From NCBI GenBank assembly GCA_000333815.1, contig CAPI01000091.1, positions 1 to 52,568 on the forward strand: a stretch of DNA of 52,568 nt, in the 5' to 3' direction. The notes beneath the pieces are model-generated. The model worked only from the letters and a program-made list of their open reading frames with translations. It was not told the DNA's origin and searched no databases. How positions within the stretch are numbered: position 1 is the stretch's first letter; each line of letters begins with the position of its first letter. The position numbers and the translations under genes are program-made. The DNA is from [Collinsella] massiliensis (GTDB taxonomy: Bacteria > Actinomycetota > Coriobacteriia > Coriobacteriales > Coriobacteriaceae). Positions 1 through 52,568 of this stretch are shown piece by piece.

Positions 1-2
1 AT

Positions 3-74
3 GGGGACGGGTTCGTTTGACTCAGTGAGTCAATTGAACCCGTCCCCAATGGCTCCCGCGTCCCCAATGGCTCC
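3..74. repeat. Dispersed GTCCCC repeat with hairpin
   Basis: Bases 3-14 pair with 36-47 (GGGGACGGGTTC against GAACCCGTCCCC). Bases 17-23 pair with 27-33 (TTGACTC against GAGTCAA) round a three-base loop. The hairpin is followed by two copies of TCCCCAATGGCTCC (43-56 and 61-74). The same words recur at 18702-18774, so this is a repeat family and not a private terminator. It lies just beyond the plsX stop codon and could also end that transcript, although no T-run follows. The element may extend past the window edge. Confidence 0.8.
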
Positions 75-108
75 CGATGGCTCCCCCCGACGGCTTCGAC
101 GCCCCGAG

Positions 109-1128
109 TTAGCGCACGATGGTGCCGACCGCTTCCACGACGCTCTCGATGAGCCCGGCGCGCACCGCCTCGGCGGTGGCGAGCGTGCCGTTCTTCACGG
201 CCTCGACCGACGTCGCGCCGTGGCCAATGAGCACCACGCCGCGCAGGCCGAGCAGGATCGCGCCGCCCTTCGCGTCGCCCGAGAGCTTCTCCTTGATGGC
301 GGCGAGGTCGTTCTTGATGAGCAGCGCCGCGATCTTGCCCTTGAGCGAGCCCAAAAGGGCGCCCTTGAGCTCGGAGAGGATGAACTTGGCCGCACCCTCG
401 GTGGCCTTGAGCGCCACGTTGCCCGCGAAGCCGTCGGCGACGACCACGTCATAGGAGCCAGAAACGATGTCGCTACCCTCGCAGTTGCCCGCGAAGCCGT
501 CGAGCTCGTCGCGCATGAGGGCGAAGCACTCCTTGGTGAAATGCGAGCCCTTGGTGTCCTCGGTTCCGTTGGAGAGCAGGCCCACGCGCGGCTGCGCAAT
601 GCCGCAGACCACGCGCGCGTAGGCGGCGCCCATCTGCGCGAAGCGGAGCATGTCGCCCGGCTCGACGTCGGGGTTGGCGCCCAGGTCGCAGAAGACGGTG
701 AGGCCGTTCGCGCGGTTCGGCACGGCCGAGGTGAGGCAGGGGCGGAGCGGCCGGAGCTCGCCCGCCTCCTCGAACTTGAACGGGGTGACGTAGGCGGTCG
801 CAGCGGCCGTGATGGCGCCCGTCGCGCCTGCGGAGAAGAAGCCCTGCGCCGTTCCCTTCTTCACCGCGCGGCATGCCACGACGATGGAGGACTTGCGCTT
901 GGACATCACCGCCTTGATGGGGTCGTCGGCCATGTCGATCACGTCCGGCGCCACGAGCGCCTCGACGCGCGGGCGGCTCTCGGCGAACGGCGCCACGACC
1001 TCCTCCGGGCCGACCGCCAGCACGGTGAGCGCCGCATCGGCTGCGAGCGCTGCGTCGATGCCGTCGAGCACGACCTGCGGTTCCTCGTCGCCGCCCATGA
1101 CATCGACGGCGATGCGCACCTCTTCCAT
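109..1128 (-). CDS. plsX: Phosphate acyltransferase PlsX
   Basis: Makes acyl-phosphate from acyl-ACP and orthophosphate. This is the first step of the PlsX/PlsY route to lysophosphatidic acid, carried out by a peripheral membrane enzyme. The 339-residue product has the family length and opens with the typical RIAVDVMGGDEEPQVVLDG. It continues with the GAGATGAITAA-like and GNVALKATEGAAKFI-type segments of the PlsX fold. The ATG at 1128 is preferred over longer frames because AGGGAG stands just upstream and homology starts there. It is the second gene after rpmF, 80 bases downstream of it with a hairpin between. Acyl-ACP and acyl-phosphate metabolism ties it to fakA in the same cluster. acpP or rnc may follow beyond the window edge. 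Confidence 0.95.
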   Translation of the reverse strand: MEEVRIAVDVMGGDEEPQVVLDGIDAALAADAALTVLAVGPEEVVAPFAESRPRVEALVAPDVIDMADDPIKAVMSKRKSSIVVACRAVKKGTAQGFFSAGATGAITAAATAYVTPFKFEEAGELRPLRPCLTSAVPNRANGLTVFCDLGANPDVEPGDMLRFAQMGAAYARVVCGIAQPRVGLLSNGTEDTKGSHFTKECFALMRDELDGFAGNCEGSDIVSGSYDVVVADGFAGNVALKATEGAAKFILSELKGALLGSLKGKIAALLIKNDLAAIKEKLSGDAKGGAILLGLRGVVLIGHGATSVEAVKNGTLATAEAVRAGLIESVVEAVGTIVR

Positions 1129-1156
1129 ACCAGACTCCCTCTCGATATAACGAAAT

Positions 1157-1177
1157 GGCCGACTCACCGAGCCGGCC
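1157..1177 (-). terminator. Hairpin between rpmF and plsX
   Basis: On the minus strand a 9-bp stem (one G-T wobble, GGT loop) is followed by a weak T-containing run, ATTTCGTT. It lies between the rpmF stop and the plsX ribosome-binding site. It could lower plsX expression relative to rpmF or stabilise the upstream message. The poor T-run makes full termination unlikely. Confidence 0.45.
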
Positions 1178-1208
1178 ACCCACATCGCACAACTCCCGAG
1201 CGCATGCG

Positions 1209-1388
1209 CTACTCGGTGACGATGACCTCGCGATCCTTGTAGAAACCGCAGTTGGGGCACACGTGGTGCGGAAGCTTCACGGCGCCGCAACGGGGGCAGG
1301 TGGAACGGGAGGGGGCATCGATCTTCATGTTGGCCGAACGGCGGTGATGCGTGCGGATGCGACCCTGCTTTTGCTTAGGTACTGGCAT
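1209..1388 (-). CDS. rpmF: 50S ribosomal protein L32
   Basis: A 59-residue large-subunit protein beginning MPVPKQKQGRIRTHHRRSAN. It carries a CPRCG ... CPNCG zinc ribbon, so it is the zinc-binding (C+) form of L32. The ATG at 1388 has AGGAAGG at good spacing, and the longer in-frame extension is not conserved in the family. It is transcribed ahead of plsX, a pairing common in bacteria that couples ribosome and lipid synthesis. A dedicated extended -10 promoter lies 52-60 bases upstream. Confidence 0.96.
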   Translation of the reverse strand: MPVPKQKQGRIRTHHRRSANMKIDAPSRSTCPRCGAVKLPHHVCPNCGFYKDREVIVTE

Positions 1389-1439
1389 GATGACCTTCCT
1401 TATATACTCACTATAAGGCACGAATACGCGCAAGCAGTG

Positions 1440-1448
1440 ATATTAGCA
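1440..1448 (-). promoter_or_regulatory. Extended -10 promoter of rpmF-plsX
   Basis: Minus-strand TGCTAATAT, the same TGC-plus-hexamer form seen before rpmB (TGCTATAGT) and adhE (TGCTAAAAT). The -35 position is occupied by the palindrome CCCTGTACAGGG (1461-1472), not by TTGACA. That palindrome could be an operator. Confidence 0.5.
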
Positions 1449-1487
1449 CACTGCATGATGCCCTGTACAGGGGATTTTGTGTGTGGA

Positions 1488-1522
1488 AATGATAAAAAGC
1501 AGCCTGTCTGAATTTTATCATT
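1488..1522. repeat. TGATAAAAAG/ATTTTATCA hairpin repeat, copy 1
   Basis: AATGATAAAA pairs with TTTTATCATT round a loop containing TGTCTGA. The words TGATAAAAAG, TGTCTGA and ATTTTATCA recur in the same order at 29773-29805. Read on the minus strand it is a terminator-like stem with a T-run, placed after DUF177 and before the rpmF promoter. The element contains the DUF177 stop (TGA TAA in frame). Confidence 0.7.
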
Positions 1523-2072
1523 CGTCGAGCTTGAGGTTCTTGAGGACCGCGAAGGGGTTGTCCGCGCCCGCGGCGTCCTCCTCCGCCGCCCGCTGCGCGC
1601 AGTCGCATTGCTCGTAGTTGAGGTTCGCGCCGCACGTGGGGCAGAGCCCCTTGCAGTCGGGCTTGCAAAGCACGACGAACGGGGTGTCCGTGATGACGGC
1701 GTCCGCGATGGGCTCGGCGAGGTCGATCTCGCGCTCAGGCCCGATCACCTCGAAGCCGTCCTCGTAGGCCTCCGGGTCGTCCGGCTCGTCGAAGAGGTAG
1801 TACTCCTGGATCTCGCCGGCGATGTCGAGGTGCGCCGGGTCGAGGCACATGTCGCAGGTGCCCGTCGCGTGGGCGCGCACGATGCCGCTCACGAGCACGC
1901 CGTCGCCGGCATGCGTGAGCACGACATCGTAATCGATGCCGTCCTCGAGCGCGAACTCCTTATCGCCCACGGTGTAGGAGGCGGCATCGACCTTCCCCGA
2001 GACGGGGTAGCTGTCGCCGGGATGCTCGAGGTGGTCGGCGAGCGCGACGACCACGGGATCGAAGAGCGCCAT
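1518..2072 (-). CDS. DUF177 (YceD-family) metal-binding protein
   Basis: A 184-residue member of the YceD/DUF177 family. In plants and bacteria the family is linked to 23S rRNA accumulation, and it is usually encoded next to rpmF. Visible features are an acidic middle, CDMCLDP, and a C-terminal cysteine cluster (CKPDCKGLCPTCGANL, then CDC) that could bind zinc. The ATG at 2072 is two bases from the upstream gene's stop, so translation is probably coupled. The stop codon falls inside a repeat hairpin and is immediately followed by TAA in frame. The family assignment is secure. The biochemical role is not established. Confidence 0.88.
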   Translation of the reverse strand: MALFDPVVVALADHLEHPGDSYPVSGKVDAASYTVGDKEFALEDGIDYDVVLTHAGDGVLVSGIVRAHATGTCDMCLDPAHLDIAGEIQEYYLFDEPDDPEAYEDGFEVIGPEREIDLAEPIADAVITDTPFVVLCKPDCKGLCPTCGANLNYEQCDCAQRAAEEDAAGADNPFAVLKNLKLDE

Positions 2073-2074
2073 GG

Positions 2075-2578
2075 CTACCAGGCACCATTCTGGTTCTGGG
2101 CGTTCGCGCCGTCGTTCAGCTGCTGGCGGCAGCGCGAGACGGTCGCCGTGAGCGACTTGAGGTTCTCCTCGAGGTGCGTGAAGACCTGCTCGGCGTAATC
2201 CTCGGCGGCATAGCGCGTCTCGCGCTCGTACTGCTGCGCGCGGTCGCGGATGTCGTCGGCCTGCTGTTGCGCGAGGCGGACGATCTCCTGCTCGCTCGCG
2301 ATCGTGAGCGCCTGCTGCTGGGCGTCGGCGACGATGGAATCGGCCTGCGAAGCGGCGGAGGCGATGAGCTCGTCGCGCTCCTTCAGGATGCGCCGCGACT
2401 TCTGCCACTCCTCCGGGTAGCTCATGCGGATCTCGTCAAGGATATTGAAGAAGACCTCGGTCTCGATAACTTTGAACTGCGCGTTCTTGCCGAAGGGAGG
2501 CTTTGCCTCCTCGATAAGCCCCTCGAGTTCGTCTACCAAGCTCTCGATCCTCTCACCAGGAAAGTTATCGCCCGGCAT
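2075..2578 (-). CDS. SepIVA/DivIVA-like coiled-coil protein
   Basis: A 167-residue soluble protein. Residues 1-55 resemble the short N-terminal DivIVA-like module (RIESLVDELEGLIEEAK, then VFFNILDEIR). From about residue 60 to 150 runs a long A/Q/E/D-rich coiled coil of the type ASQADSIVADAQQQA. The start at 2578 has AAAGGAG at good spacing. In mycobacteria the septal protein SepIVA sits next to DUF177, and coaD-X-DUF177-rpmF is the order here. I therefore infer a cell-division or envelope-organising role. Databases may call such proteins ATPase or F0F1 subunit B, but no nucleotide-binding motif is visible. Moderately sure of the family. Confidence 0.6.
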   Translation of the reverse strand: MPGDNFPGERIESLVDELEGLIEEAKPPFGKNAQFKVIETEVFFNILDEIRMSYPEEWQKSRRILKERDELIASAASQADSIVADAQQQALTIASEQEIVRLAQQQADDIRDRAQQYERETRYAAEDYAEQVFTHLEENLKSLTATVSRCRQQLNDGANAQNQNGAW

Positions 2579-2641
2579 CCGGTCTCCTTTCATAGACAGC
2601 CATATCGTTTCCCATGGTACCACATGGTTCGGCGTATACCC

Positions 2642-3142
2642 CTAGAAGCGCTCCCTGAGCGCCGCGACCACATTTGGTGGAACGAACTCCGAGACATCCC
2701 CGCCGAACGATGCGATCTGGCGCACCACAGAGGACGACAGGTAGCCGTACTGCGGGCTGCTCATGACGAAGATGGACTCGAGCTCCGGGTCGAGGCGGTA
2801 GTTGAGGTCCGCCTGCTGGAGCTCGTACTCGAAATCGGTCATCGCGCGGAGGCCCTTCACCACCGCGCCGGCGCCCACCTCGCGCGCGAAGTCGACGAGC
2901 AGGCCCGTGAACGGCAGGACGTCCACGCCGTCGATCCCCTCGGCGGCGAGCGCGTCGCGTGCGAGGTCGACCCGCTCCTCGAGCGAGAAGGTGGTGCCGA
3001 CGCCGTTCTTCCCGAGCGACTCCGCCACCGCGACGGTGACCGCAGAGCACATGCGGCGGGCGCGCCGCACGACGTCGATGTGGCCATAGGTGATGGGGTC
3101 GAACGTGCCGGGAACGAGGACGTGTTCGATTACCTGCTGCAT
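2642..3142 (-). CDS. coaD: Pantetheine-phosphate adenylyltransferase
   Basis: Transfers AMP from ATP to 4'-phosphopantetheine, the penultimate step of CoA synthesis. The 166 residues show the nucleotidyltransferase signature PGTFDPITYGHIDVV near the N-terminus (the TxGH motif), KGLRAMTDFEYE in the middle, and the LSSSVVRQIA segment near the C-terminus. All are diagnostic of bacterial CoaD. GAGAGGGG precedes the ATG. It lies 37 bases after rsmD, the usual rsmD-coaD pair. Confidence 0.96.
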   Translation of the reverse strand: MQQVIEHVLVPGTFDPITYGHIDVVRRARRMCSAVTVAVAESLGKNGVGTTFSLEERVDLARDALAAEGIDGVDVLPFTGLLVDFAREVGAGAVVKGLRAMTDFEYELQQADLNYRLDPELESIFVMSSPQYGYLSSSVVRQIASFGGDVSEFVPPNVVAALRERF

Positions 3143-3179
3143 GCCGTTCCCCTCTCAGAGCGGACGATTCAAACGGGTG

Positions 3180-3803
3180 TTAGGGTAGCACGTCATCGGC
3201 CGGCCGGGCGCCGGGCGCGCAATCGGTACGAGATGCCCATGTAAGGACGTCGATCACCGTGGAGCCGTAGCGCTTCTCGCGCACAAGCTCGAAGCCCGCG
3301 GGGCGCGCGCCCGGCATGTCGGCGCGATGCTCGAAGAGCGCGATGGCGCCCGGGCGAACGAGGCCCGCGGCCGCGAGTCCCTCGAGCAGCTCCTCGGCCG
3401 GCGCGGGGCCGAGCGCGTAGGGCGGGTCGATGAGCACGAGGTCGTAGGGGGCGAGCGGCATGCGGCCGCGCGCGAGGTGCGCGAGGACGTCGCCGACGAC
3501 GACCCGCCAGGCATCCCGCGGCGCGCGAACGGCCTCGAGGTTGCGCCGGACGAGCGCCGCAGCGCCCCGATCGATGTCGAAGAACGCGCACGAAGCCGCC
3601 CCGCGCGAGAGCATCTCGATGCCCATCGCGCCGGAGCCCGCGAACGCGTCGAGCACGCGCGCGCCCTCGATGCCCTCCGCGAGCGCCGATTCCGCGATCG
3701 AGGCGCAGGCCTCGCGCACCCGATCGGTCGTGGGGCGCGTCACCTCGCGCCCGCGCGGCTCCTCGATGCGCCGCCCGCGCCATGTGCCGCCGACGATTCT
3801 CAT
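3180..3803 (-). CDS. rsmD: 16S rRNA (guanine966-N2)-methyltransferase RsmD
   Basis: Methylates G966 of 16S rRNA with S-adenosylmethionine. The 207 residues start MRIVGGTWRGRRIEEP with TRPTTDRVREA just after, as in RsmD. They contain the SAM-binding LDAFAGSGAMGIEMLSRGA and the catalytic LIDPPY. The C-terminus is about 20 residues longer than usual and unstructured. The start codon overlaps the recG stop as ATGA (3800-3803), so the two are translationally coupled. Confidence 0.94.
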   Translation of the reverse strand: MRIVGGTWRGRRIEEPRGREVTRPTTDRVREACASIAESALAEGIEGARVLDAFAGSGAMGIEMLSRGAASCAFFDIDRGAAALVRRNLEAVRAPRDAWRVVVGDVLAHLARGRMPLAPYDLVLIDPPYALGPAPAEELLEGLAAAGLVRPGAIALFEHRADMPGARPAGFELVREKRYGSTVIDVLTWASRTDCAPGARPADDVLP

Positions 3804-5986
3804 CCGCCGCCCACCTCCTTGAACACGTCGCCATAGCGCCGCACGACCTCGTAGCGCAACGGAAGGGTCGCGGGCGCCTCGAGCGCATGAGCATAGCGCA
3901 AGATCTCGCGCGCATCCATATGCGCCGCCTCGATGATCGCCGAATCCGCGTCGAGGTCGACGAAGCGCAGGAACACCCCGCCGTGCTGGCGCAGGCCGAG
4001 GATCTCGCCCTCGTGGCGCAGGCGCAGGTCGAGCTCGGCCAGGGCGAAGCCGTCGGAGGTGCGCTCGAGCGCCTCGAGCCGCTCGCGAGCCGTCGAGCGG
4101 CCGGACGCGGCGTCCGCGCGCCCCATGATGAAGCAGCGGCCGGGCACGTCCCCGCGGCCGACGCGGCCGCGCAGCTGGTGCAGGGTGGCGAGACCGAAGC
4201 GGTCGCCGTCCTCGATGAGCATCACCGTCGCCTCGGGCACGTCCACGCCCACCTCGACGACCGTCGTGGCCACGAGGACCTGCGCCTCCCCCGTCCGGAA
4301 AGCCTCGATGGCCTCGTCCTTCTCGCGCGCGGAGAGCTTGCCGTGGAGCGCCCGGACGGCGATGCCGGGCAGCACCTGCCGCAGGTGCTCGACCTCGCGC
4401 TCGACGCTGTGGAGGCGCGGAGCCGCTCCCCCGCCCTCCTCGTCCGCCGCGCGCGCGGCCGGCACGTCGTCGAGCTCGGAGGCGTCGTCGCCCTCCGCGA
4501 CGAGCGGGCAGATGACGTAGGCGCGCTGGCCGGCGGCGACGCAGTCGCGTATGGCGCCGTAGGCGATGTCGCGGTTCGCGGGGGTGAGCACCTTCGTGGT
4601 CACGCCGGCGCCCGCGCGCGGCCGGGTGCGGATGACGCTCGTGTCGAGGTCGCCGTAGACGGAGAGCGCGAGCGTGCGCGGGATGGGCGTCGCCGTCATG
4701 ACGAGCAGGTCCGCGCCCTCGCCCTTCGCGCGCAGGGCGTTGCGCTGCCGGACGCCGAAGCGGTGCTGCTCGTCGATCACCACGAGGGTGAGCCGCTTGA
4801 AGGCCACGTCGTCCGAGAGCACCGCGTGGGTGCCGAAGAGCACGGTGAGCTCGCCCGCGCCGAGGCGCCGCACGATCTGGGCCCGCTCGGCGGCGGGGGT
4901 CGCGCCCGTGAGGAGCGCCCAGGAAATGCCGGTCGCGTCGAGCACGGGACCGCATTTCACGGCGTACTGCTGCGCGAGCACGCTCGTCGGCGCCATGACG
5001 CAGGCCTGGGAGCCGGTGTCGGCAACCGCGGCGAGCGCCATGCAGGCCACGGCGGTCTTGCCCGTGCCCACATCGCCCAGGAGCAAGCGGTTCATGATGT
5101 GGCGTCCGTCGCGCATGTCCCCGAGGATCTCCGCGACCGCCTGGTCCTGCTCGTCGCTCAAGGTGAAGGGCAGGGCGCGCCTGAGCGCCTCGACGTGCGC
5201 GCCCGCCACGTGCGCGCAGGGCGCGACCCCAAGGAGGTTCGCGTCGTTGCGCACGCGCAACCCGAGCTGCAAGATGAGCAGCTCGTCATAGGCGAGGCGC
5301 TGCCGGGCGCGCTCGCGCTCAGAATCGGAAGATGGGAAATGCAGGGCGCGCACCGCGCGGGAGGCGCTCATGAGGCGGCGCCGCGCCCTCAAGCGCGCGG
5401 GCACCACGTCGGGAAAGCCCTCGACGCGCTCGAGCGCGCCGGCGACGATCCGGCGCATCCACGCGACGGAGATGCCCTCGCCCACCGGGTGCACGGGCAG
5501 GATGGAGCCCGCCGCCTCGCGCTCGTCGAGCTTCTCATAATGCGGCGAGCTCATCTGCTTGAAGCCGTAGGAGAACTCGACCTTGCCCATCACGGCCAGG
5601 CGGTCGCCGGCCTTGAGCTGCTGGGCGATCCAGGGCTGCTTGAAGAACGCGACCTGCATCACGCCCGTCTCGTCGAGAAGCGAGACCTCGACCACGGAGA
5701 GACGCGGCTTCGGGCGCTTCTCGCGCACGCGGTCGACCGTCGCCACGACCGTGCACACCGCGCCCAGGGGCGCCTGCTCGATGGTGTAGGCGTGCGTGAA
5801 ATCGAGGTAGCGGCGCGGAGCGTGCATGAGGAGGTCGCCCACGCGCTTGATCCCCAAACGCCTGAGCGCCTCCTCACGTGCACCGGAGACATATTTGAGC
5901 CGCCCGATGTCCTCGTCGAGCGCGCCGGCGGCAAGCAAGCGCTCGCTGGCCGGCGAGAGCGAATACGTGCGCTCGGAGGCGGGCAT
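3800..5986 (-). CDS. recG: ATP-dependent DNA helicase RecG
   Basis: Branch-migrating helicase that regresses stalled forks and processes Holliday junctions. The 728-residue protein has an N-terminal wedge/OB domain (LGIKRVGDLLMHAPRRYLD at about 45, then an OB fold to about 160). The helicase motifs are GDVGTGKT (Walker A), DEQHRFGVRQR (motif II), TATPIPRTLALS (motif III) and RGRVGRG (motif VI). One insertion rich in D, E and A lies between the helicase lobes (around EGDDASELDDVPAARAADEEGG). The gene starts 4 bases after fakA ends and overlaps rsmD by 4 bases, so it lies inside one operon. Confidence 0.97.
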   Translation of the reverse strand: MPASERTYSLSPASERLLAAGALDEDIGRLKYVSGAREEALRRLGIKRVGDLLMHAPRRYLDFTHAYTIEQAPLGAVCTVVATVDRVREKRPKPRLSVVEVSLLDETGVMQVAFFKQPWIAQQLKAGDRLAVMGKVEFSYGFKQMSSPHYEKLDEREAAGSILPVHPVGEGISVAWMRRIVAGALERVEGFPDVVPARLRARRRLMSASRAVRALHFPSSDSERERARQRLAYDELLILQLGLRVRNDANLLGVAPCAHVAGAHVEALRRALPFTLSDEQDQAVAEILGDMRDGRHIMNRLLLGDVGTGKTAVACMALAAVADTGSQACVMAPTSVLAQQYAVKCGPVLDATGISWALLTGATPAAERAQIVRRLGAGELTVLFGTHAVLSDDVAFKRLTLVVIDEQHRFGVRQRNALRAKGEGADLLVMTATPIPRTLALSVYGDLDTSVIRTRPRAGAGVTTKVLTPANRDIAYGAIRDCVAAGQRAYVICPLVAEGDDASELDDVPAARAADEEGGGAAPRLHSVEREVEHLRQVLPGIAVRALHGKLSAREKDEAIEAFRTGEAQVLVATTVVEVGVDVPEATVMLIEDGDRFGLATLHQLRGRVGRGDVPGRCFIMGRADAASGRSTARERLEALERTSDGFALAELDLRLRHEGEILGLRQHGGVFLRFVDLDADSAIIEAAHMDAREILRYAHALEAPATLPLRYEVVRRYGDVFKEVGGG

Positions 5987-5990
5987 GCGT

Positions 5991-7655
5991 CTACTCGATC
6001 GAGAAGATCACCGGGTAGAGCGGCTGCTCGCCACGGTGGGAGTCGATCTCGAGGTCGGGCTGGGCCTCCTCGATCGCGGCGATGAGGTCCTCGAACGCCT
6101 CATCGGAAAGGTCGGAGCCAGCGAGGATCGTGAGCGAGTCGCCCTCCTCGTCCTCCTGCATGCGGTTGATGCAGTCGAGCGTCACCTGCTTCACGTCGGA
6201 GCCCACGACGTCGATCGAGCCGCCGATGATGCCCATGACGTCGCCCGCATGGATGGGCGAGCCGTCGGACGCGGAGCTGTCGCGCACGGCGGTGGTGACC
6301 TCGCCGTCGCGCACCTCCGAGAGCGCCTCGGTCATCGCGGCGACGGCGTCCTCGAGCGAGGAGTCGGGCAGGACGGCGAAGAGCGCGGAGAAGGCCTGGG
6401 GCACGGTCTTGGTGGGCACGACGGCGACGCGCTTGTCGGTGCAGGCGCTCGCGGCGGCCTCGGCGGCCATGCGGATGTTGCCGTTGTTGGGCAGGATGAT
6501 GACGGACTTGGCGTTCACGCGGGAGACCGCATCGAGCAGATCGGCGGTGCTCGGGTTCATGGTCTGGCCGCCGGAGACGATCTCGTCCACCCCGAGCGAC
6601 TTCAGGATCTCGGCCTGGCCGGAACCGGCGGCGACGGCCACGAAGCCAAGCGGCTTGGGCGGCACGGCAGCGGCGGCGTCCTCGTCCGCATGGATCTTCG
6701 CGGTGCGCTCGGCGCTCTCCATATCCATGTTGTGGATGAAGACCTCGTAGACCTGGCCGAGCTGGAGCATGTGCTCGAGCACGAGGTTCGGCGTGTTGGA
6801 GTGGACGTGGATCTTGTAGTCCGGGTACGCGCCCACGAGGAGCTCGCAGTCGCCCATGGAGGCGAGGAAGGCGAGGCACTCGTCCTCGTCGAAGGGGGCG
6901 TCGGCCTTGAAGAGGAACTCGTTGCAGTAGCGGTACTCCGAGCCCTCCCAGTCGTCGTTCGCCTCGATCTTCACCTGGGAGAGGGCGTCGGCGCGGGCGG
7001 CGTCGGCGTCGAAGGTGACGGAGAAGTCCTCGGCCTTGACCGTCGAGCGGCCGAACGCCGCGGCGACGAAGTTCTCGAGGAAGATGGCGAAGCCGAACGC
7101 GCCGGAGTCCACGACGCCGTTCTCCTGGAGCACGGGCAGCAGGTCCGGGGTGCGCGCCACGGACTCGTAGGCCTCGACGACGATGGCGTCGAGCGTGGCC
7201 TCGACCGACTCGTGCGCCTTCGCGCAGGCGTCGGCGCGGGTGGAGATGTCGCGCAGGACGGTGAGGATCGTGCCCTCGACGGGCTTGCGCACCGCCTTGA
7301 AGGCGACCTTCACGGCATTGCGGAGCGCGGAGGCGATGTCGCCCGAGGTCACCGGGTCGTTAGCGCCCACGAGGCCCTCGGCCACGCCGCGCAGGATCTG
7401 CGAGGTGATGACGCCGGAGTTGCCGCGCGCGCCCATGAGCGAGCCATGGGTGATGGCGGCGGCGATGGCCTCCATGTCGGCGTCGGCGCCGAGGCCGGAA
7501 AGCTCGCGCACCACCGAGGCGAGCGTGAGCGACATATTCGTTCCCGTGTCGCCGTCAGGCACCGGGAACACGTTCAGCTTGTTGATGTCCTCCGCCTTAT
7601 CGGAAACCGCGGCGGCAGCGATGGGAAAGCAGGTTCGGATGGTCTTCGATAGCAT
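5991..7655 (-). CDS. fakA: DAK2/DegV-type fatty acid kinase subunit FakA
   Basis: ATP-dependent kinase subunit that phosphorylates fatty acids carried by FakB (DegV) proteins. The acyl-phosphate enters the PlsX/PlsY pathway. The 554-residue product has the family length. The N-terminal DhaL domain has NVFPVPDGDTGTNMSLTL (nucleotide and Mg binding) and GARGNSGVI. The middle and C-terminal FakA domains follow, including ILPNNGNIRMAA. No FakB gene is in the window. It is followed at 4 bases by recG and preceded at 46 bases by gls24, the yloU-yloV-recG order known from Firmicutes. plsX lies in the same cluster, which fits a lipid-supply role. Confidence 0.92.
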   Translation of the reverse strand: MLSKTIRTCFPIAAAAVSDKAEDINKLNVFPVPDGDTGTNMSLTLASVVRELSGLGADADMEAIAAAITHGSLMGARGNSGVITSQILRGVAEGLVGANDPVTSGDIASALRNAVKVAFKAVRKPVEGTILTVLRDISTRADACAKAHESVEATLDAIVVEAYESVARTPDLLPVLQENGVVDSGAFGFAIFLENFVAAAFGRSTVKAEDFSVTFDADAARADALSQVKIEANDDWEGSEYRYCNEFLFKADAPFDEDECLAFLASMGDCELLVGAYPDYKIHVHSNTPNLVLEHMLQLGQVYEVFIHNMDMESAERTAKIHADEDAAAAVPPKPLGFVAVAAGSGQAEILKSLGVDEIVSGGQTMNPSTADLLDAVSRVNAKSVIILPNNGNIRMAAEAAASACTDKRVAVVPTKTVPQAFSALFAVLPDSSLEDAVAAMTEALSEVRDGEVTTAVRDSSASDGSPIHAGDVMGIIGGSIDVVGSDVKQVTLDCINRMQEDEEGDSLTILAGSDLSDEAFEDLIAAIEEAQPDLEIDSHRGEQPLYPVIFSIE

Positions 7656-7701
7656 CTGCGCATCTCCGTCTATCTTGTGTGGGCGTACGTATCCGGGCTG
7701 G

Positions 7702-8055
7702 CTAGCCGCGGTTCTTCAGCGCGTCAACGTGGATGATAACCTTGAGCTTCGCGGGATCGATCTGCGCGATCTCCTGCAGGGTGAAGGTCACGGCGCTCGA
7801 AAGGTTCGCGCACACGGACTTCATGTTGACGCTGTCCTCGAGCACGACATGCAGGTCGACCTCGAGGTGATCCTCGCGCGTCGAGACGAGGACGCCCTTG
7901 CGCAGGCGCTCATTGACGAGGATGCGGACGCTGTCGACGCCCTGGAGCTGCTCGGCCATGCCCACCACGCCGTAGCAGGACATGGCGGCGTAACCGGCGA
8001 TATCGGCGATGACGTCGTTCGAGACACTCAAAGATCCTGGTATGAGTTCAGACAC
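7702..8055 (-). CDS. Asp23/Gls24 family protein (YloU-like)
   Basis: A 117-residue Asp23/Gls24-family protein beginning at GTG (8055), with AAAAGGAG at ideal spacing. The longer upstream frame has no such site and does not look like the family. The visible core is SLSVSNDVIADIAGYAAMSC, then GVDSVRILVNE and VDLHVVLEDSVN. Family members are alkaline-shock or envelope-stress proteins, and the YloU branch is regularly encoded before fakA. It probably associates with FakA or the membrane, but its exact job is unknown. Confidence 0.88.
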   Translation of the reverse strand: MSELIPGSLSVSNDVIADIAGYAAMSCYGVVGMAEQLQGVDSVRILVNERLRKGVLVSTREDHLEVDLHVVLEDSVNMKSVCANLSSAVTFTLQEIAQIDPAKLKVIIHVDALKNRG

Positions 8056-8084
8056 GGGAATCTCCTTTTCTGATGCCCTGGCTT

Positions 8085-8112
8085 GGCATAGCGCGTACAG
8101 GGGTAATCGCAA
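8085..8112 (-). promoter_or_regulatory. Possible promoter of gls24-fakA-recG
   Basis: On the minus strand TTGCGA (8107-8112) is followed, 16 bases later, by TATGCC (8085-8090). That would start transcription about 25 bases before the gls24 GTG. The match is moderate. Confidence 0.4.
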
Positions 8113-8225
8113 ATAGTTTACTACGTCGCGCGCCGTGCTGCAGGCGCGATGTGCCGCGCCCATGCGAACGACAAGTTCCCGGGCGTTCGGATGAGGGCAT
8201 GCGCGCGAAATGACCGGGCTCCCAA

Positions 8226-8262
8226 CGAAAAACCGGCGGCACCCGCTCGGGCACCGCCGGTT
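8226..8262 (-). terminator. Terminator after the ABC exporter operon
   Basis: AACCGGCGG (8231-8239) pairs with CCGCCGGTT (8254-8262). On the minus strand the stem runs into a T-run (8228-8232). It stands about 50 bases past the stop of the 604-residue ABC protein and separates this operon from gls24. The rest of 8113-8308 holds nothing else recognisable. Confidence 0.75.
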
Positions 8263-8308
8263 CGGCAACATATGGGGCTCGCGGCCGGAGGGACAGCCCT
8301 CCGCTCCC

Positions 8309-10123
8309 CTACTCCTCGCCCTCGTCGGCGAACTGGGCGTTGTAGAGCTCGGCGTAGAAGCCGTTTTTCGCGAGCAGCTCCTCATGCGTGCCGGACTCCA
8401 CGATGTCGCCGTCGCGCAGCACCAAGATCATGTCGGCGCTGCGGATCGTAGAGAGGCGGTGCGCGATCACGAAGCTCGTGCGCCCCTGCATGAGGGCGTC
8501 CATGGCGCGCTGGATGCGCTCCTCGGTGCGCGTGTCCACGTTGGAGGTCGCCTCGTCCAAGATGAGGATCGGGCGGTCCGCGATGAAGGCGCGCGCGATG
8601 GTGAGGAGCTGGCGCTGGCCCTGGCTCACGTTCGAGGCATCCTCGTTGAGCTCGAAGTCGTACCCGCCGGGGAGCGTGCGGATGAAGTGGTCCGCGAGCG
8701 CGGCGCGGGCGGCGGCGTGGACCTCGTCGTCCGACGCATCGGCGCGGCCGTAGCGGATGTTCTCCAAGATTGAGCCCTTGAAGAGCCAGGTATCCTGCAG
8801 CACCATGGCGAAGTTGCTGCGGAGCTCGGCGCGCGGCATGTCGCGCACGTCGACGCCGTCGACCGAGATGGAGCCGGCGTTCACGTCGTAGAAGCGCATG
8901 AGCAGCTTCATGAGGGTCGTTTTGCCCGCGCCCGTCGGCCCCACGATCGCGACCGTCTGGCCGGGCTCCACCCGGCAGCTGAAGTCGTGGATGATGGTCT
9001 TCTCGGGCACGTAGCCGAAGCGCACGTGGTCGAAGGTGACGGCGCCGCGGCAGGCGGGCAGCTCGCGCTCGGGGGCGTCGGGCGTCTCCTCGGGCTCGGC
9101 GAGGAACTCGAACACGCGCTCGGCGGCCGCCGAGAGCATCTGGAGCATGTTCGACACCTGCGTGAGCTGGGTGATGGGCTGCGTGAAGTTGCGGACGTAC
9201 TGCATGAACGCCTGGATGTCGCCCACGGTGATGGCGCCCGAGACGGCCAGGAACGCGCCGATCGAGACGACCGCCACGTAGGCCAGGTTCGCCACGAAGT
9301 TCATGATGGGCTGCATGAGACCGGAGAGGAACTGCGAGCGCCAGCCGGAATCGTAGAGCCCCTTGTTCTGGACGTCGAAGTCGGCGACCGCGCGCTCCTC
9401 GCGGTTGAAGACCTTGATGACGGTCTGGCCGGAGAAGCTCTCCTCGATGATGCCGTCGACGCGGCCGAGCAGCGCCTGCTGGCGGCGGAAGTAGCGCTGC
9501 GAGGTGCGCACCACGAGCACCACGAGCACGAGCGAGACGGGCACCGTGAGGAACGTGACGCCCGCGAGCACCACCGAGACGGAGAGCATCATGACGGTCA
9601 CGCCGATGAGCTGCGTGATAGAGGTGATGAGCTGCGTGACGCTCTGGTTGAGCGACTGGCCGAGGGTGTCGACGTCGTTCGTCACGCGGGAGAGCACATC
9701 TCCCACGGAGTTCGTCTCGAAGTACCCGAGCGGCATGCGGTCGACCTTGGCGATGATCTCGCGGCGCAGGCGGTAGCACACGCGCTGCGTGATGCCCGTC
9801 ATGAGCCAGCCCTGGAGGAAGTTGAGGAACGCGGCGAGCACGTACAGGCCGAGCAGCGTGAGGAGGATCATCCCGATGCGCGCGAAGTCGATCGTGCCCG
9901 TGCCGGCGACCTTCGCCGCGAGCCCCTGGAAGAGCTCGGTGGTCGCCTGGCCCAGGATGCGCGGGCCCATGACGTTGAACACGACCGAGCCGATCGCGCA
10001 GGCGATGGCGATAACGAGCGCGATGCGCTCATGGGCGATGTAGGCGATGAGGCGCTTGATCGTCCCCTTGAAATCCTTGGCGCGCTCAGCGGCAGGCCCG
10101 CGCCTTCCCATCGGTCCCGGCAT
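8309..10123 (-). CDS. ABC exporter half, canonical NBD
   Basis: A 604-residue type IV ABC exporter half-transporter. The transmembrane domain is at about 20-330, starting AYIAHERIALVIAIACAIGS after a basic N-terminus. The C-terminal nucleotide-binding domain has Walker A GPTGAGKTTL, signature NVSQGQRQ, Walker B ILILDEATSNVD with the catalytic Glu, and H-loop IAHRLSTI. The start overlaps the stop of the upstream half by one base (TGATG), so the two are co-translated. It is the catalytically complete partner of a BmrCD/TM287-288-type heterodimer. The substrate is unknown; drugs, lipids or peptides are all possible. Confidence 0.93.
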   Translation of the reverse strand: MPGPMGRRGPAAERAKDFKGTIKRLIAYIAHERIALVIAIACAIGSVVFNVMGPRILGQATTELFQGLAAKVAGTGTIDFARIGMILLTLLGLYVLAAFLNFLQGWLMTGITQRVCYRLRREIIAKVDRMPLGYFETNSVGDVLSRVTNDVDTLGQSLNQSVTQLITSITQLIGVTVMMLSVSVVLAGVTFLTVPVSLVLVVLVVRTSQRYFRRQQALLGRVDGIIEESFSGQTVIKVFNREERAVADFDVQNKGLYDSGWRSQFLSGLMQPIMNFVANLAYVAVVSIGAFLAVSGAITVGDIQAFMQYVRNFTQPITQLTQVSNMLQMLSAAAERVFEFLAEPEETPDAPERELPACRGAVTFDHVRFGYVPEKTIIHDFSCRVEPGQTVAIVGPTGAGKTTLMKLLMRFYDVNAGSISVDGVDVRDMPRAELRSNFAMVLQDTWLFKGSILENIRYGRADASDDEVHAAARAALADHFIRTLPGGYDFELNEDASNVSQGQRQLLTIARAFIADRPILILDEATSNVDTRTEERIQRAMDALMQGRTSFVIAHRLSTIRSADMILVLRDGDIVESGTHEELLAKNGFYAELYNAQFADEGEE

Positions 10124-12420
10124 CAGCGCTCACCCCCTTCCGGAATCGCGCCCTCAAAGGCGGCGTCCCCCGCAAGGCCAAGCTCCTCGGGAGAGAGCTG
10201 GCTCTTCGCGATCTCGAGGTACTCGGGGCACGTGCGCAGGAGCTCCTCGTGCGTGCCCTTGCCCACGACGCGGCCGTCGTCGAGCACGATGATCTGCTCG
10301 GCGTGCATGATCGTGGCGATGCGCTGCGCGACGATGATCACCGCGGCGTCGCCGGCGCGGCGCGCGAGCTCGGCGCGCAGGGTCGCGTCGGTCTTGTAGT
10401 CGAGCGCGCTGAACGAATCGTCGAACACGAGCACGTGCGGGCGCGGGGCGATCGCACGGGCGATGGACAGGCGCTGGTTTTGGCCGCCGGAGACGTTGGA
10501 GCCGCCCTGCGCGATGGGGCTCTGGTAGCCGTCGGGCTTGGCGTCGATGAACTCCGTGGCCTGGGCGATCTCGGCCGCGCGGAACATGTCTGCATCGGGC
10601 ATCGCGGGGTCGGCGTACTTGATGTTGCTCTCGATGGTGCCGCTGAAGAGCATACGCTTCTGCGGCACGTAGCCGATCTGCCGGCGCAGCTCCTCGAGGT
10701 CGATATCGCGGATGTCCACGCCGTCGAGCGTGATGGAGCCCTCGGTGACGTCGTAGAGGCGCGGGAGCAGCTGCACGAGCGACGACTTGCCGCAGCCCGT
10801 CGAGCCGATGATGGCGCAGGTCTTGCCCGGCTCGGCGGTGAAGCTCACATGCTCCAAGGTGGGCACGTCGGCATCCGGGTAGGCGAAGGTCACATCGTTG
10901 TACGACACCACGCCGCGCCAGCCCTCGCCGTCCTCGCGCGAGACGCGATCCTCGGGCGCGGGGTCGGCGATGCTCGTGCTCGTGGCGAGCACCTCCTGCA
11001 CGCGCTCGGCGGCCACGTCGGCGCGCGGCAACATGACCGAAATCATGGTGATGATCATGAAGCTCATGATGACCTGCATGACGTAGTTGATATAGGCCAT
11101 GAGGTCGCCCACCATGATGGTGCCGGCGTCCACGCCCTGGCCACCGAACCACACGATGGCAACCGTCGAGGCGTTCATGACGATGAGCATGACGGGCATG
11201 AGCACCGACATGCACCGGTTCGTGAAGATGTAGGTATTGGTGAGCGCGCGGTTCGCCTCGTCGTAGCGCTCCTGCTCGAAGGCCTGGCGGCCGAAGGCGC
11301 GGATGGGCATGATGCCCGTGATGATCTCGCGCGCGATGAGGTTGTTGCGGTCGACGAGCTTCTGCATGATGCGGAACTTCGGCATGGTGACACCCATGAG
11401 CACGCCGATGGCGATGGCGATGGCCGCGACCGCCACCACGAGGATGGGCTCGAGGCCCACCGGGTTCGAGAGCACGCGGATGAGCGAGCCAATGCCCATG
11501 CACGGCGCGAAAAGCACGATGCGCATGCACATGACGAGCACCATCTGGATCTGCTGGATGTCGTTCGTGGCGCGCGTGATGAGCGACGCGGCCGAGAAGC
11601 GGTTCATCTCCGCGGGCGAGAAGTCGAGCACGCGCTCATAGAGGTCGTGGCGCAGGTCGCGCGCGATGGCGGCCGAGGTCTTGGACGCGTTGAAGGCGGC
11701 GAGGATGGCGCACAGCGCCGAGAAGAACGCGAAGGCGAGCATCTCCGCGCCCTGGCGGAAGAGGTAGGCGCTCTGCACCTCGTTGAGGTCGACGCCCACC
11801 TGCTCGTAGGCCTGCTTGACGTAGGCGATGGCGCGCGACTCCACCATGCTCTCGCCCGTATCGCCGAGCGACTGCACGATGGAGGCGCGGGCATCGGTGA
11901 GCTCCTCGCGCGAGATCGCGCCCGCCTGCACGAGCTGGGCGAGGTCGGTCGTGTCGATCGTGTCGCCGAAGAGGGCCTCGAGCTGCGCGGTGGGCACCTG
12001 CGCCTGCGCGCTGGAGCCCGCTGAGGAGTGCGAACCGAGCGCGTCGGCGACATCGCTCACGGGCACGCCCTGGTCGAACTGGTACACGAGCATCTCCGCC
12101 TCGCTCATGGGGCCGGCGAGGGAGGAGCGGTCGCTGTCCGTTCCGGTGAAGGTGCGGATGCCGTCCGACGCGGGCGCGCTGAAGGACGCCTCGACATCGG
12201 AGACCTCGCGGTCGGTGAGGAAGAGCTCCACCTTATCGAGGTCGGTCGCGCTGATCTTGTCGGGCACGGGGCTCTCGATGCCGCCCTGGCTGATGCCCAC
12301 GTCCACGATGTCGCTCATGAGGCCGGGCAACGTGAGCTCGCAGTTCGCCTGCGCAGCGAGCAGCACGAGCGCGATGACGAGATTGATCATGTGGCCCTTG
12401 AGAAAGCGGAATATCTTCAC
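10123..12420 (-). CDS. ABC exporter half, degenerate NBD with large loop
   Basis: A 765-residue ABC exporter half starting at GTG (12420) with GAGGGGAG upstream. Walker A is GSTGCGKSSL and the signature is NVSGGQNQRL. Walker B reads VLVFDDSFSALD, with Asp where the catalytic Glu belongs, and the H-loop reads VAQRIATIM, with Gln for His. These changes are known hallmarks of the degenerate-site subunit in heterodimeric exporters. Between the first membrane helix (about 12-33) and the second (about 230) sits a soluble, acidic, Ser/Asp/Ala-rich segment of about 190 residues, absent from ordinary exporters and probably outside the cell. It forms an operon with the canonical half. Confidence 0.9.
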   Translation of the reverse strand: MKIFRFLKGHMINLVIALVLLAAQANCELTLPGLMSDIVDVGISQGGIESPVPDKISATDLDKVELFLTDREVSDVEASFSAPASDGIRTFTGTDSDRSSLAGPMSEAEMLVYQFDQGVPVSDVADALGSHSSAGSSAQAQVPTAQLEALFGDTIDTTDLAQLVQAGAISREELTDARASIVQSLGDTGESMVESRAIAYVKQAYEQVGVDLNEVQSAYLFRQGAEMLAFAFFSALCAILAAFNASKTSAAIARDLRHDLYERVLDFSPAEMNRFSAASLITRATNDIQQIQMVLVMCMRIVLFAPCMGIGSLIRVLSNPVGLEPILVVAVAAIAIAIGVLMGVTMPKFRIMQKLVDRNNLIAREIITGIMPIRAFGRQAFEQERYDEANRALTNTYIFTNRCMSVLMPVMLIVMNASTVAIVWFGGQGVDAGTIMVGDLMAYINYVMQVIMSFMIITMISVMLPRADVAAERVQEVLATSTSIADPAPEDRVSREDGEGWRGVVSYNDVTFAYPDADVPTLEHVSFTAEPGKTCAIIGSTGCGKSSLVQLLPRLYDVTEGSITLDGVDIRDIDLEELRRQIGYVPQKRMLFSGTIESNIKYADPAMPDADMFRAAEIAQATEFIDAKPDGYQSPIAQGGSNVSGGQNQRLSIARAIAPRPHVLVFDDSFSALDYKTDATLRAELARRAGDAAVIIVAQRIATIMHAEQIIVLDDGRVVGKGTHEELLRTCPEYLEIAKSQLSPEELGLAGDAAFEGAIPEGGER

Positions 12421-12526
12421 CGGGCACTCCCCTCATACCAGATGACCCGGCACGCGACCAATGCCCCCAGGGCCGCGCCGACGCGGCGGTGAGGGTGGTG
12501 GCGACACCGGAACCATGGATTGCCAA

Positions 12527-12538
12527 GTAATATATTAC
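12527..12538. promoter_or_regulatory. AT palindrome upstream of ABC exporter operon
   Basis: GTAATATATTAC is a perfect 12-base palindrome about 110 bases before the GTG of the exporter operon. It stands in otherwise GC-rich sequence. It contains hexamers usable as a -10 (TAATAT), so it may be a promoter core, a repressor operator, or both. No regulator gene is adjacent. Confidence 0.4.
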
Positions 12539-12868
12539 GCACGTCGGACATGGCGGCGCACAAACGTGAGCAGATTTTTACCCTACCGCTTCCCGGCGAC
12601 CCCCGCGGTTGCGGAATCTCCCGCGCGCGCCACAACTTCTTCATCATCCCGACCAACCCGCCGCCCGCATGCCCGGCACCGCCCTCCCCAGCGTGCGCAC
12701 GACGAGGTCAGTGCAGCACAGCACTCTATATAATGATGTGCGGGGTCTTGCACGGGAGCGTGCCGGTGCGCGCAGGGGCCACCTCGATCGCCGTCACGGC
12801 CTTGCATGGTCAAAACGGCCGCGGCGATAAATCTCTTCATGAAGATTGCACGCATGACCACGGCTTTG

Positions 12869-12877
12869 TGCTATAGT
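12869..12877 (+). promoter_or_regulatory. Extended -10 promoter of rpmB
   Basis: TGCTATAGT, a TGN-extended -10, lies 55 bases before the rpmB ATG. TTGCAC (12846-12851) is 20 bases upstream, too far for a standard -35, so recognition probably rests on the extended -10. Confidence 0.55.
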
Positions 12878-12931
12878 TCCTATCTGTTTGTTCAGCCGGA
12901 TAGTTCCAGACCACCCAAGGAGGGTTTGAAT

Positions 12932-13120
12932 ATGTCCAAAGTTTGCGAAGTCTGCGGTAAGCACCCCGTTGCTGGTCGCTCCATCAGCCACTCCCACCGC
13001 GTGACCAACCGTACGTTCCGCCCCAACATCCAGCGCGTCTACTGCGTGGTGGATGGCCAGCGCAAGAAGATGAACGTCTGCACCTCTTGCCTCAAGTCCG
13101 GCAAGGTGGCCCGTTCGTAA
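12932..13120 (+). CDS. rpmB: 50S ribosomal protein L28
   Basis: A 62-residue large-subunit protein starting MSKVCEVCGKHPVAGRSISH. It has two CxxC pairs (CEVC near the start, CTSC near the end), making it the zinc-binding form. AAGGAGGG precedes the ATG. In Firmicutes rpmB lies next to the yloU-yloV-recG genes. Here the gene has been split from gls24 by an ABC exporter operon and faces the other way. It is monocistronic, with its own promoter and terminator. Confidence 0.97.
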   Translation: MSKVCEVCGKHPVAGRSISHSHRVTNRTFRPNIQRVYCVVDGQRKKMNVCTSCLKSGKVARS

Positions 13121-13156
13121 CATTCCCGCTCCTTGGGATCTGATGCTTGATGCTAT

Positions 13157-13184
13157 GGCGCACCCTCCGGGGTGCGCCTTTTTT
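13157..13184 (+). terminator. rpmB terminator
   Basis: GGCGCACCC pairs with GGGTGCGCC round a four-base loop and is followed by six T residues (13179-13184). A textbook intrinsic terminator 36 bases past the rpmB stop. Confidence 0.93.
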
Positions 13185-13391
13185 ATCTCGAGATACCGAG
13201 TTCCCCGCCCCAGGCGGCACGGTTCGCCGCCCGCCCTCCCCCGCTCCTCGAACCCGTCGGCAGGGATTGCGCCGGCCATCCCTCCCCACCATCCGCGACC
13301 GGTGGCGCGAATCCGCACCACCCCGCCGCGCGCACGCTGCGCGCGTATCCCCCCACTGCTTCTTCACAAGCTCTTCAAAGCGCTCACCAGC

Positions 13392-13432
13392 ACGTTCATA
13401 ATTGAAACGTTCAAAATTGTTGAAACGTTTAA
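13392..13432. promoter_or_regulatory. Repeated operator-like sites before adhE
   Basis: ACGTTCA (13392), ACGTTCA (13408) and ACGTTTA (13426) are spaced 16 and 18 bases apart. The last two lie in near-palindromes TTGAAACGTTCAA (13402-13414) and TTGAAACGTTTAA (13420-13432). They end about 45 bases upstream of the adhE -10, so an activator or a looping repressor would fit. The motif does not match the Rex consensus (TTGTGAN4-TTCACAA type) usual for adhE. It recalls LacI-family sites with an AACGTT core. Confidence 0.55.
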
Positions 13433-13475
13433 AATCGCCATTTACCGGAATCTTACCGTTCGCCGAGAAATATCT

Positions 13476-13484
13476 TGCTAAAAT
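13476..13484 (+). promoter_or_regulatory. Extended -10 promoter of adhE
   Basis: TGCTAAAAT stands 40 bases before the adhE ATG, in the same TGC-hexamer form as the rpmB promoter. The nearest -35-like word, TTACCG (13453-13458), is 20 bases away and weak. Confidence 0.5.
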
Positions 13485-13524
13485 CGAGGCCGTAGGATAG
13501 GTCACCATACGCAAGGAGAGACAC

Positions 13525-16164
13525 ATGGTGAAAAAGGCATCCGCGGTCCCTGAGGTCATCGACTCCGTCGACGCCCTCGAGGCCAAGCTTGCGCACATGC
13601 GCGAGGCCCAGAAGGTCTTCGCCACCTACACGCAGGAGCAGGTGGACAAGATCTTCTTCGAGGCGGCTATGGCTGCGAACAAGCAGCGTATCCCGCTCGC
13701 CAAGATGGCGGTCGAGGAGACCAAGCGCGGTGTGCTCGAGGACAAGGTCATCAAGAACCACTACGCCGCCGAGTACATCTACAATGCCTACAAGAACACG
13801 AAGACCTGCGGCGTCATCGAGCGCGACGAGGCCTACGGCATGACGAAGATCGCCGAGCCCATCGGCATCGTGGGCGCGGTCATCCCCACCACGAACCCCA
13901 CCTCGACCGCGATCTTCAAGACCCTCATCTGCCTGAAGACCCGCAACGCCATCATCATCTCCCCGCACCCCGCGGCCGCCAAGTGCACCATCGAGGCCGC
14001 CAAGGTCGTCTATGAGGCGGCCGTCAAGGCCGGCGCGCCCGAGGGCATCATCGGCTGGATCGACCAGCCCACGCTCGAGCTCACGAACAAGCTCATGAGC
14101 GATGTCGACATCATCCTCGCCACCGGTGGCCCGGGCATGGTGAAGAGCGCCTACTCCTCCGGCAAGCCCGCCCTCGGCGTCGGCGCCGGCAACACCCCCG
14201 TCGTCATCGACGAGACGGCCGACGTGCTCAACGCCGTGAACTCCATCATCCACTCCAAGACCTTCGACAACGGCATGATCTGCGCGAGCGAGCAGTCCGT
14301 GACCGTGCTCGACTCCATCTACGACGAGGTCAAGGCCGAGTTCCAGCGCCGCGGCTGCTACTTCGTGAAGAAGGGCAAGGAGCTCGAGAGCCTGCGCGAG
14401 GCCATGTTCAAGAACGGCGCCCTCGACCACCGCATCCCCGGCATGCCCGCCGCCAAGATCGCCGAGCTCGCCGGCATCGAGGTGCCCGCCAAGACGAAGA
14501 TCCTCATCGCCGAGGTCACCTCGACCGACCCGCTCAAGGAGGAGTTCTCCCACGAGAAGCTCTCCCCGGTGCTCGCCATGTACCACGCCAAGACCTACCA
14601 GGAGGCCGTCGACAAGGCCGAGCACCTCGTGCTCGCCGGCGGCCCGGGCCACACCGCGTCGCTGTACGTGCACCCCGCCGAGAAGGAGAAGATCGAGCTC
14701 TTCGAGAAGACCATGAAGGCCTGCCGCATCGTGATCAACACGCCCTCCAGCCAGGGTGGCATCGGCGACCTCTACAACTTCGCCATGAAGCCGTCCCTCA
14801 CGCTGGGCTGCGGCTCCTGGGGTGGCAACTCCGTCTCCGAGAACGTTGGGGTGAAGCACTTGCTCAACATCAAGTCCGTCGCGGAGCGCCGCGAGAACAT
14901 GCTGTGGTTCCGCGCTCCCGAGAAGGTGTATTTCAAGAAGGGCTGCACGCCCGTCGCGCTCGACGAGCTCGGTCGCGTCATGGGCAAGAAGCGCGCCTTC
15001 ATCGTGACCGACCAGTTCCTCTACAAGAACGGCAACTGCCGCGCCATCGAGGCCAAGCTCGATGAGATGGGCGTCGCGCACGACTGCTTCTACGACATCC
15101 AGCCCGACCCGCGCCTGCAGGACGCCGAGCGCGGCGTGGAGCGCATGCGCCTGTTCGAGCCCGACCTCATCATCGCCGTCGGCGGCGGCTCCGCCATGGA
15201 CGCCGGCAAGATCATGTGGCTCATGTACGAGCACCCCGAGGCGAACTTCGAGGACATGGCCATGGACTTCATGGACATCCGCAAGCGCGTCTACACCTTC
15301 CCCGAGATGGGCAAGAAGGCCTACTTCGTGGCCGTCCCCACCTCTTCGGGCACGGGCTCCGAGGTCACGCCGTTCGCCATCATCACCGACGCCGAGACCG
15401 GCATCAAGTGGCCCATCACCGACTACCAGCTCATGCCGAACATGGCCATCGTCGACGTTGACAACGCCATGACCGCGCCGAAGGGCCTCACCTGCGCCTC
15501 CGGTATCGACGTCATGACGCACGCCATCGAGTCCTACGTCTCCATCATGAGCTCCGACTACACCAAGGGCCTCTCCATGCGCGCCGCCAAGCTCGTGTTC
15601 GAGAACCTGCCCACGGCCTACGAGAAGGGCGCCGCCGACCCGCACGCCCGCGAGGAGATGCACAACGCCTCCTGCCTCGCCGGCATGGCCTTCGCGAACG
15701 CCTTCCTGGGCCTCAACCACTCCATGGCCCACAAGCTCGGCGCCTACCATCACCTGCCCCACGGCCTGGCCAACGCCGTCATCCTCACGCGCGTCATGCG
15801 CTACAACGCGGCCGAGAAGCCGGTGAAGATGGGCACCTTCTCGCAGTACCAGTACCCGCACGCGCTGCATGACTACGCCGAGATGGGTCGCTACTGCGGC
15901 TGCACGGGCAAGGACGATGCCGAGGTGTTCGAGAACTTCATCAAGAAGCTCGAGGGCCTCATGGACGAGATCGGCATCAAGAAGACCATCGCCGAGTACG
16001 GCGTGGACGAGAAGTACTTCCTCGACACCCTCGACGAGATGAGCGAGCAGGCCTTCAACGACCAGTGCACCGGCGCCAACCCGCGCTACCCGCTCATTTC
16101 CGAGATCAAGGAGCTCTACCTCGACGCGTACTACGGCCGCGAGCCGAAGTCCTACGAGGCGTAA
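13525..16164 (+). CDS. adhE: Bifunctional aldehyde-alcohol dehydrogenase AdhE
   Basis: Converts acetyl-CoA to acetaldehyde and then ethanol, using two NADH. This is the redox-balancing exit of anaerobic fermentation. The 879 residues are the usual fused form: an N-terminal aldehyde dehydrogenase half with catalytic Cys in NGMICASEQSV (about residue 253) and a C-terminal iron-dependent alcohol dehydrogenase half from about 460. The latter has GGGSAMDAGKIMW (NADH), PTSSGTGSEVTPFA, and the metal-binding GLNHSMAHKLGAYHHLPHG. AAGGAGAG precedes the ATG. Such proteins polymerise into spirosomes. The upstream repeats suggest dedicated transcriptional control. Codon use is strongly biased, as expected of a highly expressed gene. 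Confidence 0.97.
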   Translation: MVKKASAVPEVIDSVDALEAKLAHMREAQKVFATYTQEQVDKIFFEAAMAANKQRIPLAKMAVEETKRGVLEDKVIKNHYAAEYIYNAYKNTKTCGVIERDEAYGMTKIAEPIGIVGAVIPTTNPTSTAIFKTLICLKTRNAIIISPHPAAAKCTIEAAKVVYEAAVKAGAPEGIIGWIDQPTLELTNKLMSDVDIILATGGPGMVKSAYSSGKPALGVGAGNTPVVIDETADVLNAVNSIIHSKTFDNGMICASEQSVTVLDSIYDEVKAEFQRRGCYFVKKGKELESLREAMFKNGALDHRIPGMPAAKIAELAGIEVPAKTKILIAEVTSTDPLKEEFSHEKLSPVLAMYHAKTYQEAVDKAEHLVLAGGPGHTASLYVHPAEKEKIELFEKTMKACRIVINTPSSQGGIGDLYNFAMKPSLTLGCGSWGGNSVSENVGVKHLLNIKSVAERRENMLWFRAPEKVYFKKGCTPVALDELGRVMGKKRAFIVTDQFLYKNGNCRAIEAKLDEMGVAHDCFYDIQPDPRLQDAERGVERMRLFEPDLIIAVGGGSAMDAGKIMWLMYEHPEANFEDMAMDFMDIRKRVYTFPEMGKKAYFVAVPTSSGTGSEVTPFAIITDAETGIKWPITDYQLMPNMAIVDVDNAMTAPKGLTCASGIDVMTHAIESYVSIMSSDYTKGLSMRAAKLVFENLPTAYEKGAADPHAREEMHNASCLAGMAFANAFLGLNHSMAHKLGAYHHLPHGLANAVILTRVMRYNAAEKPVKMGTFSQYQYPHALHDYAEMGRYCGCTGKDDAEVFENFIKKLEGLMDEIGIKKTIAEYGVDEKYFLDTLDEMSEQAFNDQCTGANPRYPLISEIKELYLDAYYGREPKSYEA

Positions 16165-16203
16165 GCACCGCGCACCCGCCGGCGCATAACGCGCCCACCT
16201 GAT

Positions 16204-16242
16204 GCAGAGCGCCGTTCGCCTCGTTCGCGGACGGCGCTCTGC
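16204..16242 (+). terminator. Hairpin after adhE
   Basis: GCAGAGCGCCGT (16204-16215) pairs perfectly with ACGGCGCTCTGC (16231-16242). No T-run follows, so it may terminate poorly or mainly protect the adhE 3' end. It lies only 54 bases before the next gene's start. Confidence 0.55.
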
Positions 16243-16296
16243 GCATCGAGGGGTACCATGAAGGCAAGGTTCACCCACAGAAAGGACGGTATCGCT

Positions 16297-17064
16297 ATGA
16301 TCCTCCCCGATTCCAAGATCGAGATCGCGCGTCGCGGCAACAAGGTCGTCTACGACCTGGGCGACAAGATCGCCAAGGTCTTCAACGAGACCAAGCCGGT
16401 CTCCGACGTGTTCAATGAGGCGCTCAACCTGGCGCGCGTCAACGAGTGCGGCATCCGCAGCCCGCGCGCGCTCGAGGTCGCCCAGGTCGAGGGCGACGAG
16501 ACGGGCTGGGCGCTCATCACGAGCAAGGTGCCCGGCGTGACGCTCGCCGAGAAGATCGAGGCCGAGCCCCAGCGCTTCGGCGAGTACCTCGAGCAGTTCG
16601 TCGACCTGCAGATCGAGATCCACGGCTACTCCTCGCCCCTGCTGAACCTTCAGGGGCCGAAGTACGCGCGCATGATCAACGGCCTCGAGGCCATCAACGC
16701 CACGACCCGCTACAACCTGCTCGAGCGCCTCGACGGCCTCAAGAAGGGCGCGAGCGTGTGCCATGGCGACTTCAACCCCACGAACGTCATCGTGAGCGAG
16801 GACGGCACGCTCTCCGTCTGCGACTGGGCGCACGCCACCCAGGGTGCTCCCGAGGCCGACGTCGCCATGACCTACCTGCTCTTCTCGCTCACGAGCAAGG
16901 AGCAGGCCGAGGCCTACCTCGACGTGTACTGCGAGCGCGCCGACATGCCCAAGCAGATCGTGCGCCAGTGGCTCCCCGTCATCGCCGCCTCCGAGCTCGC
17001 GCGCGGCCGCAAGGTCGATGAGGAGTTCCTCATGAGCTGGATCGACGTCTTCGACTACCAGTAA
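16297..17064 (+). CDS. APH-fold (aminoglycoside/choline kinase-like) phosphotransferase
   Basis: A 255-residue small-molecule kinase fold. The N-lobe is truncated relative to choline kinases (KIEIARRGNKVVYDLGDKIAKVF). The catalytic loop is VCHGDFNPTNVIV (Brenner motif HGDxxxxN) and the metal-binding segment is LSVCDWAHATQG, with Asp in the DFG-like position. The substrate is unknown, and sugars, amino-alcohols or aminoglycosides are all possible. Start choice is uncertain: the ATG at 16297 has AAAGGA ten bases upstream, while the ATG at 16258 has GAGGGG four bases upstream and would add 13 residues. Downstream of adhE and closed by a strong terminator. Confidence 0.8.
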   Translation: MILPDSKIEIARRGNKVVYDLGDKIAKVFNETKPVSDVFNEALNLARVNECGIRSPRALEVAQVEGDETGWALITSKVPGVTLAEKIEAEPQRFGEYLEQFVDLQIEIHGYSSPLLNLQGPKYARMINGLEAINATTRYNLLERLDGLKKGASVCHGDFNPTNVIVSEDGTLSVCDWAHATQGAPEADVAMTYLLFSLTSKEQAEAYLDVYCERADMPKQIVRQWLPVIAASELARGRKVDEEFLMSWIDVFDYQ

Positions 17065-17091
17065 GACGGGCTCTGAACGCACTTTAGCATG

Positions 17092-17132
17092 GAGCCCCTC
17101 GGCCTGTTCCCCTGCATCAGGCCGAGGGGCTC
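17092..17132 (+). terminator. Strong hairpin terminator
   Basis: A perfect 15-bp stem (17092-17106 with 17118-17132) has an 11-base loop and is followed by TTGCT. It closes the APH-fold gene. It lies ten bases from a 107-bp inverted-repeat element, so several hairpins are stacked between convergent genes. Confidence 0.8.
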
Positions 17133-17141
17133 TTGCTATAG

Positions 17142-17248
17142 ATGTAAATTTACCCCAGGGGTTATTTTACGTTCGCGGTGTAGGGTGTGCAGCAAAACGC
17201 GAGCAGTCCTTTCGCGAACGTAAAATAACCCCTGGGGTAAATTTACAT
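17142..17248. repeat. 107-bp element with perfect 36-bp inverted arms
   Basis: Bases 17142-17177 are the exact reverse complement of 17213-17248, with a 35-base centre (17178-17212). Each arm is itself partly palindromic round CCCCAGGGG, with GTAAA/TTTAC ends. A diverged copy begins at 52500 and shares the arm and the central words GGACTGC and GTTTT followed by CTG. The right arm carries the stop codon (17243-17245) and last Met codon of the neighbouring minus-strand gene. It encodes nothing. It is either a MITE-like mobile repeat or a structured RNA/terminator element. Confidence 0.85.
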
Positions 17249-17941
17249 TCCGAAGAGCCAGCAGACGAGGGTGCCGGCGTGGCAGGTGATGCGCGCGGGA
17301 TCGGCCTCGATGACGTTCGAGATGCCCAGGTCGGAAAGGAGCGGCACCCGCGCATGGTCGAGCTCCCAGCGCATGCCGCGCTCCGACACCTCGACCCCTT
17401 CCGCGCCGAGCGGCACGAAGGAGAAGCGAACACCGCGCGCACCCGCGATCTCCCACGCCATGCCCCCGCGCAGCACGCGTCCCTCAAATGCGTCCTCGAT
17501 CCATTCGACGCCATGGGGCCACGTCGCGAGCCGCCCGAGCACGGCGAGCGCATGGTCGGGCTTTCCGCCCGCAAGGCAGGTTGCGCGCACGGGCGCCCCG
17601 GGGTAGCGGGCAGCAACCTCCGCGAGCGCGAGGCCTAGGTCCGTATCGTCCTTATGCGGGTTGTAACGCACGACATCGAACGCGGCGGCATCCCCCTGCA
17701 GCTTCACGTGCTCAGCCGTGCGCACGCGCGCCGCACCCTCCGGACTCACCGAGTCGGCATCCCCGCAGAAGAGGTCGCAGGCCATCCCTGCCGCGATGAG
17801 GGCGTCGAGCCCGCGGTCGACCGCGACGATCGCCTGGCAGCCCCGCGCCGCGCGCCTGAGCGTCTCGGCCGATGCCCGCACGGGCGAGCCGCCCACCACG
17901 AGCACGGGCGCGGCGCGCCGCCCTCGGGCATTACGCGCCAT
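17243..17941 (-). CDS. Thiamine pyrophosphokinase (ThiN type)
   Basis: Transfers pyrophosphate from ATP to thiamine. The 232-residue product shows the catalytic-fold motifs of the family in order: VDRGLDALIAAGMACDLFCGDADS (the GDxDS motif), KDDTDLGLAL, and LAGGKPDHALAVL (the GGxxDH motif). A C-terminal thiamine-binding beta domain follows. The chosen ATG (17941) overlaps the upstream HAD gene by 11 bases and has GAGGTG upstream. An in-frame start at 17971 is possible. The last codon and stop lie inside the 107-bp repeat, so insertion of the element may have replaced the original 3' end. Confidence 0.85.
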   Translation of the reverse strand: MARNARGRRAAPVLVVGGSPVRASAETLRRAARGCQAIVAVDRGLDALIAAGMACDLFCGDADSVSPEGAARVRTAEHVKLQGDAAAFDVVRYNPHKDDTDLGLALAEVAARYPGAPVRATCLAGGKPDHALAVLGRLATWPHGVEWIEDAFEGRVLRGGMAWEIAGARGVRFSFVPLGAEGVEVSERGMRWELDHARVPLLSDLGISNVIEADPARITCHAGTLVCWLFGM

Positions 17942-18632
17942 GGCTCGCACCCACCTCGTCCCAGAACGCATCCCCCAGCTCGGTGAACTCGTCCACCGCG
18001 ATGTCGGCGAGCGCGAACACCTCCTCGCGCGTGCCGCGCCCGTGCGGGTCGAAGATGCCGACCGTCCGGTACCCGGCGCCGCCCGCGCTCCTCAAGCCGA
18101 ACGGCGCGTCCTCGAACACCCGCACCTCGCCGCGGGCGGGCACCTCGATGCCCTCGTGCGCGCATAGGCGGCTGAGGGCCAGATCGTACACGTCGGGGAA
18201 ATCCTTCGAGCGGCCGGCCATCTCCGTCGTCACGATGACGGGGAAGAACCCCTCGAGGCCGTTCGCGGCGAGCCCGGCGCGAACGAGGTGCTCCGGCGTG
18301 GAGGTGGCGATGGCGCACGGGATGCCCGCCGCCTGCGCCCGGGCGAGGAAGGCCGGCACGCCCGCGCGGGCGGGCACCACGGTGCGGTAGGCCTGCAGCA
18401 GCATCTCGTCCAGGCGCGCGTACACATCCGCGCCGGACGCGCCCACCCCCCACGTCTCGTGGTAGGCGATGCACTCCTCCTCCACCGACAGCGACTCGAA
18501 CCGCGCAAAATCCTCGGCCGTCGTCTCGACGCCGTAGCTCGCGAGCAACTTGGGCTGGATGTCGAGCCACATGCCCATCGAGTCGATGAGCGTTCCGTCG
18601 CAGTCGAAGATGAAAATGGGGGAAGCGGGCAT
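17931..18632 (-). CDS. HAD-superfamily hydrolase (phosphatase/phosphoglucomutase-like)
   Basis: A 233-residue HAD subfamily IA protein. Motif I is FIFDCDGTLIDS near residue 6, a helical cap follows, motif II is IATSTPEHL, the motif III Lys is in GRSKDFPDVY, and motif IV is VFEDAPFGLRSA. The fold is that of beta-phosphoglucomutase and sugar- or nucleoside-monophosphate phosphatases. The substrate cannot be read from sequence, though a sugar phosphate would suit the glycogen genes next door. GAAAGGAA precedes the ATG at 18632. It forms an operon with the thiamine pyrophosphokinase, overlapping by 11 bases. Confidence 0.87.
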   Translation of the reverse strand: MPASPIFIFDCDGTLIDSMGMWLDIQPKLLASYGVETTAEDFARFESLSVEEECIAYHETWGVGASGADVYARLDEMLLQAYRTVVPARAGVPAFLARAQAAGIPCAIATSTPEHLVRAGLAANGLEGFFPVIVTTEMAGRSKDFPDVYDLALSRLCAHEGIEVPARGEVRVFEDAPFGLRSAGGAGYRTVGIFDPHGRGTREEVFALADIAVDEFTELGDAFWDEVGASHGA

Positions 18633-18701
18633 GCTGGTTCCTTTCGCGTCGCGATCTTTCAGCATGGTAGCAGAGACGGCGCGTGCCGGCGGCGGCCCGA
18701 T

Positions 18702-18774
18702 GAGTCAATTGAACCCGTCCCCATTGACTCGGTGAGTCAATTGAACCCGTCCCCAATGACTCCCCAATGGCTCC
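18702..18774. repeat. Dispersed GTCCCC repeat, tandem copies
   Basis: GAGTCAATTGAACCCGTCCC occurs at 18702 and again at 18734, a period of 32 bases. TTGACTC-GGT-GAGTCAA forms a hairpin between the copies (18724-18740). The array ends with TCCCCAATGGCTCC (18761-18774). All these words are also present at 3-74. Confidence 0.85.
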
Positions 18775-18865
18775 GTACCGCGACGGGGCGGCTTTGTCAA
18801 GCTCGTTCGTCCACGAACCAATACCTACCGTCCCTCGCCTCGTTGCGCCCTTGCCGCATCCCCGG

Positions 18866-18874
18866 TGGTATCCT
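18866..18874 (+). promoter_or_regulatory. Candidate glgB promoter
   Basis: TGGTATCCT fits a TGN-extended -10. TTGCGC and TTGCCG lie upstream but at non-standard spacing (20 and 12 bases). It would give a leader of about 125 bases before glgB. Confidence 0.35.
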
Positions 18875-19004
18875 TAACGTGTCCAGGTTCCACCCGCGCT
18901 CCGCCCGTGGAACGCGACCGATCGTGCTACCCGAGACGCAGCGGAACCCGCGACACAGGCTATGGGACGGCAGCCGTGAGCTGCCCGGACGATTGGAAGC
19001 GCAC

Positions 19005-21107
19005 GTGGATACCAACATCACCGCAAGCGCGGAGCCCAAGGCGGGCACGTCATCTCCCGATGCTCAGGCACCCTGCCTCATCATCACCGATAACGACCGG
19101 TACCTCTTCGCCACCGGCACCTGGAACAGGAGCTGGGAGAAGCTCGGCGGCCACCCCGACGTCCAGGACGGCGTCGCGGGCTGGCACTTCGCCGTCTGGG
19201 CGCCCGATGTGCGCAGCGTCCACGTCGTCGGCCCCTTCAACGGCTGGGACGCGAAGGCCAACCCGCTCGCCCCGCTCGCCACGAGCGGCATCTGGCAGGG
19301 CTTCGTACCCGGCCTCGCCGAGGGCGAGCTCTATAAGTACGTCATCGAGACGCACGACGGACGGCTCCTCTACAAGGCCGACCCGTATGGCTTCTTCGCT
19401 GAGGAGCAGCCCGGCACCGCCTCGCGGCTCCAGGACCTCTCCGGCTACGCATGGGGCGATGAGGCCTGGCTCGAGGAGCGGCGCACCCACGACCACATGA
19501 CGCAGCCGCTCAACATCTACGAGGTGCACCTGGGCAGCTGGAAGCGCCACGGCAACGAGCCGCAGGGCGAGCCCGGCCCGGACGGCACCTACCCCGGCCC
19601 CGGCGACCCCTTCCCCGCCCAGCGCGGCACGTTCTACACCTACGACGACCTCTCGGTGGAGCTCGTCGACTACGTTCGCGACATGGGCTACACGCACATC
19701 GAGGTCATGCCCGTCATGGAGCACCCCTTCGACGGCTCGTGGGGCTACCAGGGCACCGGCTACTACGCGGCCACCGCGCGCTACGGCACGCCCAAGCAGT
19801 TCATGCACTTCGTCGACGCCTGCCACCAGGCCGGCATCGGCGTCATCCTCGACTGGGTGCCGGGCGGCTTCTGCGCCAATGACGAGGGGCTCGCGAACTT
19901 CAACGGCCAGATGCTCTTCGAGCGCGAGGTGCACCCCAACTGGGGCACCCACAAGTTCGATTTCGGCCGCGGCGAGGTGCGCAGCTTCCTCGTGTCCAAC
20001 GCGCTCTTCTGGCTCGAGGTCTTCCATGCCGACGGCCTGCGCATGGACGGCGTCTCGAGCATGCTCTACCTGAACTTCGGCGTGGACGACCCGCGCCTCA
20101 AGAAGTTCAACAAGTACGGCGACGAAGGCGACCTCGACGCCATCAGCTTCATCCAGCAGGTGAACACCACCGTGGGCCGCGAGTTCCCCGACGTCATGAT
20201 GATCGCGGAGGAATCGACCGCCTGGCCGGGCGTGACCCTGCCGCCGGAGGAGAACAACGGCCTGGGCTTCCACTACAAGTGGGACATGGGCTGGATGAAC
20301 GACACGCTGCACTACATGCAGACCGACTTCCCCTGGCGCCCGGGCAACCACGGCATGCTCACGTTCACGTTCCACTACGCCTTCAGCGAGAACTTCATCA
20401 TGCCGCTCTCCCACGACGAGGTGGTGAACGGCAAGCGCTCGCTTTTGGGTCGCATGCCCGGCGATTGGTGGCGCCAGTTCGCGGGCCTGCGCACCCTCGC
20501 CTTCTACCAGGCCGCGCACCCCGGCGCGCAGCTGAACTTCATGGGCAACGAGATCGCCCAGGGCATCGAGTGGCGCTACTACGAGTCGATCGAGTGGTTC
20601 CTCACCGAGCGCTACGCCGTGAACGCGCGGCACCAGCAGTTCATCCGCGCCCTCAACCACCTCTACCGCGACGAGCCCGCCTTCTGGCAGCACGCCTACA
20701 CTCCGGACGGCCTCACCTGGCTCGACGCCGACGACGCCCAGCAGTCTATCATCTCCTTCGTGCGCCACGACGACGACCCGGCCGACGACCTCGTAATCGT
20801 CATCAACTTCAACCCCGCCTCCTACGAGCGCTTCAACGTGGGCGTCCCCACCGAGGGCGAGTGGAAGGTCATCTTCAACACCGACGAGCCCGAGTATGGC
20901 GGCAGCGGCTTCACGGACAACGCGAGCTACATGAGCGCGCCCTACCCGTGGAACGGCTGCGGAGACCAGCTGACCATCGCCCTGCCCGGCCTCGCCGGAC
21001 TCGTGCTCAAGCGCGTGGGCAGAAGCACCTTCGTGCCGCCGAAGCCCAGGCGCCGCCGCAGCAAGCACAAGCTCGCCCCCATCACCGACCCCACCGAGCA
21101 ACCGTAG
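19005..21107 (+). CDS. glgB: 1,4-alpha-glucan branching enzyme GlgB
   Basis: Cuts alpha-1,4 chains and rejoins them as alpha-1,6 branches in glycogen. The 700 residues comprise a CBM48 N-domain (WHFAVWAPDVRSVHVVGPFNGWD at about 50-75), a GH13 barrel and a C-terminal beta domain. Catalytic residues are visible: nucleophile Asp in LRMDGVSSMLY (about 348), Glu in MIAEESTAWPG (about 402), and the third Asp in LSHDEVVNGK. The short basic tail (PKPRRRRSKHK) is unusual. I chose the GTG at 19005 (VDTNITASAEPK) because homology begins soon after and no better in-frame start was seen; SD support is weak (GGAAG). First gene of the glycogen cluster, 51 bases before glgP. Confidence 0.93.
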   Translation: MDTNITASAEPKAGTSSPDAQAPCLIITDNDRYLFATGTWNRSWEKLGGHPDVQDGVAGWHFAVWAPDVRSVHVVGPFNGWDAKANPLAPLATSGIWQGFVPGLAEGELYKYVIETHDGRLLYKADPYGFFAEEQPGTASRLQDLSGYAWGDEAWLEERRTHDHMTQPLNIYEVHLGSWKRHGNEPQGEPGPDGTYPGPGDPFPAQRGTFYTYDDLSVELVDYVRDMGYTHIEVMPVMEHPFDGSWGYQGTGYYAATARYGTPKQFMHFVDACHQAGIGVILDWVPGGFCANDEGLANFNGQMLFEREVHPNWGTHKFDFGRGEVRSFLVSNALFWLEVFHADGLRMDGVSSMLYLNFGVDDPRLKKFNKYGDEGDLDAISFIQQVNTTVGREFPDVMMIAEESTAWPGVTLPPEENNGLGFHYKWDMGWMNDTLHYMQTDFPWRPGNHGMLTFTFHYAFSENFIMPLSHDEVVNGKRSLLGRMPGDWWRQFAGLRTLAFYQAAHPGAQLNFMGNEIAQGIEWRYYESIEWFLTERYAVNARHQQFIRALNHLYRDEPAFWQHAYTPDGLTWLDADDAQQSIISFVRHDDDPADDLVIVINFNPASYERFNVGVPTEGEWKVIFNTDEPEYGGSGFTDNASYMSAPYPWNGCGDQLTIALPGLAGLVLKRVGRSTFVPPKPRRRRSKHKLAPITDPTEQP

Positions 21108-21158
21108 GCTCCCTACGTGCCCGCCCAAGATACGATCATCCAAAGAAGAAAGGACGTC

Positions 21159-23585
21159 ATGAACAGGATCTTTGAAAGCAAGGAGGAGTTCAAGGAGCTC
21201 TACCTATCGTCGGTCACGTCGCTGTCGGGCAAGCCCTTCGAGATGACGAGCGACTTCGACCGCTTCCAGGCGCTCGTGAAGCTCGTGGCGAGCAAGGCGC
21301 GCTCCGTCCAGACCGAGACCGAGAAGCGCGTGCACGACACCGGCCAGAAGCGCGTGTACTACTTCTCCATCGAGTTCCTCATCGGCCGCCTGCTCGATAA
21401 CTACCTCATCAACTTCGGCGTGCGCGACCTCGTGGCCGAGGCGCTCGAGGAGATGGGCTCCAACCTCGAGGCGCTCGAGGAGTACGAGCCCGACCCCGCG
21501 CTCGGCAACGGCGGCCTCGGACGCCTCGCCGCCTGCTTCCTCGACTCCATGGCCCACGAGGGCATCGCCGGCTACGGCAACGGCATGCGCTACCGCTACG
21601 GCCTCTTCAAGCAGGAAATCGTGAACGGCGCGCAGCACGAGACCACCGACGACTGGCTCGTCCACGGCTACCCGTGGGAGGTCCGCCGCCAGGACAAGGC
21701 CGTGCGGATCGGCTTCGGCGGCCACGTGGTGGGCACCGAGGAGAACGGCCGCATGCGCTACCACACCGAGGGCACCGACGACGTGCTCGCCGTCCCCTAT
21801 GACATCCCGGTCGTTGGCTACGGCGGCAACACCGTCAACAAGCTACGCGTGTGGAGCGCCGAGCCGGTCGAGGAGGAGTTCGACCTCGACGCCTTCAACG
21901 CGGGCGACTACGCCAAGGCCCAGGCGCACCGCGCCGAGGCGGAGGCCATCAGCGCCATCCTCTACCCCAACGACGCGGGCGAGCACGGGCGGCTCCTCCG
22001 CCTGAAGCAGGAGTACCTCTTCGTGGCCGCGGGCATCAACAGCGTGCTCGACACGTTCCGCAAGGAGCACGGCTCGGACTGGAAGCTCCTGCCCCAGTAC
22101 GTCGCCATCCACACGAACGACACCCACCCCGCCATGTGCGGCCCCGAGCTCATGCGCGTGCTCGTGGACGAGGAGAACCTCGAGTGGGACGAGGCGTGGG
22201 ACATCACCACGAAGACCATCTCCTACACCAACCACACGATCCTTCCCGAGGCGCTCGAGAAGTGGCCCATCTCCACGTTCTCGAAGCTCCTGCCGCGCGT
22301 GTACCAGATCATCGACGAGATCAGCCGCCGCTACAACGCCGCCTTCGACCGCAGCCAGGACGGCTGGCAGGACCGTCTGCGCCAGACGGCGATCCTGTGG
22401 GACGGCGAGGTGCGCATGGCGAACCTCTCGGTGATCTGCAGCCATTCGGTGAACGGCGTGGCCAAGCTCCACACCGACATCCTCGAGCGCGAGACGCTCA
22501 AGGACTTCTACGCCCTCACCCCGCAGAAGTTCAACAACAAGACGAACGGCATCTCGCCCCGCCGCTTCCTCGCCGAGGCGAACCCCTCCTACGCGAAGCT
22601 CATCACCGAGGCGATCGGCACGGGCTGGCTCGACGACGCCGCCGAGCTCTCGAAGCTCGAGGCCTTCGAGGGCGACCCGGCCTTCCTCGAGCGCGTGAGC
22701 GCCTCGAAGCACGAGAACAAGGTGCGCCTCGCCAACTACGTGCAGCGCGAGTGCGGCCTTGCCATCGACCCGAACTCGATCTTCGACGTGCAGGTCAAGC
22801 GCTTCCACGCCTATAAGCGCCAGCTGCTCAACATCTTCAAGGTGATGGACATCTACAACCGCCGCATCGCCGACCCGAACTTCCGCGTGGCGCCCACGAC
22901 GTTCATCTTCTCGGGCAAGGCCGCCTCGAGCTACACCTTCGCCAAGGAGACGATCCGCCTCATCAACTCGGTCGCGGACGTGGTGAATAACGACCCGCGC
23001 GTGAACGAGGTCATGAAGGTCTGCTTCATCCCCAACTTCCGCGTCTCGAACGCCCAGCTCATCTACCCCGCCGCCGAGATCTCGGAGCAGATCTCCACGG
23101 CCGGCATGGAGGCCTCGGGCACCTCGAACATGAAGCTCATGATGAACGGCGCCATCACGCTCGGCACCATGGACGGCGCGAACATCGAGATCGTGAACCT
23201 CGCCGGCGCGGAGAACGAGAAGATCTTCGGCCTCACCGCCCCCGAGGTCGACGAGCTGCGCGCGAGCGGCATGCACTTCGCCTGGGACATGTACAACGCC
23301 GACCCGGACCGCCTGGGCCGCGTGATCGACGAGCTCACCGACGACACGTTCGCCGCCCTCTCCGGCAACTTCGAGAGCATCTTCAACGAGCTCATGAACG
23401 GCAACGACCATGACCTCGTCATGAAGGACTTCGCTTCCTACGTCCAGGCTTGGGAGGAGCTCACGCAGGGCTACTCCGACCATATGGACTGGAACCGCAG
23501 GGCGCTTCATAACACCGCGTGCTCGGGTTGGTTCTCGAGCGACCGCACCATCCGCGAGTACCGCGACGAGATCTGGGGAGCGTGA
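21159..23585 (+). CDS. glgP: Glycogen/maltodextrin phosphorylase
   Basis: Releases glucose-1-phosphate from glycogen or maltodextrin ends with inorganic phosphate. The 808-residue product has the usual length. It shows PDPALGNGGLGRLAACFLDS (substrate site), VQVKRFHAYKRQLLN, and the pyridoxal-phosphate motif EASGTSNMKLMMNG with Lys about 659. No mammalian-type phosphorylation or AMP site is evident. GAAAGGA precedes the ATG. It is co-directional with glgB and glgC, so synthesis and breakdown of glycogen are encoded together. Confidence 0.96.
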   Translation: MNRIFESKEEFKELYLSSVTSLSGKPFEMTSDFDRFQALVKLVASKARSVQTETEKRVHDTGQKRVYYFSIEFLIGRLLDNYLINFGVRDLVAEALEEMGSNLEALEEYEPDPALGNGGLGRLAACFLDSMAHEGIAGYGNGMRYRYGLFKQEIVNGAQHETTDDWLVHGYPWEVRRQDKAVRIGFGGHVVGTEENGRMRYHTEGTDDVLAVPYDIPVVGYGGNTVNKLRVWSAEPVEEEFDLDAFNAGDYAKAQAHRAEAEAISAILYPNDAGEHGRLLRLKQEYLFVAAGINSVLDTFRKEHGSDWKLLPQYVAIHTNDTHPAMCGPELMRVLVDEENLEWDEAWDITTKTISYTNHTILPEALEKWPISTFSKLLPRVYQIIDEISRRYNAAFDRSQDGWQDRLRQTAILWDGEVRMANLSVICSHSVNGVAKLHTDILERETLKDFYALTPQKFNNKTNGISPRRFLAEANPSYAKLITEAIGTGWLDDAAELSKLEAFEGDPAFLERVSASKHENKVRLANYVQRECGLAIDPNSIFDVQVKRFHAYKRQLLNIFKVMDIYNRRIADPNFRVAPTTFIFSGKAASSYTFAKETIRLINSVADVVNNDPRVNEVMKVCFIPNFRVSNAQLIYPAAEISEQISTAGMEASGTSNMKLMMNGAITLGTMDGANIEIVNLAGAENEKIFGLTAPEVDELRASGMHFAWDMYNADPDRLGRVIDELTDDTFAALSGNFESIFNELMNGNDHDLVMKDFASYVQAWEELTQGYSDHMDWNRRALHNTACSGWFSSDRTIREYRDEIWGA

Positions 23586-23677
23586 TGTAAGGACAGGCCA
23601 CGACGACGCAAGGACACCCCGGGGCGGCATCCCCGGGCTAGAAGGGAAATCTGCACGGATTCTGAAGGGAACACACG

Positions 23678-24823
23678 ATGAGCAAGAAGGAATGCATCGC
23701 CATGCTCCTCGCCGGTGGGCAGGGAAGCAGGCTCGGCGCGCTCACGTCGAAGATCGCGAAGCCCGCGGTCTCGTTCGGGGGGAAGTACCGCATCATCGAC
23801 TTCACGCTGTCGAATTGCGCGAACTCCGGCATCGACACGGTGGGCGTCCTCACCCAGTACCGCCCCTACCAGCTGCACGCCTACCTGGGCTCGGGCAGCG
23901 CCTGGGACCTGGACGAGAAGGGCGCGGGCGTCTCGATCCTGCCGCCGTACGCCACCCAGGAGGGCGGCGCATGGTACGCCGGCACCGCCGACGCGGTGAC
24001 GCAGAACCTCGATTACATCAAGTCGCACGACCCGGAGTACGTGCTCATCCTCTCCGGTGACGCGCTCTACCGCATGGACTACCGCGCCATGCTCGATTCG
24101 CACATCGCCAACGGCGCCGACCTCACCATCGCGGTCATGCCCGTGCCGTGGGAGGAGGCGAGCCGCTTCGGCATCCTCACCGCCGACTCCGATGGCCGCA
24201 TCACGCGCTTCGACGAGAAGCCCGAGAAGCCCGAGTCCAACCTCGCCTCGATGGGCATCTACATCTTCACCGCCGACTTCCTCATCAAGACGCTCGAGGA
24301 CGACGCCGTGAACCAGCGCTCGAGCCACGACTTCGGCGGCGACATCATCCCCGGCGCCCTCGCCGACGGCAAGCGCCTCTTCGTCCACGAGTTCCACGGC
24401 TTCTGGCGCGACGTGGGCACCATCGCGAGCTACCACGAGACCTCGATGGACCTGCTCGGGCAGAACCCGGCCTTCGACCTGTTCGACAAGACCGTGCCCG
24501 TCATGTCGAACGACCTCACGCGCCCGCCGCACTACATCGGCCCGGACGGTCGCGTGGACGACTGCCTCATCTCGAACGGCTGCCGCATCCTGGGCACCGT
24601 GCGCCACTCCATCATCTCCACGGACGCCGTCGTGGGCGAGCGCGCCGTGGTGGAGGACTCCGTGCTGCTGCCCGGCGCCGTGGTGAAGAGCGGCGCGTAC
24701 GTGAGCCGCGCCATCCTGGGCGAGAACGCCGTCGTGGAGGAGGGCGTGAAGCTCGGCTCCGTCGACACCACGAAGGATACGGCCGTCGTTGGAAACGACG
24801 TCGTTATCGGGAAGGGGGAATGA
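23678..24823 (+). CDS. glgC: ADP-glucose pyrophosphorylase catalytic subunit GlgC
   Basis: Makes ADP-glucose from ATP and glucose-1-phosphate, the committed step of glycogen synthesis. The 381 residues contain the catalytic N-terminal motif [20 protein letters not shown], the [10 protein letters not shown] metal-binding Asp, and FDEKP for sugar phosphate binding. A C-terminal left-handed beta-helix of hexapeptide repeats follows ([19 protein letters not shown]). GAAGGGA precedes the ATG. It is followed after only four bases by glgD, implying a GlgC-GlgD complex. Confidence 0.96.
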
Positions 24824-24827
24824 ACCG

Positions 24828-25934
24828 ATGATCAACAACAAGGCCATCGGCTACATCACCGCTAACTACGCCGGCACGGAGAAGAGCGCGCTCGTCGAGA
24901 GCCGCTCCATCGCCTCCGTCCCGTTCATCGGCCGCTACCGCCTCATCGACTTCCCGCTCTCCAACATGGCGAACGCGGGGATCCGCACCGTGGGCCTCGT
25001 GCTCCCGGGCAACTGGCGCTCCATCCTGGACCATGTGGGACACGGCAAGGACTGGATGCTCGACCGCAAGAAGGGCGGCCTCTTCCCCGTCCCGGGCAAC
25101 CCCTACGGCACCACGAAGCAGGGCATGCGCTTCCTGCTGCGCGACATCATCTCCAACAAGGAGCTGTTCCAGCGCTCCGACAAGCCCTACGTGGTCATGA
25201 TGGCGTCGAACATCATCTTCAACCTCGAGCTCGACGAGATCATCGACGCGCACGAGCGCAGCGGCGCCGGCCTCACCATGGTGTACGTGAAGGCCGAGCG
25301 CAAGCACACGGACTGCTCGCGCCTCATCATCGGCGACCGCGGCCGCGTGCAGAAGGTCGAGCCGGGCTGCGAGTACGGCGACAACAAGTTCATCGACTGC
25401 TTCGTCGTCAACCGCGACCTGCTTCTGCAGATCATCGAGCGCTACCAGAGCGCCGACTACCTCGACCTCTTCGAGGCCATCGCCGGCGACTTCAGCCTCA
25501 TCGACGTGTGCAGCTACGAGTTCAAGGGCCTCGCGATCGGCATCTTCGACGAGCGCACCTACTACGACCGCTCCATGGAGCTTCTGAACCCCGATGTGGC
25601 CGACCAGCTCTTCCGCCACGACCGCCCGATCATGACGAAGGCGCACGACGCGCCGCCGGCGAAGTACTTCACGGGCAGCAACGCCACGAACTCGCTCATC
25701 TCGGCCGGCTGCGAGATCCAGGGCACGGTGCGCGGCTCCATCCTGGCGCGCGGCGTCATCGTCGAGAGCGGCGCGAACGTGACGAACAGCATCATCATGC
25801 AGTCCTGCGTCATCAAGAGCGGTGCGCGCGTGGAGAACGCCATCCTCGACAAGGGCAACACGGTGCCGGCGAACACCGAGCTGCGCGGCACGCCCGACTC
25901 GATCCTCGTCGTGGGCAAGAACCAGATGGGGTAA
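24828..25934 (+). CDS. glgD: GlgD, non-catalytic ADP-glucose pyrophosphorylase-like subunit
   Basis: A 368-residue paralogue of GlgC. It aligns over the whole nucleotidyltransferase domain (GRYRLIDFPLSNMANAGI) and the C-terminal beta-helix. It has lost the GGxGSRL loop (here ANYAGTEKSALVESRSIA) and the catalytic Asp of SGDALY (here MASNIIFN). That is the known signature of GlgD, which in Firmicutes pairs with GlgC and tunes its activity. The ATG at 24828 has GGGGGAA upstream and lies four bases after the glgC stop. A shared terminator ends the glgCD unit. Confidence 0.93.
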   Translation: MINNKAIGYITANYAGTEKSALVESRSIASVPFIGRYRLIDFPLSNMANAGIRTVGLVLPGNWRSILDHVGHGKDWMLDRKKGGLFPVPGNPYGTTKQGMRFLLRDIISNKELFQRSDKPYVVMMASNIIFNLELDEIIDAHERSGAGLTMVYVKAERKHTDCSRLIIGDRGRVQKVEPGCEYGDNKFIDCFVVNRDLLLQIIERYQSADYLDLFEAIAGDFSLIDVCSYEFKGLAIGIFDERTYYDRSMELLNPDVADQLFRHDRPIMTKAHDAPPAKYFTGSNATNSLISAGCEIQGTVRGSILARGVIVESGANVTNSIIMQSCVIKSGARVENAILDKGNTVPANTELRGTPDSILVVGKNQMG

Positions 25935-25935
25935 T

Positions 25936-25966
25936 TGGCGCCGCATAGCAAAACTTCGCTACAATG
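25936..25966 (+). promoter_or_regulatory. Candidate glgA promoter
   Basis: TTGGCG (25936-25941), 19 bases, then TACAAT (25961-25966). Transcription would start near 25973, inside the left arm of the glgCD terminator. A transcript begun here would therefore lack part of the stem and escape termination. Confidence 0.45.
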
Positions 25967-25967
25967 A

Positions 25968-26003
25968 AACCGCCGTCCGGTGCTACCGGGCGGCGGTTTT
26001 GGG
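25968..26003 (+). terminator. glgCD terminator
   Basis: A 15-bp stem with one G-T pair (25968-25982 with 25986-26000), a three-base loop and a TTTT run. It would end transcripts arriving from glgC-glgD, or attenuate read-through into glgA. Confidence 0.85.
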
Positions 26004-26058
26004 ACGGCGGGTGCCCCACGCCCGACGTCCGGTACTCGAACTGTTTAGGGGGGTTCCC

Positions 26059-28404
26059 ATGACAGGAAAGAAAATGCAGATCGTCATCGCGTCGGCCGAG
26101 GCCGCGCCCTTCGTGAAGACGGGCGGCCTGGGCGACGTCGCAGGGTCGCTTCCGCGCGCGCTCGTCGAGGCCGGCGCGGACGTCATCGTGATGGTACCGA
26201 AGTACGCGAGCATCCCGGATGAGTACAAGAGCCGCATGACGCACATGTGCGACTTCTACGTGCCTCTGGGCTGGCGCAACGAGTACTGCGGCCTCGAGCG
26301 GCTCGACCAGAACGGCGTCACGTACCTCTTCGTCGACAACGAGCACTACTTCAACCGCAGCTACCCGTACGGCTTCTTCGATGACGGCGAGCGCTTCGCC
26401 TTCTTCTCGAAGGCCGTCTGCGAGAGCCTGCAGCACCTGCCCGAGGGCTTCCAGTGCGACGTGCTGAACTGCAACGATTGGCACACCGCGCTCGCGCCCG
26501 TGTTCCTGCGCGAGTTCTACCAGGGGCTGCCGCTCTACGAGCGCGTGAAGACGGTGTTCTCCATCCACAACATCGCCTTCCAGGGCCAGTATTCCGATGC
26601 CATCTTAAACGACATCCTGGGCCTCGCGCATATCCCCAACGCGGCGCGCCAGCTGCGCTGCGACGACCGCTCCATCAACTTCATGCTGGGCGGCCTGCAC
26701 TACGCCGACGCCATCACCACGGTGAGCCCGACCTATGCAGCCGAGATCCAGACGCCCGAGTACGGCGAGGGCCTCGACGGGGTCCTGCGCGAACGCTCCA
26801 TCTCGCTCCAGGGCATCCTGAACGGCATCGACACCGATGCGTGGAACCCCGCGACCGACCCCATGATCTGCGCGAACTACAGCGTGGACGACATGTCCGG
26901 CAAGGCTGCGTGCAAGCGGGCGCTCCAGGAGGAGCTGGGCCTCGAGGTACGCGACGACCGCCCGCTCATGGTCATGGTCACGCGCCTCACGCGCCAGAAG
27001 GGCATGGACCTCGTGACGTACGCGCTCGACCGCATCCTCTCCGGCGGCGTGCAGGTGGCCATCCTCGGCACCGGCGATTACGAGGAGCCCGTGCGCTACT
27101 TCGCGAACAAGTACCCCGGCACGTGCGCCGCGCGCATCACGTTCGACAACGCCCTCTCCCACCGCATGTACGCCGGCGCGGACATGTTCCTCATGCCGTC
27201 GCTCTTCGAGCCGTGCGGCCTGTCGCAGATGATCGCCATGCGCTACGGCACCCTGCCCGTGGTGCGCGAGACGGGCGGCCTGCGCGACACCGTGCAGCCG
27301 TACAACCAGTTCACCGGCGAGGGCACCGGCTTCTCATTCGCCAACTTCAACGGCGAGGAGATGGGCGACGCCGTCTTCCGCGGCGCGCGCCTGTTCTGGG
27401 ACGACCGCGCCGAGTTCGACAAGCTCGTGCACAACGCCATGACGCGCGATTTCAGCTGGGCGAAGAGCGCGCACGCCTACATCGACCTCTACCGCTGGCT
27501 GCGCCCGGACACCGACGCGTACCCGCCGGTCGTGGAGGAGCCGAAGGCCGAGGCCGCACCGGAGTCCGCGGCCGAGACCAAGGTCGAGGAGCCGAAGGCC
27601 GAGGCTGCGACCGAGCCCGAGGTGAAGCCCGCCGCGGAAGCGCAGCCGGCACCGAAGGCCAAGGAGGCGCCGGAGGCGGAGCCCGAGGCTGAGGCCAAGC
27701 AGGAGGCAGAGGCCATGCCCGAGCCCGAGGCGAAGCCTGCGGCCAAGAAGCCCGCGACGAAGCGCACGACAACGCGGAAGACCGCCGCGACCAAGGCGAG
27801 CGCCGCATCGACGAAGAGCGCGACGAAGGCCACGGCCGCAAAGTCGACCACCGCTGCCAAGAAGACGGCGACGAAGGCGACCTCCACCGCGAAGGCCACA
27901 GCCGCGAAGTCGAGCACGGCAGCGGCCAAGACCACGACGGCCAAGGCTACGACGAAGACGGCTGCCACCAAGACCACCGCGGCCAAGACCTCCACGGAGC
28001 CGGCGGCCGCTGAGAAGCCCACGACCACCCCGAAGGCGACCGAACCCAAGGCGACGACTACCAAGGCAGCGCCCGCGAAGGCTGCCGCTCCCAAGGCGAC
28101 GGCTGTGAAGACCACGGCCAAGAAGCCTGCGGCCACCGCGAAGGCAACCAAGGCCAAGACGCCGACCGCCAAGGCTGCGCCCGCGAAGGCCGCGGCGCCC
28201 AAGGCCCCCGCCGCTGAACCGGCCACCGCGCCCGCCAAGCCCGCCGCCGCTTCGAAGCCCGCGGCCAAGCAGGCCACTGAGCCCGCCCCCGCTGCCGCGA
28301 AGCCCGCTGCCGAGAAAGCCGATGCCGCCGCGCCCGCCGCAACCAAGGTCTCGGCCGTGAAGACGAAGGGCACGACCCGCCGGACGACGCGCAAGCGCTC
28401 GTAG
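26059..28404 (+). CDS. glgA: Glycogen synthase GlgA with long H1-like tail
   Basis: Transfers glucose from ADP-glucose to growing glycogen. Residues 1 to about 485 are a full GT5 starch synthase. They include the KTGGLGDVAGSLPRAL motif at the N-terminus, HNIAFQGQY, RLTRQKGMDLV, and EPCGLSQMIAMRYG with RETGGLRDTV. The family normally ends here at about 480 residues. This protein continues for about 290 more: first an acidic E/A/P stretch (about 490-560), then a strongly basic K/A/T/P region to residue 781. The latter is rich in AAK, TTAAK and PAKAAAPK units like histone H1 or AlgP and ends TTRRTTRKRS. No signal peptide is present. AGGGGGG precedes the ATG at 26059. Confidence 0.95.
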   Translation: MTGKKMQIVIASAEAAPFVKTGGLGDVAGSLPRALVEAGADVIVMVPKYASIPDEYKSRMTHMCDFYVPLGWRNEYCGLERLDQNGVTYLFVDNEHYFNRSYPYGFFDDGERFAFFSKAVCESLQHLPEGFQCDVLNCNDWHTALAPVFLREFYQGLPLYERVKTVFSIHNIAFQGQYSDAILNDILGLAHIPNAARQLRCDDRSINFMLGGLHYADAITTVSPTYAAEIQTPEYGEGLDGVLRERSISLQGILNGIDTDAWNPATDPMICANYSVDDMSGKAACKRALQEELGLEVRDDRPLMVMVTRLTRQKGMDLVTYALDRILSGGVQVAILGTGDYEEPVRYFANKYPGTCAARITFDNALSHRMYAGADMFLMPSLFEPCGLSQMIAMRYGTLPVVRETGGLRDTVQPYNQFTGEGTGFSFANFNGEEMGDAVFRGARLFWDDRAEFDKLVHNAMTRDFSWAKSAHAYIDLYRWLRPDTDAYPPVVEEPKAEAAPESAAETKVEEPKAEAATEPEVKPAAEAQPAPKAKEAPEAEPEAEAKQEAEAMPEPEAKPAAKKPATKRTTTRKTAATKASAASTKSATKATAAKSTTAAKKTATKATSTAKATAAKSSTAAAKTTTAKATTKTAATKTTAAKTSTEPAAAEKPTTTPKATEPKATTTKAAPAKAAAPKATAVKTTAKKPAATAKATKAKTPTAKAAPAKAAAPKAPAAEPATAPAKPAAASKPAAKQATEPAPAAAKPAAEKADAAAPAATKVSAVKTKGTTRRTTRKRS

Positions 28405-28449
28405 GCCCCTGTGACATACCCGCCCGCCCGGCGGGGCGTTCGTTACCAA

Positions 28450-28484
28450 AAGAGCGCGAGCGGCATCCCGCCCCTCGCGCTCTT
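28450..28484 (+). terminator. glgA terminator hairpin
   Basis: AAGAGCGCGAG (28450-28460) pairs with CTCGCGCTCTT (28474-28484). The stem is strong, but the following bases are GCGCTC, so no T-run is present. Confidence 0.6.
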
Positions 28485-28494
28485 GCGCTCTGGC

Positions 28495-28500
28495 TATAAT
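28495..28500 (+). promoter_or_regulatory. TATAAT -10 of the zinc-ribbon gene
   Basis: Perfect TATAAT 32 bases before the next ATG. No clear -35 is present because the glgA terminator stem occupies the upstream bases. Confidence 0.45.
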
Positions 28501-28531
28501 CGAAGGCAGGCGATGGAATAGGAGGCACCCT

Positions 28532-29770
28532 ATGTTCTGCTCGTCCTGTGGTAAGGAACTGCCCGATTCTGCGACGTTCTGCCCGTTCTGCGGCGCCTCG
28601 GTGGCACCGCGCGGCGCAACCGACCCCTCCCCCATCAACGCACCCGAACCCGACCCCATCACCTCGGATGAACCGAGCGGGCAGGCGGGTGCGCGCTCGG
28701 ACGCGGCGACGGGCACGGTTCCGCCGCCCATCGCGCCGGACGCGCCCACGGCGCCCGGCAACGCTCCCCGCCCGGCCGACGACCACCTCGCCATCGCGTC
28801 GCTCGTCTGCGGCATCATCGGCCTCTTGTTCAGCCCCTCTATCATCGTGGGCATCGTGCTCTGCATCATCGCCGTCATGCTCGCCCACTCCTATACCCAG
28901 GCGGGCGGCGCGAGCGTCATGGCAAAGGTCGGCAAGGTCTGCGGCCTCGTCGGGCTCGTCTGCTCCGTGCTCGCCCTCGTCCTCTTCATGACGATCGGCT
29001 GCTCGGCGTTCACGCTCATCGCCAACTCGGCGTCGCAGACGACGACAACCCGCGCCGTTCAGTCGGACGACGTGAGCGACACGACGAGCGACGACACGAC
29101 CTCCACCGCGTCCGAGCCCGAGGAGATCGAGCTCACCGAGGCGGAGCAGCAGGAGATGACCGATGAGCTCGCCGCCTACCTCGACCCGCTCATGGCACAG
29201 GACGAGGCCGCGGTGGACGAGCTCGCCGATTGGTGCAACGACCGCTTCGAGGCGGTCTTCGGCTACACACTCGACGATGCGGGCGTGGACGCGCAGGAGT
29301 TCACGCGCTGGATGCTCGAGGGCATGTCGTGGCAGGTGGATGGCATATACGGCTACGACGATGGAACCGCTGCGGTATCCGTGGAATTCACCAACAGCTA
29401 TCAACTGGATTTCCAAACGGCCTTCGAATACCTCATCGAGGTTTACATCGATCGCGGCGGCGACATCACAGACGAGCAGAAGGTCGGCCGCGTGTTCAAG
29501 GCGGCGCAGGAGATGTTCTACAACGGGGATGCGCCGGGCGCGGGCTATATCGATACCACCTGGCAGTCGTTCGCGTTCATCAAGCAGACGGACGGCTCGT
29601 ACGTCCCCGACGAGGACGATTGGGAGTATCAACGCGAGCAGCTCTTCGACCCGATCCGCACCGAGCTGATGGACAAGGTGCTCTACGACGAGGACTTCCG
29701 GGACATAACGCTCGAGATAGAGTACCCGCCTGATAAGTACTTGGGTGACTACCTCGACGGCATCATCTGA
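28532..29770 (+). CDS. Zinc-ribbon membrane protein of unknown function
   Basis: A 412-residue protein with three parts. (a) Residues 1-25 are a zinc ribbon (MFCSSCGKELPDSATFCPFCG, two CxxC). (b) A disordered Pro/Asp/Ala linker leads to two membrane helices at about 88-112 and 133-155 (DUF4190-like: DHLAIASLVCGIIGLL and LVGLVCSVLALVLFM). (c) A T/S/D-rich spacer leads to an acidic domain of about 210 residues, probably outside the cell. No enzyme motif is recognised. AGGAGGCACCCT precedes the ATG. It interrupts the run of glycogen genes but has its own -10 and terminator. Similar proteins are common in Coriobacteriia and other gut actinobacteria; their function is unknown. Confidence 0.75.
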   Translation: MFCSSCGKELPDSATFCPFCGASVAPRGATDPSPINAPEPDPITSDEPSGQAGARSDAATGTVPPPIAPDAPTAPGNAPRPADDHLAIASLVCGIIGLLFSPSIIVGIVLCIIAVMLAHSYTQAGGASVMAKVGKVCGLVGLVCSVLALVLFMTIGCSAFTLIANSASQTTTTRAVQSDDVSDTTSDDTTSTASEPEEIELTEAEQQEMTDELAAYLDPLMAQDEAAVDELADWCNDRFEAVFGYTLDDAGVDAQEFTRWMLEGMSWQVDGIYGYDDGTAAVSVEFTNSYQLDFQTAFEYLIEVYIDRGGDITDEQKVGRVFKAAQEMFYNGDAPGAGYIDTTWQSFAFIKQTDGSYVPDEDDWEYQREQLFDPIRTELMDKVLYDEDFRDITLEIEYPPDKYLGDYLDGII

Positions 29771-29772
29771 AC

Positions 29773-29805
29773 CTGATAAAAAGGTGTCTGACACCATTTT
29801 ATCAG
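29773..29805. repeat. TGATAAAAAG/ATTTTATCA hairpin repeat, copy 2
   Basis: CTGATAAAA pairs with TTTTATCAG and GGTGT with ACACC round a CTG loop: 14 of 15 positions pair. It begins two bases after the stop of the zinc-ribbon gene and would serve as a terminator in either direction. Word order matches the copy at 1488-1522. Confidence 0.8.
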
Positions 29806-29881
29806 CCGGGCACGTCGCCTATGCGTCTGCTGTATACTGTTAAAGTTTCACAAGTTCAGCAACGTGATAGGCCAGTACATC

Positions 29882-32800
29882 ATGAACTTCATCCATAACA
29901 GCCGCGACCATGCGTACCGCACGCCTTTCGGAGCCGTCGAGGCGGGAAGCGCGGTCGAGCTGAGCGTGCGCGCGGAAGACGTCCCGGAGCACCTGCTCAC
30001 CATCGACCTGCGCGTCTGGGTCGACGGGCGCGGCGAGACCATCCAGCGGCTCGAGCGCCAGGAGGACGGGCGCTACGCCACGACGCTCCGCTGCCCCGAG
30101 CCCGCGCTCATGTGGTACCGCTTCAACATCACCATCGAATCCCCCGACAGCACGCGCCGCCTCTACCTCGGCGCGCCCGAGGGCAAGACGGGCGGTATGG
30201 GCCAGACGTACACCCATGCCGAGTGCCCGTCGTTCCAGATCACCGTCTTCAAGCCTCGCAAGGTTCGCCCCACCTGGTACGAGCAGGGTATGGTATATCA
30301 GATCTTCCCCGACCGCTACCGCCGCGACCCCGCGTGGCGCGAGCGCTGCGAGCGCGCACTCGCCGAGCACCCCACCAAGGGCGTGCCCCGGCGCATCGTC
30401 GAGGACTGGAACAAGCCGCCCATCTACGACCGCAACCCGGACGGCTCCATCGCGAGCTGGGACATGTACGGTGGCTCGCTCAAGGGCATCACGGGCGACC
30501 TCGACCGCCTCGCCGACATGGGCATCACCGTCCTCTACCTCAACCCCATTTTCGAGGCGGCGAGCAACCACCGCTACGACACGGCCGACTACCTGAAGAT
30601 CGACCCCATGCTCGGGGACGAGGACGACTTCCGCGAGCTCTGCCGCGAGGCCGCGGCGCGCGGGATCTCCATCATCCTCGACGGCGTCTTCAACCACACG
30701 GGCGACGACTCGGTCTACTTCAACCGCTACGGCACCTATCCCGAGCCGGGCGCCTGGGCGGGCGAGGATTCCCCCTGGCGCGACGCCTACCGCTTCAACG
30801 CGGACGGGAGCTACGCCTGCTGGTGGGGCATCGGCAACATGCCCGACCTCAACCTCAAGTCCCCCACCGTGCGCAAGCTCATCGTGGGCGAGCAGGGGGT
30901 CATCCGCCACTGGACGCGCGCCGGCGCGCGCGGCTGGCGCCTCGATGTGGCCGACGAGCTCACCGAGCAGATGATCACCGATATCCGCGAGGTGCTGCTC
31001 GACGAGAAGCCCGACGGCGTGCTCATCGGTGAGGTGTGGGAGGACGCCTCGAACAAGATCAGCTATGGCATGCCGCGCCACTACCTTTTAGGCTATGAGC
31101 TCGACGCCGCCATGAACTACCCGTTCCGCTCCATGGTGCTCGACTTCCTGCTCGATGCGATTCCCGCCGAGGAGGCGGCCGACCGCATCGAGGGCCTCGC
31201 CGAGAACTATCCGCCCGAGGCGCTCCGGTGCAGCCTCAACCTGCTCGGCAGCCACGACCGCCCGCGCATCGCCTCGGTGCTCGGCGGCGGCCCGGATGAA
31301 TCGCAGCTCCCCGAGGAGGAGCGCGGCCGCTGGCGCCTCTCCCCCGAGGCCATGGGGCTCGCGAAGAGCCGCTTCTGGCTCGCGACGCTCATGCAGATGA
31401 CGTTCCCCGGTGTGCCGTCCATCTACTACGGCGACGAGTTCTGCCTGGAGGGGCTCTCTGACCCCGGCAACCGCCGCACGATGCCGCTCGAGGAGGACAT
31501 CCACGACCGCGACATGCAGGACATCATCCGGAACGCCGCGGCCATCCGCCGGGCGCTGCCGTTCATGGTGGATGGGAGCATCCGCGCCTGGGCGCCCGAG
31601 GGCGGCGAGGGCGATATCCTCGCCTATACCCGCACCGGCGCCGACGGCCAGGCCGCGACCGTGCTCGTGAACCGCAGCCGTTCCGATTGCCGCACGGTGC
31701 GCATCCCCGCGCTCGGCCCCTGCGCGGTGGATGTGGTCTCGGGCACGCAGATCGAGGTGGCCGAGGACGGCACCGCCGAGGTGTTCCTCTGGCCGTTCGG
31801 CTCGGCCGTGGTCTACTTCCACGAGCCGGAGCGCCTCCAGCTCGCCCTCGAGCCGGGCGCGGGCGTCGTCTGCCACATCACCTCCGTCCCCACCGAGGAC
31901 GGGACCCCGGGCACGCTCGGCGCGCCCGCGAAGCGCTTCATCGACCACCTCGCCGCCTTGGGCATGCGCTACTGGCAGATCCTGCCCGTGAACCCCGTGG
32001 ACGCGTTCGGCTCGCCGTACTCCGGCCCTTCCGCCTTCGCGGGGAACATCGCGCTCCTCGATGCGTCCGAGGAGGAGCTGCGCGCCGAATGCGCGGCGTG
32101 GGAGGCCGCAGGCGGCGCGGACGAGGAGGGCTTCCAGGCCTTCCGCGCGGCGAACGCGGCGTGGCTCGACCCGTACTGCGCCTTCATGGCCGTGAAGTCG
32201 TACATGAGCGATGCGGCGCGAGCCCAGTGGCCCGCCGCCTTCGCTGCCTATGACCCAGCGCTTCTCGAGGACGCGCGCTTCGCCCGCGAGGCCCGCGTGC
32301 AGACATACCTCCAGTACCGCTTCGATGCCGCCTGGCGCGAAACGGCCGCCTATGCGCACGAGCACGGCATCGCGATCATCGGCGACGTGCCCATGTACGT
32401 CTCGGACGATTCCGCCGACGTCTGGTCGCACCCCGAGCTCTTCAACCTCGATGGGAACGGGCGTCCCGTCGAGGTCGCGGGCGCCCCGGCGGATGGTTTC
32501 GCGCCCGACGGCCAGGTTTGGGGCAACCCCACCTACCGCTGGGATCGCATGCGCGCCGATGGTTTCTCGTGGTGGCGCGCGCGGCTCGCACGCGCGTGCA
32601 GCCTCTACGACTACGTGCGCCTCGACCACTTCATCGGTTTCCACAACTACTTCAGCATCCCCGCCGGACACCCCGGCTCGGATGGCCGCTGGCTCGCAGG
32701 ACCGGGCATCGAGCTCTTCCGCGCAGCGCAAGAGGACATGGGGCACCTGCCCTTCATCGCCGAGGACCTGGGCGTGCTCACCCCCGGCGTGCGCTCCCTG

Positions 32801-33199
32801 ATGGCGACCTGCGGCTTCCCCGGCATGGACGTGCTCGAGTTTAGCGACTACGACGTGCGCGAAGGGCTGCATCCCACGCCGGGCAAGGTCTTCTACACCT
32901 CGACGCACGACACCGAGACGCTCGTCGGCTTCTGCGCGCGCTCGTTCACCGACGGTGACGAGGCCGCGGCGACCGAGCTCGCCGCGAAGCTCGTGCGCGA
33001 CGCGCTCGCGAGCGATGCCGGCGTGGTCATGATGCCCCTGCAGGACGTGCTCGGCTTAGGCGAGGACGCCCGCATGAACACGCCCGGCACCATCGAGCAC
33101 AACTGGAGCTGGCAGGCTCGCGAGGAGGACATCGTCGCCGCCGAGGCGCTCTTCGCCGCGCTTATGCGCGAGACGGGGCGCGCAGGCGTGGTGAATTGA
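29882..33199 (+). CDS. GH13 alpha-glucanase fused to GH77 4-alpha-glucanotransferase
   Basis: A 1105-residue bifunctional enzyme. Residues 1-125 are a CBM34-like N-domain. Residues 130-600 are a GH13 barrel of the neopullulanase/cyclomaltodextrinase type: VYQIFPDRY, DGVFNHTG, nucleophile Asp in WRLDVADE (about 355), acid Glu in LIGEVWED (about 384), and Asp in LLGSHDRPR (about 459). After a beta domain, residues about 650-1105 are a MalQ-like GH77: CHITSVP, PVNPVDAFGSPYSGPSAFAGN, nucleophile in VRLDHFIGFHNYF (about 915), IAEDLG (about 961), and STHDTETLVGF. It would debranch or hydrolyse maltodextrins and disproportionate the products, feeding GlgP. No signal peptide. The ATG at 29882 (with an AGG nine bases upstream) is preferred over the GTG at 29864. 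Confidence 0.93.
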   Translation: MNFIHNSRDHAYRTPFGAVEAGSAVELSVRAEDVPEHLLTIDLRVWVDGRGETIQRLERQEDGRYATTLRCPEPALMWYRFNITIESPDSTRRLYLGAPEGKTGGMGQTYTHAECPSFQITVFKPRKVRPTWYEQGMVYQIFPDRYRRDPAWRERCERALAEHPTKGVPRRIVEDWNKPPIYDRNPDGSIASWDMYGGSLKGITGDLDRLADMGITVLYLNPIFEAASNHRYDTADYLKIDPMLGDEDDFRELCREAAARGISIILDGVFNHTGDDSVYFNRYGTYPEPGAWAGEDSPWRDAYRFNADGSYACWWGIGNMPDLNLKSPTVRKLIVGEQGVIRHWTRAGARGWRLDVADELTEQMITDIREVLLDEKPDGVLIGEVWEDASNKISYGMPRHYLLGYELDAAMNYPFRSMVLDFLLDAIPAEEAADRIEGLAENYPPEALRCSLNLLGSHDRPRIASVLGGGPDESQLPEEERGRWRLSPEAMGLAKSRFWLATLMQMTFPGVPSIYYGDEFCLEGLSDPGNRRTMPLEEDIHDRDMQDIIRNAAAIRRALPFMVDGSIRAWAPEGGEGDILAYTRTGADGQAATVLVNRSRSDCRTVRIPALGPCAVDVVSGTQIEVAEDGTAEVFLWPFGSAVVYFHEPERLQLALEPGAGVVCHITSVPTEDGTPGTLGAPAKRFIDHLAALGMRYWQILPVNPVDAFGSPYSGPSAFAGNIALLDASEEELRAECAAWEAAGGADEEGFQAFRAANAAWLDPYCAFMAVKSYMSDAARAQWPAAFAAYDPALLEDARFAREARVQTYLQYRFDAAWRETAAYAHEHGIAIIGDVPMYVSDDSADVWSHPELFNLDGNGRPVEVAGAPADGFAPDGQVWGNPTYRWDRMRADGFSWWRARLARACSLYDYVRLDHFIGFHNYFSIPAGHPGSDGRWLAGPGIELFRAAQEDMGHLPFIAEDLGVLTPGVRSLMATCGFPGMDVLEFSDYDVREGLHPTPGKVFYTSTHDTETLVGFCARSFTDGDEAAATELAAKLVRDALASDAGVVMMPLQDVLGLGEDARMNTPGTIEHNWSWQAREEDIVAAEALFAALMRETGRAGVVN

Positions 33200-33271
33200 C
33201 GCACTTCGTCACATCACCGACGCCTTCGGGTACAGTAGCCTGTGGAAAAAGCGATTCACAAGGAGTGAGAC

Positions 33272-33553
33272 ATGGCACGTTATGATTACCGCTGCACGTC
33301 CTGTGGCAGCGTCTTCGAGGTCGAGCACGGCATGATGGAGCATCCCGAGGTGACGTGCCCCTCGTGCGGTGCGCCGGCGGAGAAGGTCTTCACCGCGAGC
33401 GGCATCAAGTTCGCTGGGAGCGGCTTCTACAACACCGATCAGCGCGGCGGCGGCTCCTCGACGAAGGCGACCTCCGGATCGGGCGAAGGCTCGAGCGAGG
33501 GCGCGAGCGGCGATTCCGGCCACACCTGCGAGAACTGCCCGCACAAGGAGTAA
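33272..33553 (+). CDS. FmdB-type zinc-ribbon protein
   Basis: A 93-residue protein of the FmdB/putative regulatory family: MARYDYRCTSCGSVFEVEH, then VTCPSCGAPAEKVFTASGIKFAGSGFY. This is the standard zinc ribbon with two CxxC pairs. A low-complexity Gly/Ser tail ends in a third, odd CENCPHKE. AAGGAG precedes the ATG. Family members are widespread and of unknown function, usually annotated as regulatory proteins on weak grounds. Confidence 0.9.
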   Translation: MARYDYRCTSCGSVFEVEHGMMEHPEVTCPSCGAPAEKVFTASGIKFAGSGFYNTDQRGGGSSTKATSGSGEGSSEGASGDSGHTCENCPHKE

Positions 33554-33580
33554 CCCCTCCCTTTGTTTGCGTAATCCGCG

Positions 33581-33630
33581 AACGCTCCCGATGCAACGAT
33601 GCCCGCCACCGTTGCATCGGGAGCGTTTTT
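33581..33630. terminator. Bidirectional terminator, FmdB / rsmB
   Basis: Eighteen bases (33581-33598) pair exactly with 33610-33627 and are followed by a T-run on the plus strand. It lies between convergent genes and can serve both, although the minus-strand T-run is shorter. Confidence 0.9.
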
Positions 33631-33636
33631 GTCTCG

Positions 33637-35082
33637 CTAGCGCATGCGCACGAGGCGGGCGCAGAAGTGACCGTCGAACGCGTCCTCCGTGGGCACCGTC
33701 TGGAAGAGGCCGCGCGCGGTCTCGTTGCCGCGCACATAGGCCGCGAGCTCTGCGAACTCCCCGCGCCGGAACACCGGGGCGCCCGAGACCGGCTCGAGCA
33801 AGAAATCCCGCCCCGCTGGGCTGTTAAGGAACGCGTCCACGACATCCGCGTTCTCCTGGTGGAGCACGGAGCAGGTGGCGTAGATGAGCTGCCCGCCCGC
33901 GCGCACGCGCCGCGCAGCTTGGCTCAGGAGCTCGAGCTGCAGGCGCGGAAGGTCCTCGTCGATGTCGATCGGGTCGAGCCGCCAGGGAATCTCGGGGTGC
34001 CGGCGCATCGTCCCCGTTCCTGAGCACGGCGCGTCCACGAGCACGCAGTCGAAGCGCAAGCATTCCCCCGCCTCCGAGTCGAGGGCGGCAAGCGCACCGT
34101 CGAGGTCGCAGCCATCGCCCGTCACGAACCGGATGCCCTCCGCGAGCCCCGCACGCTCCATGCGGCGGCGGTTCAGGCGCGAGCGCTTCTTCGATACCTC
34201 GAGCGCGACGGCTGTGCGCTCGATGCCGCAGCGCGATGCTGTGGCGGCCATGACGAAGGTCTTCGTCCCGCGGCCCGCACCCACCTCGAGCGTAGCGCCC
34301 GGCACGATGGCTGCACAGGCGACGACCTGCGCGTTCAGGTCGCATACGACCGCTCCGTCACGTCGCAGCACGCCGCTCGCGACGAGCTGCGCAGCATCGA
34401 GCGGAGCGACGCAACCGGGAAACGCCGGGCACGCGGCCGCATCGCCGGATGCGCGGCAGGCCGCGACCGCTTCCTCCGCGGTAGCATCGAGCGGATTCAC
34501 ACAGGCGGCCACGAGCGCGGGCTCGAGCCCCGCTTCCACGAGCGCCCGCGTGCGCGCAGCCCCCAGCGACGCCTCGAACTCGGCGACGAGCCACTCCGGC
34601 AGGCCGCCCTGTCGGGAGAGTGCAGCCGTGGCGCGGCCGTCCGACTCCCGGATATCCCGAGCGTCCAGGTAGCGCGCGCGATCCTCGCAGGCGCGGCGCA
34701 GCACGGCGTTCGCGAAGCCCGCAGCGCTTTTCGCCCGCGTGCGCACGAGCTCCACGCCCTGGCTCACCACCACGCGCGGCTCCGTCCCCAGATAGAGCAG
34801 CTCGAACGCGGAGATGCGCAGGGCGTTCCGGATGCGCGCGTTCATGCGTCCGGGCTTGTCGCAGTAGGTGTCGATGAGCTCGTCCAGGCAGCCATACGTC
34901 GCCACCACGCCGAGCACGAGCCGCGTGGCGAGACCGGCGTCCCGTCGGTCGAGCGCGCGCACGGCAGGGGACGCATCGAGCGCATCGCGGGCGTACGCGC
35001 CGCTCTCCTCGAGTTCGATGAGCAGGTCGAGCGCCGCGCGCCGCGCAGGCGAGAGCTCGGTCATGGGCGCGGACGGCATCAT
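33637..35082 (-). CDS. rsmB: 16S rRNA (cytosine967-C5)-methyltransferase RsmB
   Basis: Methylates C967 of 16S rRNA with SAM. The 481 residues have an N-terminal NusB-like RNA-binding domain (RRAALDLLIELEESGAYARDAL to about 140) and a C-terminal Rossmann methyltransferase. The latter has LEVGAGRGTKTFVMA (where family members read DxCAAPGGK), the catalytic loop VDAPCSGTGTMRRHPEIPW and the second Cys in YATCSVL. The start ATG overlaps the fmt stop (ATGATG at 35077-35082); GGGAG stands eight bases upstream. Last gene of def-fmt-rsmB. Confidence 0.92.
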   Translation of the reverse strand: MMPSAPMTELSPARRAALDLLIELEESGAYARDALDASPAVRALDRRDAGLATRLVLGVVATYGCLDELIDTYCDKPGRMNARIRNALRISAFELLYLGTEPRVVVSQGVELVRTRAKSAAGFANAVLRRACEDRARYLDARDIRESDGRATAALSRQGGLPEWLVAEFEASLGAARTRALVEAGLEPALVAACVNPLDATAEEAVAACRASGDAAACPAFPGCVAPLDAAQLVASGVLRRDGAVVCDLNAQVVACAAIVPGATLEVGAGRGTKTFVMAATASRCGIERTAVALEVSKKRSRLNRRRMERAGLAEGIRFVTGDGCDLDGALAALDSEAGECLRFDCVLVDAPCSGTGTMRRHPEIPWRLDPIDIDEDLPRLQLELLSQAARRVRAGGQLIYATCSVLHQENADVVDAFLNSPAGRDFLLEPVSGAPVFRRGEFAELAAYVRGNETARGLFQTVPTEDAFDGHFCARLVRMR

Positions 35083-36002
35083 GCGAGCCGCTCCCACGCG
35101 CCCGTGCGCTCGCGCAGGCCGGCCGCCCACGCGGAGGCGTCCATGGCGCGCTTGCCATCGGGCTTGACCTCGAGGAGCTCGAGCGCGCCGTCCGCGCACC
35201 CGAGGAAGATGCGCTTGCCATGAATCTCGAAGGCGGAAGGCGCCACGCGCGCGGCATCGGAGGCGACCCGGGTGGCCAGCACGCGCGCGGGCTTTCCGGC
35301 GACGGCGCAGCGGGCGGGCGCGGCGTCGGATGCAGCTTGCACGCGCAGGGCGTTCTCATGAGCGGTCGCCGCGGGATCGAGCAGCATCTCCGCCTTCGAC
35401 ACCTTCGCCGCATGCGTAACGAGCGACTCATCCTGGACCGTCCACACGGCGGTGCCATCCACCACGGAGGGCAGGACGCGGGCGAGCAGCGCGCCACCCA
35501 GCTCGCCGAGCTCGCGCGTGAGCTCGTCGGCGGTCTTCTCCCCGATGGCGCAGGATGCCTGGGCGCAGTAGTCGCCCGTGTCGACCCCGTGGCCGATCCG
35601 CATGATCGAGACGCCCGTCTCCGCGTCTCCCGCGAGGATGCAGCGCTGGATGGGCGCCGCGCCGCGCCAACGCGGCAGAAGCGAGGCGTGCACGTTCACG
35701 CAACCGGCGGGCGCCATGGTGAGCACCTCGTCGGGCAGGATGCAGCCGTAGGCGGCCACGCAGAAGACGTCCGCCTGGGCGCCGCGCAGCGTGTCGAGCG
35801 CCTCGGGCGTCATTCGCGCCGTCTCGAGCACGGGGAGCCCCAGCTCGAGCGCCGCGGCCTTCACCGGAGAGGGCTCGAGCTTCTTGCCGCGCGAGCGCAC
35901 GGCGTCGGGGCGCGTCACAACGAGCGCCACGTCATATGCGGCGGCGAGCGCCTGGAGCGACGGCACGGCGAACTCCGGCGTGCCCATGAACACGACCCGC
36001 AT
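35079..36002 (-). CDS. fmt: Methionyl-tRNA formyltransferase
   Basis: Formylates initiator Met-tRNA using 10-formyltetrahydrofolate. The 307 residues show MRVVFMGTPEFAVPSL at the N-terminus and the catalytic region NVHASLLPRWRGAAPIQ with IMRIGHGVDTGD after it. A C-terminal OB-like domain follows. It starts eight bases after the def stop and overlaps rsmB by four bases, a compact formylation/deformylation operon. Confidence 0.96.
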   Translation of the reverse strand: MRVVFMGTPEFAVPSLQALAAAYDVALVVTRPDAVRSRGKKLEPSPVKAAALELGLPVLETARMTPEALDTLRGAQADVFCVAAYGCILPDEVLTMAPAGCVNVHASLLPRWRGAAPIQRCILAGDAETGVSIMRIGHGVDTGDYCAQASCAIGEKTADELTRELGELGGALLARVLPSVVDGTAVWTVQDESLVTHAAKVSKAEMLLDPAATAHENALRVQAASDAAPARCAVAGKPARVLATRVASDAARVAPSAFEIHGKRIFLGCADGALELLEVKPDGKRAMDASAWAAGLRERTGAWERLA

Positions 36003-36010
36003 GCTGCCTC

Positions 36011-36547
36011 CTAATTCGTATCGCCCGGCTGCGCGCCGCGCGAGCGCGCCTCCTGGTAATCATGCATGGCGCACATCCGCTGCGCCGGCGCGAGCCGCTC
36101 GAACATCGTGATGCCGTGCAGGTGGTCGATCTCGTGCTGCAGGCACACGCAGAACAGGTCGCCCTCGGCCTCGTAGCGCATGAGGTTCGCGTCGAGGTCG
36201 TACGCCTCCACGACCACCCGGTCGGGCCGCTCGATCTCGCAGCTGATGCCCGGGATGGAGAGGCAGCCCTCGGAAAACGGCACGAGCGTATCCGACTGCT
36301 CGACGATAACCGGGTTCACGAGCACGATGGGGTCGTAGGTCGCACGCGAATCGTATTCGGTGTCGATGATGACGAGCTGGATGAGCTCGCCCACCTGCGG
36401 GGCGGCGAGGCCGCAACCGCCGTTCTCGAACATCTCCTCCTTCATGCGCTCGGCGAGCGCGATGACCTCGGGCGTGATCGCCTGAACGGGCGCGCACTCC
36501 TGGCGCAAGCGGGGGTCGGGCGACACCACGATGCCGTTGATCTCCAT
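36011..36547 (-). CDS. def: Peptide deformylase
   Basis: Removes the formyl group from nascent proteins. The 178 residues carry all three family motifs: GGCGLAAPQVG, EGCLSIPG (metal-binding Cys) and HEIDHLHG (two metal-binding His and the catalytic Glu). First gene of def-fmt-rsmB, with a TACAAT -10 about 41 bases upstream. Confidence 0.97.
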   Translation of the reverse strand: MEINGIVVSPDPRLRQECAPVQAITPEVIALAERMKEEMFENGGCGLAAPQVGELIQLVIIDTEYDSRATYDPIVLVNPVIVEQSDTLVPFSEGCLSIPGISCEIERPDRVVVEAYDLDANLMRYEAEGDLFCVCLQHEIDHLHGITMFERLAPAQRMCAMHDYQEARSRGAQPGDTN

Positions 36548-36587
36548 ATACCTATCCTTCCGCGGAATAGTTCTGCTGAACGCTCCT

Positions 36588-36593
36588 ATTGTA
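36588..36593 (-). promoter_or_regulatory. Candidate -10 of def-fmt-rsmB
   Basis: Minus-strand TACAAT 41 bases before the def ATG, in the 132-bp gap after priA. No good -35 was found. Confidence 0.4.
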
Positions 36594-36679
36594 TCCGCTC
36601 CGGGCCTGTCCGAGACCCCCTGGGCGGAATCGGTACAATCACCCCGGACGCCGCGCGGGCGCCGCGACGGGGCGATCGG

Positions 36680-39166
36680 TTACATGAGGTCGTACGGGTC
36701 GATGTCCACGACGATGCTCAAGCCCCGCCGCTCCCCTACCTCGGCGAGCGCAGCGGCGATGGCATCCGATATGGGGTAGGCCGTGGGGCATTTGACGAGC
36801 AGGTGGAAGCGGTAGCGGTCCTTGGCGCGCTCGATGACGCAGGGCGCAGGGCCGAGCACGACCGGACGGGTGAGCACCGCGAGCTGCGCCACCGCGGGTT
36901 CGGGCGCCATCCCGTCCGCTTCACGCGCGAAAGCGCCCTCGAGCGCCGCCGCGATCGCGCGCGCATGCCGCTCCACCTCCGCGCGCTCCTTGCCGCTCAC
37001 CACCACATGCGCGAGCCGCACGTACGGCGGGTAGAGGGCATCCGAGCGCACCCGGCGGTCGTGGTCGGTGAAAATCGAGCGGTCGTGGGCGGCGACGGCG
37101 CGGATGACGGGGTCGCCCGGCAGGTACGTCTGGATGATGACCTGTCCCGGCCGCTCCCCGCGGCCCGCCCTGCCCGCGACCTGCTCAAGCAGGTCGTAGG
37201 CGCGCTCGCCGGCACGGAAGTCGGGCATCTTGAGGGCGTAATCGGCGTTCACGACGCCCACGAGCGTGACCTCGGGGAAGTCGAGCCCTTTGGCGATCAT
37301 CTGCGTGCCGAGCAGCACGGCGCACTCCGCGGCGTCGAACTGCTCGAGGAGCCGCGCGTGCCCGTCCTTGCCGCGCGTCGAGTCCGCGTCCATGCGGATC
37401 ACCGCGACGTCCTTCGGCAAGAGGTCGATGAGGGCATCCTCGACCTGCTGGGTGCCCACGCCCATCTTCGCAAGGTACGGGCTGCCACATTGCGGGCAGC
37501 GCGACGCGGGCGAGGGGTAGGCCTGCACGCGGTAGACCGTTCCGCAGGTATGGCATTCGAGCGTGTGCGTGCGCTCGTGGTACGTGAGCGCCGTGGAGCA
37601 ATGCTCGCACGTGGGGACGCAGCCGCACTCGCGGCACATGAGGAAGGGCGCGAAGCCGCGGCGGTTGTGGAGCAGCACGGCCTTCTCGCGGCGCTCAACC
37701 ACGCCCATGAGCGCATCGTAGAGCGGCTTGGAGAACATCGAGCGGCTCCCGCGCGCGAACTCGCGCCGCAGATCCGCGACGACGATTCTCGGCAGCACGG
37801 CGCCGCCGGGGCGCTCGCGCATCTCGACGCGCTCCCAGGGCATATCTCGGAACGACCCGCGCCGGCAGCGGGCGAGCGCCTCGGCGGACGGCGTGGCGGA
37901 GCCCAGCACGAGCGGGCAGCCGTGGCGCCGCGCCATCTCCGCGGCGACCTCGCGGGCATGGTAGCGCGGGGTGGAACCCTGCTTGTAGCTCTGCTCGTGC
38001 TCCTCGTCGATGATGATGATGCCGAGGTCGCGATACGGGCAGAAGAGCGCCGAGCGCGCGCCCACCACCACGCGGGCAGCCCCTGCGCGCACCATGTCCC
38101 ACTGGTCGAGGCGCTCGCCCGCGGAGAGGCGGGAGTGGAACACAGCCACGGCGTCGCCGAAGCGCGAGCGGAAGCGGCCGACCGTCTGCGCGGTGAGCGA
38201 GATCTCAGGCACGAGGACGCATGCGGAGCGGCCGGAGGCGAGCACGCGCTCGATGGCGGAGAGGTAGACCTCCGTCTTGCCGGAGCCGGTGACGCCGTCG
38301 ATGAGCACGACGGCGCCCTCCCGCGCCGCGCGGGCGCACTCGATGGCGGCGAGGGCGGACCGCTGGCCGTCGGTGAGGCGCTCGGGGACGGCGGCGCGCG
38401 CCGACGAGAGCCGGGGTTCATCCCCCGCGATGCCCCGCCAGGCGCGCCGCTCCTCGACCTGCACGACGCCGCGCTTCTCGAGCGCGCGGATGGCGGGCGA
38501 CATATCGGTGTAGAGGGCGTTGAGCTCGCGCGTGGTGACTGGCCCCGCGCTGAGCGCCTGCATGAGCTGGCGTTGGCGCGTGGCGCGGGCGGGAGGCTCG
38601 TACGAGGCGCCCTCGGGCGTGAGCGAGACCCAGCGCGCGGTGACCGCGTGCGCCGCGGGGCGCTCGAGCTCGTAGGATCCGTCATCGTGCCGGCGCAGGC
38701 GCGGGCTGCCGCCGGGCGGCAGGAAGAGGCGCAGGCACTCGGCGGGCGCCGCCACGTACTCGCGCGCCATCCAGAGCGCGACCTGCGCGGACACGGGGCT
38801 GAAAAGCGGCTCGGTGAGGACGTCGCGCAGGGGCTTCACACGCGCGGGGTCGAGACCGGCGGCACCGGGCAGCTCGCTGAGCGCGGGGGCGAACGCGAGG
38901 ATGTACCCGAGCGCGGGGCGGTTGCCGAACCGCACGAGGACGGCGCAGCCCACCTGCGCGCGCTCTGCGAGCGCGGCGGGGACGGCGTAGGCGAACGGCT
39001 CTGCGAGCGAGCGCGTAGGGATGTCGACGAGGACGGAGGCGAAGCACGCGGGCGCGTCTGCTGCGCCGAGCGCAGGGGCGGCCGCATCGGGCTCGCTGCA
39101 CTCCGCGGGCGCCTTGCGCGACGTATCGTCCCACGGCAGATCGTCGAACAGGCTCGCTTGCCTCAT
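36680..39166 (-). CDS. priA: Primosomal protein N' (PriA helicase)
   Basis: Restarts replication at collapsed forks. The 828 residues include the 3'-end-binding N-domain (VLVDIPTRSLAEPFAYAVP at about 45), Walker A DGVTGSGKTEVYL, and DEEHEQSYKQ (motif II). The zinc module has paired cysteines, beginning CRECGCVPTCEHCS and continuing CHTCG ... CPQCG. The C-terminal helicase motifs include QVAGRAGRG. The ATG at 39166 has AGGAGGGG upstream. The stop lies 132 bases before def. The 129 bases between priA and the DUF3800 gene contain no recognised feature. Confidence 0.96.
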   Translation of the reverse strand: MRQASLFDDLPWDDTSRKAPAECSEPDAAAPALGAADAPACFASVLVDIPTRSLAEPFAYAVPAALAERAQVGCAVLVRFGNRPALGYILAFAPALSELPGAAGLDPARVKPLRDVLTEPLFSPVSAQVALWMAREYVAAPAECLRLFLPPGGSPRLRRHDDGSYELERPAAHAVTARWVSLTPEGASYEPPARATRQRQLMQALSAGPVTTRELNALYTDMSPAIRALEKRGVVQVEERRAWRGIAGDEPRLSSARAAVPERLTDGQRSALAAIECARAAREGAVVLIDGVTGSGKTEVYLSAIERVLASGRSACVLVPEISLTAQTVGRFRSRFGDAVAVFHSRLSAGERLDQWDMVRAGAARVVVGARSALFCPYRDLGIIIIDEEHEQSYKQGSTPRYHAREVAAEMARRHGCPLVLGSATPSAEALARCRRGSFRDMPWERVEMRERPGGAVLPRIVVADLRREFARGSRSMFSKPLYDALMGVVERREKAVLLHNRRGFAPFLMCRECGCVPTCEHCSTALTYHERTHTLECHTCGTVYRVQAYPSPASRCPQCGSPYLAKMGVGTQQVEDALIDLLPKDVAVIRMDADSTRGKDGHARLLEQFDAAECAVLLGTQMIAKGLDFPEVTLVGVVNADYALKMPDFRAGERAYDLLEQVAGRAGRGERPGQVIIQTYLPGDPVIRAVAAHDRSIFTDHDRRVRSDALYPPYVRLAHVVVSGKERAEVERHARAIAAALEGAFAREADGMAPEPAVAQLAVLTRPVVLGPAPCVIERAKDRYRFHLLVKCPTAYPISDAIAAALAEVGERRGLSIVVDIDPYDLM

Positions 39167-39295
39167 CGCTCCCCTCCTCTCGCTCGCATGCTCGTTCATA
39201 GCAGGGTAATGATACCGCGCCGCCCGGACGTTACCGAGGCCGTGCAATATGCCCACAGGCACGCTGCGATCCACCGAGTCCACCAGACCCGGATG

Positions 39296-39967
39296 TTAGA
39301 GCAGCTTCCTGCGGATCTTCTTGAGGTAGTTCTTCGTGAAGCTGCGCCTATCCCCGAAGAACCGGCGGTCGGTCGCTCCGTCCGCATGCCGCTCGTAGCG
39401 CAGCGCAGCGAGCTCGATGCCGCAAACATAGTCCGCCACCTGCGCCATGTAGTAGTCCTTCGGCACGGCGTTGCGGTAGATGGCGGCGTTGCTCGCCAAA
39501 CATGTATGAATCGCCTGATGAACGGCATGTTTCACGGTTTGCTGCCCGTTGTCATAGTAAATCTTGATACGGTCATATCCCAGAAAGAACTCGATGCGAT
39601 CCCTGATGAACGACGTGAGCTCTCGTTCGATGCGCTCCGCAAGCATGTACTCACTGGAAAACTCCCGCTTTCTATATCTCAAAACCATGTAACGAAAGGG
39701 TGTTTTCTCAACGAAGATCTGAAAGCGCATCAGATAGCTCTTCCGCGTGTCCAAATCGACCTGCCCATATTGCTCGTGACCGCGGATAACCGGAGTAAAG
39801 TGAAACGTCCGCTCGACAAGGCCGGCGTCTGAAAGTGCTTGGCGATATCGGGCAATGCTTGCAGCGATGCCAATCGACTGATCGTGAAACACAAACGCGA
39901 CCAAGTAGAAATCGGAGCACGGTCCGACATCGCCCGACTCATCGATGAAAATCGAAAGCTCCTTCAT
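39296..39967 (-). CDS. DUF3800 domain protein
   Basis: A 223-residue DUF3800 protein with the hallmark N-terminus LSIFIDESGDVG. The acidic residues IYYDNGQ and the C-terminal VADYVCGIELAALRY (the family's Q-x-A-D region) are also present. The pattern suggests an RNase H-like nuclease fold, but no activity is established for the family. The gene is visibly AT-richer than its neighbours, a sign of transfer. A GAGGG sits eight bases before the ATG. It is monocistronic, with an upstream leader holding a terminator hairpin and two LexA-type boxes at the promoter. Confidence 0.85.
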   Translation of the reverse strand: MKELSIFIDESGDVGPCSDFYLVAFVFHDQSIGIAASIARYRQALSDAGLVERTFHFTPVIRGHEQYGQVDLDTRKSYLMRFQIFVEKTPFRYMVLRYRKREFSSEYMLAERIERELTSFIRDRIEFFLGYDRIKIYYDNGQQTVKHAVHQAIHTCLASNAAIYRNAVPKDYYMAQVADYVCGIELAALRYERHADGATDRRFFGDRRSFTKNYLKKIRRKLL

Positions 39968-39987
39968 AAGGGCATCCCTCTTCTAAT

Positions 39988-40013
39988 AAAAAAGCCGAGG
40001 GACACCCCCCGGC
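39988..40013 (-). terminator. Leader terminator/attenuator of the DUF3800 gene
   Basis: On the minus strand GCCG and GGG pair with CCC and CGGC (one bulge, five-base loop), followed by six T (39988-39993). It lies between the promoter and the DUF3800 ATG, so most transcripts should stop here. The CCCTC of its 3' arm could instead pair with the upstream GGAGGG (40024-40029), an antiterminator-like alternative. Conserved DUF3800 RNA motifs have been described upstream of such genes; whether this is one was not testable. Confidence 0.65.
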
Positions 40014-40049
40014 GAAGAGACAGCCCTCCTTGTGTGGAGCGCTGTTTTA

Positions 40050-40087
40050 TTTATACCACACGCCGGTTCGTCCATTCAATCATAGCA
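40050..40087 (-). promoter_or_regulatory. Promoters of the DUF3800 gene
   Basis: Two candidates on the minus strand. The first is TGCTATGAT (40079-40087), the extended -10 form used by rpmB and adhE, with box 1 of the LexA sites in its -35/spacer region. The second is TTGAAT (40074-40079), 18 bases, then TATAAA (40050-40055) preceded by TGG. Either gives a leader of about 75-105 bases containing the terminator hairpin. Confidence 0.55.
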
Positions 40088-40092
40088 AAATA

Positions 40093-40132
40093 CGAACACA
40101 TGTTCTTCATGTTAAGAGCGAACATGCGTTCT
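40093..40132. promoter_or_regulatory. Two LexA (SOS) box matches
   Basis: CGAACACATGTTCT (40093-40106) and CGAACATGCGTTCT (40119-40132). Both fit the Gram-positive/actinobacterial LexA consensus CGAAC-N4-GTTC exactly in the eight core bases, with centres 26 bases apart. They sit upstream of and across the DUF3800 promoter, between that gene and the metK operon terminator. No other CGAAC-N4-GTTC match was noticed while reading the window. Confidence 0.7.
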
Positions 40133-40136
40133 ACAT

Positions 40137-40169
40137 AAAAGAGGGGCCGTGCAAACCGCACAGCCCCTC
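40137..40169 (-). terminator. Terminator of metK-GNAT-small ORF
   Basis: GAGGGGC pairs with GCCCCTC and GTGC with GCAC (one mismatch, AAACC loop). On the minus strand it is followed by TTTT. Confidence 0.85.
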
Positions 40170-40200
40170 GCTCGTTTCGCCCGCATGATCTAGAGCAGGT

Positions 40201-40416
40201 TCATTGCATCTCGACGTTTTTAAAGCTCATGCTCGAGTAGCAGCGCCCTTCATGCGATTCAAACAGTCTCAGATCGTTGCGCAGGTCATGAAGCAGCTCG
40301 TCAACAGGTCGTACGCGGCCATTCGCCACATCGGATTCTGCCTCGTCAAGAGCTTTCAACATGCTCTGCTCATAACGACGTCCCAAATCATGAGACAGCG
40401 CATCGACGTGATCCAT
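40201..40416 (-). CDS. Small antitoxin-like protein
   Basis: A 71-residue acidic protein starting MDHVDALSHDLGRRYEQSML. The segment KALDEAESDVANGRVRPVDELLHDLR has the helix pattern found in the toxin-binding part of many RelB/Phd-type antitoxins (EAExDxxxGRVxxxxELxxxLR). No toxin gene of the RelE, ParE or PIN type is adjacent. AGGGGG stands before the ATG at 40416, and the gene begins eight bases after the GNAT stop, so it is co-transcribed with it. It may be an orphan antitoxin or an unrelated small protein. The function is not known. Confidence 0.6.
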   Translation of the reverse strand: MDHVDALSHDLGRRYEQSMLKALDEAESDVANGRVRPVDELLHDLRNDLRLFESHEGRCYSSMSFKNVEMQ

Positions 40417-40424
40417 AGCGCCCC

Positions 40425-40979
40425 CTACCCGCGCAGGTCGAGCTCCATGAGGTGCGCGGCGTGCACCACGCCGTCCTCGTAGCACAGGGTGAACACGCCG
40501 CAATCCTCGTAGCCGTGCCGCGCGTAGAGGCGCACGGCGGGCTCGTTGTTGTCAAACACATCGAGGCGGAGCGTCGCGAACCCGCGCTCGCGCGCCTCGG
40601 CATCCGCGGCATCGAGCAGGACGGGCGCGATGCCCTCCCCGCGATGCTCCGGGTCGACCACGAAGAGGTGAAGGACGCCCACCTGCGGCTGCGGGACGGC
40701 GATGCGCCAGGACGCGACCGCATACGTAGGGTCGTCGGCGTTATCGACGACGCAGGCGCCGACGACGCTCCCCGCGCGCTCGGCGATGAGAAGCTCGCCC
40801 GCCGCGATGCGCTCGGCGAGCCCGTCGCGCGTGGGATAGGTGCCCCACACCCACTCGATGTCGAACGCCGTGCCCGCCATGGCGCGGCACGCCGCCTCGT
40901 ACAGCGCGCAGACGGCATCGAGGTCATCCGCCGTAGCCCGACGTGATACCAACGTGTCCGAAACCATGTTATCTGCCAT
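40425..40979 (-). CDS. GNAT N-acetyltransferase
   Basis: A 184-residue GCN5-related acetyltransferase. It contains VGVLHLFVVDPEHRGEGIAPVLLDAA (acetyl-CoA binding Q/RxxGxG/A region, here RGEGIA) and LRLDVFDNNEPAVRLYARHGYEDCG, typical of motif B. The acceptor is unknown. The ATG at 40979 with GTGAGG upstream is chosen over a GTG twelve bases earlier. It follows metK by 12 bases and precedes the small antitoxin-like gene. It lacks the features of TacT-like toxins paired with ribbon-helix-helix antitoxins. Confidence 0.85.
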   Translation of the reverse strand: MADNMVSDTLVSRRATADDLDAVCALYEAACRAMAGTAFDIEWVWGTYPTRDGLAERIAAGELLIAERAGSVVGACVVDNADDPTYAVASWRIAVPQPQVGVLHLFVVDPEHRGEGIAPVLLDAADAEARERGFATLRLDVFDNNEPAVRLYARHGYEDCGVFTLCYEDGVVHAAHLMELDLRG

Positions 40980-40991
40980 CGCCGGCCTCAC

Positions 40992-42269
40992 CTACAGCCC
41001 GCACGCAGCGCGGAGCTCGTCCACGCGGTCGGTGCGCTCCCAGGTGAAATCCGGGTCGTTCCGCCCGAAATGCCCGTAGGCGGCCGTCTTCTCGTAGATG
41101 GGGCGGCGCAGGTCGAGGTCGCGGATGATCGCGCCCGGGCGCAGGTCGAACGCCTCGTTCACCGCGCGCTCGATGACCTCGATGGGCACCTGCTCCGTAC
41201 CGAAGGTCTCAACAAGGATGGAAAGCGGGTGCGCGACGCCGATGGCATAAGCGAGCTGCACCTCGCAACGCTTCGCGAGCCCTGCCGCCACGACGTTCTT
41301 CGCCACCCAGCGCACGGCGTACGCACCCGAGCGGTCGACCTTCGTGCAATCCTTGCCGCTGAAGGCGCCGCCGCCGTGGCGTCCGGAGCCGCCGTAGGTA
41401 TCGGCGATGATCTTGCGACCGGTGAGGCCGGTGTCACCCATGGGGCCGCCCACCACGAAGCGGCCGGTGGGGTTCACGTAGACCTGCGCGTCCTTCCACG
41501 GGATTCCCGCCGCGTCCATGACGGGCGCGATCACGTGCTCGAGCATATCGGCCTTGATGATGCCCATATCCTCGATCTCGGGCGCGTGCTGGGTGGAGAT
41601 GACGATGGTCTCGACCGCGACCGGGCGGTCGTCCTCATAGCGCACGGTGACCTGCGTCTTGCCGTCCGGGCGCAGGTAGGGTAGCGTGCTCGCATGGCGC
41701 ACGGCAGCGAGGCGCTCGGCGAGCCGGCTCGCCAGGTAGTGCGGCATGGGCATGAGCACCTCGGTCTCGTCGGTAGCGTAACCGAACATCATGCCCTGGT
41801 CGCCCGCGCCGATGAGGTCGAGCGGGTCCGTGGTCGTCCCCGCCTGGACATCGTAGCTCTCGTCGACGCCCTGGGCGATGTCGGGGCTCTGGCCGTGAAT
41901 CATGTTGATGACGCCGCACGTGGTACCGTCGAAGCCGTACTTCGCGCGGTCGTAGCCGATGCGTGTGATGACGCCACGGGCGATCTCCTGGATGTCCACG
42001 TAAGCTTGGGTGCGGATCTCGCCCGAGATGACGACCATGCCCGTGGTGAGCATGGTCTCCACGGCGCAGCGGACGTGCTCGAGCTTGGCGGGAACGCCTT
42101 CGGTATCGACGTACCCTTGCGCCTCGAGGCGCGCCTCCTTGGTGAGGATCGCGTCGAGCACGGCGTCGGAGATCTGGTCGGCGATCTTATCGGGATGCCC
42201 CTCCGTCACCGATTCCGAGGTGAAGAGGTAGCTGCGGGGATGCGTGGTGGAACGAACGTCATTCGGCAT
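40992..42269 (-). CDS. metK: S-adenosylmethionine synthetase
   Basis: Makes SAM from methionine and ATP. The 425 residues contain [55 protein letters not shown] and the P-loop-like [14 protein letters not shown]. The length is slightly above the usual 385-400 because of short insertions. GAAAGGGG precedes the ATG. A TACAAT -10 lies 87 bases upstream (42356-42361). I see no SAM riboswitch in that short leader. Confidence 0.97.
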
Positions 42270-42355
42270 AAAAGCCCCTTTCTGTAGACCCCGGCGGCCG
42301 TTACCATTCCGCGGGGCGCTTCGGGCGCGGTGCGCCCGGCGATCGTAGCGAGGAG

Positions 42356-42361
42356 ATTGTA
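42356..42361 (-). promoter_or_regulatory. Candidate -10 of metK
   Basis: Minus-strand TACAAT 87 bases before the metK ATG, in the 147-bp gap after the YhgE/Pip-type gene. No clear -35 is visible. Confidence 0.4.
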
Positions 42362-42416
42362 CCGCGCAGGGCGGACAGAAACGGGATATCAGGCGAAAAG
42401 CACAGCTCTCCCGTCG

Positions 42417-44972
42417 TTACGCGAAGGCGCGCTCGGGACGCACGGCGCGCCACCGGGCGACCGCCGCGAGCGAGACCGCAACACCCACCGCGAGCGCGAT
42501 CGCGAGCACGGCGCACGCGGCGCCCAGCCCCGTCACCGAGCCCGCGATAGCGCCGCGCAGCGCCTCGGCGAGGACGGGCACGGGCAGCACCGCGCCCAGG
42601 GCGGAGAAGACGCCCCCGGTGAAAGCCGCGGGCAGGATCGTCCCCGCCGAGAGCAGCTGGATTGCCAGGATGCCGAGGGAGACCGGTGCCGTGAAGCGCC
42701 CGCACAGGAGCCTGAGCGCGCAGGCGATCGAGCCGAACGCGAGCGACCCGAGGACGATGAGCGCGGCGAACGCGGGCGCGTCGGTGGGCGCGCCCGTGAC
42801 CAGGACGAGCACAACAGCCGCGACGAGCCCCTGCACGAGGCAGAACGCCGCCGTGAGCGCGATGCTCGAGAGCGCGCTCGGCACGGCGCGCCCCGCGAGG
42901 ACGGCACGGCGGTCGGGGCCTGGGAGCACGTAGGACGCCGCGAGCGCGCCGAGCCACAACACGACGGCAAGCGCGGCGGGAACGAGGGACGCGGCGCCCT
43001 CCACGCGGTCGATGCTCGTCGTGGTGAGCGACACGGGCGCGGCGGCGACCTCGGCGCGCTCATCGCGCGAACTCGCGAGCTCGCCGAGCTCGTCGCCCGC
43101 GACGGAGAGCGTGTCGTTGATGGTCTGCTGACCCTCGCGCAGCTGGCCGACGCCGCTCGCGAGCTGGCTTTGCACGCTCGCGAGCGCGGAAAGCCCGTCA
43201 CCCAATCCGGAAACGCCGGTTCCCACCGTGCCGAGCGCCTGGCCGAGGGCGAGGTTGCCCTGGCCGAGCTGGTCAACGGCGGAGGAGAAGCCCGAGAACG
43301 CCTGCGGCGTCGCTGACACGCTCGCCGCGAGGGCGGATACGCCCTGGCCGAGGGCACTCGTCGGGGCGAGCTGGCCGACCAGGCTCGTCAAGCTCACCGG
43401 ATCCTGCCCCGGCTCGAGGGCGACGCCTTTGTCAGTAAGCAAGCTCGCAGTGCCGAGTGCGATCTGCAGGCGCGTAACGGAGCCGGCTGTACCCTGCAGC
43501 GAGCTGGCGACTGCTCCTGCGGATGCGGACGCGCGAGACGCCGCATCTTGGATGGTGCCCGCCGCCTCCTCGAACGTCCCGACGGACGCATCGACGCGCT
43601 CGAGGTCCTGCGACGCATCCGAAGCCGCCTGAGTGGCATCGGCCGCCTGCTGCTTCACCGTGCTCGCCTGGTCATCGATTCCCTCGGACAGCGCCTCGTA
43701 TCGCTGCGTATCCGCGGTGAACTCATCCACGAGCTGCTGTTGCGCATCGGTGCGCTGAGACTCCTCGGTCTGCAGCGCTTCAGCGAGATCGATGATCTTA
43801 TCCTCGATCTGCTCCTCATTCTCCCCAGCGAGCCAGCTGCCGGCGATCTCGTTGAGCTCGCTCACGTCACCGACGAGCCCGCCCGTGCCGTCTGAACCGG
43901 CAACGGCTTCCTGCAGGTTGGATGCCTGCTGTCCCACCGCTTCAACACCTGCGCGCGCCGAATCGACGCCATCGCGCACCCCTTGCGCGGACGTGGAGAG
44001 CACCTCCTCGCCCGCCACCATATCGGCAGCGGCGCCCGAAAGCGCCGGAACCTGCTCGGCCAGCGTGCCCTGAAGCTCGCCGAGCGACCCCAGCGCCGCC
44101 ACAGCCTCATCAAGCGACTCGGAGACCTCCCCCGTCAGCAGTGAAAGCCCTTGATATACGCCGTTCAGCCCCGCGGAAACCCCATTCGCCATGGGCGCGA
44201 GCTGCCCGTAGGTCGCGGCGACGCCGTCCATGGCGTCCGAGACCGCCACGGCGCCCGTGCCGGCGGCGCTCACGCCGCTCGCGATGGCGTCGACGCCCGA
44301 GGCGAGGGCTTCGGTGCCAGCGGCCGTCTGCTCGAGCCCCTCGGCGATCGCGCCCGTCCCCTGCTCGAGGGCATCGTAGGCGGCATCGAGCATGACCGCG
44401 CCGTCGGCGGTGAGCGTGAGGCTCGACGCCTGCCCGTTCACGTCGTTGAGCACGCGCAGGAGATACGATTCGCCCAGATCCGCGCGCAGGCGCGTCTGCA
44501 CCTGCTTGAGCGCGGCGGACCCGGCTTGCGTGGCGAGCACGTTCTCAGATCCGGTCGAGATGATCTCGAGCTGGGCGCGGGACGGGTCGGCGCCATCCAG
44601 GCTCGCGACCTTCTCGGAATAGTCCTCGGGGATCTCGAGCACGAGCGCGTACGTCCCGTCCGAGAGCCCATCGAGCGCCGTCTCCTCATCGACGGCATCC
44701 CATGCGAGCTCGGCGGAATCCGAAAGCGAGTCCACGAGCTCCGCGCCGGAATTCACCGTGGAGCCGCCCGAGCCCGCGACGCCTTCGTCGAGGTTCACGA
44801 CGGCGACGGGTATGCGCGCCTGCGCATCGAGCGCGGGGGCAAGCGCCGTGACGAGCACGAGCGCGAGCACCGCGGGCAGCGCGAAGGCGGCGATGAGCAT
44901 CGCCGGGGCACGGCGGCCTCCGCGCAGACGCGCGCGCAGGGCACTCACAAGATCTGAACACAGGCGCATCAT
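42417..44972 (-). CDS. YhgE/Pip-type membrane protein
   Basis: An 851-residue membrane protein of the YhgE/Pip (phage infection protein, ABC-2-like) class. One helix lies at about 22-45 (APAMLIAAFALPAVLALVLV), followed by IPVAVVNLDEGV, typical of the family. A very long extracytoplasmic region of about 580 residues, rich in Ala, Gly, Ser and Gln and probably coiled coil, follows. Five to six C-terminal helices start near VPAALAVVLWLGALAASYVL. Relatives act in envelope assembly, phage adsorption or type VII secretion (EsaA). The first ATG of an ATGATG at the upstream stop is chosen. It is coupled to the ABC-like gene, which suggests a two-part system. Confidence 0.82.
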   Translation of the reverse strand: MMRLCSDLVSALRARLRGGRRAPAMLIAAFALPAVLALVLVTALAPALDAQARIPVAVVNLDEGVAGSGGSTVNSGAELVDSLSDSAELAWDAVDEETALDGLSDGTYALVLEIPEDYSEKVASLDGADPSRAQLEIISTGSENVLATQAGSAALKQVQTRLRADLGESYLLRVLNDVNGQASSLTLTADGAVMLDAAYDALEQGTGAIAEGLEQTAAGTEALASGVDAIASGVSAAGTGAVAVSDAMDGVAATYGQLAPMANGVSAGLNGVYQGLSLLTGEVSESLDEAVAALGSLGELQGTLAEQVPALSGAAADMVAGEEVLSTSAQGVRDGVDSARAGVEAVGQQASNLQEAVAGSDGTGGLVGDVSELNEIAGSWLAGENEEQIEDKIIDLAEALQTEESQRTDAQQQLVDEFTADTQRYEALSEGIDDQASTVKQQAADATQAASDASQDLERVDASVGTFEEAAGTIQDAASRASASAGAVASSLQGTAGSVTRLQIALGTASLLTDKGVALEPGQDPVSLTSLVGQLAPTSALGQGVSALAASVSATPQAFSGFSSAVDQLGQGNLALGQALGTVGTGVSGLGDGLSALASVQSQLASGVGQLREGQQTINDTLSVAGDELGELASSRDERAEVAAAPVSLTTTSIDRVEGAASLVPAALAVVLWLGALAASYVLPGPDRRAVLAGRAVPSALSSIALTAAFCLVQGLVAAVVLVLVTGAPTDAPAFAALIVLGSLAFGSIACALRLLCGRFTAPVSLGILAIQLLSAGTILPAAFTGGVFSALGAVLPVPVLAEALRGAIAGSVTGLGAACAVLAIALAVGVAVSLAAVARWRAVRPERAFA

Positions 44973-45727
44973 GCCACCATCCCATCCGGGGTATCGGTCG
45001 TGCCGGCCGCCCCATCGGCCTGCCCCGCGGGCTCGGTCGCGCCGCCCGCGGCGAGCTCCTCGGCGGCGTCGAAGTCCAACGCGCAGGCGGCATCGGCTGC
45101 GCGGGCGCATGAGGCCTCGCCCGTCGCGACGATCACCGCGACGCCGTGCTCCGCTGCATAGCGGCGCAGGTCAGCCATGAGGGCGCGGGAGGATTCCGCC
45201 GAGAGGCCGTTCACGAACGGATCGGTCAGGTCGATGAGGGCGAGACGCACCCCCGCGGCGAGCGCGAGCGCGGCCGAGAGACGGGCACGCGGCTCCGGCC
45301 CCAGGCGGCGCACGGGGTCGCCCGCATGCGTCGCCGCGCCCACGGCGGCGAGGAGCGGCAGGACATCGGGGTCGGCGCGGTGGAGGCGCGCCTCCTGCGC
45401 CGCGAGCTCCTCGACCGTGAGGCCCTCCTCGACGGGTGCGACGCGCTCGAACACGCCGAGCCCCACCTGGGCGGACACCGCGCCCGGAGCGTGCAGCCCG
45501 CCACGTGCCGGGAGCGCGGCCCCGAGCACCTCGAGCGAGCCGGACGTCGGGCGCACGAGGCCAGCCACGGCGAGCAGCGCGTCGCGCGCCGCCTCGTGCG
45601 TGGACGAGAGCAGCGCGAGCACCTCGCCCGCCCGCACCTCGAACGAGGCGAACTCGAACGAGCGATACGTATGCCTCACATATGAGATGTCGTGCGCGCG
45701 CACGACGATGCCGTCATCTTGAGCCAC
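44969..45727 (-). CDS. Degenerate ABC-ATPase-like protein
   Basis: A 252-residue protein with the outline of an ABC nucleotide-binding domain: EFASFEVRAGEVLALL, then GLVRPTSGSLEVLGAALPARG, FERVAPVEEGLTVEELAA and RLALIDLTDPFVNGLS. The Walker A, normally GxxGxGKST, reads SSTHEAARDALL. The LSGGQ signature reads LGPEPRARLS. The Glu after Walker B is missing. It therefore probably cannot hydrolyse ATP. The GTG at 45727 has GAGGAGG upstream. It overlaps the YhgE/Pip-type gene by four bases, so it is likely the structural partner of that membrane protein. Confidence 0.75.
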   Translation of the reverse strand: MAQDDGIVVRAHDISYVRHTYRSFEFASFEVRAGEVLALLSSTHEAARDALLAVAGLVRPTSGSLEVLGAALPARGGLHAPGAVSAQVGLGVFERVAPVEEGLTVEELAAQEARLHRADPDVLPLLAAVGAATHAGDPVRRLGPEPRARLSAALALAAGVRLALIDLTDPFVNGLSAESSRALMADLRRYAAEHGVAVIVATGEASCARAADAACALDFDAAEELAAGGATEPAGQADGAAGTTDTPDGMVA

Positions 45728-45846
45728 GCGGCCTCCTCGACCGGGCGCGCCGCCATGCGCGAGCGTGCGGCGCGCGAACCTTTATCCCTACCTTAGTACC
45801 CTATTTTGGCACGGAATGGCCACACGCCCCGCATTCTTCTATGCCG

Positions 45847-45852
45847 TATAAT
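45847..45852 (+). promoter_or_regulatory. TATAAT -10 of gltX
   Basis: Perfect TATAAT 47 bases before the gltX ATG, in a 171-bp divergent region shared with the ABC-like gene. No good -35 is visible. Confidence 0.5.
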
Positions 45853-45898
45853 GCTGAGCTGTTCCAAGCGACCTACCGGCAGCAGATAAGGAGCAGCC

Positions 45899-47380
45899 AT
45901 GACCTCACCCGTCCGCGTCCGCTTCGCCCCCTCACCCACGGGCAAGCTCCACATCGGCGGCGCGCGCACCGCGATCTACAACTGGGCGTTCGCCCGTTCG
46001 AACAACGGCACGTTCATCCTGCGCATCGACGACACGGACCCGACGCGCTCGACCGACGAGAACACCCAGATCATCCTGCGCGCCATGCGCTGGCTCGGCC
46101 TCGATTGGGACGAGGGCCCGGAGGTGGGCGGCCCGTGCGGCCCGTACGCGCAGACGGAGCGCCTCGACCTCTACCGCGAGGCCGCCGAGCGCCTGCTCGC
46201 CGAGGGCAAGGCCTACCCCTGCTTCTGCACGCCCGAGCAGCTCGAGGCCGACCGCGAGGCCGCCCGCGCCCGCAAGGACCCCTTCCAGGGCTACCAGCGC
46301 CGCTGCCGCAACATCCCGGCCGACGAGGCCCGTGCGCGCATGGAGGCCGGCGAACCCTACACCATCCGCATCAAGGTGCCCGAGGACCGCGGCGACGTGG
46401 TCATCGAGGACGCCGTCCACGGCCGCGTGGTGTTCGACGCCAAGGAGCTCGACGATTTCGTGATCTTCCGCTCCGATGGCACGCCCACCTACAACTTCAC
46501 CACGGTGGTGGACGACGCCGCCATGGGCATCACGCACGTGATCCGCGGCGACGACCACCTCTCGAACACCCCGCGCCAGGTCATGGTGTACGAGGCCCTG
46601 GGCGCGCCCGTGCCCGTCTTCGCGCACATCTCGATGATCCTCGGCGCGGACGGCAAGAAGCTCTCGAAGCGCCACGGCGCGACGAGCGTAGAGGAGTACC
46701 GCGACGCGGGCTACCTCTCGGACGCCTTCGTGAACTACCTGGCGCTGCTGGGCTGGTCGCTCGACGGCGAGACCACGATCATCCCGCGCGACGTGCTCGC
46801 GAGCCGTTTCTCGCTCGACCGCATCTCGAAGAACCCCGCGACCTTCGACCCCAAGAAGCTCGACTGGATGAACGCCGAGTACATCAACGCCATGGACGAC
46901 GATACGTTCACCGAGCAGATCATGCTGCCCGCGCTCGAGGCGGCGGGCGCGAGCGCCGCGCGCGAGGCGCACCCGGACGCCTGGTGGAGCCTGCTCGCCA
47001 GCATCGTGCGGCCGCGCACGAAGATGCCCGCGGACGCCGCGCAGGTGGCCGCGCCCATCTTCGCCACCGCCGACACGCTCGCCTATGACGAGAAGTCCGT
47101 GGCGAAGGGCCTCGCGAAGGAGGGCATGGGGACGGTGCTCGATGCCGCGCGCGTGGCGCTCGGCACGCTTCCCGCCGACGCCTGGCACGCCGCCGAGATC
47201 GACGCCGCGCTCGAGCCCCTGCCCGAGACGCTCGACCTCAAGAAGCGCGTCGTGTTCCAGGCCGTGCGCGTGGCGGTGTGCGGCACCATGGTGAGCCCGC
47301 CCCTCGGCGAGACCATGGAGCTCGTCGGCCGCGACGACTGCATGGCGCGCATCGATCGCGCCCGCGGCATGGCGCTCTAG
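45899..47380 (+). CDS. gltX: Glutamyl-tRNA synthetase
   Basis: Charges tRNA-Glu. The 493 residues show RFAPSPTGKLHIGGARTAIYN (HIGH), the CFCTPEQLEADR zinc-region remnant, HISMILGADGKKLSKRHGA (KMSKS variant KLSKR), and a C-terminal anticodon-binding helical domain. No separate glutaminyl-tRNA synthetase is seen, so it could be non-discriminating. AAGGAG precedes the ATG. Confidence 0.97.
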   Translation: MTSPVRVRFAPSPTGKLHIGGARTAIYNWAFARSNNGTFILRIDDTDPTRSTDENTQIILRAMRWLGLDWDEGPEVGGPCGPYAQTERLDLYREAAERLLAEGKAYPCFCTPEQLEADREAARARKDPFQGYQRRCRNIPADEARARMEAGEPYTIRIKVPEDRGDVVIEDAVHGRVVFDAKELDDFVIFRSDGTPTYNFTTVVDDAAMGITHVIRGDDHLSNTPRQVMVYEALGAPVPVFAHISMILGADGKKLSKRHGATSVEEYRDAGYLSDAFVNYLALLGWSLDGETTIIPRDVLASRFSLDRISKNPATFDPKKLDWMNAEYINAMDDDTFTEQIMLPALEAAGASAAREAHPDAWWSLLASIVRPRTKMPADAAQVAAPIFATADTLAYDEKSVAKGLAKEGMGTVLDAARVALGTLPADAWHAAEIDAALEPLPETLDLKKRVVFQAVRVAVCGTMVSPPLGETMELVGRDDCMARIDRARGMAL

Positions 47381-47418
47381 AGGCAGCGCGCCGCGCAGCG
47401 AGACGCGTGAGACAACGA

Positions 47419-47464
47419 GGCGGGGTCGGTGCCATTCCGCGCACCGACCCCGCCTTCGTTCTTA
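47419..47464. terminator. Terminator between gltX and pcp
   Basis: GGCGGGGTCGGTGC (47419-47432) pairs with GCACCGACCCCGCC (47441-47454) and is followed by TTCGTTCTT. It lies between convergent genes, closer to gltX. Confidence 0.85.
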
Positions 47465-47517
47465 TGTACGCGACGACAAGCGTCGCCGAGCCGCCGGGCA
47501 GCGCCCCGGAGCGTCGC

Positions 47518-48165
47518 CTAATGCTCGCGGCCGCCCGCGCCCGCGATGTCACCCTCGGGATGCTCCACGATCGCCTCGATGGCGCAGGTAAGGCCTGCGA
47601 CCATGGTCTCGATCGGCAGCGAGGCCGTGCCCTCGGCGAGCGGCGCGGCCTGCTCGGTGGCATAGGGCACGTGGATGAAGCCGCCGCGCATGGCGGGATA
47701 CTCGGTGGCGCACAGGTGGAGCACCGCGTAGAGCATCTCGTTGCAGCAGAACGTTCCCGCCGTGTACGACACCGCGGCGGGGATGCCCGCCGCGCGCATC
47801 TTCTCCACCATGGCGTGCACCGGCAGCGTCGTGAAGTAGGCGTCCGGGCCGCCCTCGACGATGGGCTGCGCGAGGGGCTGGTTGCCCTCGTTGTCCGGGA
47901 TGCGCGCGTGCGCGTAGTTGATCCCCACGAACTCGGGCGTGATGTGCGTGCGGCCGCCCGCCTGCCCGATGCAGAGCGTCACGTCGGGCTCGTGCTCGGC
48001 CACCGCGGCGCGCAGCACCTCGATGTCCTTGCCGAAGACGACAGGCAGCTCCGCGCGGACGATCGACGCGCCCGCGATGGTGTCCGGCAGGCGGCGCACC
48101 GCCTCGAGCGCCGGGTTGATGGCCGCGCCCTCGAAGGGCTCGAAACCGGTGACGAGAATCTTCAT
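47518..48165 (-). CDS. pcp: Pyroglutamyl-peptidase I (Pcp)
   Basis: Removes N-terminal pyroglutamate (5-oxoproline) from peptides. The 215 residues match family length. MKILVTGFEPFEGAAINP opens the protein. The catalytic triad is visible as Glu in EFVGINYAHAR, Cys in YTAGTFCCNEMLY and His in GGFIHVPY. It is cytosolic. It lies 34 bases after the DUF979 gene in a DUF969-DUF979-pcp operon, so the two membrane proteins probably import its peptide substrate or handle its product. Confidence 0.95.
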   Translation of the reverse strand: MKILVTGFEPFEGAAINPALEAVRRLPDTIAGASIVRAELPVVFGKDIEVLRAAVAEHEPDVTLCIGQAGGRTHITPEFVGINYAHARIPDNEGNQPLAQPIVEGGPDAYFTTLPVHAMVEKMRAAGIPAAVSYTAGTFCCNEMLYAVLHLCATEYPAMRGGFIHVPYATEQAAPLAEGTASLPIETMVAGLTCAIEAIVEHPEGDIAGAGGREH

Positions 48166-48199
48166 GGTCTGCTCCTACTCTCTCAGCGGACGCGCGGCG

Positions 48200-49159
48200 C
48201 TACGCGAGCACGATCATGTACACGATCTGCACCGCGAGCATGACGAGCGCGATGGGTATCTGCTTCTTGATCACGCCGTTGTTGTCCTTCATGTCCAGGA
48301 TGGCGACGGGCACCATGTTGAAGTTCGCCGCCATGGGCGTGCAGAGCGTGCCGCAGTACCCGCACGTGAGCGCTATGCTGCCCACCACGACCGGGTCGGC
48401 GCCGAGCGCGAGCACGAAGGGCGCGCCCACGCCGACGGTCATGACGGTGATGGCCGCGAACGCGTTGCCCATGACCATGGTGAAGACCGCCATCCCGATG
48501 CCGTAGACGATGATACCCACGATCATGTTACCCTCGGGAATCACCGACGAAACGATGCCCGAGATGACCTCGCCCACGCCCGCGGCGGTGAAGACCGAGC
48601 CGAGCGCGGCGAGCAAGATGGGCAGAAGCGACACCGGACCCACCGCATCGAGCATCCGGCGCGCGTCGTTCAAGAACACGGTCGGCGTGTTCTTCTTCGA
48701 ATACAGATGCATGATGAGCGCCGCGGCGAGGACGCCCACGCCGATGCCCACGAGCGAGCTCACGGGCGTGAAGAGCGCGAACGCGAGCGCGAAGACGCCG
48801 ATGCAGAGCGCCGGGATGAAGATCTTCATGCCGATGGCGTGGAAGTTGCCCTCCATCTCGCGCTCCGTCGGGGCGTCGTTCGTGCCGGGCGTCACGCGCT
48901 TGAGCACCGCCGGCACGACCATCACGATCACGAGCGCACCGGTGAGCGCGCTCGGCAGCCAGCGGCCCATGATGAAGAGAAAGCCCAGGATGCCCCAGAA
49001 CAGCGCGCTGCCCACGCGGTGCTCGTTGCCCTCGTCGCGCAGGTTCTTCCACGCGGTGTAGAGCGCCACGATGCCGTTGGCCACGTAGAAGATCTCGAGC
49101 AGCTTATCGGAGAGCGTCACGTCGGGGCTCATGTAGAACTCTATGGGACCCATGCTCAC
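48200..49159 (-). CDS. DUF979 membrane protein
   Basis: A 319-residue integral membrane protein of the DUF979 family with about eight to nine helices (for example LFWGILGFLFIMGRWL and MIVGIIVYGIGMAVF). The conserved GNAFAAITVMTVGVGAPFV and TCGYCGTLCTPMAANFN, a discontinuous-helix-like Cys/Thr loop, recall ion-coupled transporters. The GTG start overlaps the DUF969 stop (GTGA); an ATG two codons later is possible. With DUF969 it resembles a split two-subunit secondary transporter. The link to pyroglutamyl peptides is inferred from the operon. Confidence 0.88.
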   Translation of the reverse strand: MSMGPIEFYMSPDVTLSDKLLEIFYVANGIVALYTAWKNLRDEGNEHRVGSALFWGILGFLFIMGRWLPSALTGALVIVMVVPAVLKRVTPGTNDAPTEREMEGNFHAIGMKIFIPALCIGVFALAFALFTPVSSLVGIGVGVLAAALIMHLYSKKNTPTVFLNDARRMLDAVGPVSLLPILLAALGSVFTAAGVGEVISGIVSSVIPEGNMIVGIIVYGIGMAVFTMVMGNAFAAITVMTVGVGAPFVLALGADPVVVGSIALTCGYCGTLCTPMAANFNMVPVAILDMKDNNGVIKKQIPIALVMLAVQIVYMIVLA

Positions 49160-49863
49160 TCATCCCCTTCCTCGAACACGTCCGGATCGGGCGAGGCCGC
49201 CGCCTGCTTGGCGTAGGCACGGTCGAGCAGCAGGTAGAGCGCGATGGTGAGAACCGTCGCGGTGATCGCGATGGGCACCTGCACGAGCATGAGGTCGATG
49301 AGCTCGGTCTGGTAGCCCAGGTCCGCGAGCGTCCCCTGCACGAGCAGGGCGCCGGAGGTTCCCACGAAGAGCATCTGGCCGAAGAACCACGCGACGTTCT
49401 CCATGCCCGAGGCCATGCCCTTGATGTTCTCGAGGTACGCCTCGGTCAGCTTGCCGGCGCGGTTCTTCGCCGCCGCCTGCGCCATGGGCATGACGATGGG
49501 CCGCACGAAGCCCGCGACGCCGCCGAAGCTCACGTTGAAGGCCGCGAACACCAGGCGGAAGATGCCGTAAAGGCCCACCACCATGCCGGCGCACGCGCTC
49601 TTCGCCTTCTGCATGAGGGCGGCGGCCGCCTGCTTCAGGCCGTTGCGCTCGAGCGAGCCCGTCACCACCATGACGATGATGAAGATGGGGATGCTCCGGT
49701 TGCTCACGAAGCTGTTGCCCAGGGTCTCGAGGAACTCCATCGGGTTGAGCCCGCCGGCCAGGGCCGTCGCGACGGCGGCGACCATGATGACCAGGATGGA
49801 GTCGAGCTTCAGGGCGAAGCCCACCACCAAGATGACGATGCCTATGAGTGTGATGTACTCCAT
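49156..49863 (-). CDS. DUF969 membrane protein
   Basis: A 235-residue DUF969 membrane protein with about six helices. It opens MEYITLIGIVILVVGFALKLDSILV. It has an amphipathic conserved centre (FNVSFGGVAGFVRPIVMPMAQAAA) and GMENVAWFFGQMLFVGTSG, as in ion-transporter-like permeases. AAGGAAGGAG precedes the ATG. First gene of the DUF969-DUF979-pcp operon. The two DUF proteins always travel together in known genomes, so they probably form one permease. Confidence 0.88.
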   Translation of the reverse strand: MEYITLIGIVILVVGFALKLDSILVIMVAAVATALAGGLNPMEFLETLGNSFVSNRSIPIFIIVMVVTGSLERNGLKQAAAALMQKAKSACAGMVVGLYGIFRLVFAAFNVSFGGVAGFVRPIVMPMAQAAAKNRAGKLTEAYLENIKGMASGMENVAWFFGQMLFVGTSGALLVQGTLADLGYQTELIDLMLVQVPIAITATVLTIALYLLLDRAYAKQAAASPDPDVFEEGDE

Positions 49864-49934
49864 GCCGTCTCCTTCCTTCCGCGCACGGCCGACGGCGCCG
49901 GCTCCCCGTTTCGCGGTGTTGTCCGCACGGAATG

Positions 49935-49947
49935 GTATCTATGATAC
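49935..49947. promoter_or_regulatory. Palindrome in DUF969/phosphoesterase gap
   Basis: GTATC-TAT-GATAC, a perfect interrupted palindrome in the 131-bp divergent region. TTGTCC (49919-49924) lies just upstream with respect to the phosphoesterase gene. It could be an operator or promoter core for either direction. Confidence 0.35.
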
Positions 49948-49994
49948 AAGTAACGCGCGTGCGGTGTCGGAGCACGCGGTGAGGAGGGCGCACC

Positions 49995-50852
49995 ATGGCA
50001 CGGGAACGGGACATCGAGCGGACGCTCGTCGTGGGCGACATGCACGGCAAAGAGGAGGTCATCCTGCCCCGCGTCGACGCGGCGGTCGAGCGACTCGGCT
50101 GCGCGCGCGTCGTGTTCTGCGGGGATTACGTCGACGAATGGCATTCGAGCATCCTGGGCATGCGCGACGCGATGCGGGCGCTGCGCTCCTGGGTGCTCGA
50201 GCGGCGCGCAGGCGGGCTCGCGGTCGAGCTCGTGGCCGGCAACCACGACCTGCAGTACCGGCTGCGCGAGCCGGGGCCGGGCACGCACACGGCGCTCTTC
50301 GACGAGGTGGCGCTCCTTTTGGACGAGCTCGGCGTGCGCGCCGCGACGGCGGTGGGAGAGGCGCTCGTGACGCATGCGGGCGTGACGCGCGCCTGGGCGA
50401 ACGACTGCCTCGACCTCGCGGAGGGCACGGATGCGGCGGCCCTCGCCCGCCAGCTCAACGCCCTGCTCGACCATGGCGAGAAGATCTCGCTGCGCATGCT
50501 CACCCAGGCGGGCGCGGGGCGCGGCGGCAGGGAGCTGCCGGGGCCGGTCTGGGCGGATCGAGGCGAGCTCTGCGCCGACCCCCTGCCCGGCTTGGACCAG
50601 ATCGTGGGGCACACGCCCGTGCCCACCGTCGAGGTGCGCCCCATCGATGCCGGGGACGGCGCGCAGGCTCCCGTCCGGCTCGCCTTCTGCGACACGTTCA
50701 GCTTGACGAGCCGGCTCTCCCCCATCGGCGACGGCAGCATGCTCGTCGTGGATGGGGCGGGCATGCGCGCCGTGGGCGACGAGGAGCTCGGCCTCCCGCC
50801 GTGGAAGCCCGCCGTCTGGGACTGGATGACCACGCGCTTCCACGCGCTTTGA
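49995..50852 (+). CDS. Calcineurin-like metallophosphoesterase
   Basis: A 285-residue metallophosphoesterase. All the metal-binding motifs are present in order: VVGDMHG, VFCGDYVDEW, ELVAGNHDL, LVTHAGV and QIVGHTPV. This is the PPP/ApaH-like arrangement. It could be a protein phosphatase, a dinucleoside polyphosphate hydrolase or another phosphodiesterase; the sequence does not decide. GAGGAGGG precedes the ATG. Its stop codon forms part of the putative sdaA promoter, so the two are expressed at least partly independently. Confidence 0.87.
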   Translation: MARERDIERTLVVGDMHGKEEVILPRVDAAVERLGCARVVFCGDYVDEWHSSILGMRDAMRALRSWVLERRAGGLAVELVAGNHDLQYRLREPGPGTHTALFDEVALLLDELGVRAATAVGEALVTHAGVTRAWANDCLDLAEGTDAAALARQLNALLDHGEKISLRMLTQAGAGRGGRELPGPVWADRGELCADPLPGLDQIVGHTPVPTVEVRPIDAGDGAQAPVRLAFCDTFSLTSRLSPIGDGSMLVVDGAGMRAVGDEELGLPPWKPAVWDWMTTRFHAL

Positions 50853-50858
50853 TAGAAT
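50850..50858 (+). promoter_or_regulatory. Extended -10 promoter of sdaA
   Basis: TGATAGAAT (a TGN-extended -10) overlaps the TGA stop of the phosphoesterase gene. It lies 38 bases before the sdaA ATG. Confidence 0.4.
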
Positions 50859-50896
50859 CCAAGCGACTGATGTATACCAAGATGTGAGGAGTGCCG

Positions 50897-52492
50897 ATGG
50901 CGAACGGAAGCGCCACGATGTCCGCGTTCGAGATCCTGGGTCCCATCATGGTGGGTCCGTCGTCCTCGCACACCGCGGGCGCGCTCAGGCTCGCGCAGGT
51001 CGCCGCCTCGCTCATGGAGGCGCCCGTCGCACGCGTGCGGTTCGTCCTGCACAACAGCTTCGCGCACACCTACCGCGGCCACGGCACGGACCGCGCGCTC
51101 GTCGCGGGCATCCTCGGCCTCGCTACGGACGACGAGCGCATCCGCGACGCGTTCGACCTCGCACGGGAGCGCGGGCTCGCCTTCGAGTTCGTCCGGGGCG
51201 CCGACGATACCCACCTGCACCCCAACACCGTCGACATCGAGATGGTCGATGGCGCGGGCGCGTCGTGCTCCGTGCGCGGCGAGAGCCTCGGCGGCGGGCG
51301 CGTGCGGCTTTCGCGCATCAACGGCGTGGGCGTGAAGATCACGGGCGAGTACGACACGGTCTTCGTCGCGCACCGGGACGCCCGCGGGGTGCTCGCCGCC
51401 CTCACCGTGCTGCTCTCGACCTACGGGCTCAACATCGCGTTCATGCGCACGTACCGCACCGAGCGCGGGGGCGCCGCGTACACGGTGTTCGAGCTCGACG
51501 AGCTGCCCCGGGGCAGTCAGCTCGACGCCCTGCTCCAGGCGCTGCGCGCCCACGAGCACGTCGAGGTGGCGACGCTCATCCGCATGCCCGGGACGACGGC
51601 CGCGCCCGAATCCGGCGAGCTCGCGCCGAACTTCGCGGACGCGTGGGAGCTCCTTGCCCTCTGCGAGCGGGGCGGCCGCTCCCTCGGCAGCATCGCCCGC
51701 GCCCGCGAGGAAGCGCTTCTGGGCGCGGATGCCGCGGCGCAGGCGATGCGGCGCGTCATCGAGATGATGCGCGCCGAGACGACCGAGCCCGTCGAGCACC
51801 CCGTGCGCTCGCTCGGAGGCCTCATCGGCGGCGAGGCGGCGCGCGTACATGCCGGGGCGGACCGCTTCGCGGACGGCCTCATGGGGGCGGTCCAGACCGA
51901 TGCCGTGGCGCGCGCCATGGCGGTGCTCGAGCGCAGCGCCTCGATGGGCGTCATCGTCGCCGCCCCCACGGCGGGATCGGCCGGCATCGTGCCCGGATGC
52001 GTCCTCGCCGCGGCGGCGCATCTCGGCGCCGACGACGCCGCGGTCGCCGAGGCGCTCTACGCCGCGGCCGCCATCGGCCTCATCCTCACGTTGAATGCGA
52101 GCGTCTCCGGCGCGGAGGGCGGCTGCCAGGCGGAGGTCGGGAGCGCGGCGGCCATGGCGGCGGCGGCGCTCGTGCAGCTCTTCGGCGGGACCCCGGAGCA
52201 GGCGCTCGACGCCGCGTCGCTCACCCTCGCGAACCTCCTCGGCCTCGTGTGCGACCCGGTCGGCGGCCTCGTCGAGGTGCCCTGCCAGGCGCGCAACGCC
52301 ATTGGGACGGCCGCGGCGTTCTCGTCCGCCCAGCTCGCGCTTTCCGGCGTGCGCCCGCTCGTCCCCTTCGACGAGATGGCCTCCGTCATGCGCAGCGTCG
52401 GCGCGGCGCTGCCCGCGAGCCTGCGCGAGACGGCGCAGGGCGGCATCGCCCAGGCACCGAGCGCCTGCCGTGCCTGCACCGGCTGCGCCTGA
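50897..52492 (+). CDS. sdaA: Single-chain iron-sulfur L-serine dehydratase
   Basis: Deaminates L-serine to pyruvate and ammonia with an oxygen-labile [4Fe-4S] cluster. The 531 residues fuse the beta part and the alpha part. The beta part (about 1-215) has SAFEILGPIMVGPSSSHTAGALR, LHNSFAHTYRGHGTDRALVAG, and an ACT-like domain. The alpha part follows with SASMGVIVAAPTAGSAGIVPG, the cluster Cys in AEGGCQAEVGSA, CDPVGGLVEVPCQARNA, and a C-terminal CRACTGC. The ATG at 50897 has GAGGAG upstream. Pyruvate production fits a fermentative amino-acid and sugar user. Confidence 0.95.
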   Translation: MANGSATMSAFEILGPIMVGPSSSHTAGALRLAQVAASLMEAPVARVRFVLHNSFAHTYRGHGTDRALVAGILGLATDDERIRDAFDLARERGLAFEFVRGADDTHLHPNTVDIEMVDGAGASCSVRGESLGGGRVRLSRINGVGVKITGEYDTVFVAHRDARGVLAALTVLLSTYGLNIAFMRTYRTERGGAAYTVFELDELPRGSQLDALLQALRAHEHVEVATLIRMPGTTAAPESGELAPNFADAWELLALCERGGRSLGSIARAREEALLGADAAAQAMRRVIEMMRAETTEPVEHPVRSLGGLIGGEAARVHAGADRFADGLMGAVQTDAVARAMAVLERSASMGVIVAAPTAGSAGIVPGCVLAAAAHLGADDAAVAEALYAAAAIGLILTLNASVSGAEGGCQAEVGSAAAMAAAALVQLFGGTPEQALDAASLTLANLLGLVCDPVGGLVEVPCQARNAIGTAAAFSSAQLALSGVRPLVPFDEMASVMRSVGAALPASLRETAQGGIAQAPSACRACTGCA

Positions 52493-52499
52493 CGGCCGG

Positions 52500-52568
52500 A
52501 TGTAAAAATACCCCAGGGGTTATTTTACATGGGTCGCGTGGGGGGACTGCGGACGTTTTCCTGTACAC
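52500..52568. repeat. Second copy of the 107-bp hairpin element, cut by window end
   Basis: The arm at 52500-52528 reads ATGTAAAAATACCCC and AGGGGTTATTTTACA. It is nearly identical to the start of the arms at 17142 and 17213. The following GGACTGC, then GTTTTCCTG and ACAC, match the centre of the first copy read on the minus strand. The opposite arm should lie just past the window. It begins eight bases after the sdaA stop. Confidence 0.75.

What the first reader, a model, noticed from the sequence alone, without database searches (positions are those of the whole stretch)
39296..40132. DUF3800 gene apparently under SOS (LexA) control with an attenuator-like leader
Seen: two exact CGAAC-N4-GTTC boxes (40093-40106, 40119-40132). 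The first lies in the promoter of a leftward gene with an extended -10 TGCTATGAT. An intrinsic terminator (39988-40013) follows in the 5' leader, and its arm can pair alternatively with an upstream GGAGGG. Then comes an AT-rich DUF3800 gene with FIDESGD. Known: this box is the LexA consensus in Gram-positive bacteria, and structured RNAs have been reported upstream of DUF3800 genes. Inference: a DNA-damage-induced, doubly gated (repressor plus RNA switch) gene for a putative RNase H-like nuclease, plausibly linked to defence or mobile DNA.
Basis: partly seen in the sequence, partly recalled or inferred. Interest (0 to 1): 0.78.

Follow-up and report, generated by a model that had tools for sequence, protein, structure and literature searches.

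The report
SOS-controlled nuclease gene with RNA switch
A small mobile cassette in gut bacteria related to Collinsella joins a DNA-damage-controlled promoter, a short self-terminating two-hairpin RNA and a predicted RNase H-like nuclease gene; its relatives sit inside BREX anti-phage operons, so it probably links the DNA-damage response to phage defence.

Summary
Two exact CGAAC-N4-GTTC boxes precede a leftward DUF3800 gene. The same box lies in this genome's own lexA, recA and ruvC promoters, so it is the LexA operator. The leader is more than an attenuator: a promoter (P2) abuts a covarying hairpin and an intrinsic terminator, which should release a ~60-nt RNA ahead of the gene. This unit precedes 74 of the 80 nearest DUF3800 genes (Coriobacteriia, Bifidobacterium, Actinomycetaceae). 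It matches no Rfam family but has the layout of DUF3800-XI RNA. LexA boxes are a lineage-specific addition at fixed positions over a second, upstream promoter (P1). Only the P1 transcript carries a stretch complementary to the terminator's 5' arm, suggesting read-through under SOS; that step is inferred. LexA-boxed cassettes sit almost always at BREX loci, often between the two halves of a split pglX. The window's gene is nested in that BREX clade, but its genome has no pglZ, so it is an ex-BREX cassette between priA and a GNAT gene. The protein is a predicted RNase HII-like nuclease. Its activity, its relation to the RNA (inhibitor, cofactor or substrate) and SOS induction are untested.

The parts
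39296..39967 (-). DUF3800 gene, 223 aa, MKELSIFIDESGD...; predicted RNase HII-like nuclease
   Evidence: PF12686 above cut-off; AF2 pLDDT 90.9; RNase HII best fold match
39973..39984 (-). ribosome-binding region AGAAGAGGGATG; AGGGG-type site common in relatives
   Evidence: sequence; alignment
39988..40013 (-). intrinsic terminator: H2 GCCGGGGGGTGTCCCTCGGC (39994-40013) plus T6 (39988-39993)
   Evidence: fold; covariation in helix 2
40014..40020 (-). linker between H1 and H2 (TCTCTTC here, TCCAAG in most relatives)
40021..40044 (-). H1 hairpin CAGC-G-CTCC-ACACAA-GGAG-G-GCTG with a central G.G mismatch
   Evidence: covarying helix 1
39988..40058 (-). whole RNA unit (model R1, 61.5 bits), from the P2 -10 to the end of the T tract
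40050..40060 (-). P2 extended -10 TGTGGTATAAA; with TTGAAT -35 at 40074-40079 (18-bp spacer)
   Evidence: -10 conserved in nearly all RNA copies, with or without LexA boxes
40061..40066 (-). CCGGCG, complementary to the terminator 5' arm CGCCGG; present only in the P1 transcript (candidate antiterminator)
   Evidence: inferred function
40079..40087 (-). P1 extended -10 TGCTATGAT, LexA-controlled promoter
   Evidence: position conserved; one-box relatives have TTGACG-N17-TATAAT around the box
40093..40105 (-). inner LexA box (GAACATGTGTTC on the gene strand), over the P1 -35 region
40119..40131 (-). outer LexA box (GAACGCATGTTC); in BREX relatives it lies about 24 bp before the divergent pglX-C start, a gene absent here
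40137..40169 (-). intrinsic terminator of the upstream transcript, insulating the cassette
   Evidence: sequence

Best explanation
This is a self-contained, mobile cassette: a LexA-repressed promoter (P1), an internal promoter (P2), a short two-hairpin RNA ending in an intrinsic terminator, and a gene for an RNase H-like (DUF3800) nuclease. Shown by sequence: the boxes are this genome's LexA operator; the RNA unit is a conserved, covarying partner of DUF3800; LexA boxes are added in one lineage at fixed positions over P1; and the window's copy belongs to a clade embedded in BREX operons. Inferred: without damage, P2 makes mainly the ~60-nt RNA and little DUF3800. When DNA damage (or a phage) triggers LexA cleavage, P1 fires. 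Its transcript carries an extra 5' stretch that pairs with the linker and 5' arm of the terminator before the 3' arm is made, so polymerase reads through and the nuclease is made. The RNA and the protein are probably a co-adapted pair, the RNA acting as binding partner, inhibitor or substrate of the nuclease. Its usual setting suggests an inducible second line of defence attached to BREX; here the cassette has left BREX and sits between priA and a GNAT gene.
For: LexA: the same box is in the lexA (two copies), recA and ruvC promoters. Boxes lie at -73/-47 or -50/-51 from P2 in 13 RNA loci, all Coriobacteriaceae, with further cases. BREX loci that lack DUF3800 have no such boxes at pglX-C, so the boxes belong to the cassette. 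One-box relatives have TTGACG-N17-TATAAT with the box in the spacer. RNA: covariation 220 double-changed cells against 53 shuffled; R1 lies directly upstream of 74 of the 80 nearest homologues; it occurs in 52 of 150 relatives against 50 with DUF3800. Antiterminator: the P1-only stretch complements linker plus H2 5' arm better in boxed loci (mean z -1.72 against -0.16, p=1e-5; dereplicated p=0.004). BREX: brxC, pglX-N, pglX-C, pglZ and brxL around it; 11 of 13 boxed against 2 of 13 unboxed R1 genomes carry pglZ. The window gene is nested at 100/99 support in the BREX clade. Promoter modules 97% alike precede proteins only 40% alike, while RNA similarity tracks protein similarity. Fold: RNase HII best; carboxylates D9, E10, D139, D179 and E185 are invariant.
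Against: No expression data. At equilibrium the terminator still wins in P1 transcripts (P 0.94-1.0), so read-through needs kinetic folding. The extension/target swap test is weak (p 0.05-0.09), and boxed promoters are related to one another, so the sample is small. P1 in the window has a poor -35. No biochemical proof of nuclease activity was found in the papers searched; one paper predicts an RNase H fold with a rearranged active site (PMC10910872). The window genome has no pglZ, so a BREX role cannot apply to this copy today.
Confidence: 0.62

Rival explanations
1. The RNA is an RNA antitoxin and DUF3800 is a toxin nuclease (works like a type III toxin-antitoxin pair). The terminator sets an excess of RNA over protein, and LexA control and extra solo RNAs tune the pair.
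For: Promoter-RNA-terminator-nuclease order matches ToxIN, whose terminator precedes toxN (PMC5772629). About 20 solo or extra RNA copies keep promoter and hairpins, as anti-addiction copies would. RNA tracks protein while the promoter is exchanged separately. Mobile, patchy and defence-linked.
Against: No tandem repeat array in most loci. The protein matches DUF3800 and the RNase H fold. Solo copies may be recent decay (truncated DUF3800 genes are common). Toxicity is unknown.
Confidence: 0.3
2. Purely cis-acting leader: the two hairpins form an ordinary attenuator for DUF3800, perhaps sensing a ligand or translation, with LexA only adding a promoter.
For: The RNA sits almost always directly before DUF3800, and its 3' part is an intrinsic terminator.
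Against: H1 does not compete with H2. P2 should start right at H1, leaving no sensor upstream. Well-conserved copies occur with no gene behind them or after the stop codon. Rfam types the related DUF3800-XI as an sRNA gene.
Confidence: 0.25
3. The boxes belong to the divergent BREX gene pglX-C and are only a relic here; DUF3800 is not SOS-controlled.
For: In two-box loci the outer box lies about 24 bp before the divergent pglX-C start; the window lacks that gene.
Against: BREX loci without DUF3800 have no boxes at pglX-C. DUF3800 cassettes at the other end of BREX, far from pglX-C, still carry one box over P1 (G061, G033, G039).
Confidence: 0.1
4. Chance boxes with no LexA function.
For: The 13-mer is not enriched genome-wide over its reversed control.
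Against: Fixed positions across many genomes, the same box at lexA and recA, and 2 of 200,000 shuffles with two boxes.
Confidence: 0.03

Closest known systems
Rfam DUF3800-XI RNA (RF02975, sRNA) with its DUF3800 gene
   Same: Promoter, hairpin, linker with CCA, GC-rich terminator, RBS, DUF3800 gene; found in this slot in 10 of the 16 viral contigs DUF3800 loci scanned with Rfam; R1 scores weakly at four of them
   Different: The window RNA does not reach any Rfam model; different H1 sequence; LexA-controlled upstream promoter added; actinobacterial
Rfam Transposase-2 RNA (RF03015)
   Same: Two hairpins directly upstream of DUF3800 in Bifidobacterium catulorum L217
   Different: Different sequence; H2 there is not followed by a T tract; not detected in the window
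Type III toxin-antitoxin ToxIN
   Same: RNA gene, terminator, nuclease gene on one transcript (PMC5772629)
   Different: No repeat array in most loci; different protein family; neutralisation not shown
LexA/SOS regulon of Gram-positive bacteria
   Same: Operator identical in form to this genome's lexA, recA and ruvC boxes
   Different: Target is a leader RNA plus DUF3800 gene rather than a repair gene
BREX type 1 locus with embedded accessory genes
   Same: Relatives' cassettes lie between pglX-N and pglX-C or after brxL
   Different: pglX is split into two genes; the window's genome has no pglZ

Membership tests
LexA/SOS regulon | operator equals the genome's own LexA box | tested here: met
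   boxes at lexA (C49:14281-14320), recA and ruvC
LexA/SOS regulon | operator overlaps a promoter of the gene and is kept in orthologues | tested here: met
   fixed positions in 13 Coriobacteriaceae loci; absent from f2, f5, f7 and f10 loci apart from one-mismatch matches at other positions
LexA/SOS regulon | induction by DNA damage, LexA binding | not testable with these tools
   no expression or binding data
DUF3800 (PF12686) | profile score above the gathering cut-off | tested here: met
   30.7 bits, cut-off 21
RNase H-like nuclease | RNase H fold with conserved acidic residues | tested here: met
   RNase HII best match (Foldseek E 4e-4; VIA Z 8.2, rmsd 3.9 over 164 residues); D9, E10, D139, D179, E185 invariant
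RNase H-like nuclease | catalytic activity | not testable with these tools
   needs an enzyme assay
Rfam DUF3800-XI RNA | covariance score above the gathering threshold | tested here: not met
   no hit in the window or leaders, also at lax thresholds
Rfam Transposase-2 RNA | covariance score above the gathering threshold | tested here: not met
   met only in L217
Type III toxin-antitoxin | RNA-terminator-nuclease gene order | tested here: met
Type III toxin-antitoxin | tandem RNA repeats before the toxin | tested here: not met
   one unit in the window; two tandem units only in a few loci (L157, L158)
Type III toxin-antitoxin | RNA neutralises a toxic nuclease | not testable with these tools
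   needs co-expression assay
BREX system | pglZ and pglX present near the gene | tested here: not met
   no PglZ and no pglX-C in the window's genome; met in relatives

The most novel reading that the evidence does not exclude
A two-promoter RNA switch in which the choice of promoter sets the fate of the terminator. The housekeeping promoter yields only a nuclease-binding sRNA; the SOS promoter yields a transcript that opens the terminator and makes an RNase H-type effector. The module guards BREX and forms a new class of RNA-neutralised, DNA-damage-triggered defence.
Probability: 0.18. Interest if true: 0.86.

Novelty: new variant of a known kind. Interest (0 to 1): 0.62.

Why it matters
As far as the papers searched here show, RNAs of the DUF3800 kind are listed in Rfam without a tested function. 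Here such an RNA-gene unit carries a defined inducer (LexA/SOS), a testable switch (P1 against P2 transcripts) and a recurrent defence context (split pglX of BREX), in named strains such as Collinsella intestinalis DSM 13280 and C. stercoris DSM 13279. That makes the role of DUF3800 RNAs directly testable.

Tried and rejected
Rfam hits for the window at lax thresholds (Phe_leader, sraL, CsrB): below gathering, chance. pglX-C ownership of the boxes: rejected by box-free BREX loci. Phage origin: no hit in 50,697 phage records; the one plasmid-collection hit is a 900-kb Collinsella record; distant relatives (31-40%) occur in viral contigs, with DUF3800-XI RNA. Clade clustering of LexA or BREX labels on the DUF3800 tree is not better than shuffles, in line with cassette swapping, so only the nesting of the window copy is used. 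LexA and BREX in one paper: 8 papers hold the terms, read only as titles and abstract starts. No solved structure of a sequence relative.

Full report
Check of the observation. Both CGAAC-N4-GTTC boxes exist, at 40093-40105 and 40119-40131, and are the only two in the window. A shuffled 223-bp intergenic region holds two such sites in 2 of 200,000 trials. The leftward gene 39296-39967 encodes a 223-aa DUF3800 protein (PF12686, 30.7 bits). Its GC is 53.7% against 67.9% for the window. An upstream terminator (40137-40169) closes the GNAT-side transcript, so the cassette looks like its own transcription unit.

The box is this genome's LexA box. The genome's LexA (C49) has two such boxes just upstream, recA has CGAACAGCTGTTCG 50 bp before its start, and ruvC has one 36 bp before its start. 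The 13-mer as such is not enriched genome-wide over its reversed control; position, not number, carries the argument.

The leader is a conserved RNA unit. Fifty of 150 relatives have the protein. Their upstream regions, once oriented, share an extended -10 (TGGTATAAA), a hairpin H1, a linker (usually TCCAAG), a GC-rich terminator H2 with a T tract, an AGGGG-type RBS and the gene. With P2's -10 next to H1, the P2 transcript should start at H1 and end after H2, about 60 nt; the start site is inferred. A hand-set structure on 20 leaders gave 30 double-changed cells against 11 shuffled. A covariance model (R1) finds it in 52 of 150 relatives and directly upstream of 74 of the 80 nearest DUF3800 genes across Coriobacteriia, Bifidobacterium and Actinomycetaceae, with 220 double-changed cells against 53 shuffled (that alignment was fitted to the model). 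No Rfam family reaches it in the window, nor in 20 relatives' loci at the gathering threshold or seven loci at a lax threshold. Distant DUF3800 loci carry DUF3800-XI RNA in the same slot and the same layout, and one Bifidobacterium locus carries Transposase-2 RNA there. So this is an unregistered relative in kind, not a member by score.

Extra and solo copies. About 20 R1 copies have no DUF3800 behind them, some right after a DUF3800 stop codon. They keep 87% of H1 and 97% of H2 pairs, against 90% and 99% for the other copies (biased, since they were found with the model). Truncated DUF3800 genes are also common, so some solos are decay products.

LexA control is a lineage-specific addition. 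Boxes lie at -73 and -47 from P2 in seven loci, or singly at -50/-51 in six; all 13 are Coriobacteriaceae. Three records labelled Atopobiaceae or Eggerthellaceae also carry boxes at the same distance (L154, L155; L177, one mismatch). Other families show none at these positions. In one-box loci the sequence is TTGACG-N17-TATAAT with the box in the spacer, a textbook repressible promoter. In the window P1 has an extended -10 (TGCTATGAT) and a weak -35.

A candidate antiterminator exists only in the P1 transcript. Between the P2 -35 and -10 lies CCGGCG (40061-40066), complementary to the H2 5' arm. Across loci, this P1-only stretch pairs with linker plus H2 5' arm, relative to shuffles, better in boxed loci (mean z -1.72, n=13) than in unboxed loci (-0.16, n=50; p=1e-5; dereplicated 6 against 37, p=0.004). 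In the simulated nascent P1 transcript it encloses H1 and occupies the terminator arm in most boxed loci. Limits: once H2 is complete it wins at equilibrium (P 0.94-1.0), the swap test is only p=0.05-0.09, and the promoters are related. This step is inference.

BREX context. In six Coriobacteriaceae genomes the cassette lies between pglX-N (profile 1-869) and pglX-C (875-1170) of a BREX operon with brxC, pglZ and brxL; more cases are in Eggerthellaceae and MAGs. In three Collinsella-group genomes it lies after brxL, and in one a solo RNA with a box faces pglX-C. Eleven BREX loci without a nearby DUF3800 also have split pglX genes where both halves were seen, but no LexA boxes at pglX-C, so the boxes travel with the cassette. 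Eleven of 13 boxed R1 genomes have pglZ against 2 of 13 unboxed ones in the family (p=0.001; genomes are related). The window's gene is nested at 100/99 among BREX-embedded copies, but its own genome has no pglZ and no pglX-C.

Modularity. Among boxed loci, promoter modules up to 97% alike precede proteins only 40% alike, while RNA similarity rises with protein similarity (rho 0.46) and promoter similarity does not (rho -0.47; 21 non-independent pairs). RNA and protein seem co-adapted, the promoter exchangeable.

Protein. AlphaFold2 gives pLDDT 90.9. Best matches are RNase HII (Foldseek E 4e-4, TM 0.41; VIA Z 8.2, rmsd 3.9 over 164 residues), then human RNase H2 and PIWI domains. D9, E10, D139, D179 and E185 are invariant in 26 sequences. 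A published AlphaFold analysis also assigns DUF3800 an RNase H fold with rearranged catalytic residues (PMC10910872). Activity is unproven.

Verdict. A LexA-controlled promoter-sRNA-terminator-DUF3800 cassette that has left BREX. The RNA-gene unit is a new variant of a known kind; its SOS control and recurrent seat inside split pglX are the surprising parts. Mechanism beyond the anatomy is inference.

Noticed in passing
window 40201-40419 (-): Small ORF MDHVDALSHDLGRRYEQSMLKALDEAESDVANGRVRPVDELLHDLRNDL..., looks like a RelB/DinJ-type antitoxin without a toxin; the empty site in G003 (L074) holds what looks like the tail of a RelE-like toxin.
   Followed up: no
L233, L235-L244, L058-L062: pglX of BREX is encoded as two genes (N about 850 aa, C about 324 aa) in the Coriobacteriaceae loci read; the gap between them, 20 bp to 5.7 kb, holds different accessory genes in different genomes.
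   Followed up: partly
L029 1340-2448: RNA plus DUF3800 flanked by roughly 100-bp direct repeats of a truncated tRNA-Ala 3' half, an att-like duplication around a 1-kb element with no integrase inside.
   Followed up: partly
L023 (G000:C117:24588): Exact LexA box CGAACATATGTTC 60 bp before a HigA-like antitoxin gene.
   Followed up: no
L111, L112 (G032:C29, G053:C32): Clusters of two or three RNA units in opposite orientations within 500 bp, possible sites for inversion or deletion.
   Followed up: no
L115, L117, L120, L121, L125: Several contigs end within about 300 bp of an RNA copy, as expected if the unit is repeated or rearranging.
   Followed up: no
L026 (G000:C130:15974-16189): A second, short S24-like protein besides LexA in the window's genome.
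   Followed up: no
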